Assembly: GCA_011525385.1 (NCBI GenBank)
Contig: WTGF01000021.1
Location: 1 to 59,719, forward strand
Length of the DNA: 59,719 nucleotides
Direction of reading: 5' to 3'
From: Chloroflexota bacterium
GTDB taxonomy: Bacteria > Chloroflexota > Anaerolineae > Aggregatilineales > Phototrophicaceae
The notes beneath the pieces were generated by a model. It was not told where the DNA came from. It saw only the letters and a program-made list of their open reading frames with translations, and ran no database searches. Of the stretch, positions 1 through 59,719 are shown piece after piece. The first letter of the stretch is position 1; each line of letters begins with the position of its first letter. Both the position numbers and the translations under genes were made by a program.

Positions 1-143
1 ACTTTGCGGAATATGTAATAATTTGTTGATTTTCGCAATGATCGACTCCCTTTTTATATTGTTTCGGTACTGTTTCCGTTATCTATGTGTATGATTTGCA
101 GTAGCGGACAAGCCCTACAATTTCGATGTGCAAAGAGATTGTC

Positions 144-152
144 TGCTATAAT
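144..152 (+). promoter_or_regulatory. Extended -10 promoter of the GH5 gene
   Basis: TGC-TATAAT at 144-152 is a perfect -10 hexamer with the TGn extension. No good -35 box is visible 17 nt upstream, as is usual for extended -10 promoters. Transcription would start near 159. The ribosome binding site GAAGGA (174-179) lies 6 nt before the ATG at 186. The rest of 1-143 is AT-rich and shows no gene. Confidence 0.6.
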
Positions 153-185
153 CTCCCGCATTGACCCGCCAAAGAAGGACCGCCC

Positions 186-2159
186 ATGCCCATCACAGCC
201 GAAGGCCGCTGGTTCAAGGACGAGACCGGGCGCACGCGCATCCTGCGCGGCGTCAACCTGAGCGGCGGCAGCAAGGTGCCGGCCCAGCCCCTGGGTTATA
301 CCCACCTGCCGGATAGCCTGGACGAGCGCCGCGCTGTTTCCTTCGTGGGGCGCCCCTTCCCGCTGGAAGAGGCCGATGAGCACTTCCTGCGGCTCAAGCA
401 CTGGGGGCTGGACTTTTTGCGGCTCGTAGTGACCTGGGAGGCGCTGGAGCACGACGCGCCCGGCAGCTATGACGAAGCCTTTCTCGACTATATCGAAGCC
501 CTGATCGAAAAGGCCCATGGGCATGACATCAACCTCTTCATCGACCCGCATCAAGATGTCTGGAGCCGCTTCAGCGGCGGCGACGGCGCGCCGGCCTGGA
601 CCTTCGACGTCGTCGGTCTGGAGATCGACAACTTCGAGGCCACCGGCGCCGCCCTGCTGCATCAGCAGCGCCTGGATCGCTTCCCGCAATTGATGTGGGC
701 CAGCAATTACAATCGCTTCGCCCCGCAGACCATGTTCACCTTGTTCTTCGGCGGCAACCGCTTCGCGCCAGAGCGAAAATATGCGGGCGAAACGCTACAG
801 GACTTCCTGCAAGGCCATTACATCCGGGCTTTTCAACATCTGGCGAGGCGCATCGCTCATCTGCCCAATATCGTCGGTTTCGGCGTCATGAACGAGCCCA
901 GCGCCGGGCTGATCGGCGTGCAGGACTTGCGCGCCACCGATCACCTCCTGGTCAAGCTGGAAATTACGCCGTCGCCGGCCGAGGCGATCTTCCTCGCCAA
1001 CGGATTCGAACAAGAGTGCCTGGACTTCGGCCAGCCGCTGATTGATCAACTGCCCGGCAACGCCAAAAAAGCCACCATCAATCCGCGCGGCTTGCGCGCC
1101 TGGAAAGACGACTGCCAGGACATCTGGCGCGAACAAGGCATCTGGGATCTGGACAAGGACGGCGCGCCGCGCCTGCTGCGGCCGGGTCACTTCGCCCGCG
1201 CCGATTTCGCTCAGGATTTTCTCAAACCCTTCAGCGAGCGCTTCGCCGCCGCTATCCACGAGGTCATGCCGGAGGCTCTCATCTTCGTCGAAGCCGAGCC
1301 GCTGGCCCCGCCGCCAGTCTACAAAGCCCCTGAGAAAATGGTCTACGCGCCCCATTTCTACGATGGCGCCACGCTTTTCACCAAGCGCTTCCATCCGCAG
1401 TTGAATATCAACCCCTTCAAGATGCGCCCCGTGATCGGGAGCGAGAACATCAAAGCCTACATGCGGCGGCAGATCGGTCGCTTTCGCAAGTACGCCGATC
1501 TCTGCATGGGCGATGTGCCCGTGGTCATGGGCGAGTTTGGCATCCCCTTCGATCTCAACGGGGCAAGCGCTTATGAGACCGGCGATTTCAGCGAGCAAGC
1601 CTGCGCGCTGGAATATCAACTGGCTGCGCTGGACGCGCATTTGATGAACTACACGCAGTGGAACTATAGTCCCGACAACAGCAACGAACACGGCGACAAC
1701 TGGAATGGCGAGGACCTGTCCATTTTCAGCCCTGACCAGCAAGACGATCCATCCAATATCGATTCCGGAGGCAGAGCTTTGTCCGCAGTCGTCCGCCCCT
1801 ACGCCAGGAAAGTCGCGGGAGAGCCGCTTAACATGCGCTTTGATCCGGCGCGCGGCTTGTTCACCTTCAGCTTCCGCGGCGACAGCCGCCCCGCCGAAGC
1901 GACTGAGATTTACGTGCCCAACTCGCAGTATCCCGACGGCTACCGCGTCGAGGTCAGCGACGGGGAGTATGAGGTGCTGTCGGAGCAGCAGCGCGTGATC
2001 TATCGGCACAGCGACAAGGATATGCCGCATATGATCCGCATCGTCTCCAAGACGCCGCCGCCGCCCGAGCTTTCGCCCTATGACAAGCTGGCGATTCTGG
2101 GGTTGATTGTGCTGTTCCTGTTGTTTCTGCTGGGTCGCGGCGGGAAGAAGGGGAAGTAA
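186..2159 (+). CDS. GH5 family glycosidase, membrane-anchored (glucosylceramidase/sterylglucosidase-like)
   Basis: A 657-residue retaining beta-glycosidase of family GH5. The acid/base glutamate is in the NEP motif (N236-E237-P238) and the nucleophile is E450 in VMGEFG. The N-terminus (RILRGVNLSGGSKVP) and the long DPHQDVWSR insert resemble the endoglycoceramidase-related/GH5_12 branch, whose studied members cleave glucosylceramide or steryl glucosides. That substrate is inferred from resemblance only. There is no N-terminal signal peptide, but the C-terminus has a beta-rich domain followed by a hydrophobic segment (about 634-650) and a basic GGKKGK tail, which suggests a C-terminal membrane anchor. 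The start is supported by GAAGGA 6 nt upstream. The gene stands alone, ahead of an AT-rich restriction-modification pair. Confidence 0.85.
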   Translation: MPITAEGRWFKDETGRTRILRGVNLSGGSKVPAQPLGYTHLPDSLDERRAVSFVGRPFPLEEADEHFLRLKHWGLDFLRLVVTWEALEHDAPGSYDEAFLDYIEALIEKAHGHDINLFIDPHQDVWSRFSGGDGAPAWTFDVVGLEIDNFEATGAALLHQQRLDRFPQLMWASNYNRFAPQTMFTLFFGGNRFAPERKYAGETLQDFLQGHYIRAFQHLARRIAHLPNIVGFGVMNEPSAGLIGVQDLRATDHLLVKLEITPSPAEAIFLANGFEQECLDFGQPLIDQLPGNAKKATINPRGLRAWKDDCQDIWREQGIWDLDKDGAPRLLRPGHFARADFAQDFLKPFSERFAAAIHEVMPEALIFVEAEPLAPPPVYKAPEKMVYAPHFYDGATLFTKRFHPQLNINPFKMRPVIGSENIKAYMRRQIGRFRKYADLCMGDVPVVMGEFGIPFDLNGASAYETGDFSEQACALEYQLAALDAHLMNYTQWNYSPDNSNEHGDNWNGEDLSIFSPDQQDDPSNIDSGGRALSAVVRPYARKVAGEPLNMRFDPARGLFTFSFRGDSRPAEATEIYVPNSQYPDGYRVEVSDGEYEVLSEQQRVIYRHSDKDMPHMIRIVSKTPPPPELSPYDKLAILGLIVLFLLFLLGRGGKKGK

Positions 2160-2215
2160 AGTTCTCGCTACTGAGTTACAATTGTTATGCGAAGCTAACG
2201 TATGCACATTGAATA

Positions 2216-3040
2216 ATGTCCGACGAGTTCCTTATCATTCTTGGCGACTGTGCGATTGAGTTGGCTCAGCTGCATAACGATTCAGTTCAGTTGATTATTA
2301 CGTCGCCTCCCTACGCCGATCAACGTAAAAAAACTTACGGCGGTATTCACCCCGACGAATACGTTGAATGGTTTTTGCCGATTTCTCGCGAACTCCTGCG
2401 TGTTCTGAATCCACGTGGGACGTTCATCCTCAATATCAAGGAGAAAGCAGTCAATGGCGAGCGACATACGTATGTTCTTGACTTAATCAAAGCGATGCGC
2501 GAGCAAGGCTGGCTATGGACCGAAGAGTTTATCTGGCACAAGAAAAACTCGTATCCGGGCAAATGGCCAAATCGCTTTAGAGACTCGTGGGAAAGACTGC
2601 TGCAATTTAACAAAAGCAAGAAGTTCGACATGTATCAAGAAGAAGTGATGGTCCCGGTTGGCGATTGGGCCAAGGCGCGTCTCAAGAATCTAAGCGAAAC
2701 CGACAAGATACGCGATGAGTCAAGAGTCGAGAGCGGTTTCGGCAAGAACATATCGAATTGGGTTGGTCGAGAGATGGTGTATCCCACAAATGTTATCCAT
2801 ATGGCGACCGAAACGGGTAACCAGGGACATAGTGCAGTGTTTCCGCGACAGCTACCTGCATGGTTTATCAAATTATTTACGCAACCTGGTGATACAGTGC
2901 TGGATCCGTTCGTGGGGTCAGGAACTACTATGTTTGTCGCTCACGAGATGAAACGCTGTGCCATAGGTATAGATATTGTTTCCGAATACATAGACTCCAT
3001 AGAAGAGTACTTTAATATGTGCGAGCGAAAACAGGCGTGA
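2216..3040 (+). CDS. DNA methyltransferase of a type II R-M system (beta class, TSPPY)
   Basis: A 274-residue S-adenosylmethionine-dependent amino-methyltransferase. Catalytic motif IV, TSPPY, is at residues 29-33 and the AdoMet motif I, DPFVGSG, comes late (about 230-236). This circular order defines the beta class. SPPY is typical of enzymes making N4-methylcytosine, so m4C is the first guess, though m6A is not excluded. The next gene, 7 nt downstream, is a restriction endonuclease, so the pair forms a type II R-M operon whose methylase protects host DNA. Both genes are clearly AT-richer than the flanking genes and use different codons, which indicates horizontal acquisition. No strong ribosome binding site precedes the ATG. 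Confidence 0.9.
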   Translation: MSDEFLIILGDCAIELAQLHNDSVQLIITSPPYADQRKKTYGGIHPDEYVEWFLPISRELLRVLNPRGTFILNIKEKAVNGERHTYVLDLIKAMREQGWLWTEEFIWHKKNSYPGKWPNRFRDSWERLLQFNKSKKFDMYQEEVMVPVGDWAKARLKNLSETDKIRDESRVESGFGKNISNWVGREMVYPTNVIHMATETGNQGHSAVFPRQLPAWFIKLFTQPGDTVLDPFVGSGTTMFVAHEMKRCAIGIDIVSEYIDSIEEYFNMCERKQA

Positions 3041-3047
3041 GGAGATT

Positions 3048-3863
3048 ATGACCGAACACCTTTTGCAAGCGGTTCAAGAATACGTTGAAGAGAACATAGG
3101 TGCGGAGTTTCACGACAAACGACTGGATACCGTTAAAGAAAAACGGCTAAAGGACGTACTGAAACGGAAGAATCCGTACTTGTTCAAAGCAAAGGCGCAA
3201 GATGCTGCCCAATTGATACGCAGTATCTTAGACGCATTTCTTTCGTCGCAAGAGGAGACGATTTTCGGCGAGTTTCTGGAGGGAGTTGCTGTTTTCGTGG
3301 CAAAACAATTACACGAAGGCTTCAAGCCTTCAATTGATGAGTTGACAGGTATTGATTTGGTCTTTGAGAAAAACGGAAAAGTCTTTGCTGTCGACATAAA
3401 GTCCGGTCCCAATTGGGGTAATGACAGCCAAAAGCAGAAAATGTACCGCAATTTCAGTGAGGCAATCGTTCGACTACAACCTCGGTATCCTGCTCAGCGT
3501 ATCTTGCCCATCAATGGCTGTATGTATGGTAAAGACAGTAGACCCCGCAAATTGGGCAAAATCAAAGAGGCACGTGTCGTTATAGAACAGGTCGAGTATT
3601 GGAAGTTATGTGGGCAGGATTTTTGGGATTTTATTGCGGGAAATAGACAGCTTTATCTGGAGATTATTGAACCACTTGGTTACCAGGCAGAACAGCGCAA
3701 CGAAAACTTTCAGAAGGAGTACGGCAAATTCATAACCAAAATGACACGCGAATTCCTCATCGAGTACTCCGATGAAGATGGCGGCATTGCATGGGAGAAA
3801 CTTACACATTTCGTTTCTGCGAGTAAGGCGGCAAATACACTAAGTCACTTTTCTCCGACTTAG
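3048..3863 (+). CDS. Type II restriction endonuclease (PmeII/TdeIII-like, PD-(D/E)xK)
   Basis: A 271-residue endonuclease partner of the preceding methylase. The centre carries a PD-(D/E)xK-type site: D103 in TGIDLVF, then D116-I-K118 in FAVDIKSG, an Asp-for-Glu variant. The adjoining SGPNWGNDSQ and the N-terminal half (NPYLFKAK, SSQEETIFGEFLEG) match from memory the PmeII/TdeIII family. TdeIII cuts GGNCC, but the specificity here is not known. The start is well marked by GAGGAG that overlaps the methylase stop, so the two genes are probably translated from one message. Base composition is AT-rich like the methylase. Confidence 0.8.
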   Translation: MTEHLLQAVQEYVEENIGAEFHDKRLDTVKEKRLKDVLKRKNPYLFKAKAQDAAQLIRSILDAFLSSQEETIFGEFLEGVAVFVAKQLHEGFKPSIDELTGIDLVFEKNGKVFAVDIKSGPNWGNDSQKQKMYRNFSEAIVRLQPRYPAQRILPINGCMYGKDSRPRKLGKIKEARVVIEQVEYWKLCGQDFWDFIAGNRQLYLEIIEPLGYQAEQRNENFQKEYGKFITKMTREFLIEYSDEDGGIAWEKLTHFVSASKAANTLSHFSPT

Positions 3864-3895
3864 TCGTTCTATTTCTGTAGATTTGATCTTGAATC

Positions 3896-4810
3896 TTGTT
3901 CCATTTGGAGTACGGCGTGCACCATCCCAAACATCTGATCCTTCTCGTGTACCTAGTCTTGAGCCTAACCACCACAGCCCAAGACCTGCCAGACCGCGAA
4001 ACCATCACCCGCCACGCCAGCGACGACATCGCCCTGGTCGCCGACTTCTACGCCGGGCCCGCAGACGCGCCCGTCATCATCGCCCTGCACATGCTCAACA
4101 GCGAGCGCGCCGCTTACGCGCCTCTCATCCCCGACCTGCAGGCCGCCGGCTACGCGCTGCTCAATGTCGATATGCGCGGGCACGGCGCATCGGGCGGGGC
4201 GCGCGACTGGGACGCGGCCATCGCCGATGTGGCCGACTGGATCGCCTGGCTTGAGACCGAAGGACATCTCAACGAGAGCGGCCTGGCCATCATGGGCGCC
4301 AGCATCGGCGCCAATGTCGCCATCATCAGCTGCGCCGAAAGCGCGGTCTGCGCCGGCGCGATTGCGCTGTCGCCGGGTCTGGACTACCGCGGCGTCAAAC
4401 CCGAGGCCGCGCTGGTCGACGGCTTGGCGGATCGCGCCGCTCTGCTGGTCGCCGCGGGACGGGACCAAAGCAGCGCGACGGCCATTCGGCAGATGTTTCT
4501 CAAGGCACAGGGCGCTGTCACCGCGCGCATGTACAGCGGGCGCGCCCACGGCACGCGGCTTTTCGAGTCGGAATATGAAAGCGTCAGCCAACTCATTCTG
4601 CACTGGCTAAGGGAACACATTCCCGTCAACCACGCGCCATCAAAAGACGACGAGTGCAATCCAGACAATTATCAATTCGGCAAACGCGGTTACATACTTT
4701 GCAGCAGCATCCCCAGGGCTATGAAACCTATCACCGCTGATCATTGTCTATACGAGCATATGGACGATAGAGACAATGACGGAGTAGTTTGCGAAATAGA
4801 CAGGAGCTGA
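3896..4810 (+). CDS. Secreted alpha/beta hydrolase with C-terminal Excalibur domain
   Basis: A 304-residue protein. A hydrophobic N-terminal segment (about 12-28, LILLVYLVLSL, ending TTTAQ) looks like a signal peptide. The body is an alpha/beta-hydrolase of the dienelactone-hydrolase type: nucleophile elbow GASIGA (S136), likely acid D190 in AAGRDQ and histidine H218 in RAHGT. The last 45 residues form an Excalibur-like Ca-binding module ending DRDNDGVVCE, preceded by paired cysteines. The substrate is unknown. The same tail ends the secreted protein at 7452-8765, so both may act outside the cell. The nitroreductase gene follows after 4 nt. GC content returns to the chromosomal level within this gene, marking the edge of the R-M island. 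Confidence 0.75.
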   Translation: MFHLEYGVHHPKHLILLVYLVLSLTTTAQDLPDRETITRHASDDIALVADFYAGPADAPVIIALHMLNSERAAYAPLIPDLQAAGYALLNVDMRGHGASGGARDWDAAIADVADWIAWLETEGHLNESGLAIMGASIGANVAIISCAESAVCAGAIALSPGLDYRGVKPEAALVDGLADRAALLVAAGRDQSSATAIRQMFLKAQGAVTARMYSGRAHGTRLFESEYESVSQLILHWLREHIPVNHAPSKDDECNPDNYQFGKRGYILCSSIPRAMKPITADHCLYEHMDDRDNDGVVCEIDRS

Positions 4811-4814
4811 CAAG

Positions 4815-5468
4815 ATGAACTTTGATTTGGAGTCCGTTGATTATATTTTGGAAACCACGCGCAGCGTGCGAAAGCGCCTCGATTTGACACGAGCGGTCGA
4901 TCGCGATGTCGTCATGCGCTGTATCGAGATCGCGACCCAAGCGCCAACCGGCAGCAACCGCCAGGGCTGGAAGTGGCTGGCGCTCAGCGATGCCGACAAA
5001 AAAGCTAAAATCGGCGAATATTACAAGGACTCCTGGTACGCCTACGCCGGCGTAGCGGCGCGCTCGGCGCCCGGCGAAGAGCCGTCGGCGCAGATGAAAC
5101 GGGTCATCAGTTCGGCGCGTTACCTGGCCGACCACATGGGCAAGGTCCCGATGATGATCTTTCCCTGCGTCGAGGGCCGAGCCAGCGACGCCAGCCCGGC
5201 GGCCAACGCCGGCTTGTACGGTTCGATCATACCCGCGGCCTGGTCCCTGATGCTGGCGCTGCGGGCGCGCGGCATCGGCGCGGCCTGGACGACGCTGCAC
5301 CTCAGCTACGAAAAAGAGTGCAACGAGATCCTGGGCATTCCCGATAATATCACCACCGCCGCCTTGCTGCCTGTGGCTTATTTCACAGGTGATACCTTCA
5401 AGAAAGCCGACCGCGTCCCGGTCGGCGAATTGACCTATTGGGAATCCTGGGGCGAGACTGTCGGCTAG
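4815..5468 (+). CDS. Nitroreductase family protein (FMN-dependent)
   Basis: A 217-residue member of the nitroreductase fold. The FMN-phosphate-binding start of the fold is seen as TTRSVRKRLD (14-23), followed by APTGSNRQGW (about 42-51), which lines the flavin, and the dimer-core helix AAWSLMLALRARGIG (about 137-151). Family members use NAD(P)H to reduce nitro groups, quinones or enones, and the substrate here cannot be read from sequence. AGGAG precedes the ATG. The gene begins 4 nt after the hydrolase gene, so the two are probably co-transcribed. Confidence 0.85.
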   Translation: MNFDLESVDYILETTRSVRKRLDLTRAVDRDVVMRCIEIATQAPTGSNRQGWKWLALSDADKKAKIGEYYKDSWYAYAGVAARSAPGEEPSAQMKRVISSARYLADHMGKVPMMIFPCVEGRASDASPAANAGLYGSIIPAAWSLMLALRARGIGAAWTTLHLSYEKECNEILGIPDNITTAALLPVAYFTGDTFKKADRVPVGELTYWESWGETVG

Positions 5469-5581
5469 CCTGGAGCCCCCGCCTGTAATCCCACCGACAT
5501 GAAACTGTTTGCGTTGCGCTTTTTCGGTAGTATAGTAAAGTCAGCGCAAGTCAATGGGTCAGACGCCCTTTTGGATTGACT

Positions 5582-6448
5582 ATGTCTGGATCGGCTCAAG
5601 CGGAAGGCATTCGTCGCTATTACGCAACGGATGAAAAACTGCGCATAGAGGACGAAACGCACGCCAAATACGCCGTTCCAAAATGCGATTTCGTGAACTG
5701 GACCCTGGATACCTTGGTTTGGCAGACCGATGACACGGTGCTCGATATCGGTTGCGGCCGGGGCAATCATTACGCGCAGTTGATCGACCGAGCCCCTGAC
5801 ATCACGTACTTCGCTCTGGATTTGTCCCCCTTCATGCTGCGCAATCATCCTGCCCAAGGCGACCGGCTCGCCTTGGGCAATGCGCTGCAACTGCCCTATG
5901 CCGATGACAGCTTTGACGTGGTGATGGCCAACCATGTGCTCTATCATCTGGACAATATCGATCGCGGATTGGACGAGATCAAGCGTGTACTCAAACCGGG
6001 CGGAAAAATGCTCGCCACCACCAACAGCATCCATAACCTGCCCGAACTGCAAGTGCTGTTTCGCCGCGCTATCGTCTTGCTCAGCGCCAACGGCGCCCAC
6101 GTGCACCCGCCCACCCTGCCCAGCGATTCCTTCGCGCTGGAAAACGGCACCCGCATCCTGGCGCGGCACTTTTACGCGGTCGTCCGGCACGACCTGCCCG
6201 GGCAATTGATATTCGACGATATTGATCCGGCCATGGATTACCTCGACAGCATGCGCGACCTGCGCCAACATAGCTTGCCGGAAGACGTCGATTGGGACGA
6301 CATGATGCTGATCATGCGCCAGCAGATCAGTCAATTGATCGACCTGATGGGCAAACTGGAGCTCAATATCGTGAGCGGCGCATTGCTCGCCAGCGATAGC
6401 GGCGGCTTCATCAACGAATTCATCGAGCGCGACCAAGCGGCCGGTTGA
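5582..6448 (+). CDS. Class I SAM-dependent methyltransferase (methyltransf_11 type)
   Basis: A 288-residue methyltransferase. Motif I is VLDIGCGRG (residues 53-61), followed by an acidic residue in FALDLS, then LPYADDSFDVVMANHVLYHL and the post-motif VLKPGGKML, the usual order of small-molecule methyltransferases. The acceptor is unknown. An upstream in-frame TTG (5576) exists, but the ATG at 5582 is the better start. It stands between nitroreductase and PfkB kinase genes on the same strand with a 113-nt gap before it. Confidence 0.85.
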   Translation: MSGSAQAEGIRRYYATDEKLRIEDETHAKYAVPKCDFVNWTLDTLVWQTDDTVLDIGCGRGNHYAQLIDRAPDITYFALDLSPFMLRNHPAQGDRLALGNALQLPYADDSFDVVMANHVLYHLDNIDRGLDEIKRVLKPGGKMLATTNSIHNLPELQVLFRRAIVLLSANGAHVHPPTLPSDSFALENGTRILARHFYAVVRHDLPGQLIFDDIDPAMDYLDSMRDLRQHSLPEDVDWDDMMLIMRQQISQLIDLMGKLELNIVSGALLASDSGGFINEFIERDQAAG

Positions 6449-6494
6449 GCCGCCCTCTAGTCCAACACCAGCGGCGCAGGACGAGGAAGGACCC

Positions 6495-7439
6495 ATGTCC
6501 GTCTTATCATTCGGTGAACTGCTGATCGACTTCGTCGCGCTGGAAATGGGCGTGGCAGTCGGCGAGGCCTCCGGTTTCATCAAGGCGCCGGGCGGGGCCC
6601 CGGCCAATGTTGCCGCCGCCGTCGCCCGCCTGGGCTACCAAAGCGCATTCATGGGACAGGTCGGCGATGATCCCTTTGGCAGGCATCTTGCCGGCGTGCT
6701 GGCCAGCGAAGACGTCAATATCGAGGGCTTGAGTTTTTCGGGGGAGGCGCGCACCGCCTTGGCTTTTGTCTCCAACACAGCCGATGGCGATCGCAGCTTC
6801 ATGTTCTATCGGCATCCCTCCGCGGACATGCTGATGCGGCCGGAAGATGTCAAAACATCCGTCATAGACTCGGCGCAGGCATTTCATTACGGCAGCATCA
6901 CTTTGATCCGCGAACCGGCGAAATCCGCCCTGTTGATGGCGCTCGAGCACGCCGCCGCCGGGGGCAAGTTCATCTCCTATGATCCCAACCTGCGCCTGCC
7001 GCTTTGGGAGAGCGCGGCGGCGGCAAAAGCCGGCATGATCGCCGGACTGGACTACGCCAATCTGCTCAAAATCAGCGACGAGGAACTGCTGTTCCTGACC
7101 AGCGGCGATGATGTCGCGCCCTTATGGCGCGAGCGCATGGAATTAATCTGCGTCACCTATGGACCCGGCGGCGCTGTTATCCACCTGCGCGATGGCGAAA
7201 CGATCAAACACGATGGATATGCTGTGAACGCCCGCGATACCACCGGCGCCGGCGACGCTTTTGTGGCGGCCATGTTGATCGGCATCCTGGAACATCGCGC
7301 TGACTACGCCGCGCGCCTGCCCGAGATTCTCGACTTCGCCAACGCCGTGGGCGCGTTGACCTGCCTGAAGGAAGGCGCGATTCCTTCGCTGCCCAGCATG
7401 GCCGAGGCGCGGGCTTTCATCGCGGGGCGCAAGGGCTAG
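6495..7439 (+). CDS. PfkB family carbohydrate kinase (fructokinase-like)
   Basis: A 314-residue ribokinase/PfkB-fold sugar kinase. The N-terminal signature GELLIDF and KAPGGAPANVAAAVARLG are typical of fructokinases. The C-terminal signature DTTGAGDAF contains the catalytic base D254 and the anion hole. It would phosphorylate fructose or a related sugar with ATP in the cytoplasm; fructose is an inference from the N-terminal motif. A strong AGGAAGGA lies just before the ATG. No sugar transporter or hydrolase is adjacent. Confidence 0.88.
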   Translation: MSVLSFGELLIDFVALEMGVAVGEASGFIKAPGGAPANVAAAVARLGYQSAFMGQVGDDPFGRHLAGVLASEDVNIEGLSFSGEARTALAFVSNTADGDRSFMFYRHPSADMLMRPEDVKTSVIDSAQAFHYGSITLIREPAKSALLMALEHAAAGGKFISYDPNLRLPLWESAAAAKAGMIAGLDYANLLKISDEELLFLTSGDDVAPLWRERMELICVTYGPGGAVIHLRDGETIKHDGYAVNARDTTGAGDAFVAAMLIGILEHRADYAARLPEILDFANAVGALTCLKEGAIPSLPSMAEARAFIAGRKG

Positions 7440-7451
7440 GCAGGCGCGGCG

Positions 7452-8765
7452 TCACTCACAGACGATGCCATCCTTATCGCGGTCATTCATGTATTGGTAG
7501 GCCGGATGTCCGCGCGGCACGGGCGCGATGCCGTGTCGGCGCGCTTCGGCGCAAGTAATCCTGCCGTTGCCATTGTCATCATATAGCGCGAGCGCCGATT
7601 GCGCGGCGGGTGCTTGTTGGGCAGGCTGCGCTTGTTGCTGCTGCGTTTGTGTCGAACCCTGCGATGTCTGCCTCGCGGCGGGTTGAGGAACGGTTCGACT
7701 AGAGCGGCTGCTGACCGGCTTCGTCCCGCTAACCCTTAGTGTCTTGGCTATCCAACCGCTATTTATATGAACCCAGCAGTAGGCTTCGCCTTGCGCTGAC
7801 TCCACGACAGCATAAGAACCCGGTCCCGCCAAGCCAACTTTCTCGCTATTGAAAGACGCTTGCGCGCGGATATTCATGGCGCCAGTCACATAGGCGGTAT
7901 CGTACAAGAAGCAAGCTTGGGCCCCCGCAGGCGGCTGTTGACGGAGGGGCTGGCTGGCGCTTGCCGCCGCGCTAACCAGCGACGTTTTGGCTATCCAGCC
8001 GCTGCCGATATGAATCCAGCAATATCTCTCGTCTTGCGCGGATCTTGAGACAGCGTAAGTATCCGGTTGCGCCAAGCCGATCTTGGCGCTGCTGACGGAC
8101 GCTCCCGACCGGATGTTCATCGCGCCTGTCACGCGGGCGGTATCGGATGCGAAGCAGCCTTCGTTACTTGTCGGCGCAGTCACCGTGTTCGCGGGGGCGA
8201 TTCCAGCGTAACAATTCAGCTTTTCGGCTATGCCGAGCGATTGACATTCCTCCCGCGGGTTGCATCGCTGCAGAATCTGGATTGCGGCATTCGCCTCTCT
8301 ACTATCCATCGACAGCTTGTACGCCGCTTTTACATTCACAACGGTCTGCGCAAACCAGCATACATTTTCAGTTGGCGTCCATTCCGCCAAGTCTTTGCCG
8401 CTTTTCTGGTGACGGTTGACGCCGGGACTAGCCAGTGTGAGATTATCTAAATCCTGTGCGAATCGCCGTCTTGTCGAAGCAGCCTTCGCGCACAATCCGC
8501 TATCGTGCGCTTCGGAAGTCGCGACGATATGCTCAATGTCAGTTTCATACCTGCTGCTGAAGACTTCCCCGGTGTAAGGGCTGATAATCTTGCCATCCAG
8601 ATTCTCCGCAATGATGCGCAGCTCGATACTTTGCGGATAGGAGTAATCGCTTCGGTTATATGGTGAACATCGGTTTTCCGGCGCAACAGTGACTTGCGCT
8701 GATACTGACAGTGCCGTCGCAAATGCCATTGCCGCTGCAACAATTATTCGCCGGACAGCCATCAT
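7452..8765 (-). CDS. Secreted HNH (DUF1524-like) protein with two SH3b repeats and Excalibur tail
   Basis: About 437 residues from the ATG at 8765 (GAGGGAG just upstream; a TTG at 8777 is the longer alternative). Order: signal peptide (about 1-24); an HNH-like nuclease domain with ETDIEHIVA (His near 79) and DLDNLTLASPGVNRHQKSGKD (about 105-125), resembling DUF1524/GmrSD C-terminal nucleases; two tandem SH3b-like repeats of about 62 residues, each with TGAMNIR and SGWIAKT; a Gln/Ala/Ser-rich linker; and an Excalibur module ending NDRDKDGIVCE. It is likely an exported, wall- or surface-associated nuclease, which is inference. It faces the PfkB gene tail to tail with a 12-nt gap. Confidence 0.75.
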   Translation of the reverse strand: MMAVRRIIVAAAMAFATALSVSAQVTVAPENRCSPYNRSDYSYPQSIELRIIAENLDGKIISPYTGEVFSSRYETDIEHIVATSEAHDSGLCAKAASTRRRFAQDLDNLTLASPGVNRHQKSGKDLAEWTPTENVCWFAQTVVNVKAAYKLSMDSREANAAIQILQRCNPREECQSLGIAEKLNCYAGIAPANTVTAPTSNEGCFASDTARVTGAMNIRSGASVSSAKIGLAQPDTYAVSRSAQDERYCWIHIGSGWIAKTSLVSAAASASQPLRQQPPAGAQACFLYDTAYVTGAMNIRAQASFNSEKVGLAGPGSYAVVESAQGEAYCWVHINSGWIAKTLRVSGTKPVSSRSSRTVPQPAARQTSQGSTQTQQQQAQPAQQAPAAQSALALYDDNGNGRITCAEARRHGIAPVPRGHPAYQYMNDRDKDGIVCE

Positions 8766-8930
8766 TTTCTCCCTCAATGGAAGCCTAAGCGGCCGCTGCC
8801 CAGCGATTGGATTGCCGCCAAGTCATTCAGATAAACAACGATGCCGTAGGTCGGGGCTCGGGGCGCAAGCGCGCCCGCCAAGTGAAAAGCCCGGAGCATT
8901 TCAGGGCAGTGTTGGATAAGGTATACTGGT

Positions 8931-9009
8931 AGTGAAAACTTAATAGGTTTTCACTGTTATGTGTTTCCTGTGGCAGACTGGCAGCCAACCAATCGCCTGC
9001 CACAGGAAA
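8931..9009. repeat. Two perfect inverted repeats in the 8766-9275 gap
   Basis: The 510-nt gap between the secreted HNH gene and the sulfatase holds no convincing gene. It has two back-to-back hairpins. The first pairs AGTGAAAAC (8931-8939) with GTTTTCACT (8947-8955) around a 7-nt loop. The second pairs TTTCCTGTGGCAG (8964-8976) with CTGCCACAGGAAA (8997-9009) around 20 nt. Neither is followed by a T-run, so they are not ordinary terminators. They could be remnants of a small transposable element or operator sites. Confidence 0.55.
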
Positions 9010-9275
9010 TCTTATATAATAGCCATGTAATATGCAATCCAAAACATAAGTGTTTCTTATTCGACGCCCGAATGCAATAGCTTTGAGCGGCGCGTCACCA
9101 GAACATACGCTGTTCTTCCGAGCGCGCTATGGTTCTCTTGTTTGATAATCTGCATCGCTCATGCGACGAGAAGGCTTGTTATTTTCTGTAAGCGCGACAT
9201 TCCTGTGGACGATTCGCTACCGCCGAGTGGCTGTATCCAGGATGTCTTTGTGACGAATATACGAATTGAGGTCCC

Positions 9276-10835
9276 ATGTCCCAAGCAAACATGATCTTAA
9301 TCCTGGCAGACGATATGGGCTTCTCCGACATCGGCTGCTTCGGCTCGGAGATCGCCACGCCCAACCTCGATCGCCTGGCGGCTAACGGGGCGCGCTTCTC
9401 GCAAATGTACAGCTTCGCCCGCTGCTGTCCCTCGCGCGCGGCGCTGCTGACCGGCCTCTACCCGCATCAAGCCGGCGTCGGGCACATGATGTCGAATCGC
9501 GGCACGCGCGCTTATCAGGGTTATCTGCGCGATGACGCGGTGACGATTGCCGAAGTGCTGAAGGGCGCCGGCTATCGTACATTGATGTCTGGCAAATGGC
9601 ATACCGGCGGCGAATACGTGGCCCGTCATCGCGACGACTGGCGCCCCGGCGCGCCCGGCTACCCCACCCCGCTCGATCGCGGCTTCGATCAATTCTTTGG
9701 CACGCTGGCTGGCGCCGGCAGTTTCTTCCATCCCCATGCCCTGATGGAGGACGGCGAGCTTGTCGACGAACATCGCGACGGTTTCTACTACACTGACGAC
9801 ATCACGGACCAGGCAATAGCGATGATTGATGGCGCGTGCCGGGATAACATGCCGTTCTTCCTGCATGTCGCCTATACCGCGCCTCATTGGCCCCTGCATG
9901 CCCTGCCGGAGGACATCGCCAAGTATGAGGGGGCCTACCGCGCCGGCTGGGATAGGCTGCGCCAACAGCGCCACGAAGAACTCAACAGCCTGGGTATCCT
10001 GGATCCGGTCTGGCGAATTTCGCCGCGCGATGCGGATTCGCACCCCTGGACCGACGAAAAGCATAGCGACTGGGAAGACCTGCGCATGGCCACCTATGCC
10101 GCCATGATCGACCGCATGGATCAGGGCATCGGCCGCATCCTCGCGGAACTGGACAAGCAGGGCATAACCGACAACACCCTGATCATATTCTTGTCGGACA
10201 ACGGCGGCTGCGCGGAATATCTGGCGGAGGACGGTTGGATCAATTCTTATGTGCCGGCGCTGCCCGACGGGCGCCCGGTGCGGATCGGCAATCGGCGCGA
10301 TCTGCTGCCCGGGCCCGCCGATACCTATATGAGCTATGACCTGCCTTGGGCCAACGCCTCCAATTCACCCTTCCGCCTCTACAAGCATTGGGTACACGAA
10401 GGCGGCATCTCCTCGCCTTGCATCCTGCACTATCCGGATCAGGTCGACGCCGGGACGCTCATCCATAGCCCGGTCCAGTTCATTGATGTGCTCCCGACCT
10501 TCGCCGAATTGGCGGGCGCGGAATATCCGGCCGAGTATGGCGGGCAAGCGATACAGCCCGTCGAAGGCGAAAGCTTCTTGCCGGCGCTTCAGGGGAGCGA
10601 CTGGCAGCGCGAGAACCCGCTCCGCTGGGAGCACGAGGGCAACCGCGCCTTGCGCATCGGCGACTGGAAGCTGGTCAGCAAGCACCCGGGTCCCTGGGAA
10701 CTCTACAATATGATCGAGGACCGCACCGAATTGAATGACCTCGCCGACGTGGAAGTCGAGCGCGTGCGGCATATGAGCGCGCTGTACGACGGTTGGGCGC
10801 AGCGCTGCGAAGTGCGGGACTGGCCGCTGGATTAG
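9276..10835 (+). CDS. Type I sulfatase (arylsulfatase family)
   Basis: A 519-residue sulfatase of the alkaline-phosphatase superfamily. The formylglycine motif C-x-P-S-R is at C50-C51-P-S-R followed by AALLTG; C50 would be oxidised to formylglycine. Metal ligands are seen in LADDMG (D11, D12) and in the LSDNGG motif about 310 residues in. It hydrolyses sulfate esters; substrate (sugar sulfate or aryl sulfate) cannot be told. There is no signal peptide, so it appears cytoplasmic unless processed otherwise. GAGGT precedes the ATG. No formylglycine-generating enzyme is in this window. Confidence 0.9.
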   Translation: MSQANMILILADDMGFSDIGCFGSEIATPNLDRLAANGARFSQMYSFARCCPSRAALLTGLYPHQAGVGHMMSNRGTRAYQGYLRDDAVTIAEVLKGAGYRTLMSGKWHTGGEYVARHRDDWRPGAPGYPTPLDRGFDQFFGTLAGAGSFFHPHALMEDGELVDEHRDGFYYTDDITDQAIAMIDGACRDNMPFFLHVAYTAPHWPLHALPEDIAKYEGAYRAGWDRLRQQRHEELNSLGILDPVWRISPRDADSHPWTDEKHSDWEDLRMATYAAMIDRMDQGIGRILAELDKQGITDNTLIIFLSDNGGCAEYLAEDGWINSYVPALPDGRPVRIGNRRDLLPGPADTYMSYDLPWANASNSPFRLYKHWVHEGGISSPCILHYPDQVDAGTLIHSPVQFIDVLPTFAELAGAEYPAEYGGQAIQPVEGESFLPALQGSDWQRENPLRWEHEGNRALRIGDWKLVSKHPGPWELYNMIEDRTELNDLADVEVERVRHMSALYDGWAQRCEVRDWPLD

Positions 10836-10894
10836 GGTTGGCAGTTCGTTTGCTCAAAGCAGGGATAAAGGCGGTTTTGCGGGCGACCCGGCGG

Positions 10895-11040
10895 ACTCTG
10901 TTGAAGAACCGCCTAGACCCTCACCCCAAACCCCTCTCCCATAAAGGGAGAGGGGCTTAAAGGGCTCAATACGAGTCACAAGACTCCCCTTCTCCCCTTG
11001 TGGGAGAAGGGGTCGGGGGATGAGGGGTGTATTTCAACAG
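10895..11040. mobile_element. 146-bp MITE-like element inserted in a REP palindrome
   Basis: The element starts ACTCTGTTGAAG and ends ATTTCAACAG, so its ends carry CTGTTGAA/TTCAACAG inverted repeats. Inside are two GC-rich stem-loops built on CCCCTCTCCC/GGGAGAGGGG and CCCCTTCTCCCC/GGGAGAAGGGG. It is flanked by an exact 11-bp direct repeat, CGACCCGGCGG, at 10884-10894 and 11041-11051. Removing the element and one repeat restores a palindrome of the GGGCGACC...GGTCGCCCCTAC class seen elsewhere in the window. It is too short to code. The remainder of the gap, 11063-11315, shows nothing definite. Confidence 0.7.
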
Positions 11041-11315
11041 CGACCCGGCGGGTCGCCCCTACCGACGACTATTATTTTGGAGTTGCATAACTTAGTTGGT
11101 CTTGCTGAAGGCAAAGCGCAATCTCGACATAAAGCAGCGATCCTGTGGATCGCCCAACGCAATTGCTTGAAACGCGGGCGACAGGCCGAACCGTCCCTGC
11201 CCGTTAATAATCGCCACCGAAACTTAAAGGAATTGGGGGCATTGATCTTTTGCCAAGCGCGGGGAATATGTTACCATTCTTAAGAATCGCAAGTATGCCA
11301 TAAGGGGGTGATGAG

Positions 11316-12485
11316 ATGCATTCCGCACCACTGACCATCGGCATTGAAGAAGAATATCAACTGATCGACCCGGCCACCGGCGAATTGGCGGCGGTCGTTC
11401 AAGAACTCTTGCACGATGATCGCATCATGCAGATCGGCGATCAGGTAAAGCCGGAGTTTATGCAATCGCAAATCGAAGTGGGCAGCGCCATCTGTCGCAA
11501 TGTGGGCGAAGCGCGCATGGAATTGCTGCGGCTGCGGCGCGAGGTAGATACGGTGGCGCAGCGCCATGGTTATGGCATCATAGCAGCCAGCACGCATCCC
11601 TTCGCGCGCTGGGAAGAGCAGCAAGCCAATCCGGGCGAGCGTTACGAAGACCTCCAGAACTACATGCAAGAGGTTGCGCGCCAGATGCTGATATTCGGCA
11701 TGCACGTGCATATCGGCTTTGGCACCGAACCCGAGCAACTCGATCTGTTGATTGATATTCAGAATCAACTGCGTTACTTTTTACCGCATATTCTAACGCT
11801 CTCGACCAGTTCACCGTTCTGGCACGGCCATCCTACGGGTCTGAAAAGTTACCGCAGCATCATCTTCGAGAATCTGCCGCGGACGGGCATTCCGCCGACT
11901 TTCTCCTCCTTCACCGACTTCAACACGATGATCGAAACCTTCGGTCGCGTTGGCGCGCTGGGCAAAGAACGCGCCGATGGCAAAGCCGATTACACCAAGA
12001 TCTGGTGGGACGCGCGCCCGCAAGAACAGTTCGGCACTCTGGAAGTCCGCGTCTGTGACATCTGCACCACGGTTGACGAAGCCGTCGCCATCGCCGCCCT
12101 GATTCAGGCGCTCTGCGCCAAGCTGATCCAACTGCGCAATCAAAATCTCAGTTGGCGCATCTACCCCAACGAGCTGATCGCCGAGAACAAATGGCGCGCT
12201 GTGCGTTGGGGGCTCGACGGTCAACTGGTCGACTATGGCAAGCGCGAAGCGATTCCCATGCGCTTCCTGACACATGAGTTGCTGGAACTGGTCGACGATG
12301 TCGTTGACGAGCTTGGCTCGCGCCAGGAAATCGAATATATCAAGACCATTCTGGATAAAGGCACCAGTTCCGACCGGCAACTGGCGGTCTATCATCAATG
12401 CAAGGCCGACGGCGCCGATGAGGACGAGGCGCTGCACGCCGTGGTGGCGCACCTGCGCGAGGAGACGATGCGCGGCGTGAGCTAA
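11316..12485 (+). CDS. YbdK-type carboxylate-amine ligase (GCS2 family)
   Basis: A 389-residue member of the glutamate-cysteine ligase 2 / YbdK family. The N-terminal ATP-grasp-like signature is TIGIEEEYQLID, followed by the ASTHPFARW and GMHVHIGF motifs that bind ATP/Mg and substrate. The family joins a carboxylate to an amine with ATP. E. coli YbdK has weak glutamate-cysteine ligase activity, but the true product is unknown, so gamma-glutamylcysteine synthesis is only a possibility. A purine-rich AAGGGGGTGATGAG precedes the ATG. Confidence 0.88.
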   Translation: MHSAPLTIGIEEEYQLIDPATGELAAVVQELLHDDRIMQIGDQVKPEFMQSQIEVGSAICRNVGEARMELLRLRREVDTVAQRHGYGIIAASTHPFARWEEQQANPGERYEDLQNYMQEVARQMLIFGMHVHIGFGTEPEQLDLLIDIQNQLRYFLPHILTLSTSSPFWHGHPTGLKSYRSIIFENLPRTGIPPTFSSFTDFNTMIETFGRVGALGKERADGKADYTKIWWDARPQEQFGTLEVRVCDICTTVDEAVAIAALIQALCAKLIQLRNQNLSWRIYPNELIAENKWRAVRWGLDGQLVDYGKREAIPMRFLTHELLELVDDVVDELGSRQEIEYIKTILDKGTSSDRQLAVYHQCKADGADEDEALHAVVAHLREETMRGVS

Positions 12486-12680
12486 ATGGCGATAAACGCC
12501 ACCGATTCTGACGTTCGGTTAATCTAGAATCGTCAAGCAATGAAGAGACGTGTCAAAAAAGTCAAGAATTGTACTTTGTACTGGACGGTATAGTATAAAG
12601 TGCATGAAATCTTTTGAAGCGTGTACTCCAATCTCATACAATTTCTATATCTTCACTCAAGGATGATAGAGAGGGCATAA

Positions 12681-12872
12681 GTGCAGAGAAGCAGCTGGCT
12701 TAGTAGAAGGGCGCGATCGATGAAAGTGCGTGACCCGTTGTACGTTGCTGCAATGCTGGCAATGTCAGGTATAGGGCTGGCCATTGGCATAAGCGAAGGC
12801 GGATCGGCTAGAGAAACGCTGATATTCATCATTTTCGCTATGGTGATGCTATACATGGCTGCCAGGCGGTAA
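12681..12872 (+). CDS. Small membrane protein
   Basis: A 63-residue hypothetical protein from a GTG. An internal ATG at 12720 gives 50 residues, starting MKVRDPLYVAAML, and may be the true start. It has two hydrophobic segments, roughly 22-37 and 47-60, joined by an ISEGGSAR turn, so it should be a two-helix membrane protein. The next gene begins at the base after its stop codon (TAA then ATG), so the two are almost certainly translated together. No family recognised. The 195-nt gap before it is AT-rich and may hold its promoter. Confidence 0.55.
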   Translation: MQRSSWLSRRARSMKVRDPLYVAAMLAMSGIGLAIGISEGGSARETLIFIIFAMVMLYMAARR

Positions 12873-13196
12873 ATGCAAAATGCTGCGCGGTTGCTCGTAG
12901 GAATTCTGTCGTTTGGGGTAGCTGTCTATACTGCTCTCAATCAGTATCCATTTGAATACACCGCAGGTTTTTTGATATTCTCTGCGCTTTTGCTGACGAA
13001 CGTGCAATGGTTTCGCGCGAAGGCCGTAGATGGAGAAGTGGAACTCGAAGCTCACTTCGAAGAAGCTGGCGAAACCAAACCTGCTCGACAAGAAAATGAA
13101 GACGCTATTGGGCGTTTGAGTGAAGGGGACAAAAGCGGAACGGATGATAAAGCAGATACACGAGATGATAATGAACTAGAATCGCCTGCTCGTTGA
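12873..13196 (+). CDS. Small membrane protein with acidic C-terminal tail
   Basis: 107 residues, no recognised family. Two hydrophobic helices (about 5-21 and 30-46) are followed by a soluble, charged tail of about 55 residues rich in Glu, Asp, Lys and Arg. It starts directly at the end of the preceding small membrane protein and is followed by a clear Rho-independent terminator, so the pair forms its own two-gene operon. Confidence 0.6.
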   Translation: MQNAARLLVGILSFGVAVYTALNQYPFEYTAGFLIFSALLLTNVQWFRAKAVDGEVELEAHFEEAGETKPARQENEDAIGRLSEGDKSGTDDKADTRDDNELESPAR

Positions 13197-13233
13197 GCAT
13201 GCGTATATCCGGTTAATGGCCCGGTAATCGCGA

Positions 13234-13262
13234 GCCTCGTCTGTTGGCGAGGCTTTTGCTTT
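13234..13262 (+). terminator. Rho-independent terminator
   Basis: GCCTCG (13234-13239) pairs with CGAGGC (13248-13253) around an 8-nt loop and is followed by TTTTGCTTTG. It ends the two-gene small-membrane-protein operon. Confidence 0.75.
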
Positions 13263-13396
13263 GCCCGTCGATTCTTATAGCCGCTCAGACATGGATATAT
13301 TTGCAAAGGTAAAGGGAATTCAAAAGTCGATTTTAACTTGCGCATTCGAGCGCAATGCCAGCATTTATCGCGCAAGCTCCGCGAGTATGCCTAAGT

Positions 13397-14437
13397 TTAC
13401 ATCTGTAAGGGCCGCCTCCCGCCTTTGGCGCGGTTGCTGGCGTAACGTCCGCTTAGCTCAGGTTCAGCAAGTTGCAGGCGGCGCGGCGGCAGCCCCTTGA
13501 CCAGGGCTTCCAGGTCGTCAAGCGCCATTTGCCCCAATTCGTACATGGCTTCCTCCACCGAGCCGGCGCGATGCGCGGACAGCAAAGCGCCCTCGGCGGC
13601 GCGGATGGGATGATCGAGTTCCAGGGGTTCCGTCGGGAATACATCCGTCGCCAGCTTGAAGCGCCCCGCCAGGACCAGCTCCGTCAAAGCAGCGAAATCG
13701 ACGACATGGGCGCGGCTTATCAAAGCGAATACGGCCTCCGGCTGCACCAATTCCAAAAGCTCGCGCGTGATCATGGCTTGGTTTTCGGCTGTTGGCGACG
13801 CCAGCACAAAGATCAGTCGCGAACGCGCGATCAAGTCCTCCAGCGCCAGCGGCTCTACGCCCTGACGTCGCAGATAGCCGTCGCTGAGCCAGGGATCGTA
13901 AGCGGAGATCTTCACGTTAAAGGGCCGCAACAGTTTATGCAATTCGCGCGCCAGGCTGCCATAGCCAATCATACCTACGGGCTTGTCGTACAACAGAAAG
14001 GTACCGACGTTGCCCTTGTGCAAATACTGCTCCGTTCCAGCCCGCATCTCGCGGTCGCCAAGCGCAATATCGCGCGCCGAGGCGATCGCCATCCCCAAGG
14101 CGAATTCCGCCACCTGCCGCGCAAAAGCCGGCGCTGCGCTCAGTACCCGTATACGATTCCGATAGCAAAATTCGTAGTCCAAGCGCAGCGGGAAGGCGCC
14201 GGAAACAGTGATGATCGCCTGGAGCTGCCGCGCTTGATCCAGCACTTCGCCATAGCGCCAATCGGCGCAGATCACAAAATCAGCCGAGGGCAATGCCGCC
14301 AGGAAGTCCTTCATCGGCATCGGATCGTCGCGCCCCCAGACCACATCAACAAGGTCAAAAAGCCGTTGTCGATCTGCCGGAGAGAATATCTCGTCCATGC
14401 GGCGGAAACTGGGATCAACGATGACTTTGCTTTTCAT
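13397..14437 (-). CDS. D-isomer-specific 2-hydroxyacid dehydrogenase family protein
   Basis: 346 residues from ATG 14437 (MKSKVIVDPSF); an upstream TTG/other start to 14488 would run into repeat DNA. The Rossmann NAD-binding segment appears as VGMIGYGSLAREL (about 150-163) with the acidic partner in ISAYDPW. The catalytic triad is recognisable but degenerate: Arg in ISRAHVVDFAAL, Glu in TDVFPTEPLE and His in LLSAHRAGS. The family reduces 2-ketoacids or oxidises D-2-hydroxyacids. The substrate is unknown. It stands alone next to a MITE copy. Confidence 0.82.
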   Translation of the reverse strand: MKSKVIVDPSFRRMDEIFSPADRQRLFDLVDVVWGRDDPMPMKDFLAALPSADFVICADWRYGEVLDQARQLQAIITVSGAFPLRLDYEFCYRNRIRVLSAAPAFARQVAEFALGMAIASARDIALGDREMRAGTEQYLHKGNVGTFLLYDKPVGMIGYGSLARELHKLLRPFNVKISAYDPWLSDGYLRRQGVEPLALEDLIARSRLIFVLASPTAENQAMITRELLELVQPEAVFALISRAHVVDFAALTELVLAGRFKLATDVFPTEPLELDHPIRAAEGALLSAHRAGSVEEAMYELGQMALDDLEALVKGLPPRRLQLAEPELSGRYASNRAKGGRRPLQM

Positions 14438-14542
14438 AAGCCGCCTCCCCGAAAAGACGATTTCACCACAAAGACACAAAGAGCGCAAAGAAATAATGGA
14501 TTAAACACAGCTGCTCGGCGGCAGCGAATCGTCCTGCCGTAC

Positions 14543-14696
14543 GGTAGTGTATCCTTTTCGGTTGAAACAAAAAAATTAACCACCGAGGACACCGAGAGCT
14601 CCGAGAAAAAAACTAGAGTATAGTTGTTCTCCATGTTCTTTGAGCATTTGTGGTGAAATGAGTTGATTTAATTTCAACCGAATTTGATACAGTACC
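14543..14696. mobile_element. MITE copy A (154 bp) with 8-bp target duplication
   Basis: The ends are imperfect inverted repeats: the left end reads GGTAGTGTATCC...TTCGGTTGAAAC and the right end, read on the other strand, GGTACTGTATC...TTCGGTTGAAAT. The exact 8-bp repeat TGCCGTAC flanks it at 14535-14542 and 14697-14704, the footprint of transposition. The core holds ACCACCGAGGACACCGAGAG. The rest of the 14438-14842 gap has related ACCACAAAGACACAAAG (from about 14463) and, inverted, CTTCGTGTCTTTGTGGT (near 14796-14812), probably decayed relatives. No gene is seen in the gap. Confidence 0.85.
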
Positions 14697-14842
14697 TGCC
14701 GTACTCACACAAAATAACAAACCAGTTCCTTGCACGAGCAAGAGGGTTTATTAAAAAAAGAAGCAAGACCAAGTTATGATAAACACTTCGTGTCCTTCGT
14801 GTCTTTGTGGTAAAAACCGTGCGCTTGTCACCGGGCGCGGCG

Positions 14843-15970
14843 CTATTTGAAGCGGCGGTCGTACCAAACGGGCAAGTCGCCCAGGCGGACGGCAACATGC
14901 ACGGCGGCGGCTTGCAGCGCCGTCGCGACAGCGTCAGGTTCCAAAACGCTGACGCCTGAGGGGCGGTTCTTCTCAACGACGGCGTCGCAACCGGGCAGCA
15001 GCGCATCCGCGCGTTTGTCGTCTTCGACCAGCAATCGCCGAAAACTGCCATCGATCATTTGCAAATTTATCTCGCCATGAAAGACAATCGGCCGTCGACC
15101 GCGTTTCTTGACCAATTCACTGGCGTATACCGATTGAACGGCGCCCGCGTCAACCTGCCAACACAAGCCCTCGCCACGAAGGGCGTTGACGCTCTGCTTG
15201 TCGGCGCTGATCACCAAGGTATCCGGTTCACCCATGATCTTCTTGACTTGCAGCGCGATCATCAACAGCAGCAATAGGGACACGCCAATTCCCAAGTACG
15301 GCAAGAGGCTGGGATCGGGAATCAGCGTCCCGGCATTGGGCAAGGCCAGTTCATGAATTAATGAGGCGATCGAGACCCAGGCATAAAATGCCGCCAATAG
15401 ACCATACCAGGCGATTTGGCGGTACCTGGCGCGGATCCAACGGCGGTCACGCGCAAACTGCAGTTCGCTTTGGCCCGCCTTTGTTCGCGCCCCCAAGATC
15501 CAGTCGCCCAAATCAAGCGGAAGATCAATCAAGGGAATAGGCTCGGGCGCTGCCATGGCATCCCCCGGCGTTGAAGCCACAAAGGGTTTACCCAAGACAT
15601 CGGCCAAAGCCAGACCGATCTGCTGAACAGTCCGCTGGCTGCGCGATTGATCAGCATCGTCGATGCGCAGCACTTCAAACCAGCGACTACTGCGCGAGAA
15701 TGACAAGTCAGGGGCCAGTGTCATTCCCAATTGCCAGGCGGCCTCTTCTTCCGACCAGCCCAAGACCACCTCGCCGATGTCCCGCGGGGCGACTTCGCCC
15801 AGGGGCGGCAAGGCGCGTCGGTTGCCAAAATCATCATCGTAGCGGAAGCTCCTGCCCGCCTTGACCTCGACCAGCAGGGTCGGCGCAGCGGCGGCGTCGA
15901 GTTGTATCAGGCGCCAACGATCTTCGCTATAGTCGACGAGCATGTTATCCGAGACTGCAATTCGCGTCAT
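14843..15970 (-). CDS. Membrane protein of unknown function
   Basis: 375 residues from ATG 15970 (a TTG at 16000 would add 10). The N-terminal 190 residues are soluble and beta-rich, with LLVEVKAGRSFRYDDD and a repeated concern with solvent-exposed charged strands. Two hydrophobic segments follow (about 190-210 and 228-248, LGIGVSLLLLLMIALQV), then a second soluble half of about 125 residues, GEPDTLVISADKQSV onwards. I recognise no family. The two-helix hairpin in the middle suggests both soluble halves lie on the same side of the membrane. It faces away from the WecA-like gene upstream. Confidence 0.65.
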   Translation of the reverse strand: MTRIAVSDNMLVDYSEDRWRLIQLDAAAAPTLLVEVKAGRSFRYDDDFGNRRALPPLGEVAPRDIGEVVLGWSEEEAAWQLGMTLAPDLSFSRSSRWFEVLRIDDADQSRSQRTVQQIGLALADVLGKPFVASTPGDAMAAPEPIPLIDLPLDLGDWILGARTKAGQSELQFARDRRWIRARYRQIAWYGLLAAFYAWVSIASLIHELALPNAGTLIPDPSLLPYLGIGVSLLLLLMIALQVKKIMGEPDTLVISADKQSVNALRGEGLCWQVDAGAVQSVYASELVKKRGRRPIVFHGEINLQMIDGSFRRLLVEDDKRADALLPGCDAVVEKNRPSGVSVLEPDAVATALQAAAVHVAVRLGDLPVWYDRRFK

Positions 15971-16173
15971 GGGTCGCACACTTGTTTCGAGAAAGCGCAA
16001 TTGAGCTTGAGGCGCATTATCGCAGATTTCAATAAAAAATGCAGACGAGATTTATTCCAAGCGCCACAAACGAGGGACTTACTTTTTCGGGGCTAAAGGA
16101 ACTTAGCGCTACGCTCATTTAACAAACCCCCTTGTTCATGCCAGGACAAGGCTCGTTATTTTTCGTGAGCGCG

Positions 16174-17220
16174 TCAAACTTTCTCGCCGCCGCCGAGCGG
16201 CTTTTCCGGCGACTGATAGCGCCCCCGCAGGATTACCAGCGCGACGAAGATCAAGGCCAGCAGCGCCAGCGCCAGCGTCCCGACCTGCAAAGCTTGTCGC
16301 TCCGGGATTCGACTGACCGCCACGGCGATGCCGCCAAAGATCAGGGAAAAGATATAAAGCAAGAGCAAAGCCTGTCGTTGCGAAAAACCCATGCGCAGCA
16401 GCCGATGCGAGACATGATCCTTGCCCCCCAGCATCAAGGGTCGCCTTTCTATCAGGCGCGTGAGTATCGCCAGGTTGATATCGACGATAGGCAATGCCAG
16501 CACGAGTATGGGCACCATCCAGGTCACATTGAGTGATTGCTCGGTGAATTTCAGCTTGATGGCCAGGATCGCCAAGACGAATCCCAGCGTGTAGGCGCCC
16601 ATGTCGCCCATGAATGTGCTCGAGGGATTGAAGTTATAGGTCAAGAAACCGATGGCGCTGCCGAAGATCGCGGCCGCCAGCATGCTGACCAGGATCTGTC
16701 CTTGCGTCACCGCCATGAACAGAAAGAAACCCGAGGCGATTGCAGCTGTGCCGGCGGCCAGGCCGTCCATATTGTCGATCCAGTTTAAGGCGTTAATCAG
16801 CGCGACGATCCAGAACAAGGTGAGCGGGATATCGATCCACTGCAGCCCAAAAAGACGAATTTGCACGCCCACCAGCGTGACCACCACAGCCGCCAGCACC
16901 ATTACCAGCAGGCGCAGGCGCGGGCTAAGGTGTTTGCGGTCGTCCAGGTAGCCGATCCAGGCCAGCAAGGTGGTGCCGGCGACGATCGCGCCCAGTTCTT
17001 TCAAATGCGTCGGCGGGCTGAACAAGAGAATGGATAGCACGAAGGCGACATAGATGGCCGCCCCGCCCATCAGCGGCATGTGCCGTACATGGATGTTGCG
17101 CCGGCTGGGCGCCGCCGTTACCCCCAGGCGCATGGCGATTTGTCTTGTCAGAGGCGTCAAGCACAGGGCGGCGGCGAAACCCACGATCATGATGGGGATA
17201 AATTGCAGGTTGGCATCCAT
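16174..17220 (-). CDS. WecA/MraY-type undecaprenyl-phosphate sugar-1-phosphate transferase
   Basis: A 348-residue multispanning membrane enzyme (about 10 helices) of glycosyltransferase family 4. It moves a sugar-1-phosphate (usually GlcNAc-1-P) from a UDP-sugar to undecaprenyl phosphate, the first step of a cell-surface glycan. Visible motifs are MPLMGGAAIY, the Mg-binding GYLDDRKHLSPRLR, the catalytic NALNWIDNMDGLAAG, FNPSSTFMGDMGAY and the HIS-motif GGKDHVSHRLLRMG. The HIS motif and lack of a peptide-binding insert fit WecA/TagO better than MraY. The other sugar genes in the window (31039, 36196, 52531) are not adjacent. Confidence 0.88.
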   Translation of the reverse strand: MDANLQFIPIMIVGFAAALCLTPLTRQIAMRLGVTAAPSRRNIHVRHMPLMGGAAIYVAFVLSILLFSPPTHLKELGAIVAGTTLLAWIGYLDDRKHLSPRLRLLVMVLAAVVVTLVGVQIRLFGLQWIDIPLTLFWIVALINALNWIDNMDGLAAGTAAIASGFFLFMAVTQGQILVSMLAAAIFGSAIGFLTYNFNPSSTFMGDMGAYTLGFVLAILAIKLKFTEQSLNVTWMVPILVLALPIVDINLAILTRLIERRPLMLGGKDHVSHRLLRMGFSQRQALLLLYIFSLIFGGIAVAVSRIPERQALQVGTLALALLALIFVALVILRGRYQSPEKPLGGGEKV

Positions 17221-17463
17221 GACCTCAGTATAAGAGCGATGACAGATTCTTGAAACCCTGCGGCAAGTCGGGAGGAATGGACTTCAATGCCGGCAAGCTC
17301 GCAATGCGCGCCTTCTAGGTTTTCGTGCGTCGATAGGTCACGTGAAAACAACGTATTTGAGGACGTAGTCGAACCGACAAATAACCTCAACTACGGACAA
17401 CCCTATAGAATTGTAGAACCGGATGCTTAAGGCATTCTGGATTGATCCCAAAGGGAATGCGGC

Positions 17464-17742
17464 TTATCCCCGTAAAATGATCAACGCAATCACGTTGATA
17501 ATCGCGACGACTACAACAGTTATGCCGACAGACATTTTGATGCTGTCCTTTAAGCCAGTTAGGTCAGTCTGCAATCCAGTCATGTCGGTTCGCAGCCGGC
17601 TCATATCCGATCTGAGTTCGTTGATGCTCTTTTCGAATTCCAGACGGAGCTGCGCGAGATCCGCCTTCGTCGCCAGGTGCTGATACGTCGCTTCTAATGC
17701 CGAGAGTCTACCTTCGTGCTCCATCGATTGCTCCGCTGCCAT
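17464..17742 (-). CDS. Short coiled-coil protein with C-terminal membrane helix
   Basis: 92 residues. Residues 10-70 form a coiled coil with ATKADLAQLRLEF and then 7- and 11-residue repeats (LRTDMTGLQTDLTGLKD). The C-terminus is a single hydrophobic helix (about 71-90, VGITVVVVAIINVIALIIL), so it is tail-anchored. The first half, ALEATYQHLATK, closely matches the protein at 30253-30906, so the two are paralogues. It resembles the DUF1640/CCDC90-type tail-anchored coiled coils. Function unknown. The gaps on both sides (17221-17463 and 17743-17951) show no gene. Confidence 0.65.
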   Translation of the reverse strand: MAAEQSMEHEGRLSALEATYQHLATKADLAQLRLEFEKSINELRSDMSRLRTDMTGLQTDLTGLKDSIKMSVGITVVVVAIINVIALIILRG

Positions 17743-17951
17743 TGCATGTTCCAGTCTTCGGCCGCGTCAATATGATAGTAAGTTAAGATTCTACCGTAAC
17801 GGCAAACGCGTTGCAATGGCGACGATGGATCAAGAATTACATCGATTAATTTCCAAGCAATACATTGACAAGCGCGCGTGTTACAGATCTATCGCAAGGT
17901 GAACTTCCACAATATTTTTATATCACAAGTCTCACAATTCCGTAATATATC

Positions 17952-19082
17952 TTACTCATCTTGTCTCCACTCGAAGACGGCTTTGACCGGCAGGTGATCG
18001 GAACCGATCGGGCCGCCCATACTCGCTGCCACGGTCCGCAATTCGTCGCTGTGCCAAATATAGTCGATGCGCAAGAAGGGGTGAACAATCCGCGGCAAGC
18101 CAATAACTTCGGCCACCGGCCAGGTACGTCCGGCGCCCGTGCCCGCCTCCCGCCAGGCGTCATTTATCTGCGCGGCGATCTCGTCATAGATAAGCGAGCT
18201 GTCGCTCATGTTGAAGTCGCCCGCCACCAGGTACGGTTTGCTCTCGTCGCGGATAATTTCCAGCAGGCGACGGGCCTGCGCGTTACGGCGCGCTTCGTTG
18301 TAACGCAGCAGCATATCCAGCGCGAAATGCCCAGAGGGATGCCAATTCGCCTGTGGCAAGGCCAGGTGCGCGGCGTAAACTGCCAGCTCGCGTCCGTTCT
18401 GATCCAGCAGAAGTCGCAGCGCCAAGCGCCCGGGATCGTCTTCAATGGATAGAATCTGCCGCTCGAGGATGGCATAGCGAGAGAAGATGCGTACGCTGCC
18501 CGCGATATGATCTTCATGCGCATAGATATCGTAGAGCCGCTGCAAGCGATGGTCGTATCCCTCGGCCGTTTCCTGCAACACGATGACATCGGCGCCGGCG
18601 GACAGCAGCCAATCGGTCGCCTCGTCCAACTCCGCATTGCTGCCCTGCACGTTGAATGTCACGACCGAGAAGGTCTCGCCACCCGGTGGTTCAATCGCCT
18701 TATAGCGGCCGGGCCAGGCAAAGCAGATCAAACCGACGAGTATCAAGGCGATTTGCAGCAGGGCGCTCCAGCGGTCGCGCAGCTGCGACAGCAATGCCCG
18801 GCGATGACGTTTCGCCTTCTGCGAGCCATGGGAAGGGTTCTTACCCAAGCGCGAAAGCGCCGTCCCTTGACGAGCGGCGATGATGGACAAGGGAAAAGTC
18901 AGCGCCAGGGGCATGTACCAATAGGGCGCGAAGGTATTCGCCAGGTCAACTAACCAGAAGCCGCTGATGCGCATGAGACGCAAGAGCGTAAACAAAGCGA
19001 CCAAAGCCGCATAAAATGCCACCAGATGACTGGCCGGTCCCGACAGTCGACGGACGAATCGTTGCAAGGCTGACCAAGACAT
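17952..19082 (-). CDS. Membrane-anchored endonuclease/exonuclease/phosphatase family protein
   Basis: 376 residues. The first 135 hold three to four hydrophobic segments; the C-terminal 240 form an EEP (DNase I-like) domain. EEP motifs are present in order: VTFNVQGSN, VIVLQETAEG (metal-binding Glu), AAHLALP, LVAGDFNMSDSS (Asp-x-Asn), RIDYIWHS and GSDHLPVKAVFEW (catalytic Asp-His). Such membrane-fused EEP proteins are common and are annotated as phosphatases or nucleases, but the substrate is not known. No partner gene is adjacent. Confidence 0.82.
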   Translation of the reverse strand: MSWSALQRFVRRLSGPASHLVAFYAALVALFTLLRLMRISGFWLVDLANTFAPYWYMPLALTFPLSIIAARQGTALSRLGKNPSHGSQKAKRHRRALLSQLRDRWSALLQIALILVGLICFAWPGRYKAIEPPGGETFSVVTFNVQGSNAELDEATDWLLSAGADVIVLQETAEGYDHRLQRLYDIYAHEDHIAGSVRIFSRYAILERQILSIEDDPGRLALRLLLDQNGRELAVYAAHLALPQANWHPSGHFALDMLLRYNEARRNAQARRLLEIIRDESKPYLVAGDFNMSDSSLIYDEIAAQINDAWREAGTGAGRTWPVAEVIGLPRIVHPFLRIDYIWHSDELRTVAASMGGPIGSDHLPVKAVFEWRQDE

Positions 19083-19194
19083 GCCAGGCTGACCTCAGTC
19101 TCGAAGAACGTGAATGTTCATTATACACGGCCCGTCCGCAAATGGCTTCGCGGCTCGCCAAACAGGACAGGGCAATCGCATCAAATTATTTTTT

Positions 19195-19328
19195 CACCAC
19201 CGAGGACACCGAGAGCACCGAGATTTAACCGCGAGCCTGTCAAAATAGAGGCGATGCAAGGCGACATACCATGTCGCCCGAAAGCGCAAAGCCCTGTAGC
19301 ATCGGGCGACCAGATTGGTCGCCCCTAC
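19195..19328. repeat. Decayed MITE fragment plus REP-like palindromes
   Basis: This stretch holds a MITE core without ends (ACCACCGAGGACACCGAGAG from about 19198), then the palindrome GGCGACAT-ACC-ATGTCGCC (19260-19278) and a GGGCGACC...GGTCGCCCCTAC palindrome at 19304-19328. Positions 19267-19317 (51 bp) recur without mismatch at 59611-59661. No gene is visible in 19083-19573. Confidence 0.75.
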
Positions 19329-19384
19329 GTTTCGTTAGATTTATGCGACATTCGACGGTTATTGATTTTGAAGCGATTGCCCTG

Positions 19385-19539
19385 GGTAGTGTATCCTTTT
19401 CGGTTGAAACAGGAAATTTTAACCACCGAGGACACCGAGAGCACCGAGAATAATCTTACAGTATTGTTGCTCTCCGTGTTCTTTGCGGATTTGTAGTGAA
19501 ATGAATTATTTCAATTTCAACCGAATTCGATACAGTACC
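19385..19539. mobile_element. MITE copy B (155 bp)
   Basis: Same inverted ends as copy A, GGTAGTGTATCC at the left and GATACAGTACC at the right, and the same core. From the core to the right end it is almost identical to copy C (52228), which implies recent spread. No clear target duplication is seen at this copy. Confidence 0.82.
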
Positions 19540-19573
19540 GCGGCTTGCCAATCAGGAAACACGACCGATGAAT

Positions 19574-20596
19574 CTATTCGCGCTGCAGTTCTGCCGTCAG
19601 ACCTTTTCGCATGTCCTCCGACACAAAGGCAACCCGCAGCGCATTCCGGGTGAAATCAAGCAAGTCGGCTTTGCTGAATCCCAGATGATGCGCGAGCGCG
19701 TATTCTCGTCCGATCGTCGTCGACATTTGCACCGGATCATCGGTGCAGAGTGTGATCGGGACGCCCGCCTCGACGAAGCGGCGGATGGGATGGGTTTCAT
19801 AGGACGGAACTGCGCCGAGGATCACATTGCAGCTCAAAGCGACCTCGACAGTTACGCCGCTAGCGGCCACCTGCTCCAGCAAATGAGGATGATAACCAGC
19901 CTGTGTGGCGTGACCTAATCGCTTGAGACCCGGCAGCTTGAGCGCCGCCGGAATATTGACAGGCGAGTTTTCGGCGACGTGCGCGGTGATGCCCAGACCC
20001 GCCGAGGCCAGGCGATCGGCAATGCGATAAGCCCCTGTCCAGTCGGCTTCGGTCTCATAAGGCTGGTTGAACAAATCCGCGCCGAAGATCAAACCGTCCT
20101 TGCCCCAGCGCTCATAGCGTTTGACCAAGGGCTCAAGTATATCCTCATCCTGTTGCAGGTATATGAATGGGATGACGGCGGCCTGAAAACGCGGGTAGCG
20201 CGCCCGCAGCTTTTGCGCAGCTGCCTTAATCAGTTCGAGGCACTCCGGTCGCTCCGCCATATCTTTACCCGGACGGATTTCTGCCAGGATAGAGCCATCG
20301 GCCGCCGATTCCTCAAAAATATCAACGATACGCGCGATGAAATTATCGCCGCGCTTGTCAGCTTCAAACAATTCTGGAAAGGGCTTGGACAAGTGCTGCA
20401 AGCGATCCCCGCCCGGCGCTTCAGTTTGCATCAGCCAGCGCGCCCAAGCCCGCCAATCATAGGGTTTGCGGCCCTGTCGCTTCGCCAGCACACGATCAAG
20501 CCGCGGCGACCATTCGGCGTGAATATGAATATCCGCTTTGGGCAAACGCGCGATTTCAGCCGGAATCGGGATATCCGCCAGCGGGTCTAAAGCCAT
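19574..20596 (-). CDS. Adenosine deaminase family protein
   Basis: 340 residues from ATG 20596 (MALDPLADIP); a longer reading to 20680 overlaps the next gene and is less likely. It is a TIM-barrel metal-dependent deaminase. Zinc ligands and catalytic residues appear as KADIHIHAEW (H-x-H), ITAHVAEN (His plus the proton-shuttling Glu), RLGHAT (His) and LCTDDP (the Asp ligand plus second Asp). The usual THLDG is replaced by IHAEW, so the substrate may not be adenosine itself; relatives include adenine and aminofutalosine deaminases. It would act in purine salvage or a related route in the cytoplasm. Confidence 0.82.
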   Translation of the reverse strand: MALDPLADIPIPAEIARLPKADIHIHAEWSPRLDRVLAKRQGRKPYDWRAWARWLMQTEAPGGDRLQHLSKPFPELFEADKRGDNFIARIVDIFEESAADGSILAEIRPGKDMAERPECLELIKAAAQKLRARYPRFQAAVIPFIYLQQDEDILEPLVKRYERWGKDGLIFGADLFNQPYETEADWTGAYRIADRLASAGLGITAHVAENSPVNIPAALKLPGLKRLGHATQAGYHPHLLEQVAASGVTVEVALSCNVILGAVPSYETHPIRRFVEAGVPITLCTDDPVQMSTTIGREYALAHHLGFSKADLLDFTRNALRVAFVSEDMRKGLTAELQRE

Positions 20597-20669
20597 GTCG
20601 CCTCGCAAGCGATCGCAGGCTGTGACTGGAGGCTGCTGCCGAGCGCAAGCCGCGAGCGCCCAGGTTACA

Positions 20670-21074
20670 TCACAGCACAAGCAGCGAGATGAGGACCAGC
20701 GCCACGAAAAGCCCCGCCGCCAGGATGCCCATGTTACGCAGGTCCTTGATCACGAAGCCGTAATCGGCGCGCAGTTCTTCTTCAGAAACTTCTTTGGTGG
20801 GGTTCGCCAGCAGATCGGCAACGTACTCGGCATCCAACGCGCCTTCGTCTTTGCGCCGTTCCAGTTGCACGGCTTGCAGGTCCCGACGGCGGCGGCGCTG
20901 TCTGCGCGGGGCTTCCGCAGTGGCAGAGCCGACGACAACGCCAGATGGCGCGTTTTCTTGCGCTGTCGCTTCCGTTTCGCTCGCGACTGCTTCGTCGCCG
21001 CCCGTGGCGGCCTGACGCGCTTGCTCCAGCACGGCTTTGGAGATATTGGGTTTTTTGCGCCTGCGTTTGGCCAT
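20670..21074 (-). CDS. Basic/acidic protein with C-terminal membrane helix
   Basis: 134 residues from ATG 21074 (MAKRRRKKPN). A strongly basic N-terminus is followed by an Ala/Glu/Thr-rich stretch, an Arg cluster (PRRQRRRRRD), a conserved-looking segment (EGALDAEYVADLLANPTKEVSEEELRADYG, split here only by my reading) and a final hydrophobic helix (about 113-133). Tail-anchored; function not recognised. It is divergent neither in strand nor codon use from adenosine deaminase, which begins 74 nt further on. Confidence 0.6.
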   Translation of the reverse strand: MAKRRRKKPNISKAVLEQARQAATGGDEAVASETEATAQENAPSGVVVGSATAEAPRRQRRRRRDLQAVQLERRKDEGALDAEYVADLLANPTKEVSEEELRADYGFVIKDLRNMGILAAGLFVALVLISLLVL

Positions 21075-21235
21075 GCGGCATCGCTCCATCGACTAGCTGA
21101 ACATACTCGCATTATGGCAAAGGAAAAGCGCCATGACAAGCGGGCGTGTTCTTGGGCGCGGGGCACCGGGGATTTACCACAGAGGCGCAGAAGTAAAACC
21201 AGGTGAGTCATGCAACTCGAAAATAAAAGTCGGCG

Positions 21236-21352
21236 GTAGGGGCGACCCATTGGGTCGCCCGCAAAACCTAGCCGGAACGGCGGGCGAGCCAAGGCTCGCC
21301 CCTACGGCTTTCGACTTTGATGACGTTGTAGGGGCGACCAATCTGGTCGCCC
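21236..21352. repeat. Cluster of three REP-like palindromes
   Basis: Three near-perfect palindromes lie within 117 nt: 21236-21260 (GGGGCGACCC-ATT-GGGTCGCCC core), 21282-21305 (GGGCGAGCC-AA-GGCTCGCCC) and 21328-21352 (GGGGCGACCA-AT-CTGGTCGCCC). The third is the exact reverse complement of the one at 19304-19328. All carry GTAGG or CCTAC on one side. They fill the gap 21075-21506, where no gene is seen. Confidence 0.8.
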
Positions 21353-21506
21353 GAAAATCACCTGAGTTTTTTCAGATTTTGTGGCGATATCGCGTCTGGT
21401 GAAAAACTGTCCTGTCCTCAGCATTGCTATGGGGGGAGGGAGGTAGACTAAAGATAGGCGCGATTCAGGTATTGTGGTGTTTGCAACCGGGCCCAGCGCG
21501 TATCCC

Positions 21507-23210
21507 TTACTGCGATTGGGACGGTCGTTTTTCCAGCAATGTCCGCAATTGCTCGAAGCTGATGCCATATTGCCGGGCGATTTCCCGCGCATAGCTCTGG
21601 CCGCGCGGCGGCGCTGCCAGCACACGGTAGGTGCGTCGCAGTCCGGACGCGTCCTCTTCGACTTCCGAGATCAAGCTCCTCACACGACTATCGCCCGATA
21701 CCGCATCGTTGATACTTTCGCAGTCCACGGCCAATTCGTGCAAATGCGTCACGAAGACAGCGCGCGCGCCCAAGATACGCAAGCAGCTTAGAACATCCCG
21801 CGCCAGAAAGTAGCTTTCGGTGGCGCTGGTGCTGGCCAGCGATTCATTCATCAGAATCAGGCTATGCGAAGTCGCTCGACTGAAGATCTCGCGCAGGCGC
21901 TTGGCTTCTTCGCCCAGCCGTCCGCTTTCCATCTCCGGATCCTCTTCGACCGGGAAATGCAGGCATATGGCATCGACCGGGCTTAAGGTCGCCGCAGCCG
22001 CCGGCAGGTACAAGCCCGATTGCGCCATCACGTGCAGCAAACCAATCGCGCCCATCCAGGTGGTCTTGCCGCCGCGATTGGGCCCTGTCAAAACGTGGAT
22101 GCGGCCCTGGGCATCGAAACGGGCATCGTTGCCCACGATATACGCCCCCAGGTCCTCGCCCCGGTGCTGCCGGCTGAGGCGCAAGGCAAGATCGAGATTC
22201 ACCATGCCGCGCACATCCATGCGGCGCTCCTCTGGGGGCAAGAGGGTCGGTTTGCACATGAGCAAGCCCTGATCGCGCAGCTTTGAAATCATCCCCGCTG
22301 CGCCGATATAGAAGGCAATTTCGGTTTCAATGGCGCGCAGCATGCGGCTGTTGACCCGAGCGTAAGCAGCCAGGGCGCGATTGATCGGTCGAATCACATC
22401 ATCCAGGATTTTGCGCAAATCGCCGAAAACGCTGTTGCCCCCCAGACGATCCAGGGTCTCGCGGCGCGTTGCCATGATGCCGCCGCCGCTTGTCGAGGGC
22501 GCCTGATGCAAGGGACCGATACCGCGCATTTCCTCCTCGTCATCGCTCCCCCATAACTTGCGAAAGAAACGGGGACCCTTGAAACGGCGGCGGTTGATCG
22601 ACAGCAAGGTGGCGGCCACCGGTCGCAGGTCCGGCGACAGATTGACGCCGATTGTGACACTGACGATCTCGCGAATACGGTCGCGCAGTTCCGGCAATTC
22701 CGCCGCCATCTGCTGGAAGAGGGGATCTTGCACGGTCCGCGTCACTTGCTCCGCCAACTTATGCCAGGCGCAGGCCTTCAGCGCCGGCCGAGCGCCTTGC
22801 AGCAGCACATCCAACTCGGTGACGCATTCCACATAATTTTCCAGCTCCGTCAAGCGGGAAAGCACCAGCGCCAATTCGTGACGGCGGGCGCGGATATCCC
22901 TGACAGTTTCGCCCAAACCGCGAATCTTGGGCAGCAACTCCGTCAGCCCGGCCGTGAAATCCGGCTGATTAAGACAGTCGTCAAGCACCTCGTGGCGATA
23001 GGCCAGGGTCTCGATATCGGTCAGCAGCGTGCAAAGGATGTCGCGAATCGCGCGCGTGTAATCGCGATAAGGTGAAATCTCTTCCGCGATGACCCCGATT
23101 CTCAAGTCATCGTGCCGAGCAAAAGACTGTGAGGAGGCGGCGCTTGCCCTGCGGCGATCGCGCCATAAAAGGCTAATCAAATCCGGCTCGACGGGGCGAT
23201 TCTGGAACAT
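21507..23210 (-). CDS. MutS-like ATPase lacking the mismatch-recognition domain
   Basis: A 567-residue protein with a helical lever-type region (about 60-330) and a C-terminal MutS ABC-ATPase. Walker A is GPNRGGKTT (376-384), the signature region is ESGRLGEEAKRLREIF, Walker B is SLILMNESLAST and the dimer His switch is VTHLHELA. The N-terminal mismatch-binding domain with its Phe-x-Glu is absent and the protein is far shorter than MutS1 (about 850), so it is not the main mismatch repair protein. It also lacks the Smr domain of MutS2. Such stand-alone proteins are of unknown role, possibly recombination or DNA-structure handling. Confidence 0.82.
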   Translation of the reverse strand: MFQNRPVEPDLISLLWRDRRRASAASSQSFARHDDLRIGVIAEEISPYRDYTRAIRDILCTLLTDIETLAYRHEVLDDCLNQPDFTAGLTELLPKIRGLGETVRDIRARRHELALVLSRLTELENYVECVTELDVLLQGARPALKACAWHKLAEQVTRTVQDPLFQQMAAELPELRDRIREIVSVTIGVNLSPDLRPVAATLLSINRRRFKGPRFFRKLWGSDDEEEMRGIGPLHQAPSTSGGGIMATRRETLDRLGGNSVFGDLRKILDDVIRPINRALAAYARVNSRMLRAIETEIAFYIGAAGMISKLRDQGLLMCKPTLLPPEERRMDVRGMVNLDLALRLSRQHRGEDLGAYIVGNDARFDAQGRIHVLTGPNRGGKTTWMGAIGLLHVMAQSGLYLPAAAATLSPVDAICLHFPVEEDPEMESGRLGEEAKRLREIFSRATSHSLILMNESLASTSATESYFLARDVLSCLRILGARAVFVTHLHELAVDCESINDAVSGDSRVRSLISEVEEDASGLRRTYRVLAAPPRGQSYAREIARQYGISFEQLRTLLEKRPSQSQ

Positions 23211-23345
23211 TCTTCTCCGTTCGGTTGCGCTATTCGTCCGTCCACCATGATAACAGCCGCTCGGCAGCGGCGAAAAGGTCTGTCAAGCACAGACAGATGT
23301 ATGAAGCTTCTGCAGCGATGAGCGGGTCTGACTATTGCAAGAAAC

Positions 23346-23366
23346 AAAAAGCGACCCTGCGGTCGC
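23346..23366 (-). terminator. Rho-independent terminator of the 23412-23816 gene
   Basis: On the minus strand GCGACC-GCAG-GGTCGC is followed directly by TTTTT. It lies 45 nt past the stop of the hypothetical gene and before the MutS-like gene, which therefore needs its own promoter. Confidence 0.75.
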
Positions 23367-23411
23367 CCTGATTCTCGCTGCCATTGGGCTGGGCAACATG
23401 GGGACTCCGCG

Positions 23412-23816
23412 CTAGTTGAGTTTCATCCTGCGCAGGCCTTGAAAGGCGGGATTACCCTGAATTTCTTTCCAGCGGGCATCGCCGCCGTCGGTATGCCACT
23501 CGACTACGAACATGCCATCGCTGTCCTGATAGGTGAAAATGGGTTTCAAGCCGAGAAGAATCTGTCGGATGGTGCCGATAACCTCTTTACGTTCTTCGCC
23601 CATGCGCAGGGTGAAGTATTGACCGGCCACAAATTCGAAGAACATCGGCATGCCGTCGAGGCTGCCTTCCATCTTGATTGGCGCCTCCGCCCGCGTGCAA
23701 CTCATGAAAACGTTCTGCAACCGGTTATTCCACAAACTATGGTTGACGCGCTCCTCAATGTAATAGGGACGCGCCTCGGGCGTGGAATAAAACCATTGTC
23801 GGGAGGTGTTTGCCAT
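23412..23816 (-). CDS. Hypothetical protein
   Basis: 134 residues from ATG 23816 (MANTSRQWFYSTPEA); a longer frame to 23897 exists. No signal peptide or membrane helix. The sequence is mixed alpha/beta with many aromatic residues (EGSLDGMPMFFEFVAGQYFTL, cut here to 20: read 52-72). No family recognised. It ends at a clear terminator, so it is a single-gene transcript. Confidence 0.6.
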   Translation of the reverse strand: MANTSRQWFYSTPEARPYYIEERVNHSLWNNRLQNVFMSCTRAEAPIKMEGSLDGMPMFFEFVAGQYFTLRMGEERKEVIGTIRQILLGLKPIFTYQDSDGMFVVEWHTDGGDARWKEIQGNPAFQGLRRMKLN

Positions 23817-24009
23817 CGAACCGCATCTCCACTTGTTTAGGCCAGCGCAATGTCGCAAGTTTACCGCATAGCCCCAAAATGCGAAAAGGGGAAACATCCA
23901 TCACATGCCGTCTTAACTGACCCTTTCCAGAAAACCCGAGATTCATAAGCCGCCGGGCGCGGGAGCAATCCCCACCGTCAGAGTTGATGTCAAATAGATC
24001 AAATAGACC

Positions 24010-24038
24010 AGAACATTTGTTCTATTATATGCTAGAAT
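24010..24038 (+). promoter_or_regulatory. SOS box (GAAC-N4-GTTC) overlapping the promoter of the LexA-like gene
   Basis: AGAACATTTGTTCT (24010-24023) is a perfect palindrome matching the Gram-positive LexA box GAAC-N4-GTTC. A -10-like TAGAAT is at 24033-24038, so the box covers the -35 position where bound repressor would block polymerase. It lies 58 nt ahead of the ATG of a LexA-type DNA-binding protein, which suggests autoregulation. A short tandem ATCAAATAG pair precedes it (about 23990-24008). Confidence 0.8.
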
Positions 24039-24080
24039 ATAGCGGTATTCATATAGTCACGCCTACGAAAGGAATCGTAA

Positions 24081-24308
24081 ATGGGCTACCGTGACCACCG
24101 CAGCAAAGGCATTTTTGACTTCATCTGTCGTTATACCAGCGAACACGGCTTTCCACCGACCTTGGGCGAAATCGCAGCATCACAGGGTTTCAAGTCCAAT
24201 GCCGGTGTCATCCGCCACTTGGACAAATTGGAGAAATGGGGCTGGATTTCGCGCTTCCACGGCAATGCGCGTAGTATTCGCATCTTGCGGCGGTGTGAGC
24301 AGGAATGA
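24081..24308 (+). CDS. Minimal LexA-type DNA-binding protein without protease domain
   Basis: 75 residues that match only the N-terminal winged helix of LexA: GIFDFICRYTSEHGFPPTLGEIA, the recognition helix SNAGVIRHLDKLEKWG and the wing WISRFHGNARSIRIL. The S24 autoprotease/dimerisation domain, with its Ala-Gly cleavage site and Ser-Lys dyad, is absent; the gene ends in TGA where that domain should begin. AAAGGA lies 7 nt before the ATG. Given the SOS box ahead of it, it probably binds the same operator. Without the protease half it could not be cleaved by RecA-driven autolysis, so it may act as a damage-induced brake or competitor of full LexA. That role is inference. Confidence 0.8.
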   Translation: MGYRDHRSKGIFDFICRYTSEHGFPPTLGEIAASQGFKSNAGVIRHLDKLEKWGWISRFHGNARSIRILRRCEQE

Positions 24309-24309
24309 C

Positions 24310-24852
24310 CTAATGCAAGTAGCGAAAACCTTTTTCAGCGATCAGTTCCGCGGCGATAATCACGCCCGAGTGTGGCAGGACGTAAAGTTGATAGAGTTCA
24401 CCGTTGGCGAACTCCCGGACGAGCGACGCGTCCAGCAGTTTGTAAGTCTCCAATTCCACGCGCAAGGAATGATAGAAGGGATGGGTGCGCATGGCATAAC
24501 GACTGGTGCGCCCTTTAATGATACGCACGGCTTCCGAATCACGGTCAAAAACCAACTGTTGAGCAAACCGGCCGACGCTGCTGGTAACGTAAACCATGAT
24601 GCCGACCATCACCAATTCGATGCCCAGCGCGATCGGCAGCAACAAAACGCGCACAAAGGACAAGAGCACCACAGCTGCGGTTACCAGTATCGCCAGACCG
24701 ACGCAGCGCTTGATGACCTGTGAGGATTGCGCCTGAAACAGATCAATATGTGTCTGCAGCATATCGATCTGCGCGGCGCTCATCAAACCGAGACGGTTGT
24801 TCCTGAGGTCGTTTTCGCTGGCGGCGATCGTCTGTTTTTCTGCCGCTTTCAT
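24310..24852 (-). CDS. Two-helix membrane protein
   Basis: 180 residues. Two adjacent hydrophobic segments (about 47-68, VIKRCVGLAILVTAAVVLL, and 70-88) form a membrane hairpin between a charged N-terminal helix (residues 1-45, MLQTHIDLFQAQSS) and a C-terminal soluble part of about 90 residues. No family recognised. It converges on the LexA-like gene with a 1-nt gap between stops. Confidence 0.6.
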   Translation of the reverse strand: MKAAEKQTIAASENDLRNNRLGLMSAAQIDMLQTHIDLFQAQSSQVIKRCVGLAILVTAAVVLLSFVRVLLLPIALGIELVMVGIMVYVTSSVGRFAQQLVFDRDSEAVRIIKGRTSRYAMRTHPFYHSLRVELETYKLLDASLVREFANGELYQLYVLPHSGVIIAAELIAEKGFRYLH

Positions 24853-25064
24853 CGGGCTTGTCCATGGATAAGCGAGTTGTCTGTCAATTCTAACAAGAAA
24901 TCAGGCAGGGCTCAATGAATCTGACCGCGGGAACGCCCTGAAACCTTGACCCTCGCGGACCAGGTCACGTCACATCAAGTCCTCGGCGCTTGAGAATATG
25001 CTCCGGGACCGGCGGGGACGCTTGTCGGCGGCGAGCGCCGTCCCGGGAGAATACCGGGATTAAT

Positions 25065-25835
25065 TCAGACGGAAGCGGGAGCCGGCATGTACTCGGTCAA
25101 ATAAGCCGCAAGCTGATCGCGCGTGAATACATAAGAGAGTCGCGCCACCTCATCAAGCAGCGACTGCGGGATAAAGCGCCAAAGGCGTCGCTGCATCGCC
25201 GCCGGATCATCGAGCGCCTCGCGCACAAGCGCCGGGTCCATCTTCAGGCGCTGGCCAAATATCTCCAGCGTCAGGCTGTCGCCGGCTGGATCGAGTTGTC
25301 CGGCGACTAGATCACGCCACTGGGACAGAATCGCGTCGGGCATGAAGGGCAGCCAGCTCTGTGGCTGGGAACGGCGCAGCGAACCCGCCTGCCAGTCTGC
25401 CAGGGCCCGCTCGTCGCGCTCGTCCAATACCGTCAGAATCAAATGCAGGGCGAAGAATTTGTCGCGCCGCTCCACACCAGGCCACTCCCGGCCCCAAAAA
25501 TGCGGCCGCACCATTTTCAGCGCCCAGGCTTCGTCCGCAGCCAAATGCGCCACATAGCCGGCCAGGAAGGCCAAATGCGCTTCGTCCCCGGCCGCTTGCA
25601 GTTGGGGATGCAGCCGCAGCATGGCCCGCCAGGGGCGCTCAATCATGGGTTGGCCGTAGGCATAGAAATGCGTGACCTCGCGCCCATCGCCACTGGCAAC
25701 GCGGGCATCGGCGACAATGCTGCCCAGTTGAAAAGCCGGACGCTGCCGCAGCAGCAAGTCACGATAGAGCGAAGGCAGAGCGTCGTCGCCGAGCAAGTCT
25801 TGCGCGATTTTGAGGTGGGTGAAGGGTGTAGGCAT
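25065..25835 (-). CDS. Zinc-dependent phospholipase C-like (PF00882-type) protein
   Basis: 256 residues from ATG 25835 (MPTPFTHLKIAQDLL). The opening TPFTHL, then LGSIVADAR, EVTHFYAYG and LAGYVAHLAADEAW follow the spacing of His and Asp metal ligands in the zinc-dependent phospholipase C/S1-P1 nuclease-like fold. No signal peptide, so it is probably cytoplasmic and its substrate need not be a phospholipid. Short, single-gene unit. Confidence 0.7.
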   Translation of the reverse strand: MPTPFTHLKIAQDLLGDDALPSLYRDLLLRQRPAFQLGSIVADARVASGDGREVTHFYAYGQPMIERPWRAMLRLHPQLQAAGDEAHLAFLAGYVAHLAADEAWALKMVRPHFWGREWPGVERRDKFFALHLILTVLDERDERALADWQAGSLRRSQPQSWLPFMPDAILSQWRDLVAGQLDPAGDSLTLEIFGQRLKMDPALVREALDDPAAMQRRLWRFIPQSLLDEVARLSYVFTRDQLAAYLTEYMPAPASV

Positions 25836-25936
25836 ACGAGGAATTGTAAAGCGGTCGCGGCGCAATGACGAGAGGAGAATCGATACAATTGTCCGGCTTG
25901 CGCCTGCCGGTTCCTCACAGGTCTTTCCTGGCGAAG

Positions 25937-26416
25937 CTATTGACGAAGAATGCGCCCTATTTGCTCTATATGATCGGCGTCATGGAGCAGCACATGGACG
26001 ACAGGCATCGCGAGGTCAACTTCATCACCCATGGCGAAACGCCCCACACGTTCCCATTGTTCATCTTGCAGCGGCGATAGACAGTTTATGAGTTCGCGGC
26101 GGGTCGAACAATAGTCCTCCAATACATCGCGCAAATCCTGATTGGCATAATCGTTTTCGACCACCATAGCCAGGCGCGCATCCGCGTCATAGAGCCGAAA
26201 AATTGGGTTGTCTTCGTCGAGGATTCGCTTGATGCGTTCAAAGAAAATCTCTTGATAATCCCGCAGATGGCACAGGATCTCGATCACGTTCCAACCCCCC
26301 GGGCCATCGCTGATGCTTTGCGCCTGTTCTTGGGAAACTCCCTCGAGGATCAAAACCAGGATTTGATATGACTTATCCAAGCCCTCGATGAGCCAGTCCT
26401 TGGGCATACCCTTCAC
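25937..26416 (-). CDS. DinB-like four-helix protein
   Basis: 159 residues. A GTG start at 26416 is chosen because GGAGG lies 7 nt upstream; the ATG at 26407 has no such site. The helices and the WNVIEILCHLRDYQEIFFERI segment plus HDADHIEQIGRILRQ at the C-terminus are typical of DinB/DUF664 proteins, whose metal site uses three His: here H in LCHL and the two His of LLHDADH fit. These enzymes are thiol or small-molecule transferases (bacillithiol/mycothiol type), function here unassigned. Confidence 0.72.
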   Translation of the reverse strand: MKGMPKDWLIEGLDKSYQILVLILEGVSQEQAQSISDGPGGWNVIEILCHLRDYQEIFFERIKRILDEDNPIFRLYDADARLAMVVENDYANQDLRDVLEDYCSTRRELINCLSPLQDEQWERVGRFAMGDEVDLAMPVVHVLLHDADHIEQIGRILRQ

Positions 26417-26529
26417 GGCAAGGCCTCCTGCAGTTCTCGATAGAGCCGACTGTCCTGCTGGTCGTTGAGAAAAGTATATCCGCTTTTAGCGGAGCTTCGC
26501 CAAGTTTGCGCCGCGACAAGTGAGCCGGC

Positions 26530-29076
26530 TCACTCGCGGCGCAGGGCCTCGGCCGGTTTTAGCCGCCCCAGACGCCAAGCGGGATAGACCCCGGCCAGCA
26601 GCGCCGCGATGACCGCCACCAGAAAGGCCTCCAGGAATTCGCCGGGCAACAATACAAATTGCATCGTCCAGCCAAATGAGCGCAGATTGATGACATAGAT
26701 CAGCACCAGCGACAAGAGCGTGCCGATAGGCAAAGCCAGGGCGCCAGCCGCCAGACCCATGAGCCCGGTCTGAATCAAGGTGAAGCGCGTCAGTTGACGG
26801 GGGGTCATGCCGGTGGCGCGCATGGCGCCGTATTCCCGCGTGTGCTCAAGCTGCAGCGCCATCAGCGCCGACAGGATGCCGATGAAAGCCACCAGGGTCG
26901 TCAGCAGGCGCAAGGCGATCGTGATAGCGAAGCTGCGATCAAAGACCTCCAAGGCGCCCTGTCGCAAGCTGGCATTGTCTTGCACCAGCAGATCGTAGTC
27001 GGCCAAGCGCGCGCGCAATGCGTCGATAACCGCATCGGCATCCGTTCCCGCTTCGAGAAAGACGCCCAGCGACGTCACGAAGGAATCGTCAAAATATTGA
27101 TCATAAACGGAGCGCGCCATGTACGCCGTGCCTTGATCCGTGCTGTAATCGTAATAAACGCCGAAAATCTCGAAGCTGCGCTCGCCAAGGTCCGTGGACA
27201 AACTGATACTGTTATTGGACTCGTCGATGCCGCGGCGATTGGCAAAAGATTCGCTGACCATCAAGCGCCCGGCATTAAGCGCCTCTTGATGATCTTCCAC
27301 GGGGACCTCAGTCCAGCGGAAGCGGCGCTTGTCGCCGGCGATATCAAAGTCGGAGGCCAACAAGTTGACCGGCGGAAAATCGGGAAAGTCGGGCGAGTAG
27401 ACTGTCACCGCGCGCGCTGAAGAAACTGCCTCGACGCCCGGAACGGCGCGGGCCAATTCCAGCACTGCGCCGTCAACATCAATGCTGGCGTTGTTGTTGG
27501 AAAAAAGCGGCGGCGAGACGAATATCTGCGCTCCCAGGGAATTGCTCAGCCAATCGGCCACGGTACTACGAAAGCTGCCGATCATGGTGTTGACGCCGAC
27601 AATCACGCTGACGGCAATGGTCAGCGCCGCGACCGCGACCGAGGTGCGGCTCAGCGAACGCGTGATCGCGCGGCATGCCAGGCGCCCCAGCACCCCAAAA
27701 ACTACCCCGCTCACCGGTAGCAGCAGGCGCATCATAATCAGCAGCGCCACCGGTGTGAAAAAAGCCCCGCCGACGATGATCATGAGCAAAGCGCCAAAAC
27801 TAAGGTAGAGGTCCGCGCCAGGTACCCCCAAAAGCAGCAGCCCGCCAAGATTGAGCAAGGTCGCGACGACCGTGATATGAGGCAGCAGGCGTCGGGTCTG
27901 TTCTTCTTCGGTCGAGCGTTTCATCACGCCGGCCGGCGCTGTGCGGGTGGCATCCAGTGAGGGCAAGAGAGCCGCCACGATGCTCGCCAGCATGCCGATG
28001 CCGGCGCCTTTCAACAATGTCAAGGGCTCGACGCTGATGCCCCGCACATTCACGGCAAAGTAGAGATCGCTGATGGTTTGGGAGACCAGCGCAACCGCGC
28101 CCCGGCCCATGATGACGCCAAGCGCCAGCCCCAGCACCGTTCCCACAGCGCCCAGAATCAACGCTTCTCCCAGGATGAAAGCGAAGACTTGCGCCCTGGT
28201 AGTGCCCAGTGAGCGCAAGATGCCGATCACCCCGCGGCGCTGAACCACGCTGAAAGTGACGGTGTTGTATATCAAGAACAAGCCGACCACCAGCGCCAGC
28301 AAACTCATCGCACCCAGATTGATCTCGAAGGCGGCGATCATCTGGTCAAGCGCATCGCCTTCCCCGGACTCCAGGAGCGATACGCCGTCGGGCAACTCGG
28401 CGCGTATTCGCTCGGCATCGTCCTCGGCCAGAATCAGATCAATGCGACTGAGCCGACCGACCATGCTCGTCCATTCTTGCGCGGTGGCGATGTCGCTGAT
28501 GATCAGGTCATCGAGCGCTTGTCGACTGCTATTGTTTTCCGATTGCAGTATGCCGACGATCCGCGCGCTGCTGAAGCGCCCAGCGGCGCTGATCTCTAAA
28601 TCATCGCCGGCTTCCAGCTTGAGCCTGTCCGCCAAGGCGTCACTGATCACCACAGCGCCCGGGACAGCGATGATCCGATTCAGCGCTTCAAAGTCCGTGT
28701 TTTCATTCTCGCCACTCAGGTACGAACGGAAGGGTGGTTCCGCTAAGGGATCAACGCCCATCAGACGCAAGGCTTGATCGCTTCCGCTTGTGCGCACCAA
28801 CTCGCTCACCACCGGCGCGCTGGCTTTGATCCCCAGCTCCAGGCGCAAGCGTGTGTAGAGCTCTGACGAGAAACCATTGGGTCCACCAACGATTTGATGG
28901 GTCGCCTTGCCGGTGACGCTTTCGCTGCTCAAGGCGAAGGCGCGGCTGGCGGATCCGTTGGCGATGTCGATAGCGACGATCACGCCGACCCCCAGCGCGA
29001 CGCCCAAGACGAAGAGCCCGCTCTGGAAGAGACGCCGGCCGATATGACGTGTAGCGAGACGGAGCAAAGCTATCAA
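26530..29076 (-). CDS. FtsX/MacB-type ABC transporter permease
   Basis: 848 residues with the MacB/LolCE layout duplicated: N-terminal helix (about 19-40), a large extracytoplasmic domain (45-235), three FtsX helices (about 255-390), another helix pair (410-490), a second extracytoplasmic domain (500-710) and a final three-helix FtsX bundle. Motifs such as [21 protein letters not shown] and [16 protein letters not shown] precede the FtsX cores. Such permeases use a separate ATPase and move lipids, lipoproteins or antibiotics across membranes, or act as mechanotransmitters. No ATPase gene is adjacent, so its partner is elsewhere. Confidence 0.85.
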
Positions 29077-29198
29077 GAGTCTGCCCTTATTCCGATTGCG
29101 GAGCGGGCTTGTTCAAGATCACTAACTGCGGATTGGCCCCGGCTGGTAGATATATACTCGCATGGCTCGCATGAGCAAATACGGTATTGAATGGGCGC

Positions 29199-30053
29199 TC
29201 ACAGGCCAAACAATTCTTTGAAACGCCGCAAGCGTCCCAGATAATCGTCAAGTTCTTCGCCGTGTGGATAAACCGCCAACTCGGTCGCGCCAAGCTCAGC
29301 CCAACCGGCGACATAACTCTCCCATGCGTTCTCGGGCACTTGTTGCGTACTCAGGCGCGTATGCAAGCCCACGCGGCCTGCGCTGCCCGCAGCCTCGGCG
29401 AAAGCCCAAAAACGGTCCGTATGGTCCCGATAAAGCTGCGGATCGCCCGATTGCGCTACCCAACCGTCGCTCATACGCGCCGCTCGCTCCAATACCACAT
29501 CGGCCGTGCCGCCGATCCAAATGGGAACCGGCCGCTGCGGCAAGGGATTGATGCCGGCGTCATCGATCGTATCAAAGCGACCCTGGTAGCTCACCAGATC
29601 GCGCGTCCATAACATACGGAGCAGCTCAATCTGCTCCTCGGAGCGAGCGCCGCGCGTCCGAAAATCCATGCCGAGCGAGCTGTACTCCACTTCGTTCCAG
29701 CCGACGCCGATGCCCATGCGAAAGCGACCGCCCGATAGCAGATCGACTTGCGCCGCCTGTTTCGCCACCAGGGCGGTCTGTCGCTGCGGCAAGATCAAAA
29801 CGCCGGTCATAAAGCCGATGCGCTCGGTCAGCGCGGCCATCCAGGCGAAAAGCGTGAAGGGCTCATTGAAGCTGTCCCTGTAAGTATACGGCCTGCCGGA
29901 TTGCCAACCTTCGCGCGCGGGGTTGGCGCCCAGCACGTGATCATAAACCAGCAGGTGATGGTAGCCCATATCTTCGGCAGCCTGCAGGAAATCGCGCATC
30001 ACAATCGGGTTCGCCCCCAATTGCGTCTGTGGATAAACGACCCCAAATCTCAT
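29199..30053 (-). CDS. LLM class (F420-dependent type) oxidoreductase
   Basis: 284 residues of the luciferase-like monooxygenase fold. Seen are MRFGVVYPQ, DHVLGAN, RIGFMTGVLILPQR, GRFRMGIGVGWNEVEY and RPVPIWIGGTAD, typical of the F420-dependent group (TIGR03619-like). It would reduce or oxidise a small molecule with F420 or flavin; substrate unknown. It runs co-directionally ahead of the FtsX-like permease, 122 nt away. Confidence 0.85.
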   Translation of the reverse strand: MRFGVVYPQTQLGANPIVMRDFLQAAEDMGYHHLLVYDHVLGANPAREGWQSGRPYTYRDSFNEPFTLFAWMAALTERIGFMTGVLILPQRQTALVAKQAAQVDLLSGGRFRMGIGVGWNEVEYSSLGMDFRTRGARSEEQIELLRMLWTRDLVSYQGRFDTIDDAGINPLPQRPVPIWIGGTADVVLERAARMSDGWVAQSGDPQLYRDHTDRFWAFAEAAGSAGRVGLHTRLSTQQVPENAWESYVAGWAELGATELAVYPHGEELDDYLGRLRRFKELFGL

Positions 30054-30252
30054 GATAGCCCTCCCCTGGGTCCAATTGCGGCTGTGGCGACCATGCTAGC
30101 GGAGACGGTCAGTTTGCGCCAGACGCTGAGGCAATTCATCTTCAGTTGGGACGCAGGCACAACAATCAGCTACTGCACCGAGTCCTGCGCGGACAAGATG
30201 GTTATAATTTGAAGAGCAGAGGTCAGCAGAAGAGAGTATTCGCAAGCGTGAA

Positions 30253-30906
30253 TCAGGTTCGCAATGCCAATGTCACTAGAAGGTTCGCGCCAGCAACCAG
30301 TACAGAAGCCCCGGCGATCATCACGCCGATCATCCATCGCATGTTCTTCATGTCGGTGCGCAGGGTCTCAATATCAGACGTGACCTTTGTGCGCAGACTG
30401 CCGATATCGGATTGCATGTCTGTACGCAGACTGCCGATCTCAGATTGCATGTCTGTACGCAGACTGCCGATCTCAGATTGCATATCTGTGCGCAGACTGC
30501 CGATATCGGATTGCATATCTGTACGCAGACTGCCGATCTCAGATTGCATATCTGTACGCAGACTGCCGATATCGGATTGCATATCTGTACGCAGGTTGGC
30601 GATATCAGATTGCATATCTGTACGCAGGTTGGCGATATCGGTTTTTAGTTCAGCGCGCAGGTCGGCGATATCGGTTTTCAGCTCTGTCCGCAGGTTGACA
30701 TTGTCCGTCTTCAATTCGGTGCGCAGGCTGGCGTTATCAGTCTTCAATTCGGTGCGCAGATTTGCGATCTCAGTTCTAACGCCGGCGATCTCGGTTCTAA
30801 CATCCGCTATGTCGGTCTTGGTGGCGACATGGGCATAAGTAGCTTCCAAGGCGACGATGCGTTCGGATTGTGTGCGGGCCTGGATTTCTGTTTCCGTTTG
30901 CGCCAT
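30253..30906 (-). CDS. Coiled-coil protein of 11-residue repeats with a C-terminal membrane helix
   Basis: 217 residues. After VALEATYAHVATKTDIADVR come about 12 tandem 11-residue units of the type LRTDMQSDIGS, changing gradually to LRTELKTDNAS near the N-terminus. Hydrophobic Leu/Ile and Asp/Ser at fixed positions give a hendecad (right-handed or straight) coiled coil of roughly 130 residues. The C-terminus has a hydrophobic helix (about 190-212). The start closely resembles the paralogue at 17464-17742. It probably oligomerises at the membrane; role unknown. Confidence 0.7.
   Translation of the reverse strand: MAQTETEIQARTQSERIVALEATYAHVATKTDIADVRTEIAGVRTEIANLRTELKTDNASLRTELKTDNVNLRTELKTDIADLRAELKTDIANLRTDMQSDIANLRTDMQSDIGSLRTDMQSEIGSLRTDMQSDIGSLRTDMQSEIGSLRTDMQSEIGSLRTDMQSDIGSLRTKVTSDIETLRTDMKNMRWMIGVMIAGASVLVAGANLLVTLALRT
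30392..30787. repeat. Twelve tandem 33-bp repeats
   Basis: Units begin CGCAG at 30392, 30425, 30458, 30491, 30524, 30557, 30590, 30623, 30656, 30689, 30722 and 30755. The first six share CGCAGACTGCCGAT with only a few changes; later units drift. Each encodes 11 residues of the coiled coil at 30253-30906, so the array expands or shrinks the protein without breaking frame. Confidence 0.88.
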
Positions 30907-31038
30907 CGTGTAATGTCCTGTATCAATGTTCGTCGTATTGTAACAAAGTTTTCATCCGGTTTCAAGTTTTGCCCCAGTGCATGGTTTCCTATTACTAAAA
31001 TCAAACACTAAAGAATTAACTGCGAGCGCGCTTCCAAA

Positions 31039-31854
31039 ATGTCTGATCTCTCAGTGGTGATTGTCAGCTACAACACGCGCGATCTGCTGCGTGACTGCCT
31101 GCAGTCACTGCGCGCGAGCGTCGGCTTGCAGCTGGAAGTCATCGTCGTCGACAATGCCTCCGCTGACGGCAGCGCGGCAATGGTCCGCCAGGTATTCCCC
31201 GAAGTCATCTTGCTGGAGCAGACGATCAACACCTGGTATTGCGGCGGCAACAATATCGGCATCAAACGGGCGACGGCGGATTACGTCCTGCTGCTCAATC
31301 CCGATACCGAAGTTGCGCCAGACGCTCTGGCGCTCATGCAGCGCTGCTTGCAGGAAAACCCGGACTACGCCGGTGTAACCGCGCAGTTGCGCTATCCGGA
31401 CGGCGAGATCCAGCGCACCGGATCGGAGATACCCACATACCTCAGCCTGCTGCTCGACTACAGTGTCTTGGGCTATTTGCTGCCGTCCGCCAGACGCCGC
31501 GTCCACGATGAACTCTACTACGCGGATTGGGACCGTCAGAGCGACCGAAAAGTCAAAGTGATTCCAGGATCCTGCACATTAATGAGGCGCGAAGACCTCT
31601 GGCTTGACGACGACCTGCTGCTGTACTTCCCGGAAGACTCGCTCGCCCGCCAACATCAGAAGAGCGCATTCTTCCTGTCGGCCGCCAAGATCAAGCACCA
31701 CGAAAAATCGTCCACGCGCAGTTGGTTCGCGACGGGCATCTTCTTCCGCGATCTGATGATCTACTGTCGCAAGCAATACGGAAGCCCAAAAATGCTCCTG
31801 CTCTGGCTGTTAAGCAGGCCGGTTTTCGCGCTGATGCGGTTAAAGAATCGTTAG
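31039..31854 (+). CDS. Glycosyltransferase family 2 (rhamnosyltransferase-like)
   Basis: 271 residues. GT-A fold with the nucleotide-binding start SVVIVSYNTRDLL, VIVVDNASADGS and the metal-binding LLLNPDTEV (D-x-D type). The middle NTWYCGGNNIGIKRA is typical of WbbL-type rhamnosyltransferases. It adds a sugar to a surface polysaccharide from an NDP-sugar; donor and acceptor unknown. No membrane helices, but the basic C-terminus could dock on the membrane. Confidence 0.85.
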   Translation: MSDLSVVIVSYNTRDLLRDCLQSLRASVGLQLEVIVVDNASADGSAAMVRQVFPEVILLEQTINTWYCGGNNIGIKRATADYVLLLNPDTEVAPDALALMQRCLQENPDYAGVTAQLRYPDGEIQRTGSEIPTYLSLLLDYSVLGYLLPSARRRVHDELYYADWDRQSDRKVKVIPGSCTLMRREDLWLDDDLLLYFPEDSLARQHQKSAFFLSAAKIKHHEKSSTRSWFATGIFFRDLMIYCRKQYGSPKMLLLWLLSRPVFALMRLKNR

Positions 31855-31911
31855 GGTTTCAGACGCCGGATCCCCGTACGCTGCCCCGTCGTCGATGATA
31901 GGTCGAACCTA

Positions 31912-32838
31912 TTAGCGAAACACGGCCAAGGGCATGTGGAAAGACACAACCCAGTTCGGCGCGGCGACTATCGAACTGATTTTCAAGTCGCCGGCGACGC
32001 TGCACAAGATATAAGCTTGGCTGCGATTCATCCGCTGATTGTCGGCAAGCCAATCGATCATGTAGCGGACGGCGTTCTTCGCGTTCTCCATCAGATCGGG
32101 CCCGTGCGCGGTTGTGATGTGATAGCCCGTTGTATCGAGTTTGCTCATCGGGCTGGGACGGCGCAGCTGCACCTCGGGCAAGTTCGCGCCTTTGAGCAGC
32201 CTGAAGCGCATGGTCACGATCATCGGCGCTTCAATGCCAGTCACGCAGACCTCGCCCTGCCCCTGAGCCGCGTGACAGTCGCCCGTGGCGAATAGCGCGC
32301 CATCGACCAGAACAGGCAGCCAGACGGTTGAGCCGATGGTCATATCGCGAATGTCCAGATTGCCGCCATTCGCCCGCGGTGGAAAGGTGCTGAAGCGCCC
32401 CGCTTCCCTGGGCGCCACGCCCAGCACGCCGGTATGCGGCTCATACGGCAGGCTGATATGGTCGAGCTCGGTCGAACTAATGGTCTCGCCATCGATGCGC
32501 CACTGATGAAGGTAGGAGTATTCAAAGTCTTCCGGCAGCAAGCCGATCCCGGGTCGATGCGCCGACCAGCCCCAGCCTTTGTGCTGCAGATCGAGGATGT
32601 CTATCTCCAGCGCATCGCCGGGCTGCGCCCCTTTGATCCAGACCGAGCCGTTCAGCGCATGGATTCTGCTGCGGTCGACGTTCTCATATTCGGCGACGGT
32701 CCAGTCGGGCTGGACCTGCCCGTTGGGTTCCTGGCAATCGAACACGACCACATCGCCGCTTTCGATTTCCAGACGCGGCGTCACCGAGTTGTCCCAAAAG
32801 GGCTGGGTGACACTGTCATCGAGAAAATGTTCAGTCAT
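31912..32838 (-). CDS. Acetamidase/formamidase family protein
   Basis: 308 residues of the FmdA/AmdA family. It carries the family hallmark FATGDCHAAQGQGEVCVTGIE (shortened: residues about 188-208) with conserved Asp, Cys, His and Glu, plus KGWGWSAHRPGIG and RFSTFPPRANGGNLDIRD. It would cleave short amides (formamide, acetamide or similar) to acid and ammonia. It is followed 44 nt later by the NIPSNAP gene on the same strand, which may be co-transcribed. Confidence 0.88.
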   Translation of the reverse strand: MTEHFLDDSVTQPFWDNSVTPRLEIESGDVVVFDCQEPNGQVQPDWTVAEYENVDRSRIHALNGSVWIKGAQPGDALEIDILDLQHKGWGWSAHRPGIGLLPEDFEYSYLHQWRIDGETISSTELDHISLPYEPHTGVLGVAPREAGRFSTFPPRANGGNLDIRDMTIGSTVWLPVLVDGALFATGDCHAAQGQGEVCVTGIEAPMIVTMRFRLLKGANLPEVQLRRPSPMSKLDTTGYHITTAHGPDLMENAKNAVRYMIDWLADNQRMNRSQAYILCSVAGDLKISSIVAAPNWVVSFHMPLAVFR

Positions 32839-32882
32839 GGTTCTTTCTCCTCGAGCTTTCCCGCGCTGGTGACGGCATGCCG

Positions 32883-33200
32883 CTACTGCATGAACGAACG
32901 CGGCGTCGCCTTGAGGATTGTGACTTCCATTCTCGCGCCGTCCATTAATTCAGGGAGCTTCGGGCTGACTTCGTTTTGCCAATAGTCGTTGTTGTACACG
33001 GCATCGTAGAGCGCCTCTTTTTCCTCCACGTCCGCGAAGCGGCGAATCCAAACATAGGTATCCTCCGCGTCGTTGAGAAAGGATGCCAATATAGTCATGC
33101 CCTTGGAAAGCTGATAGGGGATGATTTCTTCATCCATGTACTTGACAAACTCATCGGCTTTGCCCGGCATTAGCGGATAAACGCGCAATTCAAAAAACAT
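32883..33200 (-). CDS. NIPSNAP family protein
   Basis: 105 residues from ATG 33200 (MFFELRVYPLMPGKADEF); a longer frame to 33251 is possible. Ferredoxin-like alpha/beta-barrel fold of the NIPSNAP type: ELRVYPLMPG start, WIRRFADVEEKEALYDAVY middle. Members bind or process small molecules; function here unknown. It lies just upstream of the amidase gene on the same strand, 44 nt apart, so it is likely the first gene of that unit. Confidence 0.78.
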   Translation of the reverse strand: MFFELRVYPLMPGKADEFVKYMDEEIIPYQLSKGMTILASFLNDAEDTYVWIRRFADVEEKEALYDAVYNNDYWQNEVSPKLPELMDGARMEVTILKATPRSFMQ

Positions 33201-33422
33201 CCATGCTCCTTTCGTCTTCCGTAACAGGACATAATACCATTGTATATGCATTCAACCAAAGAGGGGCAGAAGCATAACAGAGCAGATGCCGCCAGCGTTG
33301 GATATCACTCTTTCAGCAGCGGCAGGGGGGACGCGCACGCAAATCGGCGCATAGCCGTCAGGTGCGTAGCCAACTAAAGCATGGTAATATGGCGATGACA
33401 ATTTTTATCAAGAAGGTCATCC

Positions 33423-34154
33423 ATGCGCATTCTGGTCATCTCCGATATTCACGCCAACTATACCGCCTTCGAAACGGTGTTGACCGATTGTGAAGGGGAA
33501 TGGGATTTCGTCTGGTGTTTGGGAGATGTAGTCGGCTATGGGCCTGACCCCAACGAATGCGTCGACCGGCTGAAGACCTTGCCGCAGCTTTGCCTGGCCG
33601 GCAATCACGATTGGGCCGCGCTGGAGCGCCTGGATGTGCGTACTTTCAATCCCGACGCCCGCCGCGCGGTGCAATGGACGCAAGAAACCCTGACCGATGA
33701 AAACACGCGCTGGTTGGAAGCTCTGCCGGTAACATTTGTCATCGGCGAATATACCTTGGTACACGCCAGCCCGCGTGAACCGATTTGGGAATATATTCTG
33801 GAGCCGATGATCGCCGCCTTGAACTTCCCGCATTTCGAAACGCCCTATTGCTTTGTCGGGCATACACATCAACCGGTGATCTATACGATGGAATCGGAAG
33901 ACGGCAATGCCGAATCCGCCGCGCCAAACTATAACGAACCCTATGCCCTCAACGGTCGGCGACAGATCATCAATCCCGGCAGCATCGGGCAGCCGCGCGA
34001 TCAAAACCCGGCGGCCGCCTATGGCATTCTCGATATGACCGACGGCATCTTCGAGCATCGACGCGTCGACTACGACATTCCCGCGGTACAGCGCCGCATG
34101 TATGACTACAACTTGCCCGAACGTCTGATAACGCGCCTTGAGCACGGCTTGTAA
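33423..34154 (+). CDS. Metallophosphoesterase (calcineurin-like)
   Basis: 243 residues with the dimetal signature ordered as usual: LVISDIHANYTAFE (D-x-H), WCLGDVVGYGPDP (GD), AGNHDWAALE (GNHD), LVHASPREP and CFVGHTHQPV (GHTH). YfcE-like proteins of this type cleave phosphodiesters or phosphoproteins with Mn/Ni; substrate unknown. The next gene (DtxR-like) begins 7 nt after its stop (TAA at 34152-34154, ATG at 34162), so they are translated together. Confidence 0.9.
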   Translation: MRILVISDIHANYTAFETVLTDCEGEWDFVWCLGDVVGYGPDPNECVDRLKTLPQLCLAGNHDWAALERLDVRTFNPDARRAVQWTQETLTDENTRWLEALPVTFVIGEYTLVHASPREPIWEYILEPMIAALNFPHFETPYCFVGHTHQPVIYTMESEDGNAESAAPNYNEPYALNGRRQIINPGSIGQPRDQNPAAAYGILDMTDGIFEHRRVDYDIPAVQRRMYDYNLPERLITRLEHGL

Positions 34155-34161
34155 GGTATCG

Positions 34162-34869
34162 ATGTCTACCCGCCAATCAGCGCGCCACGGCACGACCGAC
34201 GACTTGAGCAACAAAATGCGGTCTTACATGGCCGAAATCTATCGCCTGGTCGACCGCCAGCCGGAAAGCGCCGCTTACACCAGCACTTCGCAACTCGCCG
34301 ATCTGCTCTATGTTAGTCCGCCCGCGGTTAACCGCATGGTCAATAAACTCGCTGAATTAGGGCTGCTGCATCACGAACCCTATCAGGGTATCGCCATCAC
34401 GGAAAAAGGCAAAACCGTAGCGCTGAAGCATATCCGCCACCAGCGCATTGCCGAAGCTTTTCTGGTCAAAATCATGGATGTGAGTTGGCTGCGCGTTTAT
34501 GACGAAGCGCAGCGCCTGAGCAGGGGGCTCAGCGAGACCGTCGCCCAGCGCATGTACCAGATGGCAGGCGAGCCCGCCGTATGCCCGCATGGCGAGCCGA
34601 TCCCCGATGCCGAGGGCCGCATCCCCCCTGTCACGGACGAATTCCTCTTTGGCGTGGAAGCCGGTAGCCGCGTCCGCATCAGCCGTTTGATCACACGCGA
34701 ATTCGACCGTCTGCAATACATCGAGGCGCTGGGCCTGGTGCCGGATCAAGTCTGTGAGGTCATCCACGTAGCGCCTTTCAACGGCCCCATACAACTGCGG
34801 CTCGATCGCGAATATCGCATCATTGGCGACAGTCTGGCGCGCCTCATCCGCGTGGAGCGATTGGACTGA
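34162..34869 (+). CDS. DtxR/MntR-type metal-dependent repressor
   Basis: 235 residues from ATG 34162; a TTG at 34138 would overlap the phosphoesterase gene. The N-terminal winged helix reads TSQLADLLYVSPPAVNRMVNKLAELGLLHH, then the dimerisation helix with EAQRLSRGLSETV and metal-site residues (His in KHIRHQR, Glu and His further on), and a C-terminal SH3-like FeoA domain (about 155-235, EVIHVAPFNGPIQLRL). It should sense Fe or Mn and repress uptake genes. None are adjacent; it sits between phosphoesterase and pdxT. Confidence 0.88.
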   Translation: MSTRQSARHGTTDDLSNKMRSYMAEIYRLVDRQPESAAYTSTSQLADLLYVSPPAVNRMVNKLAELGLLHHEPYQGIAITEKGKTVALKHIRHQRIAEAFLVKIMDVSWLRVYDEAQRLSRGLSETVAQRMYQMAGEPAVCPHGEPIPDAEGRIPPVTDEFLFGVEAGSRVRISRLITREFDRLQYIEALGLVPDQVCEVIHVAPFNGPIQLRLDREYRIIGDSLARLIRVERLD

Positions 34870-34948
34870 ATGGTCCCTTGCGTCATGCCCGCAAGACTTT
34901 CACAATAGCGGTGATTATCCATAGAAATGCAACTTGGCGGGAACAACC

Positions 34949-35527
34949 GTGAAAATCGGCGTATTGGCGCTGCAAGGCGCTTTCATTGAGCATGTCAAGA
35001 TGCTGCGTCAACTGGATGTTGACGCGGTCGAAGTGCGGCTGCCCCAACAACTTGAGGGCTTGGACGGCTTGATCATACCGGGCGGCGAAAGCACGACCAT
35101 CGGCAAGCTGGCCACGAGTTACGGCCTGGTCAAACCTCTGCGCGATTTTGCCCTCAGTAAACCAACCTGGGGTACTTGCGCCGGTATGATCTTCCTGGCT
35201 AAGGATATCGGCATCGAAGAACAGCCCATCCTGGCTGCCATGGATATTCAGGTCAATCGCAACGCCTTCGGTCGTCAAGTCGACAGCTTCGAGACCGACT
35301 TGAAAATCCAAGGCCTGGGTGACGAGCGCTTCCATGCCGTCTTCATTCGCGCGCCCATCGTCATCGCCGTGGAACCGCATGTTAATGTGCTTTCACGCCT
35401 GGAGGACGGGCGCATTGTCGCTGCCCGGCAAGACCACTTGCTGGCGACCTCATTTCACCCGGAATTAACCAACGATTTGCGGCTACATTCATACTTTTGC
35501 GCTATAGTGAAAGAGGGTTACACTTGA
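34949..35527 (+). CDS. pdxT: Pyridoxal 5'-phosphate synthase glutaminase subunit
   Basis: 192 residues from GTG 34949 (VKIGVLALQGAFIEH), with GGCGGG about 8 nt upstream; a TTG at 34934 adds five. It is a class I glutamine amidotransferase that feeds ammonia to PdxS for de novo vitamin B6. Visible are LQGAFIEH, GGESTT, the nucleophile C77 in GTCAGM and the His-Glu pair in FHPELT. pdxS is usually beside pdxT but is not in this window. The pair may be separated in this genome. Confidence 0.9.
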   Translation: MKIGVLALQGAFIEHVKMLRQLDVDAVEVRLPQQLEGLDGLIIPGGESTTIGKLATSYGLVKPLRDFALSKPTWGTCAGMIFLAKDIGIEEQPILAAMDIQVNRNAFGRQVDSFETDLKIQGLGDERFHAVFIRAPIVIAVEPHVNVLSRLEDGRIVAARQDHLLATSFHPELTNDLRLHSYFCAIVKEGYT

Positions 35528-35646
35528 CGCTGGCACAGCGAGCAAATACCGCTGTTGGCTTGACGTTGACGGCGACAATGCCAACAGTTCGGCGCGTAAA
35601 CGGCGAAAAGGACCCAGCGGCTTTTGAACCAAGTGGAGGTGCGATC

Positions 35647-36180
35647 ATGTCAGCCGGTCGCGACGTTCGCCAAAAAACTGAAACGCCAGACAAACGCGGG
35701 GAAGAGGATTCCATCGCGTCTACGCTATTGGAGTTGATGATGGGGGATGCGCTGGCAGATCTGGACGATATTGAAGAACCTTCCGCCGACGAATTGGCCG
35801 CCCTGGATGAAATGGAAGCGGAAGACGAGTCCTACGAACTGCCCGAGGCGATACAACAGCCCCCGCCGTCACTGCTGAATACCCTGGAAGAACCAGAAAT
35901 GGTCTCCTTGGAAGGTCTCGACGATGCCGACGATATCGAGACGACCGAAGAAGATTTGCTGGAAGAGGACGATCTCCTGGACGACCTGCTGGATAACTAT
36001 GCTGATCTCGACTTGGACGACGACGAACTCGAAGACGAAGGCTACGACCTGGACGACGATGATATCGATCATTATCAGGATCTTTATGGCGAGGACGGCG
36101 ATATCATCCCCTCTTTTCGCGAAGGCGAAACGGATGACGGGGACGAAAGCGACATCGCCTATTACGATGACCTGCGCTGA
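35647..36180 (+). CDS. Highly acidic hypothetical protein
   Basis: 177 residues from ATG 35647, chosen because GGAGGT (35634-35639) precedes it. After a basic N-terminus (SAGRDVRQKTETPDKR) the rest is an Asp/Glu/Leu-rich, low-complexity chain: DDLLDDLLDNYADLDLDDDE and similar. It must be strongly negative and largely disordered or helical. No domain recognised. It starts 119 nt past pdxT and is followed after 15 nt by a sugar-nucleotide transferase, so it probably shares that transcript. An acidic chaperone-like or polymerase-delta-like tether is possible, but unsupported. Confidence 0.65.
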   Translation: MSAGRDVRQKTETPDKRGEEDSIASTLLELMMGDALADLDDIEEPSADELAALDEMEAEDESYELPEAIQQPPPSLLNTLEEPEMVSLEGLDDADDIETTEEDLLEEDDLLDDLLDNYADLDLDDDELEDEGYDLDDDDIDHYQDLYGEDGDIIPSFREGETDDGDESDIAYYDDLR

Positions 36181-36195
36181 GCGCGGGCGGCGCTG

Positions 36196-36909
36196 ATGGA
36201 CGGCGTCATCCTGGCCGGGGGCAAAGGCACGCGCATGCGCCCCCTCACCCTCGACAGACCGAAACCACTGCTGGACTTGCAAGGACAGCCGATCCTGGCT
36301 TGGTCTCTGTTGAGCTTGCGTGACATCGTCGATCATGTGCTGATTGTTGTCAACTACCTGAAGGAGCAGATCGAGCGTTTCATGGCGGGCCAGGACCTGA
36401 TCCCGACATACACCCTCGTCGAACAGCTACCCGAGCCGATGGGCACGGGACACGCGCTACAAACTTGCCGAAAGCGCCTGCGGGGCGACGACTTTCTCGT
36501 CATCAACGGCGATGACCTCTATAGCCGCGAGGCGCTGGGGCAGTTGGCGAGTCAAGAAGTCGGCATCCTGTCCATGTTGCGGGATGATTTCGACCAATAT
36601 GGCGTGCTCGTCCATGACGAGGCCGGGCGCTTCCTGCGTATTGACGAGAAACCGCCGCGCAGCCGTTATCGGGCGCCAGCCCCCTGCAACATCGGCGCTT
36701 ACAAGTTCAAAGCTTGGGTCTTCGATTATGACTTGCCGATCTCGGAACGCGGCGAATACGAAATCAGCGATTACGTCGGTCTGGCGGCGCAAGACCACGC
36801 TGTCAATGTGGTTGATTCTCCCTTTTGGCTGCCGATTGGCGATCCTGCCGCGCTGGAAGCGGCGCAACAGGTCGATATCACGCGCTGGATAGCGCCTCCT
36901 TTGGGATAA
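36196..36909 (+). CDS. Sugar-1-phosphate nucleotidyltransferase
   Basis: 237 residues. The NTP-transferase signature is VILAGGKGTRMRPLT (residues 4-18), followed by RPKPLLDLQGQPIL, PMGTGHALQ and the metal-binding INGDDLYS. It would couple a sugar-1-phosphate to an NTP (mannose-1-P/GTP or glucose-1-P/dTTP type), supplying donors for the glycosyltransferases at 31039 and 52531. The C-terminal left-handed beta-helix of many relatives is absent, so it is the short form. Start is only weakly supported. Confidence 0.85.
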   Translation: MDGVILAGGKGTRMRPLTLDRPKPLLDLQGQPILAWSLLSLRDIVDHVLIVVNYLKEQIERFMAGQDLIPTYTLVEQLPEPMGTGHALQTCRKRLRGDDFLVINGDDLYSREALGQLASQEVGILSMLRDDFDQYGVLVHDEAGRFLRIDEKPPRSRYRAPAPCNIGAYKFKAWVFDYDLPISERGEYEISDYVGLAAQDHAVNVVDSPFWLPIGDPAALEAAQQVDITRWIAPPLG

Positions 36910-37024
36910 TCGCTCGGCGCGTCATCCCCATAAGCATCGCAGCGCGCTACCCATCACGCCGGTCTAGGAAGGCGGGCGTACTTATGTCACAATAGGTTGT
37001 ACCATTTTTCACAATGTCGAGGGA

Positions 37025-37651
37025 ATGCCCGCAGCTATGATCCACATCACCTTCACGGCGGACCAAGAGCAACTAGCCCGGCAGATTCGCGACGATCTGG
37101 CAGGTTTGTTCGAAGTGTCTCGGCCACTGCTGATCGTGCTGGTTTCGACGGCATCCAATCAAGATCCGGTCGTCGCTGCGGAAATCGCGCGCGCGCGCCA
37201 AAGCGGCGCGCAGCTATTGCCAATTTTGACGGAAAATGTGGTTCTGCCGGAAACGCTGGAATACGAAAAAGCGCTCAACTTCGCCGCCGGTTACCGGCGC
37301 GCCAGTTTGCTGCGGCGCCTCTCGCAATTGACGATGACAAGCGGGGAAGTCCGGCAAGCGAATCGGCGCGCGCTACTGGTGATCGGCGCCATTGCTGCCC
37401 TGATGTTCGGCTTGGCGATTATCGGCATGTTGTCCGGGCTGGTGGCCTTTCCCGTAGCGGAATACAACGAAGAAGCCACTTTTCAGTCGCTGTGGATTGA
37501 TGGCTTGATCCGCGAGACGTTGGAATACGCGCAGCCGCGGAGCACTGAGGATGCGCTGCACTTTGCAGCGACGCTGGAAGCGGCGCCAACGCGATTGTAC
37601 TACTATGTGCGCGGGACCGCGACCGCGCTGCCGCGAACCCAGGGGGAGTAA
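37025..37651 (+). CDS. TIR-like membrane protein
   Basis: 208 residues. The N-terminal ~100 residues look like a shortened TIR domain: ITFTADQEQLARQIRDDL (first strand/helix), RPLLIVLVS, then DPVVAAEIARARQSGAQLLPIL, the typical TIR helix-strand with a Glu where TIR NADases have their catalytic residue. A hydrophobic helix follows (about 118-142, LVIGAIAALMFGLAIIGML), then about 65 residues outside. The BB-loop region is much shortened, so NADase activity is doubtful. Its stop overlaps the start of the monooxygenase gene (TAATG), so the two are translationally coupled. Confidence 0.6.
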   Translation: MPAAMIHITFTADQEQLARQIRDDLAGLFEVSRPLLIVLVSTASNQDPVVAAEIARARQSGAQLLPILTENVVLPETLEYEKALNFAAGYRRASLLRRLSQLTMTSGEVRQANRRALLVIGAIAALMFGLAIIGMLSGLVAFPVAEYNEEATFQSLWIDGLIRETLEYAQPRSTEDALHFAATLEAAPTRLYYYVRGTATALPRTQGE

Positions 37652-38862
37652 TGCCGCGCGCGGATGTACTGATCATCGGGGCGGGACCCGCCGGCATCAA
37701 CGCCGCCTACGCCCTCGAGCGAGCCGGCATCGAGTACCGCATCATCGAACGCACATACAAATTGGCGCCTACCTGGAGCAGCCTCTATCCCTCGCTGCGC
37801 TTGAATACCTCGCGCTTTTACAGCCACTTGCCCGGGCGCAAGTTTCCTTTGTCTTGGGGCATCTTTCCCACCGCCGAACAGTACCATCAGCATCTGGTCA
37901 GTTGGGTGGCGGAACAGAACTATGACATCGAATACGGTATCGAGGTTGCCCGCGTGGCCCCGCGCGACGATGGCCTGTGGCAAGTCGAGAGCAGTGAAGG
38001 CAGCGAGTCCTACCGCGCGGTGATTCCGGCGACGGGCGTCTTCGATAATCCGATCTTGCCCGAGATCGACGGCATGGCGCGCTTCAACGGCGAGATTATG
38101 CACTCGCGCGATTTTCGTCATCCCGACCAGGTGTGCGGCAAGCGGACCATGGTGGTGGGCAACGGCCCCAGCGGCACCGATATCGCCGTGGCCGCCGGCC
38201 CGGAAGCGGCCGGGGGATCTGTCTATCTGGCGATCCGTACCGGCGTCGATCTGCGCCCGCGTTACCCTTACGGCGTACCGCGCCATGCCTGGATGATGCT
38301 GGGCGAATACCTGCCAGAGCCGCTCTGCGTCTGGCTGCAAACGAGCACGGGCGCCATCAAATACAATCTCGAGGATTTCGGCGTCTGGGAGTCGCCGCCC
38401 AATACCGGCACCGCCGTCGGGTATCGCGGTCCGGAGTTGCTCAACGCTCTGCGCGAAGGCCAGGTCCAACCCGTGCGGCATCCGATTCGCTTCGACGCCA
38501 AGGGCGCGATATTGGCGGACGGTCGCTATCTCGAACTCGACACCGTGATTATGGCCACCGGCTTCTTCCCAGTGCTGCATCAATACCTCGATATCGAAAT
38601 GCAATTCAGCCGCGAGACCTATTATCCGGAAACCGGATGCGACTGGGATATCGGACCAAACGGCGTCCGCGGCTGGCCCCTGCGCGATGTCAGCGAGCAT
38701 CCCAACGGACGACAGATCGTCGGCTATCCGGGCCTCTACCTGGTGGGCGTCTTCTACAAAGGACGTGGCGCCTTTTTTAACATGGGCGTGGAAGCCGCCA
38801 TCGCTGCCGAACAGATCAAGGCGCATCTTTCGCAGCGGCTCTATTCAGCGGTCGCCATCTGA
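37651..38862 (+). CDS. Flavin-containing monooxygenase
   Basis: 403 residues of the FMO type. FAD-binding GAGPAG (10-15) opens the chain, the second Rossmann motif for NADPH is VVGNGPSGTD (about 165-174), and the FMO-like segment GRKFPLSWGIFPTAEQY lies between. C-terminal IMATGF closes the FAD site. It oxygenates N, S or ketone centres using NADPH and O2; substrate unknown. It overlaps the preceding TIR-like gene by one base. Confidence 0.85.
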   Translation: MPRADVLIIGAGPAGINAAYALERAGIEYRIIERTYKLAPTWSSLYPSLRLNTSRFYSHLPGRKFPLSWGIFPTAEQYHQHLVSWVAEQNYDIEYGIEVARVAPRDDGLWQVESSEGSESYRAVIPATGVFDNPILPEIDGMARFNGEIMHSRDFRHPDQVCGKRTMVVGNGPSGTDIAVAAGPEAAGGSVYLAIRTGVDLRPRYPYGVPRHAWMMLGEYLPEPLCVWLQTSTGAIKYNLEDFGVWESPPNTGTAVGYRGPELLNALREGQVQPVRHPIRFDAKGAILADGRYLELDTVIMATGFFPVLHQYLDIEMQFSRETYYPETGCDWDIGPNGVRGWPLRDVSEHPNGRQIVGYPGLYLVGVFYKGRGAFFNMGVEAAIAAEQIKAHLSQRLYSAVAI

Positions 38863-38869
38863 AAGTCTC

Positions 38870-39757
38870 ATGCGCCGCGCATTTTTCATCTTTACAATCA
38901 TATTAAGCCTGATCTTCGGCGCTTTGATCACGTTACGTTTTTTGCTGGCCGCGCTTTTCCCCTCGGCGATGGTCGTCTATATGACACTTCCAGATGGCTT
39001 GCCAGAGATCATCGTGCATGATCTGAGTCACAATCTTAAACTGCGCCTGGACCATTTTGACTACGTGGAGCCGGCGATTTCGCCCGATGGCGCGCGCCTG
39101 GCGCTGACGCAATTGCTGTCCTACGGCAGCGATATCATAGTCTACGATATCGCCAGCGCGGGTTCTCGCCGGCTGACGGAATCGAATGCTATCGCCGAAG
39201 CGCCCGCCTGGTCTCCCGATGGCGAGTGGATCGCCTTCCACAGCAACCGGGAGGGCGACAACAACATTTATGTCATCCGCCCGGACGGGGGCGACTTGCG
39301 CCGCATCACGGCCTCGCAAGCCAGCGAAAGACAACCGGCTTGGTCGCCGGACGGGGAGTCCATCGCTTTCACCTCCAACCGCGGCGATGGCTGGGATATC
39401 TATACCTACCACCTGCCCAGCGCATCCTTGAAACAGCTGACGACGCATCCCAATCCCGATAACTCGCCGGATTGGTCGCCCGATGGGAAAAATATCGTCT
39501 TCGCCTCGCGACGCGATGGCGCTTCGGCGATCTATCTGTATTCGCTGGAGAGGAGGCAGGTCACGCCGCTAGTGGTGGAATTCCGCTACGACAGCTTGCC
39601 CAAGTGGACGCCGGACGGGCGCGCCGTGACCTTCGCGCGCTCGGTGGACGGGCTCTCGCGCATCATGCGGGTTGATGTGGAGACGGGTGAATTGACACAG
39701 CTGGAGTTGGGCGAGCCGGATGCCGATTCGCTCAGTTGGTGGCGGCGCCAAAAATGA
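38870..39757 (+). CDS. TolB-like beta-propeller protein, membrane-anchored
   Basis: 295 residues from ATG 38870; the longer frame to 38687 runs in the monooxygenase gene. The N-terminal hydrophobic helix (about 4-30, FFIFTIILSLIFGALITL) is a signal anchor. The rest is at least five PD40/TolB-type blades with the recurring WSPDGEWIAFHSN and SPDGKNIVFAS pattern. Such exported propellers bind ligands or act as scaffolds. It starts 7 nt after the monooxygenase stop. Confidence 0.8.
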   Translation: MRRAFFIFTIILSLIFGALITLRFLLAALFPSAMVVYMTLPDGLPEIIVHDLSHNLKLRLDHFDYVEPAISPDGARLALTQLLSYGSDIIVYDIASAGSRRLTESNAIAEAPAWSPDGEWIAFHSNREGDNNIYVIRPDGGDLRRITASQASERQPAWSPDGESIAFTSNRGDGWDIYTYHLPSASLKQLTTHPNPDNSPDWSPDGKNIVFASRRDGASAIYLYSLERRQVTPLVVEFRYDSLPKWTPDGRAVTFARSVDGLSRIMRVDVETGELTQLELGEPDADSLSWWRRQK

Positions 39758-39871
39758 CTCCTAGGCGCCGCCACCCCTGCTTGGCCGCCCTTTGGGCCGC
39801 TCCTTGGCCAGGTATAAGCCCGGGACCGACGCGATCATCACGCCCGGTTCGCATCTCTCGGGGACGTCAGT

Positions 39872-40552
39872 CTATTCGCCCTTTGAGCGCGCGAACGAAG
39901 GCGGATCGGTATGACGAATTTCTGTGATGTGGATCCAGTCTTCGGAATGCTCCTCGACCAGATAGATGCCTGGTATCGATATGACGCCAAAAACAAGGCG
40001 AACGATGGTCGTGCCAATGAAGGCTTCCACCATGCCCTCGGTCGACATCGAGCCGGCAAAAGCCAAAACCAAGAAGAGAATGCGATCGAGCGGGATGCCG
40101 ATGGCGTTGCTGACAAGCACGCGGCCCCACTGGTGCTCGGCCCCGAATCGATCAACCCAGCGAGTATAAACTTCGGTGTCGACCAATTGCGACAATACCG
40201 ACGCCAAAACCGCCGCTGCCAGGAGGCGCCATTCCGGCGTCAGCAATTGATCCAAAGTGATGCGCTCCGCTTCTGTCATTTCTGGCGGTAAATTGGAAAT
40301 GATGCTGAAGAAGGCTTGCACCACCAGGTATATGACAGCGGCGGCGATGATGAGCGTTCGCGCCACATAGGGACCGGCCAGCTTGTGCGCCATATCGCGC
40401 AAGGTAAAAGTCAGCGGATAAGCGATGGAAAAGGCGCTGACGCTCAAACCGAATAGCGTCAGGTTACGCAAATTGGAAATATCGGCGACCATCTGCGCGG
40501 CGACATAGGCGACGCTGACGAGTATTAGAATATGGAGATTTCGGATGGACAT
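39872..40552 (-). CDS. VUT family (YhhQ-type) queuosine-precursor transporter
   Basis: 226 residues with about six membrane helices. The first helix and the following SIAYPLTFTLRDMAHKLAGP stretch are the hallmark of the VUT family, which imports 7-cyano-7-deazaguanine or related queuosine precursors. LASVLSQLVDTEVY further on is also conserved. It implies uptake of pre-Q for tRNA modification. No queuosine genes are adjacent. It is tail to tail with the TolB-like gene. Confidence 0.8.
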   Translation of the reverse strand: MSIRNLHILILVSVAYVAAQMVADISNLRNLTLFGLSVSAFSIAYPLTFTLRDMAHKLAGPYVARTLIIAAAVIYLVVQAFFSIISNLPPEMTEAERITLDQLLTPEWRLLAAAVLASVLSQLVDTEVYTRWVDRFGAEHQWGRVLVSNAIGIPLDRILFLVLAFAGSMSTEGMVEAFIGTTIVRLVFGVISIPGIYLVEEHSEDWIHITEIRHTDPPSFARSKGE

Positions 40553-40681
40553 GCTACCTCCCGGAGATCCTTAATACACCAATAATAGTACATCAAGTTC
40601 CCCGATTCCGCGCGAGGGTGCAGCCCTGGACAGATTGCCCCGGTCGCATACCATCGCATCGGCTTTGCGGAAAACGCGGCG

Positions 40682-41572
40682 CTACAGGCGGTTTTTCGCC
40701 GGCGCAGCCTGGTCCCCGCAACCGGACTCCGCGTAGCGCTTCTCGTTTTTCAGCAACACGTGCTTGCGTTCAATGCCCCAGCGATAGCCGCCCAGGCTCC
40801 TGTCCTTGCGAATGATGCGGTGACAAGGAATGACCAAGGCCACGGGATTGCCGGCGCAGGCATTGGCAACCGCTCGACTTGCGGTCGGTTGACCGATGGC
40901 GACGGCAATATCGCTATAAGTGCGGGTTTCGCCGACCGGGATCGCTTGTAGCTGTTGCCAGACTTTCAATTGAAAGGCGGTCGCGCGCAAGTCGAGCGGC
41001 AGATCAAGGTGTGGTTGCCAGCCTTCGAGATAGGCGATGATCTTTTCCACCCAATAGCCGACGCCTTCATCATCGCGAACGCGCTCGGCCCGCTCGAATT
41101 CACTCGCCAGGTCGGCGACCAGTTCCTCGGATTGATCGCCCAGACTGAGCTTGCAGATGCCGCGCTCAGTCACGGCTACCAGCAACTGACCCAAGGGACA
41201 TGGCACCACGCTGAAAAAAATGGTCATGCCCTGCCCGCGCTTCCGGTATGTGGAAGGCGCCATACCTAGTTTTTCGTCGCTGTTTTCATAGAGCCGGCTG
41301 GAAGAACTGTATCCGACCGAATAAATGGCATCGGTAATGCTTTCGCCCGCTTGCACCCGCGTTTTGAAATCTTCCAGCCGCAGGTCGGCGGCAAACTCGC
41401 GGGGCGATACGCCGGTCGCCGCTTTGAATAGCCGCTGCAGATGATAAGGGCTGATGTGGAACTCACGGCCCAAATCTTGCAGTCGGGGTGATTGAGGATG
41501 AGCCTCTTGCAAATAGGCGCAGATCCGCGCCACCAAGTCCGTATCATTTGCCATGTCTCGCTCGCGTTTCAT
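40682..41572 (-). CDS. ada: AraC regulator/O6-methylguanine-DNA methyltransferase fusion (Ada-like)
   Basis: 296 residues from ATG 41572; ATG 41554 (MANDTDLV) also fits. Residues 7-105 are an AraC helix-turn-helix pair (ISPYHLQRLFKAATGVSPREF and SITDAIYSVGYSSSSRLYEN); the C-terminal ~170 residues are an alkyltransferase with the acceptor cysteine in IPCHRIIR. It removes O6-alkyl groups from guanine by suicide transfer to Cys. The N-terminal zinc domain of E. coli Ada, which takes methyl from phosphotriesters, is missing, so methylation-triggered activation must differ or be lost. Confidence 0.85.
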   Translation of the reverse strand: MKRERDMANDTDLVARICAYLQEAHPQSPRLQDLGREFHISPYHLQRLFKAATGVSPREFAADLRLEDFKTRVQAGESITDAIYSVGYSSSSRLYENSDEKLGMAPSTYRKRGQGMTIFFSVVPCPLGQLLVAVTERGICKLSLGDQSEELVADLASEFERAERVRDDEGVGYWVEKIIAYLEGWQPHLDLPLDLRATAFQLKVWQQLQAIPVGETRTYSDIAVAIGQPTASRAVANACAGNPVALVIPCHRIIRKDRSLGGYRWGIERKHVLLKNEKRYAESGCGDQAAPAKNRL

Positions 41573-41755
41573 CTTCCTGTCCCCCTGCTCGGCGCTGATG
41601 AACACATCATAGTCGAGATGAAGTGGTAAAACACTCTGATTCTTGCGCAAAGCCTCAGGCAGCGCGCAAGCCGGCAATATGCGGCATTGCGCCAGGAATA
41701 TTCTTCACGTTGTCAGTTTTGCTTAGCGTGGTGGTCTATCGAGGTCCCGGATGTA

Positions 41756-42109
41756 TCAGAGCGGGATTGCGGTAGAGTCGACGAAACTTACCGCCTTTGC
41801 CGGGTCGACAATCCCGCCGACCATATAATCGCGCAGTTTTTCGTATTCGGGATTCATACCATAAATATAAATGTGGCCTTGTCGGGGATGCGGCGCGCGG
41901 TGAATAGCGGAGAAGTGTCGCAAGATCCCTTTTGGCGGTTGAAAGGTCTTGCTCATATCCAACAAGATCGGCACACGATAATCAACAGATTTGATCATGC
42001 GGTGCCATTTCTTGCGCGCCTCAATAAAGTCTTCCAAGGTCCATGGATCATCAAAGCTAGTCTCGATGCAAGTCCGTTCCTGGTCTTTCCAGCGCACAGT
42101 AATTGCCAT
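41756..42109 (-). CDS. STAS/SpoIIAA-like hypothetical protein
   Basis: 117 residues from ATG 42109 (MAITVRWKDQERTC). The alternation of strands and helices (TVRWKDQERTCIETSFD, WTLEDFIEARKKW, VPILLDMSKTFQPP, IYIYGMNPEYEKLRDYM) suggests a SpoIIAA/STAS-like fold, as in small proteins of Chloroflexota. I do not recognise a specific family. A 19-nt sequence shared with the 59.5-kb TPR gene (see findings) lies about 70 nt upstream. The 42110-42398 gap has no other gene. Confidence 0.5.
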   Translation of the reverse strand: MAITVRWKDQERTCIETSFDDPWTLEDFIEARKKWHRMIKSVDYRVPILLDMSKTFQPPKGILRHFSAIHRAPHPRQGHIYIYGMNPEYEKLRDYMVGGIVDPAKAVSFVDSTAIPL

Positions 42110-42398
42110 AGCTGATCTCACCAATCGGGCATTCGCCGCTTAAGCAATTTCCGCGACGGCCATATATTATGCAAAATATGATATACTGTAGCGCATAAAT
42201 CCCTATCCGCACAAGTACTTCTGCAGTTTCTCTACTTCTACTCATCTTGTTGTTACAAAATACCGAGAAAAGGGAGATGTTACTTGGCAATTCTGCACAG
42301 TTATCAACCGCAGCTGGGCGAGGCGGGTCTCGCTTGATAGAGTATCTCGGAATCAAAGTACGCAAGAATATTCGGATTTCAATAACGGTAGCCCATGT

Positions 42399-42977
42399 TT
42401 ATAAGATGCCCCAGGGTTGAATGAAGTCTTCGCGCTCGACGCCCAAGGCGTCGGCGACGCGGTTAATATAGTTGAAGTAAGCGACTACTTGCGTGGCGTC
42501 GTGAATGGCCACATCGTCCAGACCGGCTTGGCGCAGGCGCCCGACGTCCGCCGCCGTCATCCCCGTTGGATGCGAGGTCAGTTTCTCGGCATAGGCGCAT
42601 AGCGCGCTATCGATGGTGTTCAGCCGCGCCCTCCGCCAATCGCGCGCGATCGCGTGTACAAAGGCATCCGCTTCAGCTTCGCTTTCGAATCCCTTGACCT
42701 CGGCACGGAGGTCATGCGCGTGTGACTGAATTCAGTAGACGCAGTGGTTAGCGACGCTGACGACCACCGCCAGCATCTCCCGCTGTTGCCGCGAAAGGGG
42801 CGATTCGGCGAACATGGTCGCGCCGTACATCTCCATGGAGGCTTTCATGACGCGCCCATTCAAGGACATGATCTGAACGATATTCCAGACGCGCCCGGCG
42901 CGCTTGACTGCTTTTTCCAGTTCTTTTTTCACTAGACCGGTAGCGCGGTCGAGGGTGATTTGCTTGATGTAGGGCAT
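42399..42977 (-). CDS. Selenocysteine-containing AhpD-like peroxidase-related protein (CxxU)
   Basis: 192 residues when the in-frame UGA (42734-42732) is read as selenocysteine. Start ATG 42977 has GAGGTG (42988-42983) 5 nt away. The AhpD/carboxymuconolactone-decarboxylase core is clear: MYGATMFAESPLSRQQREML then VVVSVANHC-VY-U-IQSH, which gives C79-x-x-U82-x-x-x-H86 in place of CxxC-xxx-H. After the UGA the frame runs on for 110 codons (AEADAFVHAIARDW, SALCAYAEKLTSHPT, VAYFNYINRVADALGV) to TAA at 42401-42399, as in full-length relatives (about 180-195). It would be a peroxidase or thiol oxidoreductase. A SECIS-like hairpin follows the UGA and tRNA-Sec is at 56758. The MmeI-like gene ends 12 nt upstream. 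The alternative, a sequencing error or nonsense mutation, is weakly favoured by nothing I see. Confidence 0.88.
42695..42714 (-). promoter_or_regulatory. Predicted bacterial SECIS element
   Basis: In the transcript, UGACCUC (42714-42708) pairs perfectly with GAGGUCA (42701-42695) around the loop CGUGCC (42707-42702). The loop begins 24 nt after the UGA (inside the usual 16-37 nt) and its second base is G, meeting the published rule of a G in the first two loop positions. Some outer pairs (C42716-G42693, C42718-G42691) extend the stem with mismatches. SelB would bind this in the coding region. Confidence 0.75.
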
Positions 42978-42989
42978 GGTCACACCTCG

Positions 42990-45863
42990 CTAGAACAGGT
43001 CGGGTGGTTGGATGCAGCCGTCGCTGACAAGCTCGGCCGGGTCGGGATAATCGGGCGGGATGCCAGGCGCTGTGACGTCTTCACCAGCGTCGATTCTAGC
43101 GGCAACTTCAAGGTTAAGAGCGAGAAGTTGTTCGAGGATATCGGCGTCTGGATCGAAATCGTAGGCGGCGAGCACGGCTTGGTCGAGGGCGTCGTGGAGA
43201 TCGCGCAAGGGATTGCTGCCCGGTTCTTCCAAAGTGCGGTACATGTCGCGCAAGGTTAACGACTCGCTGTTTCCCATTTCGCCGCGGCGATATTCATGCA
43301 AAGAGCGTCCCGCATCGGCAACTGCTTTCGCTCGTTCGGCTGTTGGACGTTGCGGAAACGGGAAGGTATCAAAGACACTGTGGGAAGTGTAGCGCCAATC
43401 TGATTTCAGTGTGGATGCCTTTTCGACAAACCACTGCCAGTGGGCATTGGATTGCAGGATGCCAAAGGTGTAATCGTCCTCAAACGCAAAGACTTGAATT
43501 GTAACATCCGGGCGGATTCGGGCGGAAACGAAGTCAAAAATCGGACGTTTTGTAACCTGTGAACAGCCGATATATCGTTTGATGCGGCCAAGCGCTTCAA
43601 GCATATCATCCCGCCCGTATGACAGCTTCCACCACTGTCGTAAAAAGTTGCGATGATGATGGTTGAGTTTCGCTTTCGGATTAGCTTGACGCGCTTTTTC
43701 GTTTTTCGCTTGCTCTTCCTTTGCCTTCGCCTTTCGAACAGGCAAAACATGTTGTCTGATGTGTCGATACGCCGCGCGAAAACTCTGCGTCTCAATCAAG
43801 TCATATCCGCTAAGGTCAAGAACGTACCGACTGGGCTGAGAGTTGAAGCGAGCCACCAAGTCGCGTCCGATTAGAAACGGAAGCAATACCCTGCGCGATA
43901 TATCATCACGTTTGATGAGGTTAATAGCTTGTTCAGGCGTAAACATGAATTTATCGTTACCTGGGATCTGTCCCTGAAAAACTCGTTTTGGCTTCTGATT
44001 TACGGTCAGTTGCAATGCGTTGCTTACATCGGTCTTGTCAGACAGTGAACTGTTTATTCTCTGCAATTCAACAGTCCGGAACATATATTCCTTCGCTTCA
44101 TTTTCTCCTTCAAAGAAGTGCAGTCGTTTCGGTTCCATCGGTGGTTCGCCTTTTGCCCAATTGGCGATAGACACATGGACATTCGCTTCACCCGACCAAG
44201 GCAAAGACGAAACCGCATCGTAAATCACACCACCGTTATCTAGAATGTAATCAAGACTGCCGATTCGCGAATAGTTTTGGCGTATGGTGTTTGTGCCCAC
44301 CAAGCCTGCTCGGGCGCCAGGTTTCATATTTTTGTGCGTCTTGTTGAACCAATATACACACTGATCGGCATTTCCAGGCACATCAGAGAAAGTATCGCGA
44401 ATGCGATTGATGTATTCAACACTGCGTTCTTGTTTTAGCAGCTTCGCGCCCAAATAAGGCGGATTGCCAATACAGGCATCAAATTCTACCCAGTCGTTGA
44501 AAAGCGCGTCTTCGACTTTGATGTTCTCGTCGAGGTCATCCAACGGCAACGGGTTTTCATCAGTGCTAAACTCGTCCACCGCCAGCTTCTTGGCGATCAT
44601 CAGCGATACCTTCGCCAACTCAACCGCGAATTCATTGATGTCGTAGCCGTGAAACTGCTTCGCTGTCACTCGCCGCGGCACCTGCGCGAGGTCGCCGCCG
44701 AGTTCGACGATTCGTTCGCGCAGCTCAGCTTCCAGCGCTTTCATTTCTCGGTAGGCGACGTAGAGGAAATTGCCTGAGCCGCAAGCCGGGTCCAAAACCA
44801 CATAATTACACAGGTCGTCATATAGTCTAAGCGCATCCGGCAGGGCATTTACTGAGTCGATATCATTTCGCCAAGGCTCAGCGATGACGGGATCGACGAT
44901 TCGCTTGATATCAAGTTCAGTTGTATAATGCGCGCCTTCCCGGTGTCGTTCCAGTTTGTCCATGCTGTATTCGAATATGCTGCCGAATATGGAGGGACGA
45001 ATTCTTGACCAGTCTTCCCTACACGCGCTCTCAAGTCGGTGAAGTTGTGGACCGCTAAGGAAAACGGGATGGACTTCCTGAAAGATTCCGCCATTGAAGT
45101 AGTCCACTTGGCCAAAGCGCCCGGCGCGGCGGGCATGCTTTGGATAGTTCATCATCGTAAACAGCAATGCCATCAGGTCATGTGAATTATCTGTGGCATT
45201 TTTCCGCTGACGGCTATCTTCGACGATATTGAGCAGAGTGGCATGCGGCAATAGACCAACATCTTCGGCAAAAAGCGCGATCATGCACTGCAAAGTAAAA
45301 CGCAGCGCAATTCGCTTGTCTACAGCTTCTTCCAAAGAGCGGAACAATTCCGCCAACTGAAATGCCGCGTCTATTGTCACTTCTACCCGATTGTTCTTGA
45401 ACACAGGGGCTCGATGCTCACCTGGTGTCAGGAATGAAAGCGCGTTGTGCCGCTCACTCGCCAATTCGTCGATCCTGACAATGTCAACAGGATCATAAAA
45501 TTGGGTATGGAAGTCGAAAACCCAGATTTCGTCGAAGTCGCACAAGGCCGCATATCGGGGTCTGTCGGGCAGGCTCTTCCAGTATTCTTCCAATTGCACA
45601 TAATGTTTCTTGAGGTCTTCACCGCGCTTTTTCATTTCGATGATAACGCGATTGGGCACAACATAGTCGGCAAATGAAACTGTGGTTTTGCCGTTTCGCC
45701 GGCGACGGATGCGCGTTTCGTATTGTCCAGCTTCGAGCGCGCCCTTATGACCAAAGGCGCGCATCAGGTGATCGAGGAATAGCTGCGCCTCGCTCTTTTC
45801 GTCGCCTTTTATGTTATCTCGCCACCATTCGATGAAATCGCGCAGCGATTGTTCTATCGACAT
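42990..45863 (-). CDS. MmeI-like type IIL restriction-modification enzyme
   Basis: A 957-residue fused nuclease-methyltransferase. The nuclease is PD-ExK: D66 in FADYVV, then E76-M-K78 in IIEMKKRG, followed by the family-typical LKKHYVQLEEYWKSLPDRPRYAALCDF. The gamma-class methyltransferase has motif I DPACGSGNFLY (about 358) and motif IV GNPPYLG (about 466), so it makes N6-methyladenine. The C-terminal ~250 residues with WKLSYGRDDMLEALGRIKRYIGCSQVTKRP are the target-recognition part. AGGAGG supports the start. Slightly AT-rich versus neighbours, so likely acquired. The selenoprotein gene follows 12 nt after its stop. Confidence 0.9.
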   Translation of the reverse strand: MSIEQSLRDFIEWWRDNIKGDEKSEAQLFLDHLMRAFGHKGALEAGQYETRIRRRRNGKTTVSFADYVVPNRVIIEMKKRGEDLKKHYVQLEEYWKSLPDRPRYAALCDFDEIWVFDFHTQFYDPVDIVRIDELASERHNALSFLTPGEHRAPVFKNNRVEVTIDAAFQLAELFRSLEEAVDKRIALRFTLQCMIALFAEDVGLLPHATLLNIVEDSRQRKNATDNSHDLMALLFTMMNYPKHARRAGRFGQVDYFNGGIFQEVHPVFLSGPQLHRLESACREDWSRIRPSIFGSIFEYSMDKLERHREGAHYTTELDIKRIVDPVIAEPWRNDIDSVNALPDALRLYDDLCNYVVLDPACGSGNFLYVAYREMKALEAELRERIVELGGDLAQVPRRVTAKQFHGYDINEFAVELAKVSLMIAKKLAVDEFSTDENPLPLDDLDENIKVEDALFNDWVEFDACIGNPPYLGAKLLKQERSVEYINRIRDTFSDVPGNADQCVYWFNKTHKNMKPGARAGLVGTNTIRQNYSRIGSLDYILDNGGVIYDAVSSLPWSGEANVHVSIANWAKGEPPMEPKRLHFFEGENEAKEYMFRTVELQRINSSLSDKTDVSNALQLTVNQKPKRVFQGQIPGNDKFMFTPEQAINLIKRDDISRRVLLPFLIGRDLVARFNSQPSRYVLDLSGYDLIETQSFRAAYRHIRQHVLPVRKAKAKEEQAKNEKARQANPKAKLNHHHRNFLRQWWKLSYGRDDMLEALGRIKRYIGCSQVTKRPIFDFVSARIRPDVTIQVFAFEDDYTFGILQSNAHWQWFVEKASTLKSDWRYTSHSVFDTFPFPQRPTAERAKAVADAGRSLHEYRRGEMGNSESLTLRDMYRTLEEPGSNPLRDLHDALDQAVLAAYDFDPDADILEQLLALNLEVAARIDAGEDVTAPGIPPDYPDPAELVSDGCIQPPDLF

Positions 45864-45914
45864 TCACTCCCTCCTGCAATAGAACAATTGTATCATAGCG
45901 AATCGCTCCAGAAC

Positions 45915-45940
45915 AAAAAAGAGCGGGTTGACTCACCCGC
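45915..45940 (-). terminator. Rho-independent terminator of the peptide-transport operon
   Basis: On the minus strand GCGGGT-GAGTCA-ACCCGC is followed by TCTTTTTT. It lies 28 nt after the stop of the OppC-like gene and marks the end of the four-gene Opp unit. Confidence 0.85.
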
Positions 45941-45967
45941 CCTCGAATCTGCGTTAATTGGAAAAAT

Positions 45968-47356
45968 CTACTTCCGCAAGCGCGGATCCAGCGCGTCGCG
46001 CAGGCCGTCGCCGATGAAGTTCACGCAGAGCACCGTCAGCGAGATCAACATGCCGGGCCAGAAAACCAGCGTCCAGGTGATCGTCAGGTAGTCCTTGCCA
46101 TCGAAGAGCAGGCGCCCCCAGGTCGGGAAATCGGGCGGGAAGCCCAAGCCGAGGAAGGACAGCGCCGATTCTGTGATGATGGCGCTGGCGATGCTGAAGG
46201 TCGCCGCCACGATGACCGGGCTGAGGACGTTGGGCAAGATATGCCAGCGCAATATGCGACCGTGGCGCGAGCCGAGGGCGTCCGCGGCGGTGATGAACTC
46301 GCGGGACTTCACCGACAAGACCTCGCCCCGCACGAGGCGCGCCGTGGGCATCCATTGCAGCCCGCCGATGACCGCCACCATCAAGATGAAGACGCCGCCT
46401 TCGGGCCCGAAAGACGCTTTCAGCGGCTCGCGGAAGAGCATCATCAGCACCAGCAGCAAGGGCAGTTGCGGCAGCGCGATGAAGATGTCGGTCAGGCGCA
46501 TAAGCGGATTATCCAGGCGCTGGAAGTAGCCGGAGGCCAGCCCGACCACTGTGCCGATGGTGATGGCGACGGCCATGGCCGAGACGCCGATCGCCAGCGA
46601 GACGCGCCCGCCTTGCAGGCAGCGGGCAAGGGTATCGCGACCGAGGCTATCCGTGCCCCAGGGATGCTCGGGCGAGGAGACTTGATAGGCTGCGATGATA
46701 TCAATGTAGGTGGGGTCCACCGTCCAGAAGGCAGGACCCAAAAAGACGCCCGCCAGGATTACCAGCAGGACCACCACCGCGATCATGGCCAGCTTGTGCT
46801 TGCGGAATTGCCGCCAGGCATCGCCGACGAAGGTGCGCGCCTGCAACTGCTCATCCGCCTCCAGTTTCTTCGGTTTCGTCTCCGGTCTGTCTTTCCATAT
46901 TACTAGTGTACCTACCGCATGATCGTGCGGGGCTTTACGGCGCTTGTCGAAGAGAAGCAAGATGGGCCCTATCCAGAAAAAGCCAACTGAAATCTGATAA
47001 ATGATTTCTCGGCTGACTACATCGCCAACGCTGAGGGGTTTTCCGTCTTCCTTAACCACACGTATGCCTAGAAACCTTTTGCCCGGAGTTTGCCCGTCCA
47101 TCCGGATCATGAAGACGGCAAAGTACAGCAGATAAATCACCGTTCCACCGACCAGCAATGCCGTTTGATCACTAAAGACGAAATAGAATAAGAGGATCAG
47201 GATGAAAACAAATGCGTTGTCAAAGATTCTTGCCACAAAGCGTCTGTCCCGTGGCGCCAGTTCCCACGACGTCATGTTCGACTCGATGAACGCTTGACGT
47301 TGCCTGTTGCCATCGTCATTCCTATCGCCGGAGTTCGTTGTCGGTTCATTTGCCAT
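45968..47356 (-). CDS. Opp/Dpp-type ABC permease (OppC-like) with N-terminal RDD domain
   Basis: 462 residues. Residues ~35-155 are an RDD membrane domain: ARIFDNAFVFILIL (R and D), MDGQTPGKRFLGIRVVKEDG and DKRRKAPHDHAVGTLVI. From about 185 the chain is a normal DppC/OppC permease: RKHKLAMIAVVVLLVILAG, GTDSLGRDTLARCLQGGRVSL and the ATPase-binding EAA loop EFITAADALGSRHGRILRWHILP. OppC proteins usually start near the second part, so the RDD fusion is an addition. GGAG precedes the ATG. It is the last gene of the transporter operon. Confidence 0.85.
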   Translation of the reverse strand: MANEPTTNSGDRNDDGNRQRQAFIESNMTSWELAPRDRRFVARIFDNAFVFILILLFYFVFSDQTALLVGGTVIYLLYFAVFMIRMDGQTPGKRFLGIRVVKEDGKPLSVGDVVSREIIYQISVGFFWIGPILLLFDKRRKAPHDHAVGTLVIWKDRPETKPKKLEADEQLQARTFVGDAWRQFRKHKLAMIAVVVLLVILAGVFLGPAFWTVDPTYIDIIAAYQVSSPEHPWGTDSLGRDTLARCLQGGRVSLAIGVSAMAVAITIGTVVGLASGYFQRLDNPLMRLTDIFIALPQLPLLLVLMMLFREPLKASFGPEGGVFILMVAVIGGLQWMPTARLVRGEVLSVKSREFITAADALGSRHGRILRWHILPNVLSPVIVAATFSIASAIITESALSFLGLGFPPDFPTWGRLLFDGKDYLTITWTLVFWPGMLISLTVLCVNFIGDGLRDALDPRLRK

Positions 47357-47389
47357 CTCAATTCTCCGTCTTCAATACCCGCCGAGCGG

Positions 47390-48403
47390 CTAAGTGTAGG
47401 TGACGCGGGGATCGAGAATCCCATAGAGGACATCCGCGACAATGTTAAAAAGCACCACCAGAACCGCGAAGATGAAGGTCACGGTCTGCACCGTTGGCAA
47501 GTCGCCACCTTGAATCGCGATGATCAGATATTGACCGATGCCGTTGACGCGGAAAATCTGCTCGGTGATGATGGCGCCGGCAAAGATGCCGGGGATGCCC
47601 AGCGCGATCAGCGTGACCACCGGTATCAGGCTGTTGCGGACGGCGTGGCGCGTCACCACCGTGCGTTCGGTCAAGCCTTTGGAGCGGGCGGTGCGGATAT
47701 AATCCTGGCCCAGGTTGTCCAGGGTGGAAGCGCGGGTATAGCGGCTAAGCTGGGCGGTGAAATAGAGGGTCAGCACGGTCACCGGCATGAACATCTGGTT
47801 CAACTGCTTTTGCAGCGATGCGATATCGGTGACGACGTGGGTGGTGTCGTAGACGGACGGGAACCACTTGAGATTGACGCTAAAGACGATGATGAACATG
47901 AGACCGGTGAAAAAAGTCGGTACAGAGAAGCCGACCATCATCAGGAAGGTGCCCACTTGGTCGAAAACGGAATACTGTTTGTAGGCGGATATGATGCCGA
48001 CCGGCACGGCGATGAGCACGCCAAGCAGATAAGAAGTGCCGACCACCCACAAAGTCTGTGGCAGTCGTTCGGCGATGATATCCATAACGGGACCGCGTGT
48101 GGCCCAAGACATGACGCGGGTACGGTCCTCCGAACCGGGGAATCCGATGCCGGTCATTGATTCGACCAGGTTGAGCGGCTCGGCGATGAAAAACTGATTG
48201 AGCCATTTGACATATTTGACGACGAAGGGGTCGTCCGCGCCCAAAGCCTCGCGGATTTTCGCCCGCACCTCGGGCGGGATTGTCAAGGGCAGGTTGCCGG
48301 TAGGATCACTGGGGGAGAGGTCAACAATAGCGAAGATAATGAAGCTGATGACGAGGATGGTCGGGATGGCGGTCAAAAGCCTGCGAACAAGATATTTTCC
48401 CAT
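47390..48403 (-). CDS. Opp/Dpp-type ABC permease (OppB-like)
   Basis: 337 residues, six predicted helices. MGKYLVRRLLTAIPTILVISFIIFAIVDLSP is the typical OppB start (first 30 residues), and the EAA loop appears as DYIRTARSKGLTERTVVTRHAVRNSL. It pairs with the OppC-like protein to form the membrane channel for oligopeptides, dipeptides or nickel. ATP-binding subunits are not in this window, so they are encoded elsewhere. Intergenic distance to the OppC gene is 33 nt. Confidence 0.88.
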   Translation of the reverse strand: MGKYLVRRLLTAIPTILVISFIIFAIVDLSPSDPTGNLPLTIPPEVRAKIREALGADDPFVVKYVKWLNQFFIAEPLNLVESMTGIGFPGSEDRTRVMSWATRGPVMDIIAERLPQTLWVVGTSYLLGVLIAVPVGIISAYKQYSVFDQVGTFLMMVGFSVPTFFTGLMFIIVFSVNLKWFPSVYDTTHVVTDIASLQKQLNQMFMPVTVLTLYFTAQLSRYTRASTLDNLGQDYIRTARSKGLTERTVVTRHAVRNSLIPVVTLIALGIPGIFAGAIITEQIFRVNGIGQYLIIAIQGGDLPTVQTVTFIFAVLVVLFNIVADVLYGILDPRVTYT

Positions 48404-48482
48404 GAGCTTGCCCTTTCACGCTTCAATATCTTGCGCGCATACTATTTTTTCCACCCAATCGACTGAATAAAGCACACAGACA

Positions 48483-48511
48483 GTAGGGGCGACACGGCCG
48501 GCCGCCCCTAC
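48483..48511. repeat. REP-like palindrome
   Basis: GTAGGGGCG (48483-48491) pairs with CGCCCCTAC (48503-48511) around GGCCGG-rich centre. It belongs to the same GTAGGGGCG/CGCCCCTAC class as the repeats at 21.2 and 19.3 kb. It sits between the OppB gene and the binding-protein gene and may attenuate the downstream permease genes. Confidence 0.75.
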
Positions 48512-48533
48512 AAGTTAGTTCCGTCGTTTTACG

Positions 48534-50243
48534 CTACATGCGCGTCCATTCGGCGATATTCCAAAGTTCAGAATCCCAGGCGTTCATGTCGACGCCAGAG
48601 ATCGAGTTGTGATGGGCGGCTACACTGCCGCGGTAGACCAGTGGAATCATGACGCCGCTTTGAACAAGCAAGTCATTCATCTGGATTGCCAGAGCCGCGC
48701 GATCTTCCAGCACTCCCGTCATCGACATTTCATCCAACAGCGCGTCATATTCTTCGCTGTACCAGCGCGGCACATTGGAGCCGAGCCAGTTGTTCCAGGG
48801 ACCGCTGATCTCGGTAGTACGCCAGTTGCCCATGTAGGTCTCCGGATCGGTGCCATTAGAGCCGTTGGTATACATTTCGATATCAGTGTAGAACTTGCCG
48901 TAGGTATCCGGACTGGCGGGGTCGCCACCAAAGAAGACGGCGGCGTCGATGTTGCGCAGCTCGGTGTCGATGCCGATCTCCGCCCACCACTGCTTAATCA
49001 GCGCCTGGGTGTTCTGGCGCACGGCATTGGTGGAGGTCTGGTAGGTGACGCTGAGCGGAGTCCCGTTGTATTCGCGGATGCCATCACCATCGCTATCGAG
49101 GATGCCGGCTTCGTCCAGCATGGCGTTGGCGGCGTCGATATCCTGGACCAGGCAGTCGTCGTTATTGGTGGAGGCGTAAATGGGAGGGCCGGGCAAGACG
49201 TTGCAGGTGGCGATGCCACCGGCGCCGTAGAGCTGGCTGGCGATCAAATCGCGGTCGATGGCTTTGGACATGGCCTGCCAAACGGCGTCGACCTGAAGGA
49301 AGGGGTGGCCGTTGGAGCCGTCTTCCATCCATACGGAGCGCATATCCGCGTCAAGCATCGGGTCGGGATTGGTTTGGTTGATCATCAGGCGCTCGACGTT
49401 GGTGGCGAAGGCGACAACAACGGTGCCTTGCCCCGCCGCTTCCATCGCGCCCAGTACAGCCGGGGAGATCTGCAGGTTCCAGGCATAATCGGCCTCGCCT
49501 GTTTCCAATACGGCGCGGGCGGCTGATTCAGCATCTCCGCCGCCCTTGAAGACGGCGCGGCTGAAGTAAGGCTTGCCCTCTTCGCGGTAATTCGGGTTGG
49601 CGGTGTAGGTCACGACATCATTGGCGCGGAATTCTTCCACGACGAAGGGGCCGGTGCCGATGGGCGCGAAGTTCTGTTCGGTGCAGCCTTGGGCAGCTGC
49701 GCCTTGGCAGCCGTCAAATTGCGCCTTCTGCAGAACTGGGGTGAAGTAGCCGACAAAAGGACCGTAGGGGAAGGGCTTGGGACCAGTAAAGGTGATCTTC
49801 ACAGTGTGATCGTCAACCGCTTCCACGCTGTCGACGCCGTCGAACTGGCTGAGCACGGAGCAGCCGGTTTCAGGGTGCAGGCAGTATTCAGCGGTGAAGA
49901 CAACATCATGCGCGGTGAAGGGACTGCCGTCCGACCAGGTGATGTCATCGCGCAGATTCCAGGTGATGGTGGTCAAGTCTTCAGAGACGCCGCCATTCTC
50001 AACCGTGGGAATCTCGTGAACGAGCCAGGGCACCATCAGGCCATCGGAATCGTAACGGGCGAGCGGCTCGATGACCAGCGCGGCCGCCTCAAATTCCTTG
50101 GTGCCGCCGGACAGATACATGTTAAGGCTGGACGCCGCCTGCCAGAACAAGATGTTGACGGTGTCTTCGCTTTGAGCGATGGCAACGCCCGTTAAGGGAG
50201 AAAGCGCCATAAGCGCCACCAACAATACGATGAGTTTCTTCAT
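48534..50243 (-). CDS. Family 5 extracellular solute-binding protein (peptide type)
   Basis: 569 residues. Signal peptide MKKLIVLLVALMALSPLTGV then AIAQ cleavage; no lipobox cysteine, so not a standard lipoprotein. The SBP_bac_5 core has ITWNLRDDITWSDGSPFTAHDV, PIGTGPFVVEEFRANDVV and SYEEYDALLDEM-type C-terminus. It captures peptides or similar ligands for the permeases downstream. It is a close paralogue of the next protein. Start is supported by AGAGGAAACC before the ATG. Confidence 0.88.
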   Translation of the reverse strand: MKKLIVLLVALMALSPLTGVAIAQSEDTVNILFWQAASSLNMYLSGGTKEFEAAALVIEPLARYDSDGLMVPWLVHEIPTVENGGVSEDLTTITWNLRDDITWSDGSPFTAHDVVFTAEYCLHPETGCSVLSQFDGVDSVEAVDDHTVKITFTGPKPFPYGPFVGYFTPVLQKAQFDGCQGAAAQGCTEQNFAPIGTGPFVVEEFRANDVVTYTANPNYREEGKPYFSRAVFKGGGDAESAARAVLETGEADYAWNLQISPAVLGAMEAAGQGTVVVAFATNVERLMINQTNPDPMLDADMRSVWMEDGSNGHPFLQVDAVWQAMSKAIDRDLIASQLYGAGGIATCNVLPGPPIYASTNNDDCLVQDIDAANAMLDEAGILDSDGDGIREYNGTPLSVTYQTSTNAVRQNTQALIKQWWAEIGIDTELRNIDAAVFFGGDPASPDTYGKFYTDIEMYTNGSNGTDPETYMGNWRTTEISGPWNNWLGSNVPRWYSEEYDALLDEMSMTGVLEDRAALAIQMNDLLVQSGVMIPLVYRGSVAAHHNSISGVDMNAWDSELWNIAEWTRM

Positions 50244-50351
50244 GGTTTCCTCTCGTGATAACTAAAAACAAATTTGAATAGCAAAGCGAAGGGATTATAC
50301 CAATTATTCAGGAATATGCAATTTCTCGAAAAGCGGAGGGTGTGGCATATA

Positions 50352-50381
50352 GAAGAGGGGCGCGCCTGCGCGCCCCTCTTC
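50352..50381. terminator. Strong hairpin downstream of the second binding-protein gene
   Basis: GAAGAGGGGCGCG (50352-50364) pairs with CGCGCCCCTCTTC (50369-50381), a perfect 13-bp stem with a 4-nt loop, 25 nt past the gene at 50406. No T-run follows on either strand, so it may be a partial terminator, mRNA 3' stabiliser or a REP-like element that sets the ratio of binding proteins to permeases. Confidence 0.6.
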
Positions 50382-50405
50382 AAAGGGCGGATATAGCAGG
50401 TCTTG

Positions 50406-52121
50406 TTACCCGTCGATGCGATACCAATCTTCGATATTCCACATCTCCGAATCCCAGCCATTCATATCGATGCCGCCCAGGCTGTTGTGGAAGGCGGAGG
50501 CGGCCGAAGAGCGGTAGACCAGAGGAATCAAGGCGTATTCCTGAACCAGAAGGTCATTCAACTGCAGGAATAGCGCCGCGCGCGCTGCTTCGCCAGCCGT
50601 GGCGCTCAACTCGTCCAGGAGGGCGTCATACTCGGCGTTGCAGAATCTCGGCGTATTGGAACCGGTCCAGTTGTTGTCCGGCGTCGGCGCCTGCCCACAA
50701 CGGAAGTTGCCTAGGTAACCCTCCATATCCGGTGAGGAGGAGCCAGTGGTGTACATTTCCACATCCGAATAGAACTTCTGGAAGGTGTCGGGACTGCCGG
50801 GGTCTCCGCCGAAATAGACAGCCGCGTCAATGTTGCGCAATTCGGTATCAATGCCGATTTCCGACCACCATTGCTTGATCAGCGCCTGGGTGTTTTGGCG
50901 CACAGCGTTGGTGCTTGTCTGATACTGGACGCGCAGCTCGTGGCCGTTGTATTCGCGGAAGCCGTCGCCATTGGTGTCGACGATGCCTGCTTCATCCAGC
51001 AATGCAATGGCGCCAGCGATGTCTTGGTCGCATGGATTGTTTGACGAGACGGCGGCCGCGGGCGCATTGATGAAATTGCAGGTTGCGTGGCCCGATCTGC
51101 CATAGAGCTGTTCGCCAAAGATGTTGGTGTCAATCGCCATGGACATAGCTTGGGTGATGGTCTTGTTGGTGAGGAAGGGATGCGCGTTGGTGCCATCCGC
51201 CATCCAGACCGAGCGGTTGGGATTGTCCGGGCTGACATCGGTGGGGTTGATCCAGAGGGTTTCGGTCGACTGCCCGAATGCTACCGCAATCTGGCCATTG
51301 CCAGCCGCTTCCATGGCGTCCAGGACCGCTGGAGAAATCTGCAAATTCCAGGCGTAGTCGGCTTCGCCCGTTTCCAGGACAGCTCGGGCGGCAGATTCGG
51401 CATCGCCGCCGCCTTTGAAGACGACGCGGTCGAAGAAGGGCTTGCCCATATCGGCATCGCGGAAGTTCGGGTTGCGTACGTAGGTGACGACGTCATTGGG
51501 GCGGAATTCTTCGACCATGAAAGGACCGGTGCCGATAGGGGCGAAGTTGGCATCGGTGCATGCCGCCATCTCAGCGCCCAGGCATTCGCCGAATTGGGCT
51601 TTCTGCAAGATCGGCGTGGTTTGGGCGACCAAGGGCAAGAAGGGATAGGGCTTGGGTGAGTCAAAGGTGATCGTTACCTGGTGCGGTCCCATCGCTTCGA
51701 CGCTAACGATGCCGTCGAATTCATCACTTTGCACGCAGCCGCCCTCCGGATGGGTGCAGTATTCATAGGTGAAGACGACATCCTCAGAGGTGAAGGGACT
51801 GCCATCCGACCAAACCACATCATCACGCAAGTTCCAGGTGATGGAGGTAAGGTCTTCGGAAATGCCGCCATTTTCGGGTGATGGAATCTCGGTGGCCAAA
51901 ACTGGCACCAAAGCGCCATCTGTTCCGAAGTTCGCCAGCGGCTCCAGCACAATGGCTGAGGCGTCGTTGTCTTTGGTACCGCTGGAGAGATACGGATTCA
52001 ATATCGAAGCCGCCTGCCAGTAGAGAATAGTAACTTCGTTCATGTCTTGCGCCAAGCCCACACCTCCAAACAAGGTGCTGAGGATGAACATGGCCAAGAC
52101 GATCATTAGCTTGAAACGCAT
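50406..52121 (-). CDS. Family 5 extracellular solute-binding protein (paralogue)
   Basis: 571 residues. Signal peptide MRFKLMIVLAMFILSTLFGG with GLAQ cleavage and no lipobox. SBP_bac_5 features match the preceding paralogue along the whole length (ITWNLRDDVVWSDGSPFTSEDV, PIGTGPFMVEEFRPNDVVTY, NTQALIKQWWSEIGIDTELRN). GAAAGGAAGC precedes the ATG. As the first gene in the unit (two binding proteins then two permeases), it likely starts the operon. Two copies imply two ligand ranges served by one channel. Confidence 0.88.
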   Translation of the reverse strand: MRFKLMIVLAMFILSTLFGGVGLAQDMNEVTILYWQAASILNPYLSSGTKDNDASAIVLEPLANFGTDGALVPVLATEIPSPENGGISEDLTSITWNLRDDVVWSDGSPFTSEDVVFTYEYCTHPEGGCVQSDEFDGIVSVEAMGPHQVTITFDSPKPYPFLPLVAQTTPILQKAQFGECLGAEMAACTDANFAPIGTGPFMVEEFRPNDVVTYVRNPNFRDADMGKPFFDRVVFKGGGDAESAARAVLETGEADYAWNLQISPAVLDAMEAAGNGQIAVAFGQSTETLWINPTDVSPDNPNRSVWMADGTNAHPFLTNKTITQAMSMAIDTNIFGEQLYGRSGHATCNFINAPAAAVSSNNPCDQDIAGAIALLDEAGIVDTNGDGFREYNGHELRVQYQTSTNAVRQNTQALIKQWWSEIGIDTELRNIDAAVYFGGDPGSPDTFQKFYSDVEMYTTGSSSPDMEGYLGNFRCGQAPTPDNNWTGSNTPRFCNAEYDALLDELSATAGEAARAALFLQLNDLLVQEYALIPLVYRSSAASAFHNSLGGIDMNGWDSEMWNIEDWYRIDG

Positions 52122-52227
52122 TTTGCTTCCTTTCTATCAATAAGCGTTACCAAAGTATTGAAATTGGCGCAGGCATTATAACCGACGAATGACCAATAAT
52201 ACAAATCTAATCTCCGTTCGATTTCCG

Positions 52228-52408
52228 GGTAGTGCATCCTTTTAGGTTGAAACAAGAAATTTTAACCACCGAGGGGCGCGTAGACACAACCCTTCGACAC
52301 CGAGAGCACCGAGAATAATTAATCTTACAGTATTGTTGCTCTCCGTGTTCTTTGCGGATTTGTAGTGAAATGAATTATTTCAATTTCACCCGAATTCGAT
52401 ACAGTGCT
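52228..52408. mobile_element. MITE copy C (181 bp) with internal insert and 8-bp target duplication
   Basis: Left end GGTAGTGCATCC, right end ATACAGTGCT. The exact 8-bp repeat GATTTCCG flanks it at 52220-52227 and 52409-52416. It matches copy B closely but has a 22-nt extra segment (GGGCGCGTAGACACAACCCT and two more bases) within the ACCACCGAG core and a TAAT duplication. The 52122-52530 gap otherwise has no gene. Confidence 0.85.
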
Positions 52409-52530
52409 GATTTCCGTATCTATCTGGTGCTAACAAATGACCATGAGCCTAATTGCCGACATGGCGGACCGCGGTTCCAACCGGGGCGTGAGGGGGGAAT
52501 GCCTTTGTTCAGAAAGCCTGTCTCCTGCTG

Positions 52531-53250
52531 TTATAGCTTCACTTGAGGCGGCCGCCGCAGCAAATTGATCAAGATGGCCAGGATCACCTTGATCATGTAA
52601 TAGACTGAACGCAGCGGCGTGATCGACGAGTTGCCGTGCCGCCGCGGGATCATTTTGACCGGAATTTCGGTTTGGCGCAGACCGCTGCGATGCGCGATGA
52701 CGATCGCTTCCGGCTCCGGATAGTCATGCGGGTAGGCTTGGGCGAAGAGTTGAATCGCTCGGCGGTTAAAGACGGCGCAGCCTGAGGTCGGGTCGGTAAC
52801 GCGCTGACGAGTGATGACCGAGAGCAAGCGCGCCAGGATGCCGCTGCCCAGCCGGCGCAAAAAGGGCGTGCCATAGTCGCCCGCGTCGCCGAGAAAACGC
52901 GAACCGATCACCAAGTCGGCCTTTTCCGCGCGCAATTTTTCGATCAAATCAAGGTTGGCTTCCGGCGCGTGTTGACCGTCTCCGTCATTTCGTATCACGA
53001 TGTCATAGTCGCGACTTGCCGCAAACTGAAAGCCGGCCTGGACCGCCGCCCCGATGCCGACATTGTAGGGCATGTTCACAACCATCGCGCCGGCGCGACC
53101 CGCTTCGTATCCCGTACCGTCAAAAGAACCGTCGTCGATCACCAATACATCCGCGCCCGGGAGATGAGTGCGCACGCCATCGACAACGCGAGCGATATTG
53201 CGGCTCTCATTCAACGCGGGCAATATAACGAGGATGCGCTCGGCACTCAT
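52531..53250 (-). CDS. Glycosyltransferase family 2 (dolichol/polyprenyl-phosphate-sugar synthase-like)
   Basis: 239 residues from ATG 53250 (MSAERILVILPALNES). GT-A start ILPALNESRNIARVV, then VLVIDDGSFDGTG, GIGAAVQAGFQFA and the metal-binding NDGDGQH. SGCAVFNRRAI is typical of the DPM1/GtrB group. It transfers a hexose to undecaprenyl phosphate or a protein/polysaccharide; donor unknown. A hydrophobic C-terminus (YYMIKVILAILINLL) probably docks it on the membrane. Confidence 0.85.
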   Translation of the reverse strand: MSAERILVILPALNESRNIARVVDGVRTHLPGADVLVIDDGSFDGTGYEAGRAGAMVVNMPYNVGIGAAVQAGFQFAASRDYDIVIRNDGDGQHAPEANLDLIEKLRAEKADLVIGSRFLGDAGDYGTPFLRRLGSGILARLLSVITRQRVTDPTSGCAVFNRRAIQLFAQAYPHDYPEPEAIVIAHRSGLRQTEIPVKMIPRRHGNSSITPLRSVYYMIKVILAILINLLRRPPQVKL

Positions 53251-53480
53251 CTGACAGAACTCCCTACGCGACGATGGTAATTGAGAATCTTCGCCTTTCA
53301 CAGGCTGCGAACACCGACAAGCCGCATTTCGCAACTAATTACGCGCCGAGCGGCTCTTGGTATGCGCCCGCTCGATTGCCCACGTCGCTTGCAGGCGCAC
53401 TAATATCGCTGTAACATTTATCTAGGAGTATCGTCAGCAACAATAGTACAGGCTCAACAAGTGAGCAATCAGGACCAAGC

Positions 53481-54281
53481 ATGAGTGATAATGTTTTGCT
53501 CAGCGCCGGGCTAGGCAATTTCGACGAGTGCCTTGCGCTGGCCCGCGAATACAAGTTGGGCATAGAACTCATGGCATTTTCTGTGCCCGCTGTCCTCGAT
53601 GGCGATTGGCGCGATCTGACAAACCGCTATCGTAAAGAACTTGGAAGTCTGCCAGGTCCCTTGACCATGCACGGACCGTTCATGGACCTGGCTTCCGGCA
53701 GCCCGGACCAACGCATCAACGATCTCACTTACGGACGCTATGAGCACGTCATACGCATCGCATCCGGGCTGGGCGCGCAGCAGGTTGTCTTCCATGTCAA
53801 CTACATTGGCTTGCTGCATAACGACTCTTATCGTGAAGGTTGGCATCAGCGCAACGTCGATTTTTGGGGACCCCTGGGCGATTATGCCGAGTCATACGAC
53901 GTCATTGTCGCTATCGAAAATATGTGGGAGTTCGACCCCACTATCATCGGCAACTTGCTATGCGAACTGGATCATCCTCATCTCAAGTCTTGCATTGACG
54001 TCGGTCATGTCAATCTGTTCTCCGATCCGGAATTCAGCTTTGACCACTGGCTGAATACCCTAGGCAAATGGATTATCGAATTACACATGAATAATAACAA
54101 CGGCATCATGGACGAGCACCATAGTTTCGACTGGGAGCAGGGCGTGCTCGATTATGAAGGCCTGTTGCCAGCGCTGCGTCAATTGCCCAATGAACCGCTT
54201 ATGGTGCTGGAGATGGACCGCGTTGAGGACATGAAAGAGAGTCTACGTTACTTCAACCTCGACGATTCCAGTTTCGACTAG
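53481..54281 (+). CDS. TIM-barrel sugar phosphate isomerase/epimerase-like protein
   Basis: 266 residues of the AP endonuclease 2/xylose isomerase-like barrel. Metal ligands expected in this fold appear as H in TMHGPF, E in VAIENMWE, D and H in SCIDVGHVNLF, H in ELHMNNNNG and the C-terminal Glu in MVLEMDRVE. The exact reaction (isomerase, epimerase or endonuclease) cannot be told. AGGACC precedes the ATG. Confidence 0.78.
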   Translation: MSDNVLLSAGLGNFDECLALAREYKLGIELMAFSVPAVLDGDWRDLTNRYRKELGSLPGPLTMHGPFMDLASGSPDQRINDLTYGRYEHVIRIASGLGAQQVVFHVNYIGLLHNDSYREGWHQRNVDFWGPLGDYAESYDVIVAIENMWEFDPTIIGNLLCELDHPHLKSCIDVGHVNLFSDPEFSFDHWLNTLGKWIIELHMNNNNGIMDEHHSFDWEQGVLDYEGLLPALRQLPNEPLMVLEMDRVEDMKESLRYFNLDDSSFD

Positions 54282-54343
54282 CCGGGAGTAAAGCGTAAAC
54301 GCCGGCGCGAGCGCCCGTGATTAAGGACGCCTGTAGCGACCAC

Positions 54344-55597
54344 CTAGCCGTCGCCCGGCGCTTCAGTCGCGTCAACCTGGAAAGACTGCCTGCACAAAGG
54401 GATTACGGTCTCGAGGGCGTCGATCAACTCGCTGAAGTTTTGCTCGCGCGCCTTTTGCAAGCCCTGATCGAAATAGTACATGGCGCGCGTACAGTTGTTG
54501 AGGTTGCGCTGAGCCTCGCCAGCCCAATAGTAGTGTCGCGGATTCTCGCTGCCCAGATCTATGGCTCGCACGAGGGTTCCCGCCGCTTCCTGCCCGAACT
54601 CCAATTCCAGTTGCGCGCGCCCCAACTCATAATGGCAGTTGATGTGATCGGCATCAAAATCGACGCAATCTTGCAGGTGCCGTAACGCTTGCGACGGGTT
54701 GCCCAGGTTGTTTCGGTAAATCAAACCCATGAGATAAAGCGCTTGTGTGTTGCGGGGATTGGCTTCCGTGACGTCACGCAGGACTTCCAGCGCCGCCTCC
54801 AGATTGCCGCGCACGGTTTCGGTACGCGCGAGGTCAATCGCAACCAGGTTCATATTGTCCGCTATGCCGTATGCCGTCGCGAAGTCCTCGGCCGCCCCGG
54901 CATAGTCGAATCGACCTTCCGACTTGATCAATCCGCGCGCGCGCCAGGCTTCCGCGCTGTCCGCGTCGTCTGCCAGAATCTCTTCAATCAGGTCTTCAGC
55001 GCGGCTAAGCTGACCCAGTTCAAAATAGGCTTCCGCCAAATAAGCCCCGGCGCGACTGTTTTGCGGATCCAACTCCAGGGCGTGCAAGGCGCTGGATACC
55101 GCCTCGCCATCGCGGCCAGCCCAATCGAGGGCCCAGGCGCGGATGGCCCAGGCCTCCGCAGAAAAGGGATCGGCATTCACCGCGCGCTCGGCGAAGATTA
55201 ACGCTTCGGCCGGCCGCGCGGAGTTGATCAGCGCAACAGCGATGCGCCGGAACACTTCCACTGAATTAGGCAGGGCATCGGCGATTTCGGTGTAAATGTC
55301 CAAGGCTTCGTTCAGCGCGCCCCGAATCCAGTAATTATTGGCTTCGACCACCTTGTTGCGCGGATCGACCGTTGGACTTGGATCTGGCACAGCCATCGTC
55401 GCGGCGCGATCTTCCATTTCGCGGATGGTATCCATCAGCGCATCCTGCACAATCGGCGCCAGCGTCCCCCGATTCAAATAGATAACGATGCCCGCGCCGA
55501 TCAAAACCAGCATCACCAGATAGAAGAGCAGCCGGCGACAGCTTATCAGCTTGCGCCGCTGTACGCCTTGGTATTTCTTGGGGGTACGAATCTGCAT
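54344..55597 (-). CDS. Membrane-anchored TPR protein
   Basis: 417 residues from ATG 55597; a TTG at 55609 is the longer alternative. A hydrophobic N-terminal helix (about 24-42, LLFYLVMLVLIGAGIVIYL) anchors it. The rest is roughly nine TPR units (EALDIYTEIADALP, EALIFAERAVNADPFSAEAWAI, AEDLIEEILADDADSAEAWRA and so on). A soluble scaffold outside or at the membrane is likely. Partner unknown. Confidence 0.8.
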   Translation of the reverse strand: MQIRTPKKYQGVQRRKLISCRRLLFYLVMLVLIGAGIVIYLNRGTLAPIVQDALMDTIREMEDRAATMAVPDPSPTVDPRNKVVEANNYWIRGALNEALDIYTEIADALPNSVEVFRRIAVALINSARPAEALIFAERAVNADPFSAEAWAIRAWALDWAGRDGEAVSSALHALELDPQNSRAGAYLAEAYFELGQLSRAEDLIEEILADDADSAEAWRARGLIKSEGRFDYAGAAEDFATAYGIADNMNLVAIDLARTETVRGNLEAALEVLRDVTEANPRNTQALYLMGLIYRNNLGNPSQALRHLQDCVDFDADHINCHYELGRAQLELEFGQEAAGTLVRAIDLGSENPRHYYWAGEAQRNLNNCTRAMYYFDQGLQKAREQNFSELIDALETVIPLCRQSFQVDATEAPGDG

Positions 55598-55665
55598 CGG
55601 AATCCGCAACCGATCAAATTGTGTTCTGCCGGTTCAGGTACATCCCTTCCTGGCCTATGCGCATT

Positions 55666-56343
55666 CTACACCATGACCGAAGCGAAGAATGAACTCAAGT
55701 CATCCAGCAGAAAATCGGGCTGGCCAGCGCGCAATTGCTCGCGCGCTGTATAACCGGTACATACGGCAACCGCCACGGCTTCAATCGCTCGAGCGGCGTC
55801 GATATCTGCGACGGTATCGCCGATCACGATCACATCGTCGCCGTCAAAGGAACTCCCGGTATTGTTTTCCGCACGCTCCAGCGCGAGCCGCGTCAGCTTG
55901 TCGCGTTCGGCGGCTTCGTTGCCGAAGGCGCCCACGGCAAACCAATCGCGCTTGAATCCCGCCATTTCCAGCTTGATGTCGGCAGTCATTGAGGTATTTC
56001 CGGAAACCAGACCCACAATCGCATCGGCGCGATCGCGCAGGTTCTTTACCAGTTCCATAGCATGGGGAAGCGCGTCGGCGCGGTAACTGCCTTTGATTTC
56101 TCGCATGTGCCGCGCTATCACCCGCTCGTACCTGGCCATCTCGCGGCCGATATCCGCCGACGTTTTGCCGTAGGGCCTCAGCAGATCGGCCAGGATCTGC
56201 CAATCAGTTTTGCCGCCGAAGACATGATTGTCGAGATCGCCGACCTCGCCGAAGCACTCCAGCATGGCGCGGCGTTTCGCCTCGCGCCCGATGCCGCGGC
56301 TGATCAGCAGGGTGCCGTCAATATCAAAGAGGATTAGTTTCAT
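55666..56343 (-). CDS. HAD family hydrolase (phosphoglycolate phosphatase-like)
   Basis: 225 residues from ATG 56343. HAD motif I FDIDGTLL holds the nucleophile Asp and second Asp, motif II is GLVSGNTS, motif III Lys lies in the FKRDWFA area and motif IV DDVIVIGDTVADIDAAR supplies the metal Asp residues. It should dephosphorylate a small metabolite. It follows the DUF1330 gene on the same strand after 16 nt, so they are likely co-transcribed. Confidence 0.87.
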   Translation of the reverse strand: MKLILFDIDGTLLISRGIGREAKRRAMLECFGEVGDLDNHVFGGKTDWQILADLLRPYGKTSADIGREMARYERVIARHMREIKGSYRADALPHAMELVKNLRDRADAIVGLVSGNTSMTADIKLEMAGFKRDWFAVGAFGNEAAERDKLTRLALERAENNTGSSFDGDDVIVIGDTVADIDAARAIEAVAVAVCTGYTAREQLRAGQPDFLLDDLSSFFASVMV

Positions 56344-56359
56344 CGCCCTCACCCGGAGT

Positions 56360-56650
56360 CTATGCCAGGCCTTCCATCACAATAAAGGAAGCCTCGGCCG
56401 CGCCTTCACGAACTTTGATCGCCGCTTGATACTCAGCGGAGTTGTACATGCGCTTGGCCGTCTCGACATCGGGGAACTTGAGCAGAACGATCCGCTCGGG
56501 AACCCCCGGTCCTTCGAGCACGTGCTTCTCGCCGCCGCGAATGACGAAGCTGCCGCCGTACTTCTCCACGATAGCCGGCGTCAGCTTGGTGTATTGGGCG
56601 TATTGATCCGGATCTGTGACATTGACGCGCACGATCAGATAGGCGGGCAT
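56360..56650 (-). CDS. DUF1330 family protein
   Basis: 96 residues from ATG 56650 (MPAYLIVRVNVTDPDQY). The fold is a ferredoxin-like dimer typical of DUF1330: YTKLTPAIVEKYGGSFVIRGG, then RIVLLKFPDVETAKRMYNS and YQAAIKVREGAAEASFIVMEG (start residues only). Function unknown. It is the first gene of the unit with the HAD gene and diverges from selC. Confidence 0.82.
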   Translation of the reverse strand: MPAYLIVRVNVTDPDQYAQYTKLTPAIVEKYGGSFVIRGGEKHVLEGPGVPERIVLLKFPDVETAKRMYNSAEYQAAIKVREGAAEASFIVMEGLA

Positions 56651-56717
56651 GGCTACTTCCTTTCGTCGACTCAGGTGAGTTTGTCCGGCCATGATAACCG
56701 CAATCAATCGCGCGATA

Positions 56718-56746
56718 TAGACCGAAGGCGGGCGCGCCGCTATAAT
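56718..56746 (+). promoter_or_regulatory. selC promoter
   Basis: A perfect -10 TATAAT at 56741-56746 is 11 nt before the tRNA-Sec 5' end. A weak -35 TAGACC (56718-56723, 4 of 6 to TTGACA) is 17 nt upstream of the -10. It serves a separately transcribed selC. Confidence 0.65.
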
Positions 56747-56757
56747 CGTGAGCCGAG

Positions 56758-56853
56758 GGGAGTGCATGTGTCCCGGTGGATGCCCCGGTCTTCAAAACCG
56801 GTGATCGGTTGCGCCTAGCAGGCGATGGTGGGTTCGACTCCCATGCGCTCCCG
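56758..56853 (+). tRNA. selC: tRNA-Sec (anticodon UCA)
   Basis: 96 nt without encoded CCA. Acceptor stem GGGAGTGC (56758-56765) pairs with GCGCTCCC (56845-56852), 8 bp with one G-U, one longer than usual tRNAs. The anticodon arm is CCGGT-CTTCAAA-ACCGG with UCA at 56792-56794. The long variable arm has CGCCT-AGC-AGGCG (56812-56824). The T arm is GTGGG-TTCGACT-CCCAT (56828-56844), 5 bp, giving the bacterial 8+5 layout. G at 56853 is the discriminator, then TTTTCTT. It carries selenocysteine for UGA decoding via SelB. The selenoprotein at 42399 is a client. selA, selB and selD are not in this window. Confidence 0.95.
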
Positions 56854-56945
56854 TTTTCTTGACATTGCGTAATATATGTGATCGAATAGTGAAATGCGCG
56901 GCTGCTGCGGTCGCGCTTTTTGGATCCGGGGAGGTTTAGGGATAG

Positions 56946-58871
56946 ATGATGGCCGAGAATTATCGAACATTGGATATTATAGTTTGGTCAGTGGAGGAAT
57001 TGATTAACGCCTCCTCAAAGCCAGCGCGAGGCAATAATGTGGTCACCATTCCTGACTTTCAGCGCCGACTGGTGTGGAGCAAGAAAAAGCAGGGGGAATT
57101 AATCAACTCTATCCGAATGGGGTATCCATTTGGCTCGATTATGCTTTATGGAGATGCGAAAAAAACGCAAGCTAGTGAAGACAACAAAAAATATTACAGC
57201 TTGATTGACGGCTTGCAGAGGACACACGCATTAAGAACTTTCATCAAGAATCAGAACAGCTTTTATGCAAAAGACAATGTACCGGAAGAGACTGTCAACC
57301 TAGTAGCGACCGTGCTTGGCCGTGCGAACAAGAGCGGCAAAGCGCGTGTTCGTCAAAGCATTGTGAAGTGGGTGAATGGCGTCGCCAGCTTTGACGCTAA
57401 AGACGGCTGGGGCTCAACCGGGCTGTTAGCTGCCGTAATCTGTGATGTGTTGCATTTCCAACCCGATTCGCAGGCATTCACCATGGAATTCGCAAAGTTA
57501 AGTATGGATTCCCAATTCCAGCAGACTTTGGGAGCGTTTCTGGACATGGCAAGTAGCGAAGCTCGCTCTGTGCTTAACGCAAAAGTCCCGGTAATGATAT
57601 ATGAAGGCGAGCCGAAGCACGTGCCAAAGGTCTTCTCACTGCTTAATTCTAAAGGAACGCCTCTGAACAAGTACGAGATTTTGGCGGCTCAATGGGTGAA
57701 TGAACGCCGTCCAATCGAAAATCATGACATTATTGATGCGATATGGATGAAAAACCAAGCTGTCGAAGATCAGGGCTTTATTTTGGATGTCGTTGAAAAA
57801 GCGCCTGACGAAGCAACAAGAAAAACGCGCGAATATTCCCTTTACGATTATCTGTTTGGGCTTGGACATATCTTGCCCGGACTATTCCCCCGCCTATTTA
57901 AGGATGCCAAAAACGACCGGCCAAACGCGGATAGCTTCAATCTTGTCACTTCCTGCTTTGGCTTGCATTTATCACAGATGGGGACCTTACCCGATAAGCT
58001 AGTAGATATTGACCTTTCGACCCTAGAGAATTGTCTCTTGCAGTCATGCCGATTCGTTGACAATCAGCTAAAGCCTATACTGGCAGCCAAACAATTAGGA
58101 AGAAGCAAAGCCCCGATCTATCATACACAGCTTCTGATTGTTGCAATGATTGCCACAGCTTTCCAGGCGCGTTTTGGGGTGAGGGATTTGACCGAGAATC
58201 CCCAGTGGAAAGATGATCGGGAAAAACTAAAGAAAACCATCCCAATGTTCTATCTTTACGAGATTCTGCAGGATGCCTGGCGAGGTTCTGGTGACACTAG
58301 ATTATTTAATCGAGTCAAGAATATGTTTTACCTCAACCAGTCACCACCTACTGATATCGTATGGAATCAAGTCTTGGACTATTGGTATGACAATGTCCAG
58401 ATAAACTATGAACACGACAAAAGACGCAGCCGTCACGTCTTTGAAAATCGCACAGAGTATTTGTTTCTTCGATATCTTTTCGTCCGCCAACTGCAACAAA
58501 CCGAAAACTTCCATATTGAACATATCATGCCGATTTCATATCTGCAGCAGAATATGGCGGATGACGAAACGTGGCCCATTAATACCATCGGCAACCTTGC
58601 CTTGATGGAACGAGCAGGCGAACTGAAAAACAATACAGTCCCGTACACTCTGATGCTTTGGCAAAAACGCCAACTTGATGAAATCACGGCAGACCAATTC
58701 AATTACCAACTACGTGAATATACTGAGCAGTTGATGTGCCCGGCAAGAATCATGCCTGAATCTCTAAGCAAGCAAATATTCAGAGAATTCTTGAAGGAGC
58801 GCTTCGAACTTCTGAAATCGGAATTCCTCCGCGTCTGGCGCGACCACATCCCAGCCGACCCGCAGACCTAA
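56946..58871 (+). CDS. DUF262/DUF1524 (GmrSD-like) nuclease
   Basis: 641 residues. The N-terminal DUF262 (GmrS-like, NTPase/ParB-type) domain has IPDFQRRLVWS (35-45) and the DGQQR-like motif IDGLQR (87-92). The C-terminal DUF1524 (GmrD-like) HNH nuclease has IEHIMP (H526) and NTIGNLALME (N550). GmrSD-type enzymes are type IV systems that cut modified phage DNA. The gene is AT-rich compared with both neighbours and starts 93 nt past selC, a common landing site for islands. No phage integrase is seen. Converges with the TPR gene with a 4-nt overlap. Confidence 0.85.
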   Translation: MMAENYRTLDIIVWSVEELINASSKPARGNNVVTIPDFQRRLVWSKKKQGELINSIRMGYPFGSIMLYGDAKKTQASEDNKKYYSLIDGLQRTHALRTFIKNQNSFYAKDNVPEETVNLVATVLGRANKSGKARVRQSIVKWVNGVASFDAKDGWGSTGLLAAVICDVLHFQPDSQAFTMEFAKLSMDSQFQQTLGAFLDMASSEARSVLNAKVPVMIYEGEPKHVPKVFSLLNSKGTPLNKYEILAAQWVNERRPIENHDIIDAIWMKNQAVEDQGFILDVVEKAPDEATRKTREYSLYDYLFGLGHILPGLFPRLFKDAKNDRPNADSFNLVTSCFGLHLSQMGTLPDKLVDIDLSTLENCLLQSCRFVDNQLKPILAAKQLGRSKAPIYHTQLLIVAMIATAFQARFGVRDLTENPQWKDDREKLKKTIPMFYLYEILQDAWRGSGDTRLFNRVKNMFYLNQSPPTDIVWNQVLDYWYDNVQINYEHDKRRSRHVFENRTEYLFLRYLFVRQLQQTENFHIEHIMPISYLQQNMADDETWPINTIGNLALMERAGELKNNTVPYTLMLWQKRQLDEITADQFNYQLREYTEQLMCPARIMPESLSKQIFREFLKERFELLKSEFLRVWRDHIPADPQT

Positions 58872-59488
58872 CCCCGCCCCCGCCAGGGCAACAACCGCCA
58901 CAAGAGCCGCTGCACGCGCAGGATAATCAAATAGCCCTGCATCTCGCTGTGATTGTCGAATTCGCGCGCCGCGCCGCTCTTCAAGTAGGCGCTGATATCC
59001 GCGACCGCCAGGTCATACTTGAACTGCTTGGCGCGGACGCGTCCGCGCGCCTCGTAGGCTTGTCCCAGCTTGGAGTTTATCCGCAAAGCCATGGTGAAAT
59101 CGGCTTCGGCGTCAGCATAGCGACGCCGCGATTCATAGGCCAGCGCGCGATTATAAAAGGCTTCGTCGTAATCCGGCTCAATGTGAATCGCCATGGTGTA
59201 ATCGTTGAGGGCTTTGTCAAACATGCCCTGGAAACGATAGATATTGCCGCGCTCGTTATAAGCCGTCGCCAGGTAGGGTTGCAGTCGCAGCGCTTCGTTG
59301 ACGCTGTCTTCCGCCGCCCCCCACTTGCCCTGATAAGCCAGCGCCTCGCTGCGGCAGACGTGGATTTCGGCGAGATCGCCCAAACCCAGCTTTAAGGCCT
59401 TGTCGAACATGGCGACCGCGCCCTCGTAGTCGCCCACGTCCATCAAGCGCAAACCATGCGCGAAATAGCTGTCCTCGTATGCGCTCAC
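58868..59488 (-). CDS. TPR protein
   Basis: 206 residues from GTG 59488, chosen because GGAAGAG precedes it; a TTG at 59503 is the longer reading. About five TPR units: YEGAVAMFDKALKLGLGDL, AAEDSVNEALRLQPYLATAY, KALNDYTMAIHIEPDYDEAF, DAEADFTMALRINSKLGQAY and YDLAVADISAYLKSGA. The last ~25 residues are basic and hydrophobic (ILRVQRLLWRLLPWRGRG). No signal peptide. It is a likely protein-interaction scaffold, partner unknown. Confidence 0.78.
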   Translation of the reverse strand: MSAYEDSYFAHGLRLMDVGDYEGAVAMFDKALKLGLGDLAEIHVCRSEALAYQGKWGAAEDSVNEALRLQPYLATAYNERGNIYRFQGMFDKALNDYTMAIHIEPDYDEAFYNRALAYESRRRYADAEADFTMALRINSKLGQAYEARGRVRAKQFKYDLAVADISAYLKSGAAREFDNHSEMQGYLIILRVQRLLWRLLPWRGRG

Positions 59489-59589
59489 AATTCTCTTCCA
59501 CAAGATTCACTCTGATATACTGTAGCGCATATCTCCCCCCAGTAAAGATCATGTAGCCGGAACATAGGGCAACCGCGCCAGATTTTTCT

Positions 59590-59719
59590 TAACCACCGAG
59601 GGTCGCGCCCTACCATGTCGCCCGAAAGCGCAAAGCCCTGTAGCATCGGGCGACCAGATTGACTCTGTTGAAAATCTGCCCCCATCCCCCGGCCCCTTCC
59701 CCCAAAATGAGGGAAGGGG
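59590..59719. repeat. Composite repeat at window end
   Basis: From 59590 a broken MITE core (TTAACCACCGAGG) runs into a 51-bp block identical to 19267-19317 (59611-59661). The GGGCGACC palindrome in it is broken after GGGCGACCAGATTG (59648-59661) by ACTCTGTTGAA (from 59662), the start of the same element as at 10895. The window ends inside it, in CCCCTTCCC/GGGAAGGGG. No gene is seen after the TPR start. Confidence 0.75.

Follow-up and report, generated by a model that had tools for sequence, protein, structure and literature searches.

A predicted gene on the minus strand of a Chloroflexota contig (42399..42977) is best explained as encoding a full-length, 192-residue AhpD-like protein in which an in-frame UGA, codon 82, is read as selenocysteine (Sec), with peroxide reduction as the predicted reaction at Sec82; we put the probability of this reading at about 0.86. 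The contig (WTGF01000021.1 of assembly GCA_011525385.1) was analyzed over its stretch of 59,719 nucleotides, which we refer to as the window. The observed support lies in the reading frame, the conservation of the UGA, its Cys counterpart in stop-free homologs, the Sec machinery genes of the genome, and a constrained hairpin behind the UGA.

The frame runs from an ATG at 42977, immediately preceded by a Shine-Dalgarno-like GAGGTG, to a TAA ending at 42399, and contains a single in-frame TGA (42732..42734, minus strand), after which 110 codons of family sequence follow before the TAA. Re-reading the frame thus bears out the earlier note, which had proposed from the letters alone that family-like sequence continues for 110 codons beyond the stop. 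The note had also placed the UGA on the second Cys of a CxxC-xxx-H motif, and the position is exact: in C79-V-Y-U82-I-Q-S-H86, the UGA occupies the second redox position, while the Cys79 codon (42741..42743, minus strand), whose column is nearly invariant in an alignment of 29 sequences, specifies the predicted resolving cysteine of the CxxU motif. As expected of a standard annotation, ordinary ORF calling returns a truncated product at this locus, namely only an 83-aa ORF with a GTG start at 42983.

The read-through protein is assigned to TIGR01926 with 147.5 bits (cut-off 81.8), its residues 2-183 aligning to positions 1-176 of 178. It matches PF02627 with 48.8 bits; the N-terminal part alone scores 30.6 bits against this family, and the C-terminal part alone matched no Pfam family. 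Two related models stay below their cut-offs: AhpD sensu stricto (TIGR00777) with 22.6 bits against 191.95, over residues 57-108 and model positions 108–157, and AhpD_rel_CFYUT (NF041238) with 67.3 bits against 175. The latter has a related core and, judging by its name, a CxYU motif, but it is a 357-position model of which the window protein partially matches only positions 213-337. The active site pattern E-x(11)-C-x-x-C/U-x-x-x-H is present (E67, C79, U82 and H86), and among 29 sequences chosen from 121, E67, Y81 and H86 are invariant, and C79 nearly so. The structure model (29 sequences out of 121; mean pLDDT 96.2, pTM 0.92) confidently predicts an AhpD fold. The top matches in the PDB are titled AhpD-like, antioxidant-defense or peroxidase-related: the closest solved fold is the AhpD-like protein of D. 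radiodurans (6k40; TM 0.85/0.87, 41% identity, sequence E 4.4e-33), which is a Cys-x-x-Cys form as opposed to the CxxU of the window protein, followed by 3c1l, 2oyo, 2pfx and 2prr.

In the accessible text of PMC3141380, five-residue proton relays are given for PA0269 of P. aeruginosa (Glu36, Cys48, Tyr50, Cys51, His55) and for M. tuberculosis AhpD (Glu118, Cys130, His132, Cys133, His137). Glu67, Cys79, Tyr81, Sec82 and His86 share the spacing of both, which puts Sec82 where the M. tuberculosis enzyme has Cys133. The residue ahead of the second redox position is Tyr in PA0269, as in the window protein, and not His; compared with both proteins, the window protein has a predicted Sec in place of the second Cys. 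M. tuberculosis AhpD (1gu9) is distant in sequence (profile E 0.04).

A scan of genome contigs yielded 48 related loci, in 47 of which the codon at residue 82 could be placed; the remaining one (L057) ends before codon 82 and was left out of the count. TGA stands at this codon in 46 of the 47, across separate assemblies. The sole exception, L058, reads CCG in a match starting near a contig edge, where the sequence resembles what we take to be a sequencing adapter. These loci are mostly from Chloroflexota, with protein identities of 46-94% over the matched stretches spanning the UGA; by record title, others belong to Calditrichota (L048), Gemmatimonadota (L049, L055, L056), Planctomycetota (L050, L052, L054) and Actinomycetota (L053), such that UGA members are found in four phyla besides Chloroflexota. 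Within a Chloroflexota clade, the predicted Sec form is present throughout the sampled members. Because the same TGA recurs in separate assemblies, whose records are titled as five phyla, we regard it as very unlikely that the UGA stems from an error in sequencing or assembly, or from a nonsense mutation that has recently turned a Cys-type AhpD gene into a pseudogene, even though the window comes from an assembly of 131 contigs.

When 400 genomes of the same phylum were searched, 158 gave matches, and among the 31 matches at E<=1e-20 (hand count), 23 contain one TGA and eight none. The codon at the Sec column was read in 32 loci, L060–L091, drawn from the phylum and including three of the window's own genome (L060–L062, with L062 as the window gene): it is TGA in 20 and TGC or TGT in 12. 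All 12 stop-free loci thus have a Cys codon at this column, in agreement with the expectation of the earlier note, and two of these 12 are weak yardsticks, namely L061, a distant paralog under the family cut-off, and L091, which lacks the first Cys. The own-genome paralog L060 (contig C25), 39% identical to the window protein, has a TGA at the same column. A tree of the 66 Sec-type and 12 Cys-type rows requires five label changes; we claim no direction for the change between Sec and Cys, since the tree lacks an established root and has long branches joining one another.

The protein database mirrors this picture in the way its entries were called. It returned 376 matches; the best 120 of these divide into 33 that span the column, with 17 Trp, nine Cys, two Gly, one Arg, one Leu and three gaps, and 87 that cover only the C-terminal part, of which 60 have residue 83 as their first position. 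Gene callers have therefore split the relatives at the same point. The 60 starts at residue 83, together with a start-like codon after the UGA in many relatives, are what one would see if the UGA were a true stop and the halves were separate proteins, the second beginning just past it. However, the next codon in the window gene is ATT, the 12 stop-free loci encode single chains with Cys at the column, and the structure model shows a single helical chain, confident over its whole length, which leaves a two-protein arrangement scarcely credible. Likewise, Trp (17 of 33) and Gly (two of 33) in the spanning proteins could be taken to mean that the UGA is decoded as Trp, Cys or Gly, through a code change or near-cognate suppression; we infer instead that they are products of other code tables applied in gene calling, while the single Arg and the single Leu have no explanation. 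With Cys at the column in the stop-free homologs, a complete Sec machinery in the genome, and a hairpin that exceeds shuffled expectation in the UGA genes but not in the Cys genes, such decoding has a very small chance of being correct. The nearest Cys form among the matches listed, P0012, is 58% identical. Two other relatives among the matches listed, P0020 and P0025, have Cys at the Sec column, while their first Cys is replaced by Thr (STRYC and QTRYC), giving a one-Cys active site.

For insertion of Sec at the UGA, the genome is fully equipped. A tRNA-Sec gene with anticodon TCA was found on the plus strand (56758..56853) both by ARAGORN and with RF01852 (73.6 bits, gathering score 47); at 13.8 kb from the selenoprotein gene, it lies where the earlier note, which had estimated 14 kb, had seen it. 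The presence of selA, selB and selD, whose absence the note had named as refuting, was also confirmed: all three are over cut-off in the window's assembly, with 559.1 (267.9), 322.6 (242.25) and 376.9 bits (125), respectively, and the selD gene itself (L010, contig C100) likewise contains a UGA, within a CAGU motif. We further tested 30 genomes for selA, 19 with the UGA form at E<=1e-20 and 11 for comparison. It is over cut-off in all 19 of the former and in eight of the latter (the exceptions being G083, G146 and G226); another comparison genome, G254, also has weaker UGA matches. As these eight comparison genomes and 321 of the 400 genomes in the phylum sample are also selA-positive, the co-occurrence is consistent with Sec insertion but a weak test of it. 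The Rfam model for tRNA-Sec is over cut-off in 25 of the 30 genomes, and since this is also the case in five of 14 control genomes, we did not use its presence in other genomes as a test.

Bacterial SECIS elements are hairpins that follow right after the UGA and carry a G in a small apical loop, as described in the accessible text of PMC1088965. The window gene has a SECIS-like hairpin of this kind (42695..42714, minus strand; apical loop 42702-42707), (U)GACCUC-CGUGCC-GAGGUC(A), whose 7-bp form and 6-bp core begin at nt 18 and nt 19 after the UGA, respectively, with the loop at nt 25-30. The earlier note had a hairpin satisfying the SECIS rules begin within 17 nt of the UGA. This distance is right as the spacer ahead of the 7-bp stem, and the small apical loop with its G stands, reinforced by synonymous constraint; the folding energy taken alone, by contrast, is not unusual. 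In longer sequence contexts, its z-scores are -0.63, -1.10 and -0.74, for 48 nt it is -0.70, and only a 23-nt piece trimmed to the hairpin itself reaches -3.07. Across the UGA genes, the mean z is -0.72 at the hairpin versus -0.29 and -0.19 at control sites. With z-scores this near to those of controls, we rejected folding energy as sole evidence for a SECIS element, and the case consequently rests on conservation.

The signal that we consider stronger than covariation or energy is the constraint on synonymous codons. It was counted over codons +7 to +12 in 47 genes (the window gene and 46 others), which are not independent as many are close kin. The Leu codon in the hairpin is always CTC (47 of 47, compared with 31% in the rest of these genes), the Glu codon GAG in 45 of 45 (51% elsewhere in these genes), and the Asp codon GAC in 42 of 45 (55%, likewise); for Arg, CGT occurs 32 and CGG 15 times, and CGC in none of 47, despite its share of 61% elsewhere in the same genes. 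Among the loci with record titles other than Chloroflexota, both hairpin arms are intact in L048, L049, L050, L051 and L054, and not in L052, L053, L055 and L056. After near-copies had been thinned, leaving 26 of the 47 rows, 92.9% of the cells are paired, versus 25–49% in slid controls. Covariation is supportive but small: one core pair shows changes in both partners, a number matched by 120 of 500 shuffles, and so does one outer pair.

These results are complemented by a hairpin scan, which applied exact limits to the distance between UGA and hairpin and searched for stems of at least 5 bp with a G in the first two loop positions. A SECIS-type hairpin was found in 60 of 66 UGA genes, where synonymous shuffles lead one to expect 34.7, and in three of 12 Cys genes, where they lead one to expect 3.0; the pattern is loose, so that shuffles often reach it (up to 0.89 in single genes). 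By hand count, the scan detected the hairpin with its loop at nt 25 in 46 of the 66 UGA genes, while six of the 66 failed it. For the own-genome paralog L060, neither folding nor the scan gave a clear hairpin in either of the two placements considered here.

The second of these placements concerns the UGA genes without the 5' arm of the first hairpin, 16 of the 66, including L068, which was assigned by hand because its GATCTC has no matching 3' arm. Ten of these 16 can form at least 5 pairs round a 5-nt loop at nt 17–21 (CACGGAG-N5-CUCCGUG and kin; hand count), and L080 and L086 show a paired change from GGAG/CUCC to GCAG/CUGC. It is a tentative idea, with somewhat less than an even chance in our estimate, that the SECIS element changed its place within the coding sequence with Sec retained, its loop lying at nt 25 (codons DLRAEV) on one side of the tree and at nt 17 in more distant members. 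We present this as a reading that the data allow and not as a result, given that in some of the 16 rows the automatic scan chose other hairpins, that L060 is without a clear hairpin, and that the remaining 50 UGA rows fall on one side of a branch whose support (89/93) is under the starred level.

For the full-length Sec protein, a mechanism can be proposed by analogy with AhpD chemistry. SelB carrying Sec-tRNA would bind the hairpin just past the UGA, and Sec would be inserted at codon 82. Assisted by a Glu67-Tyr81-His86 relay, Sec82, which corresponds to Cys51 in PA0269 and to Cys133 of the M. tuberculosis enzyme, would attack the hydroperoxide; Cys79 would then resolve the intermediate by forming an Se-S bond with Sec82, which a thiol donor would reduce. 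A selenoprotein of the same fold could also have a physiological reaction other than peroxide reduction, for instance reductive dehalogenation as in the debrominase Bmp8. Bmp8 (6ohi_A) is detected with a profile E of 5e-05 and a fold TM of 0.69/0.71, and several close relatives are MAGs that, going by their isolate names, we presume to come from marine sponges, which we count in favor of this possibility. Yet Bmp8 is only 16% identical, and the fold search has AhpD-like, peroxidase-related, CMD-family or unnamed same-fold entries at all of its ranks 1-27. We thus consider a different reaction unlikely, and peroxide reduction at Sec82 remains our preferred assignment.

The genomic surroundings lie outside this mechanism. 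An MmeI-like type IIG restriction-modification gene (42990..45863, minus strand; identified by Pfam and by PADLOC as REase_MTase_IIG with 1129.7 bits) ends 12 nt upstream of the selenoprotein start. Of the 47 loci, counting the window, 12 were seen to have it immediately upstream, some of the others being cut by contig ends, and because of this count we dropped a functional link between the two genes. Among its 11 full-length copies, identity of the restriction-modification proteins does not track AhpD identity (r = 0.06, 55 pairs). In L011, L012 and L014, which are without the gene, homology to the window resumes 37 nt before the ATG, in the restriction gene's last codons, which suggests that it was lost there. 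Other neighbor clusters in the 47 loci (window included) are oligopeptide-transporter permeases (22 and 21 loci), an AraC/MGMT-type repair gene (21) and a VUT-type transporter (19). A second restriction-like gene, encoding a GmrSD-type protein (56946-58871, plus strand), begins 92 nt behind the tRNA-Sec gene. UGA-spanning frames with a redox-like motif number eight among the matches listed for the window, including the window gene and a frame at 42723 (+) that overlaps it in antisense. Short UGA-spanning frames with a Cys-Sec motif at 17681 (+) and 11036 (-), in gaps between ORFs, are probably due to chance.

The family as such is not new. The first report of AhpD-like selenoproteins came from the Sargasso Sea in 2005, with 27 members under COG2128 (PMC1088965), as the earlier note had rightly said of marine metagenomes, and the GOS survey of 2008 assigned 299 selenoproteins to 'AhpD-like 1' and 70 to 'AhpD-like 2' in ocean samples (PMC2398784). 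The accessible part of PMC13188914 lists 'AhpD-like protein, TIGR01926, CxxU', with MCB9421940.1 as example, separately from NF041238, which it equates with hypothetical protein 1 of the Sargasso Sea; PMC9312934 gives the identical example accession for its COG2128 CxxU entry. The window protein shares the family model, the CxxU motif and the SECIS-like hairpin past the UGA with this family (TIGR01926/COG2128), and no feature was found that would set it apart, the likeness being drawn through family model and motif, and to the Sargasso Sea and MCB9421940.1 proteins by their description. The novelty is accordingly modest. For Anaerolineae, Sec formate dehydrogenases are described (PMC4959059). 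The accessible parts of PMC13188914, PMC2398784, PMC1088965 and PMC9312934 name no Chloroflexota for the AhpD-like family, and neither AhpD nor Chloroflex occurs in the available passages of PMC12013277 (deep-Sep). A search of the open literature on selenoproteins gave, among the matches listed, no AhpD-like selenoprotein in Chloroflexota by title or abstract start. The lineage aspect may therefore be unprinted in the open literature, and the new details reported here are Sec throughout the sampled Chloroflexota clade, UGA members in four other phyla by record title, a second, UGA-bearing paralog, and possibly two SECIS placements in a single family.

While the finding opens no new class of system, the locus is a clean example of a gene split in two by automated annotation. 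Together with the Cys homologs and the possible alternative SECIS position, the 46 genes with a near-identical hairpin provide material for testing what SelB needs. If the relocation were true, the family would be a direct test case for the tolerance of SelB and for the evolution of SECIS relocation.
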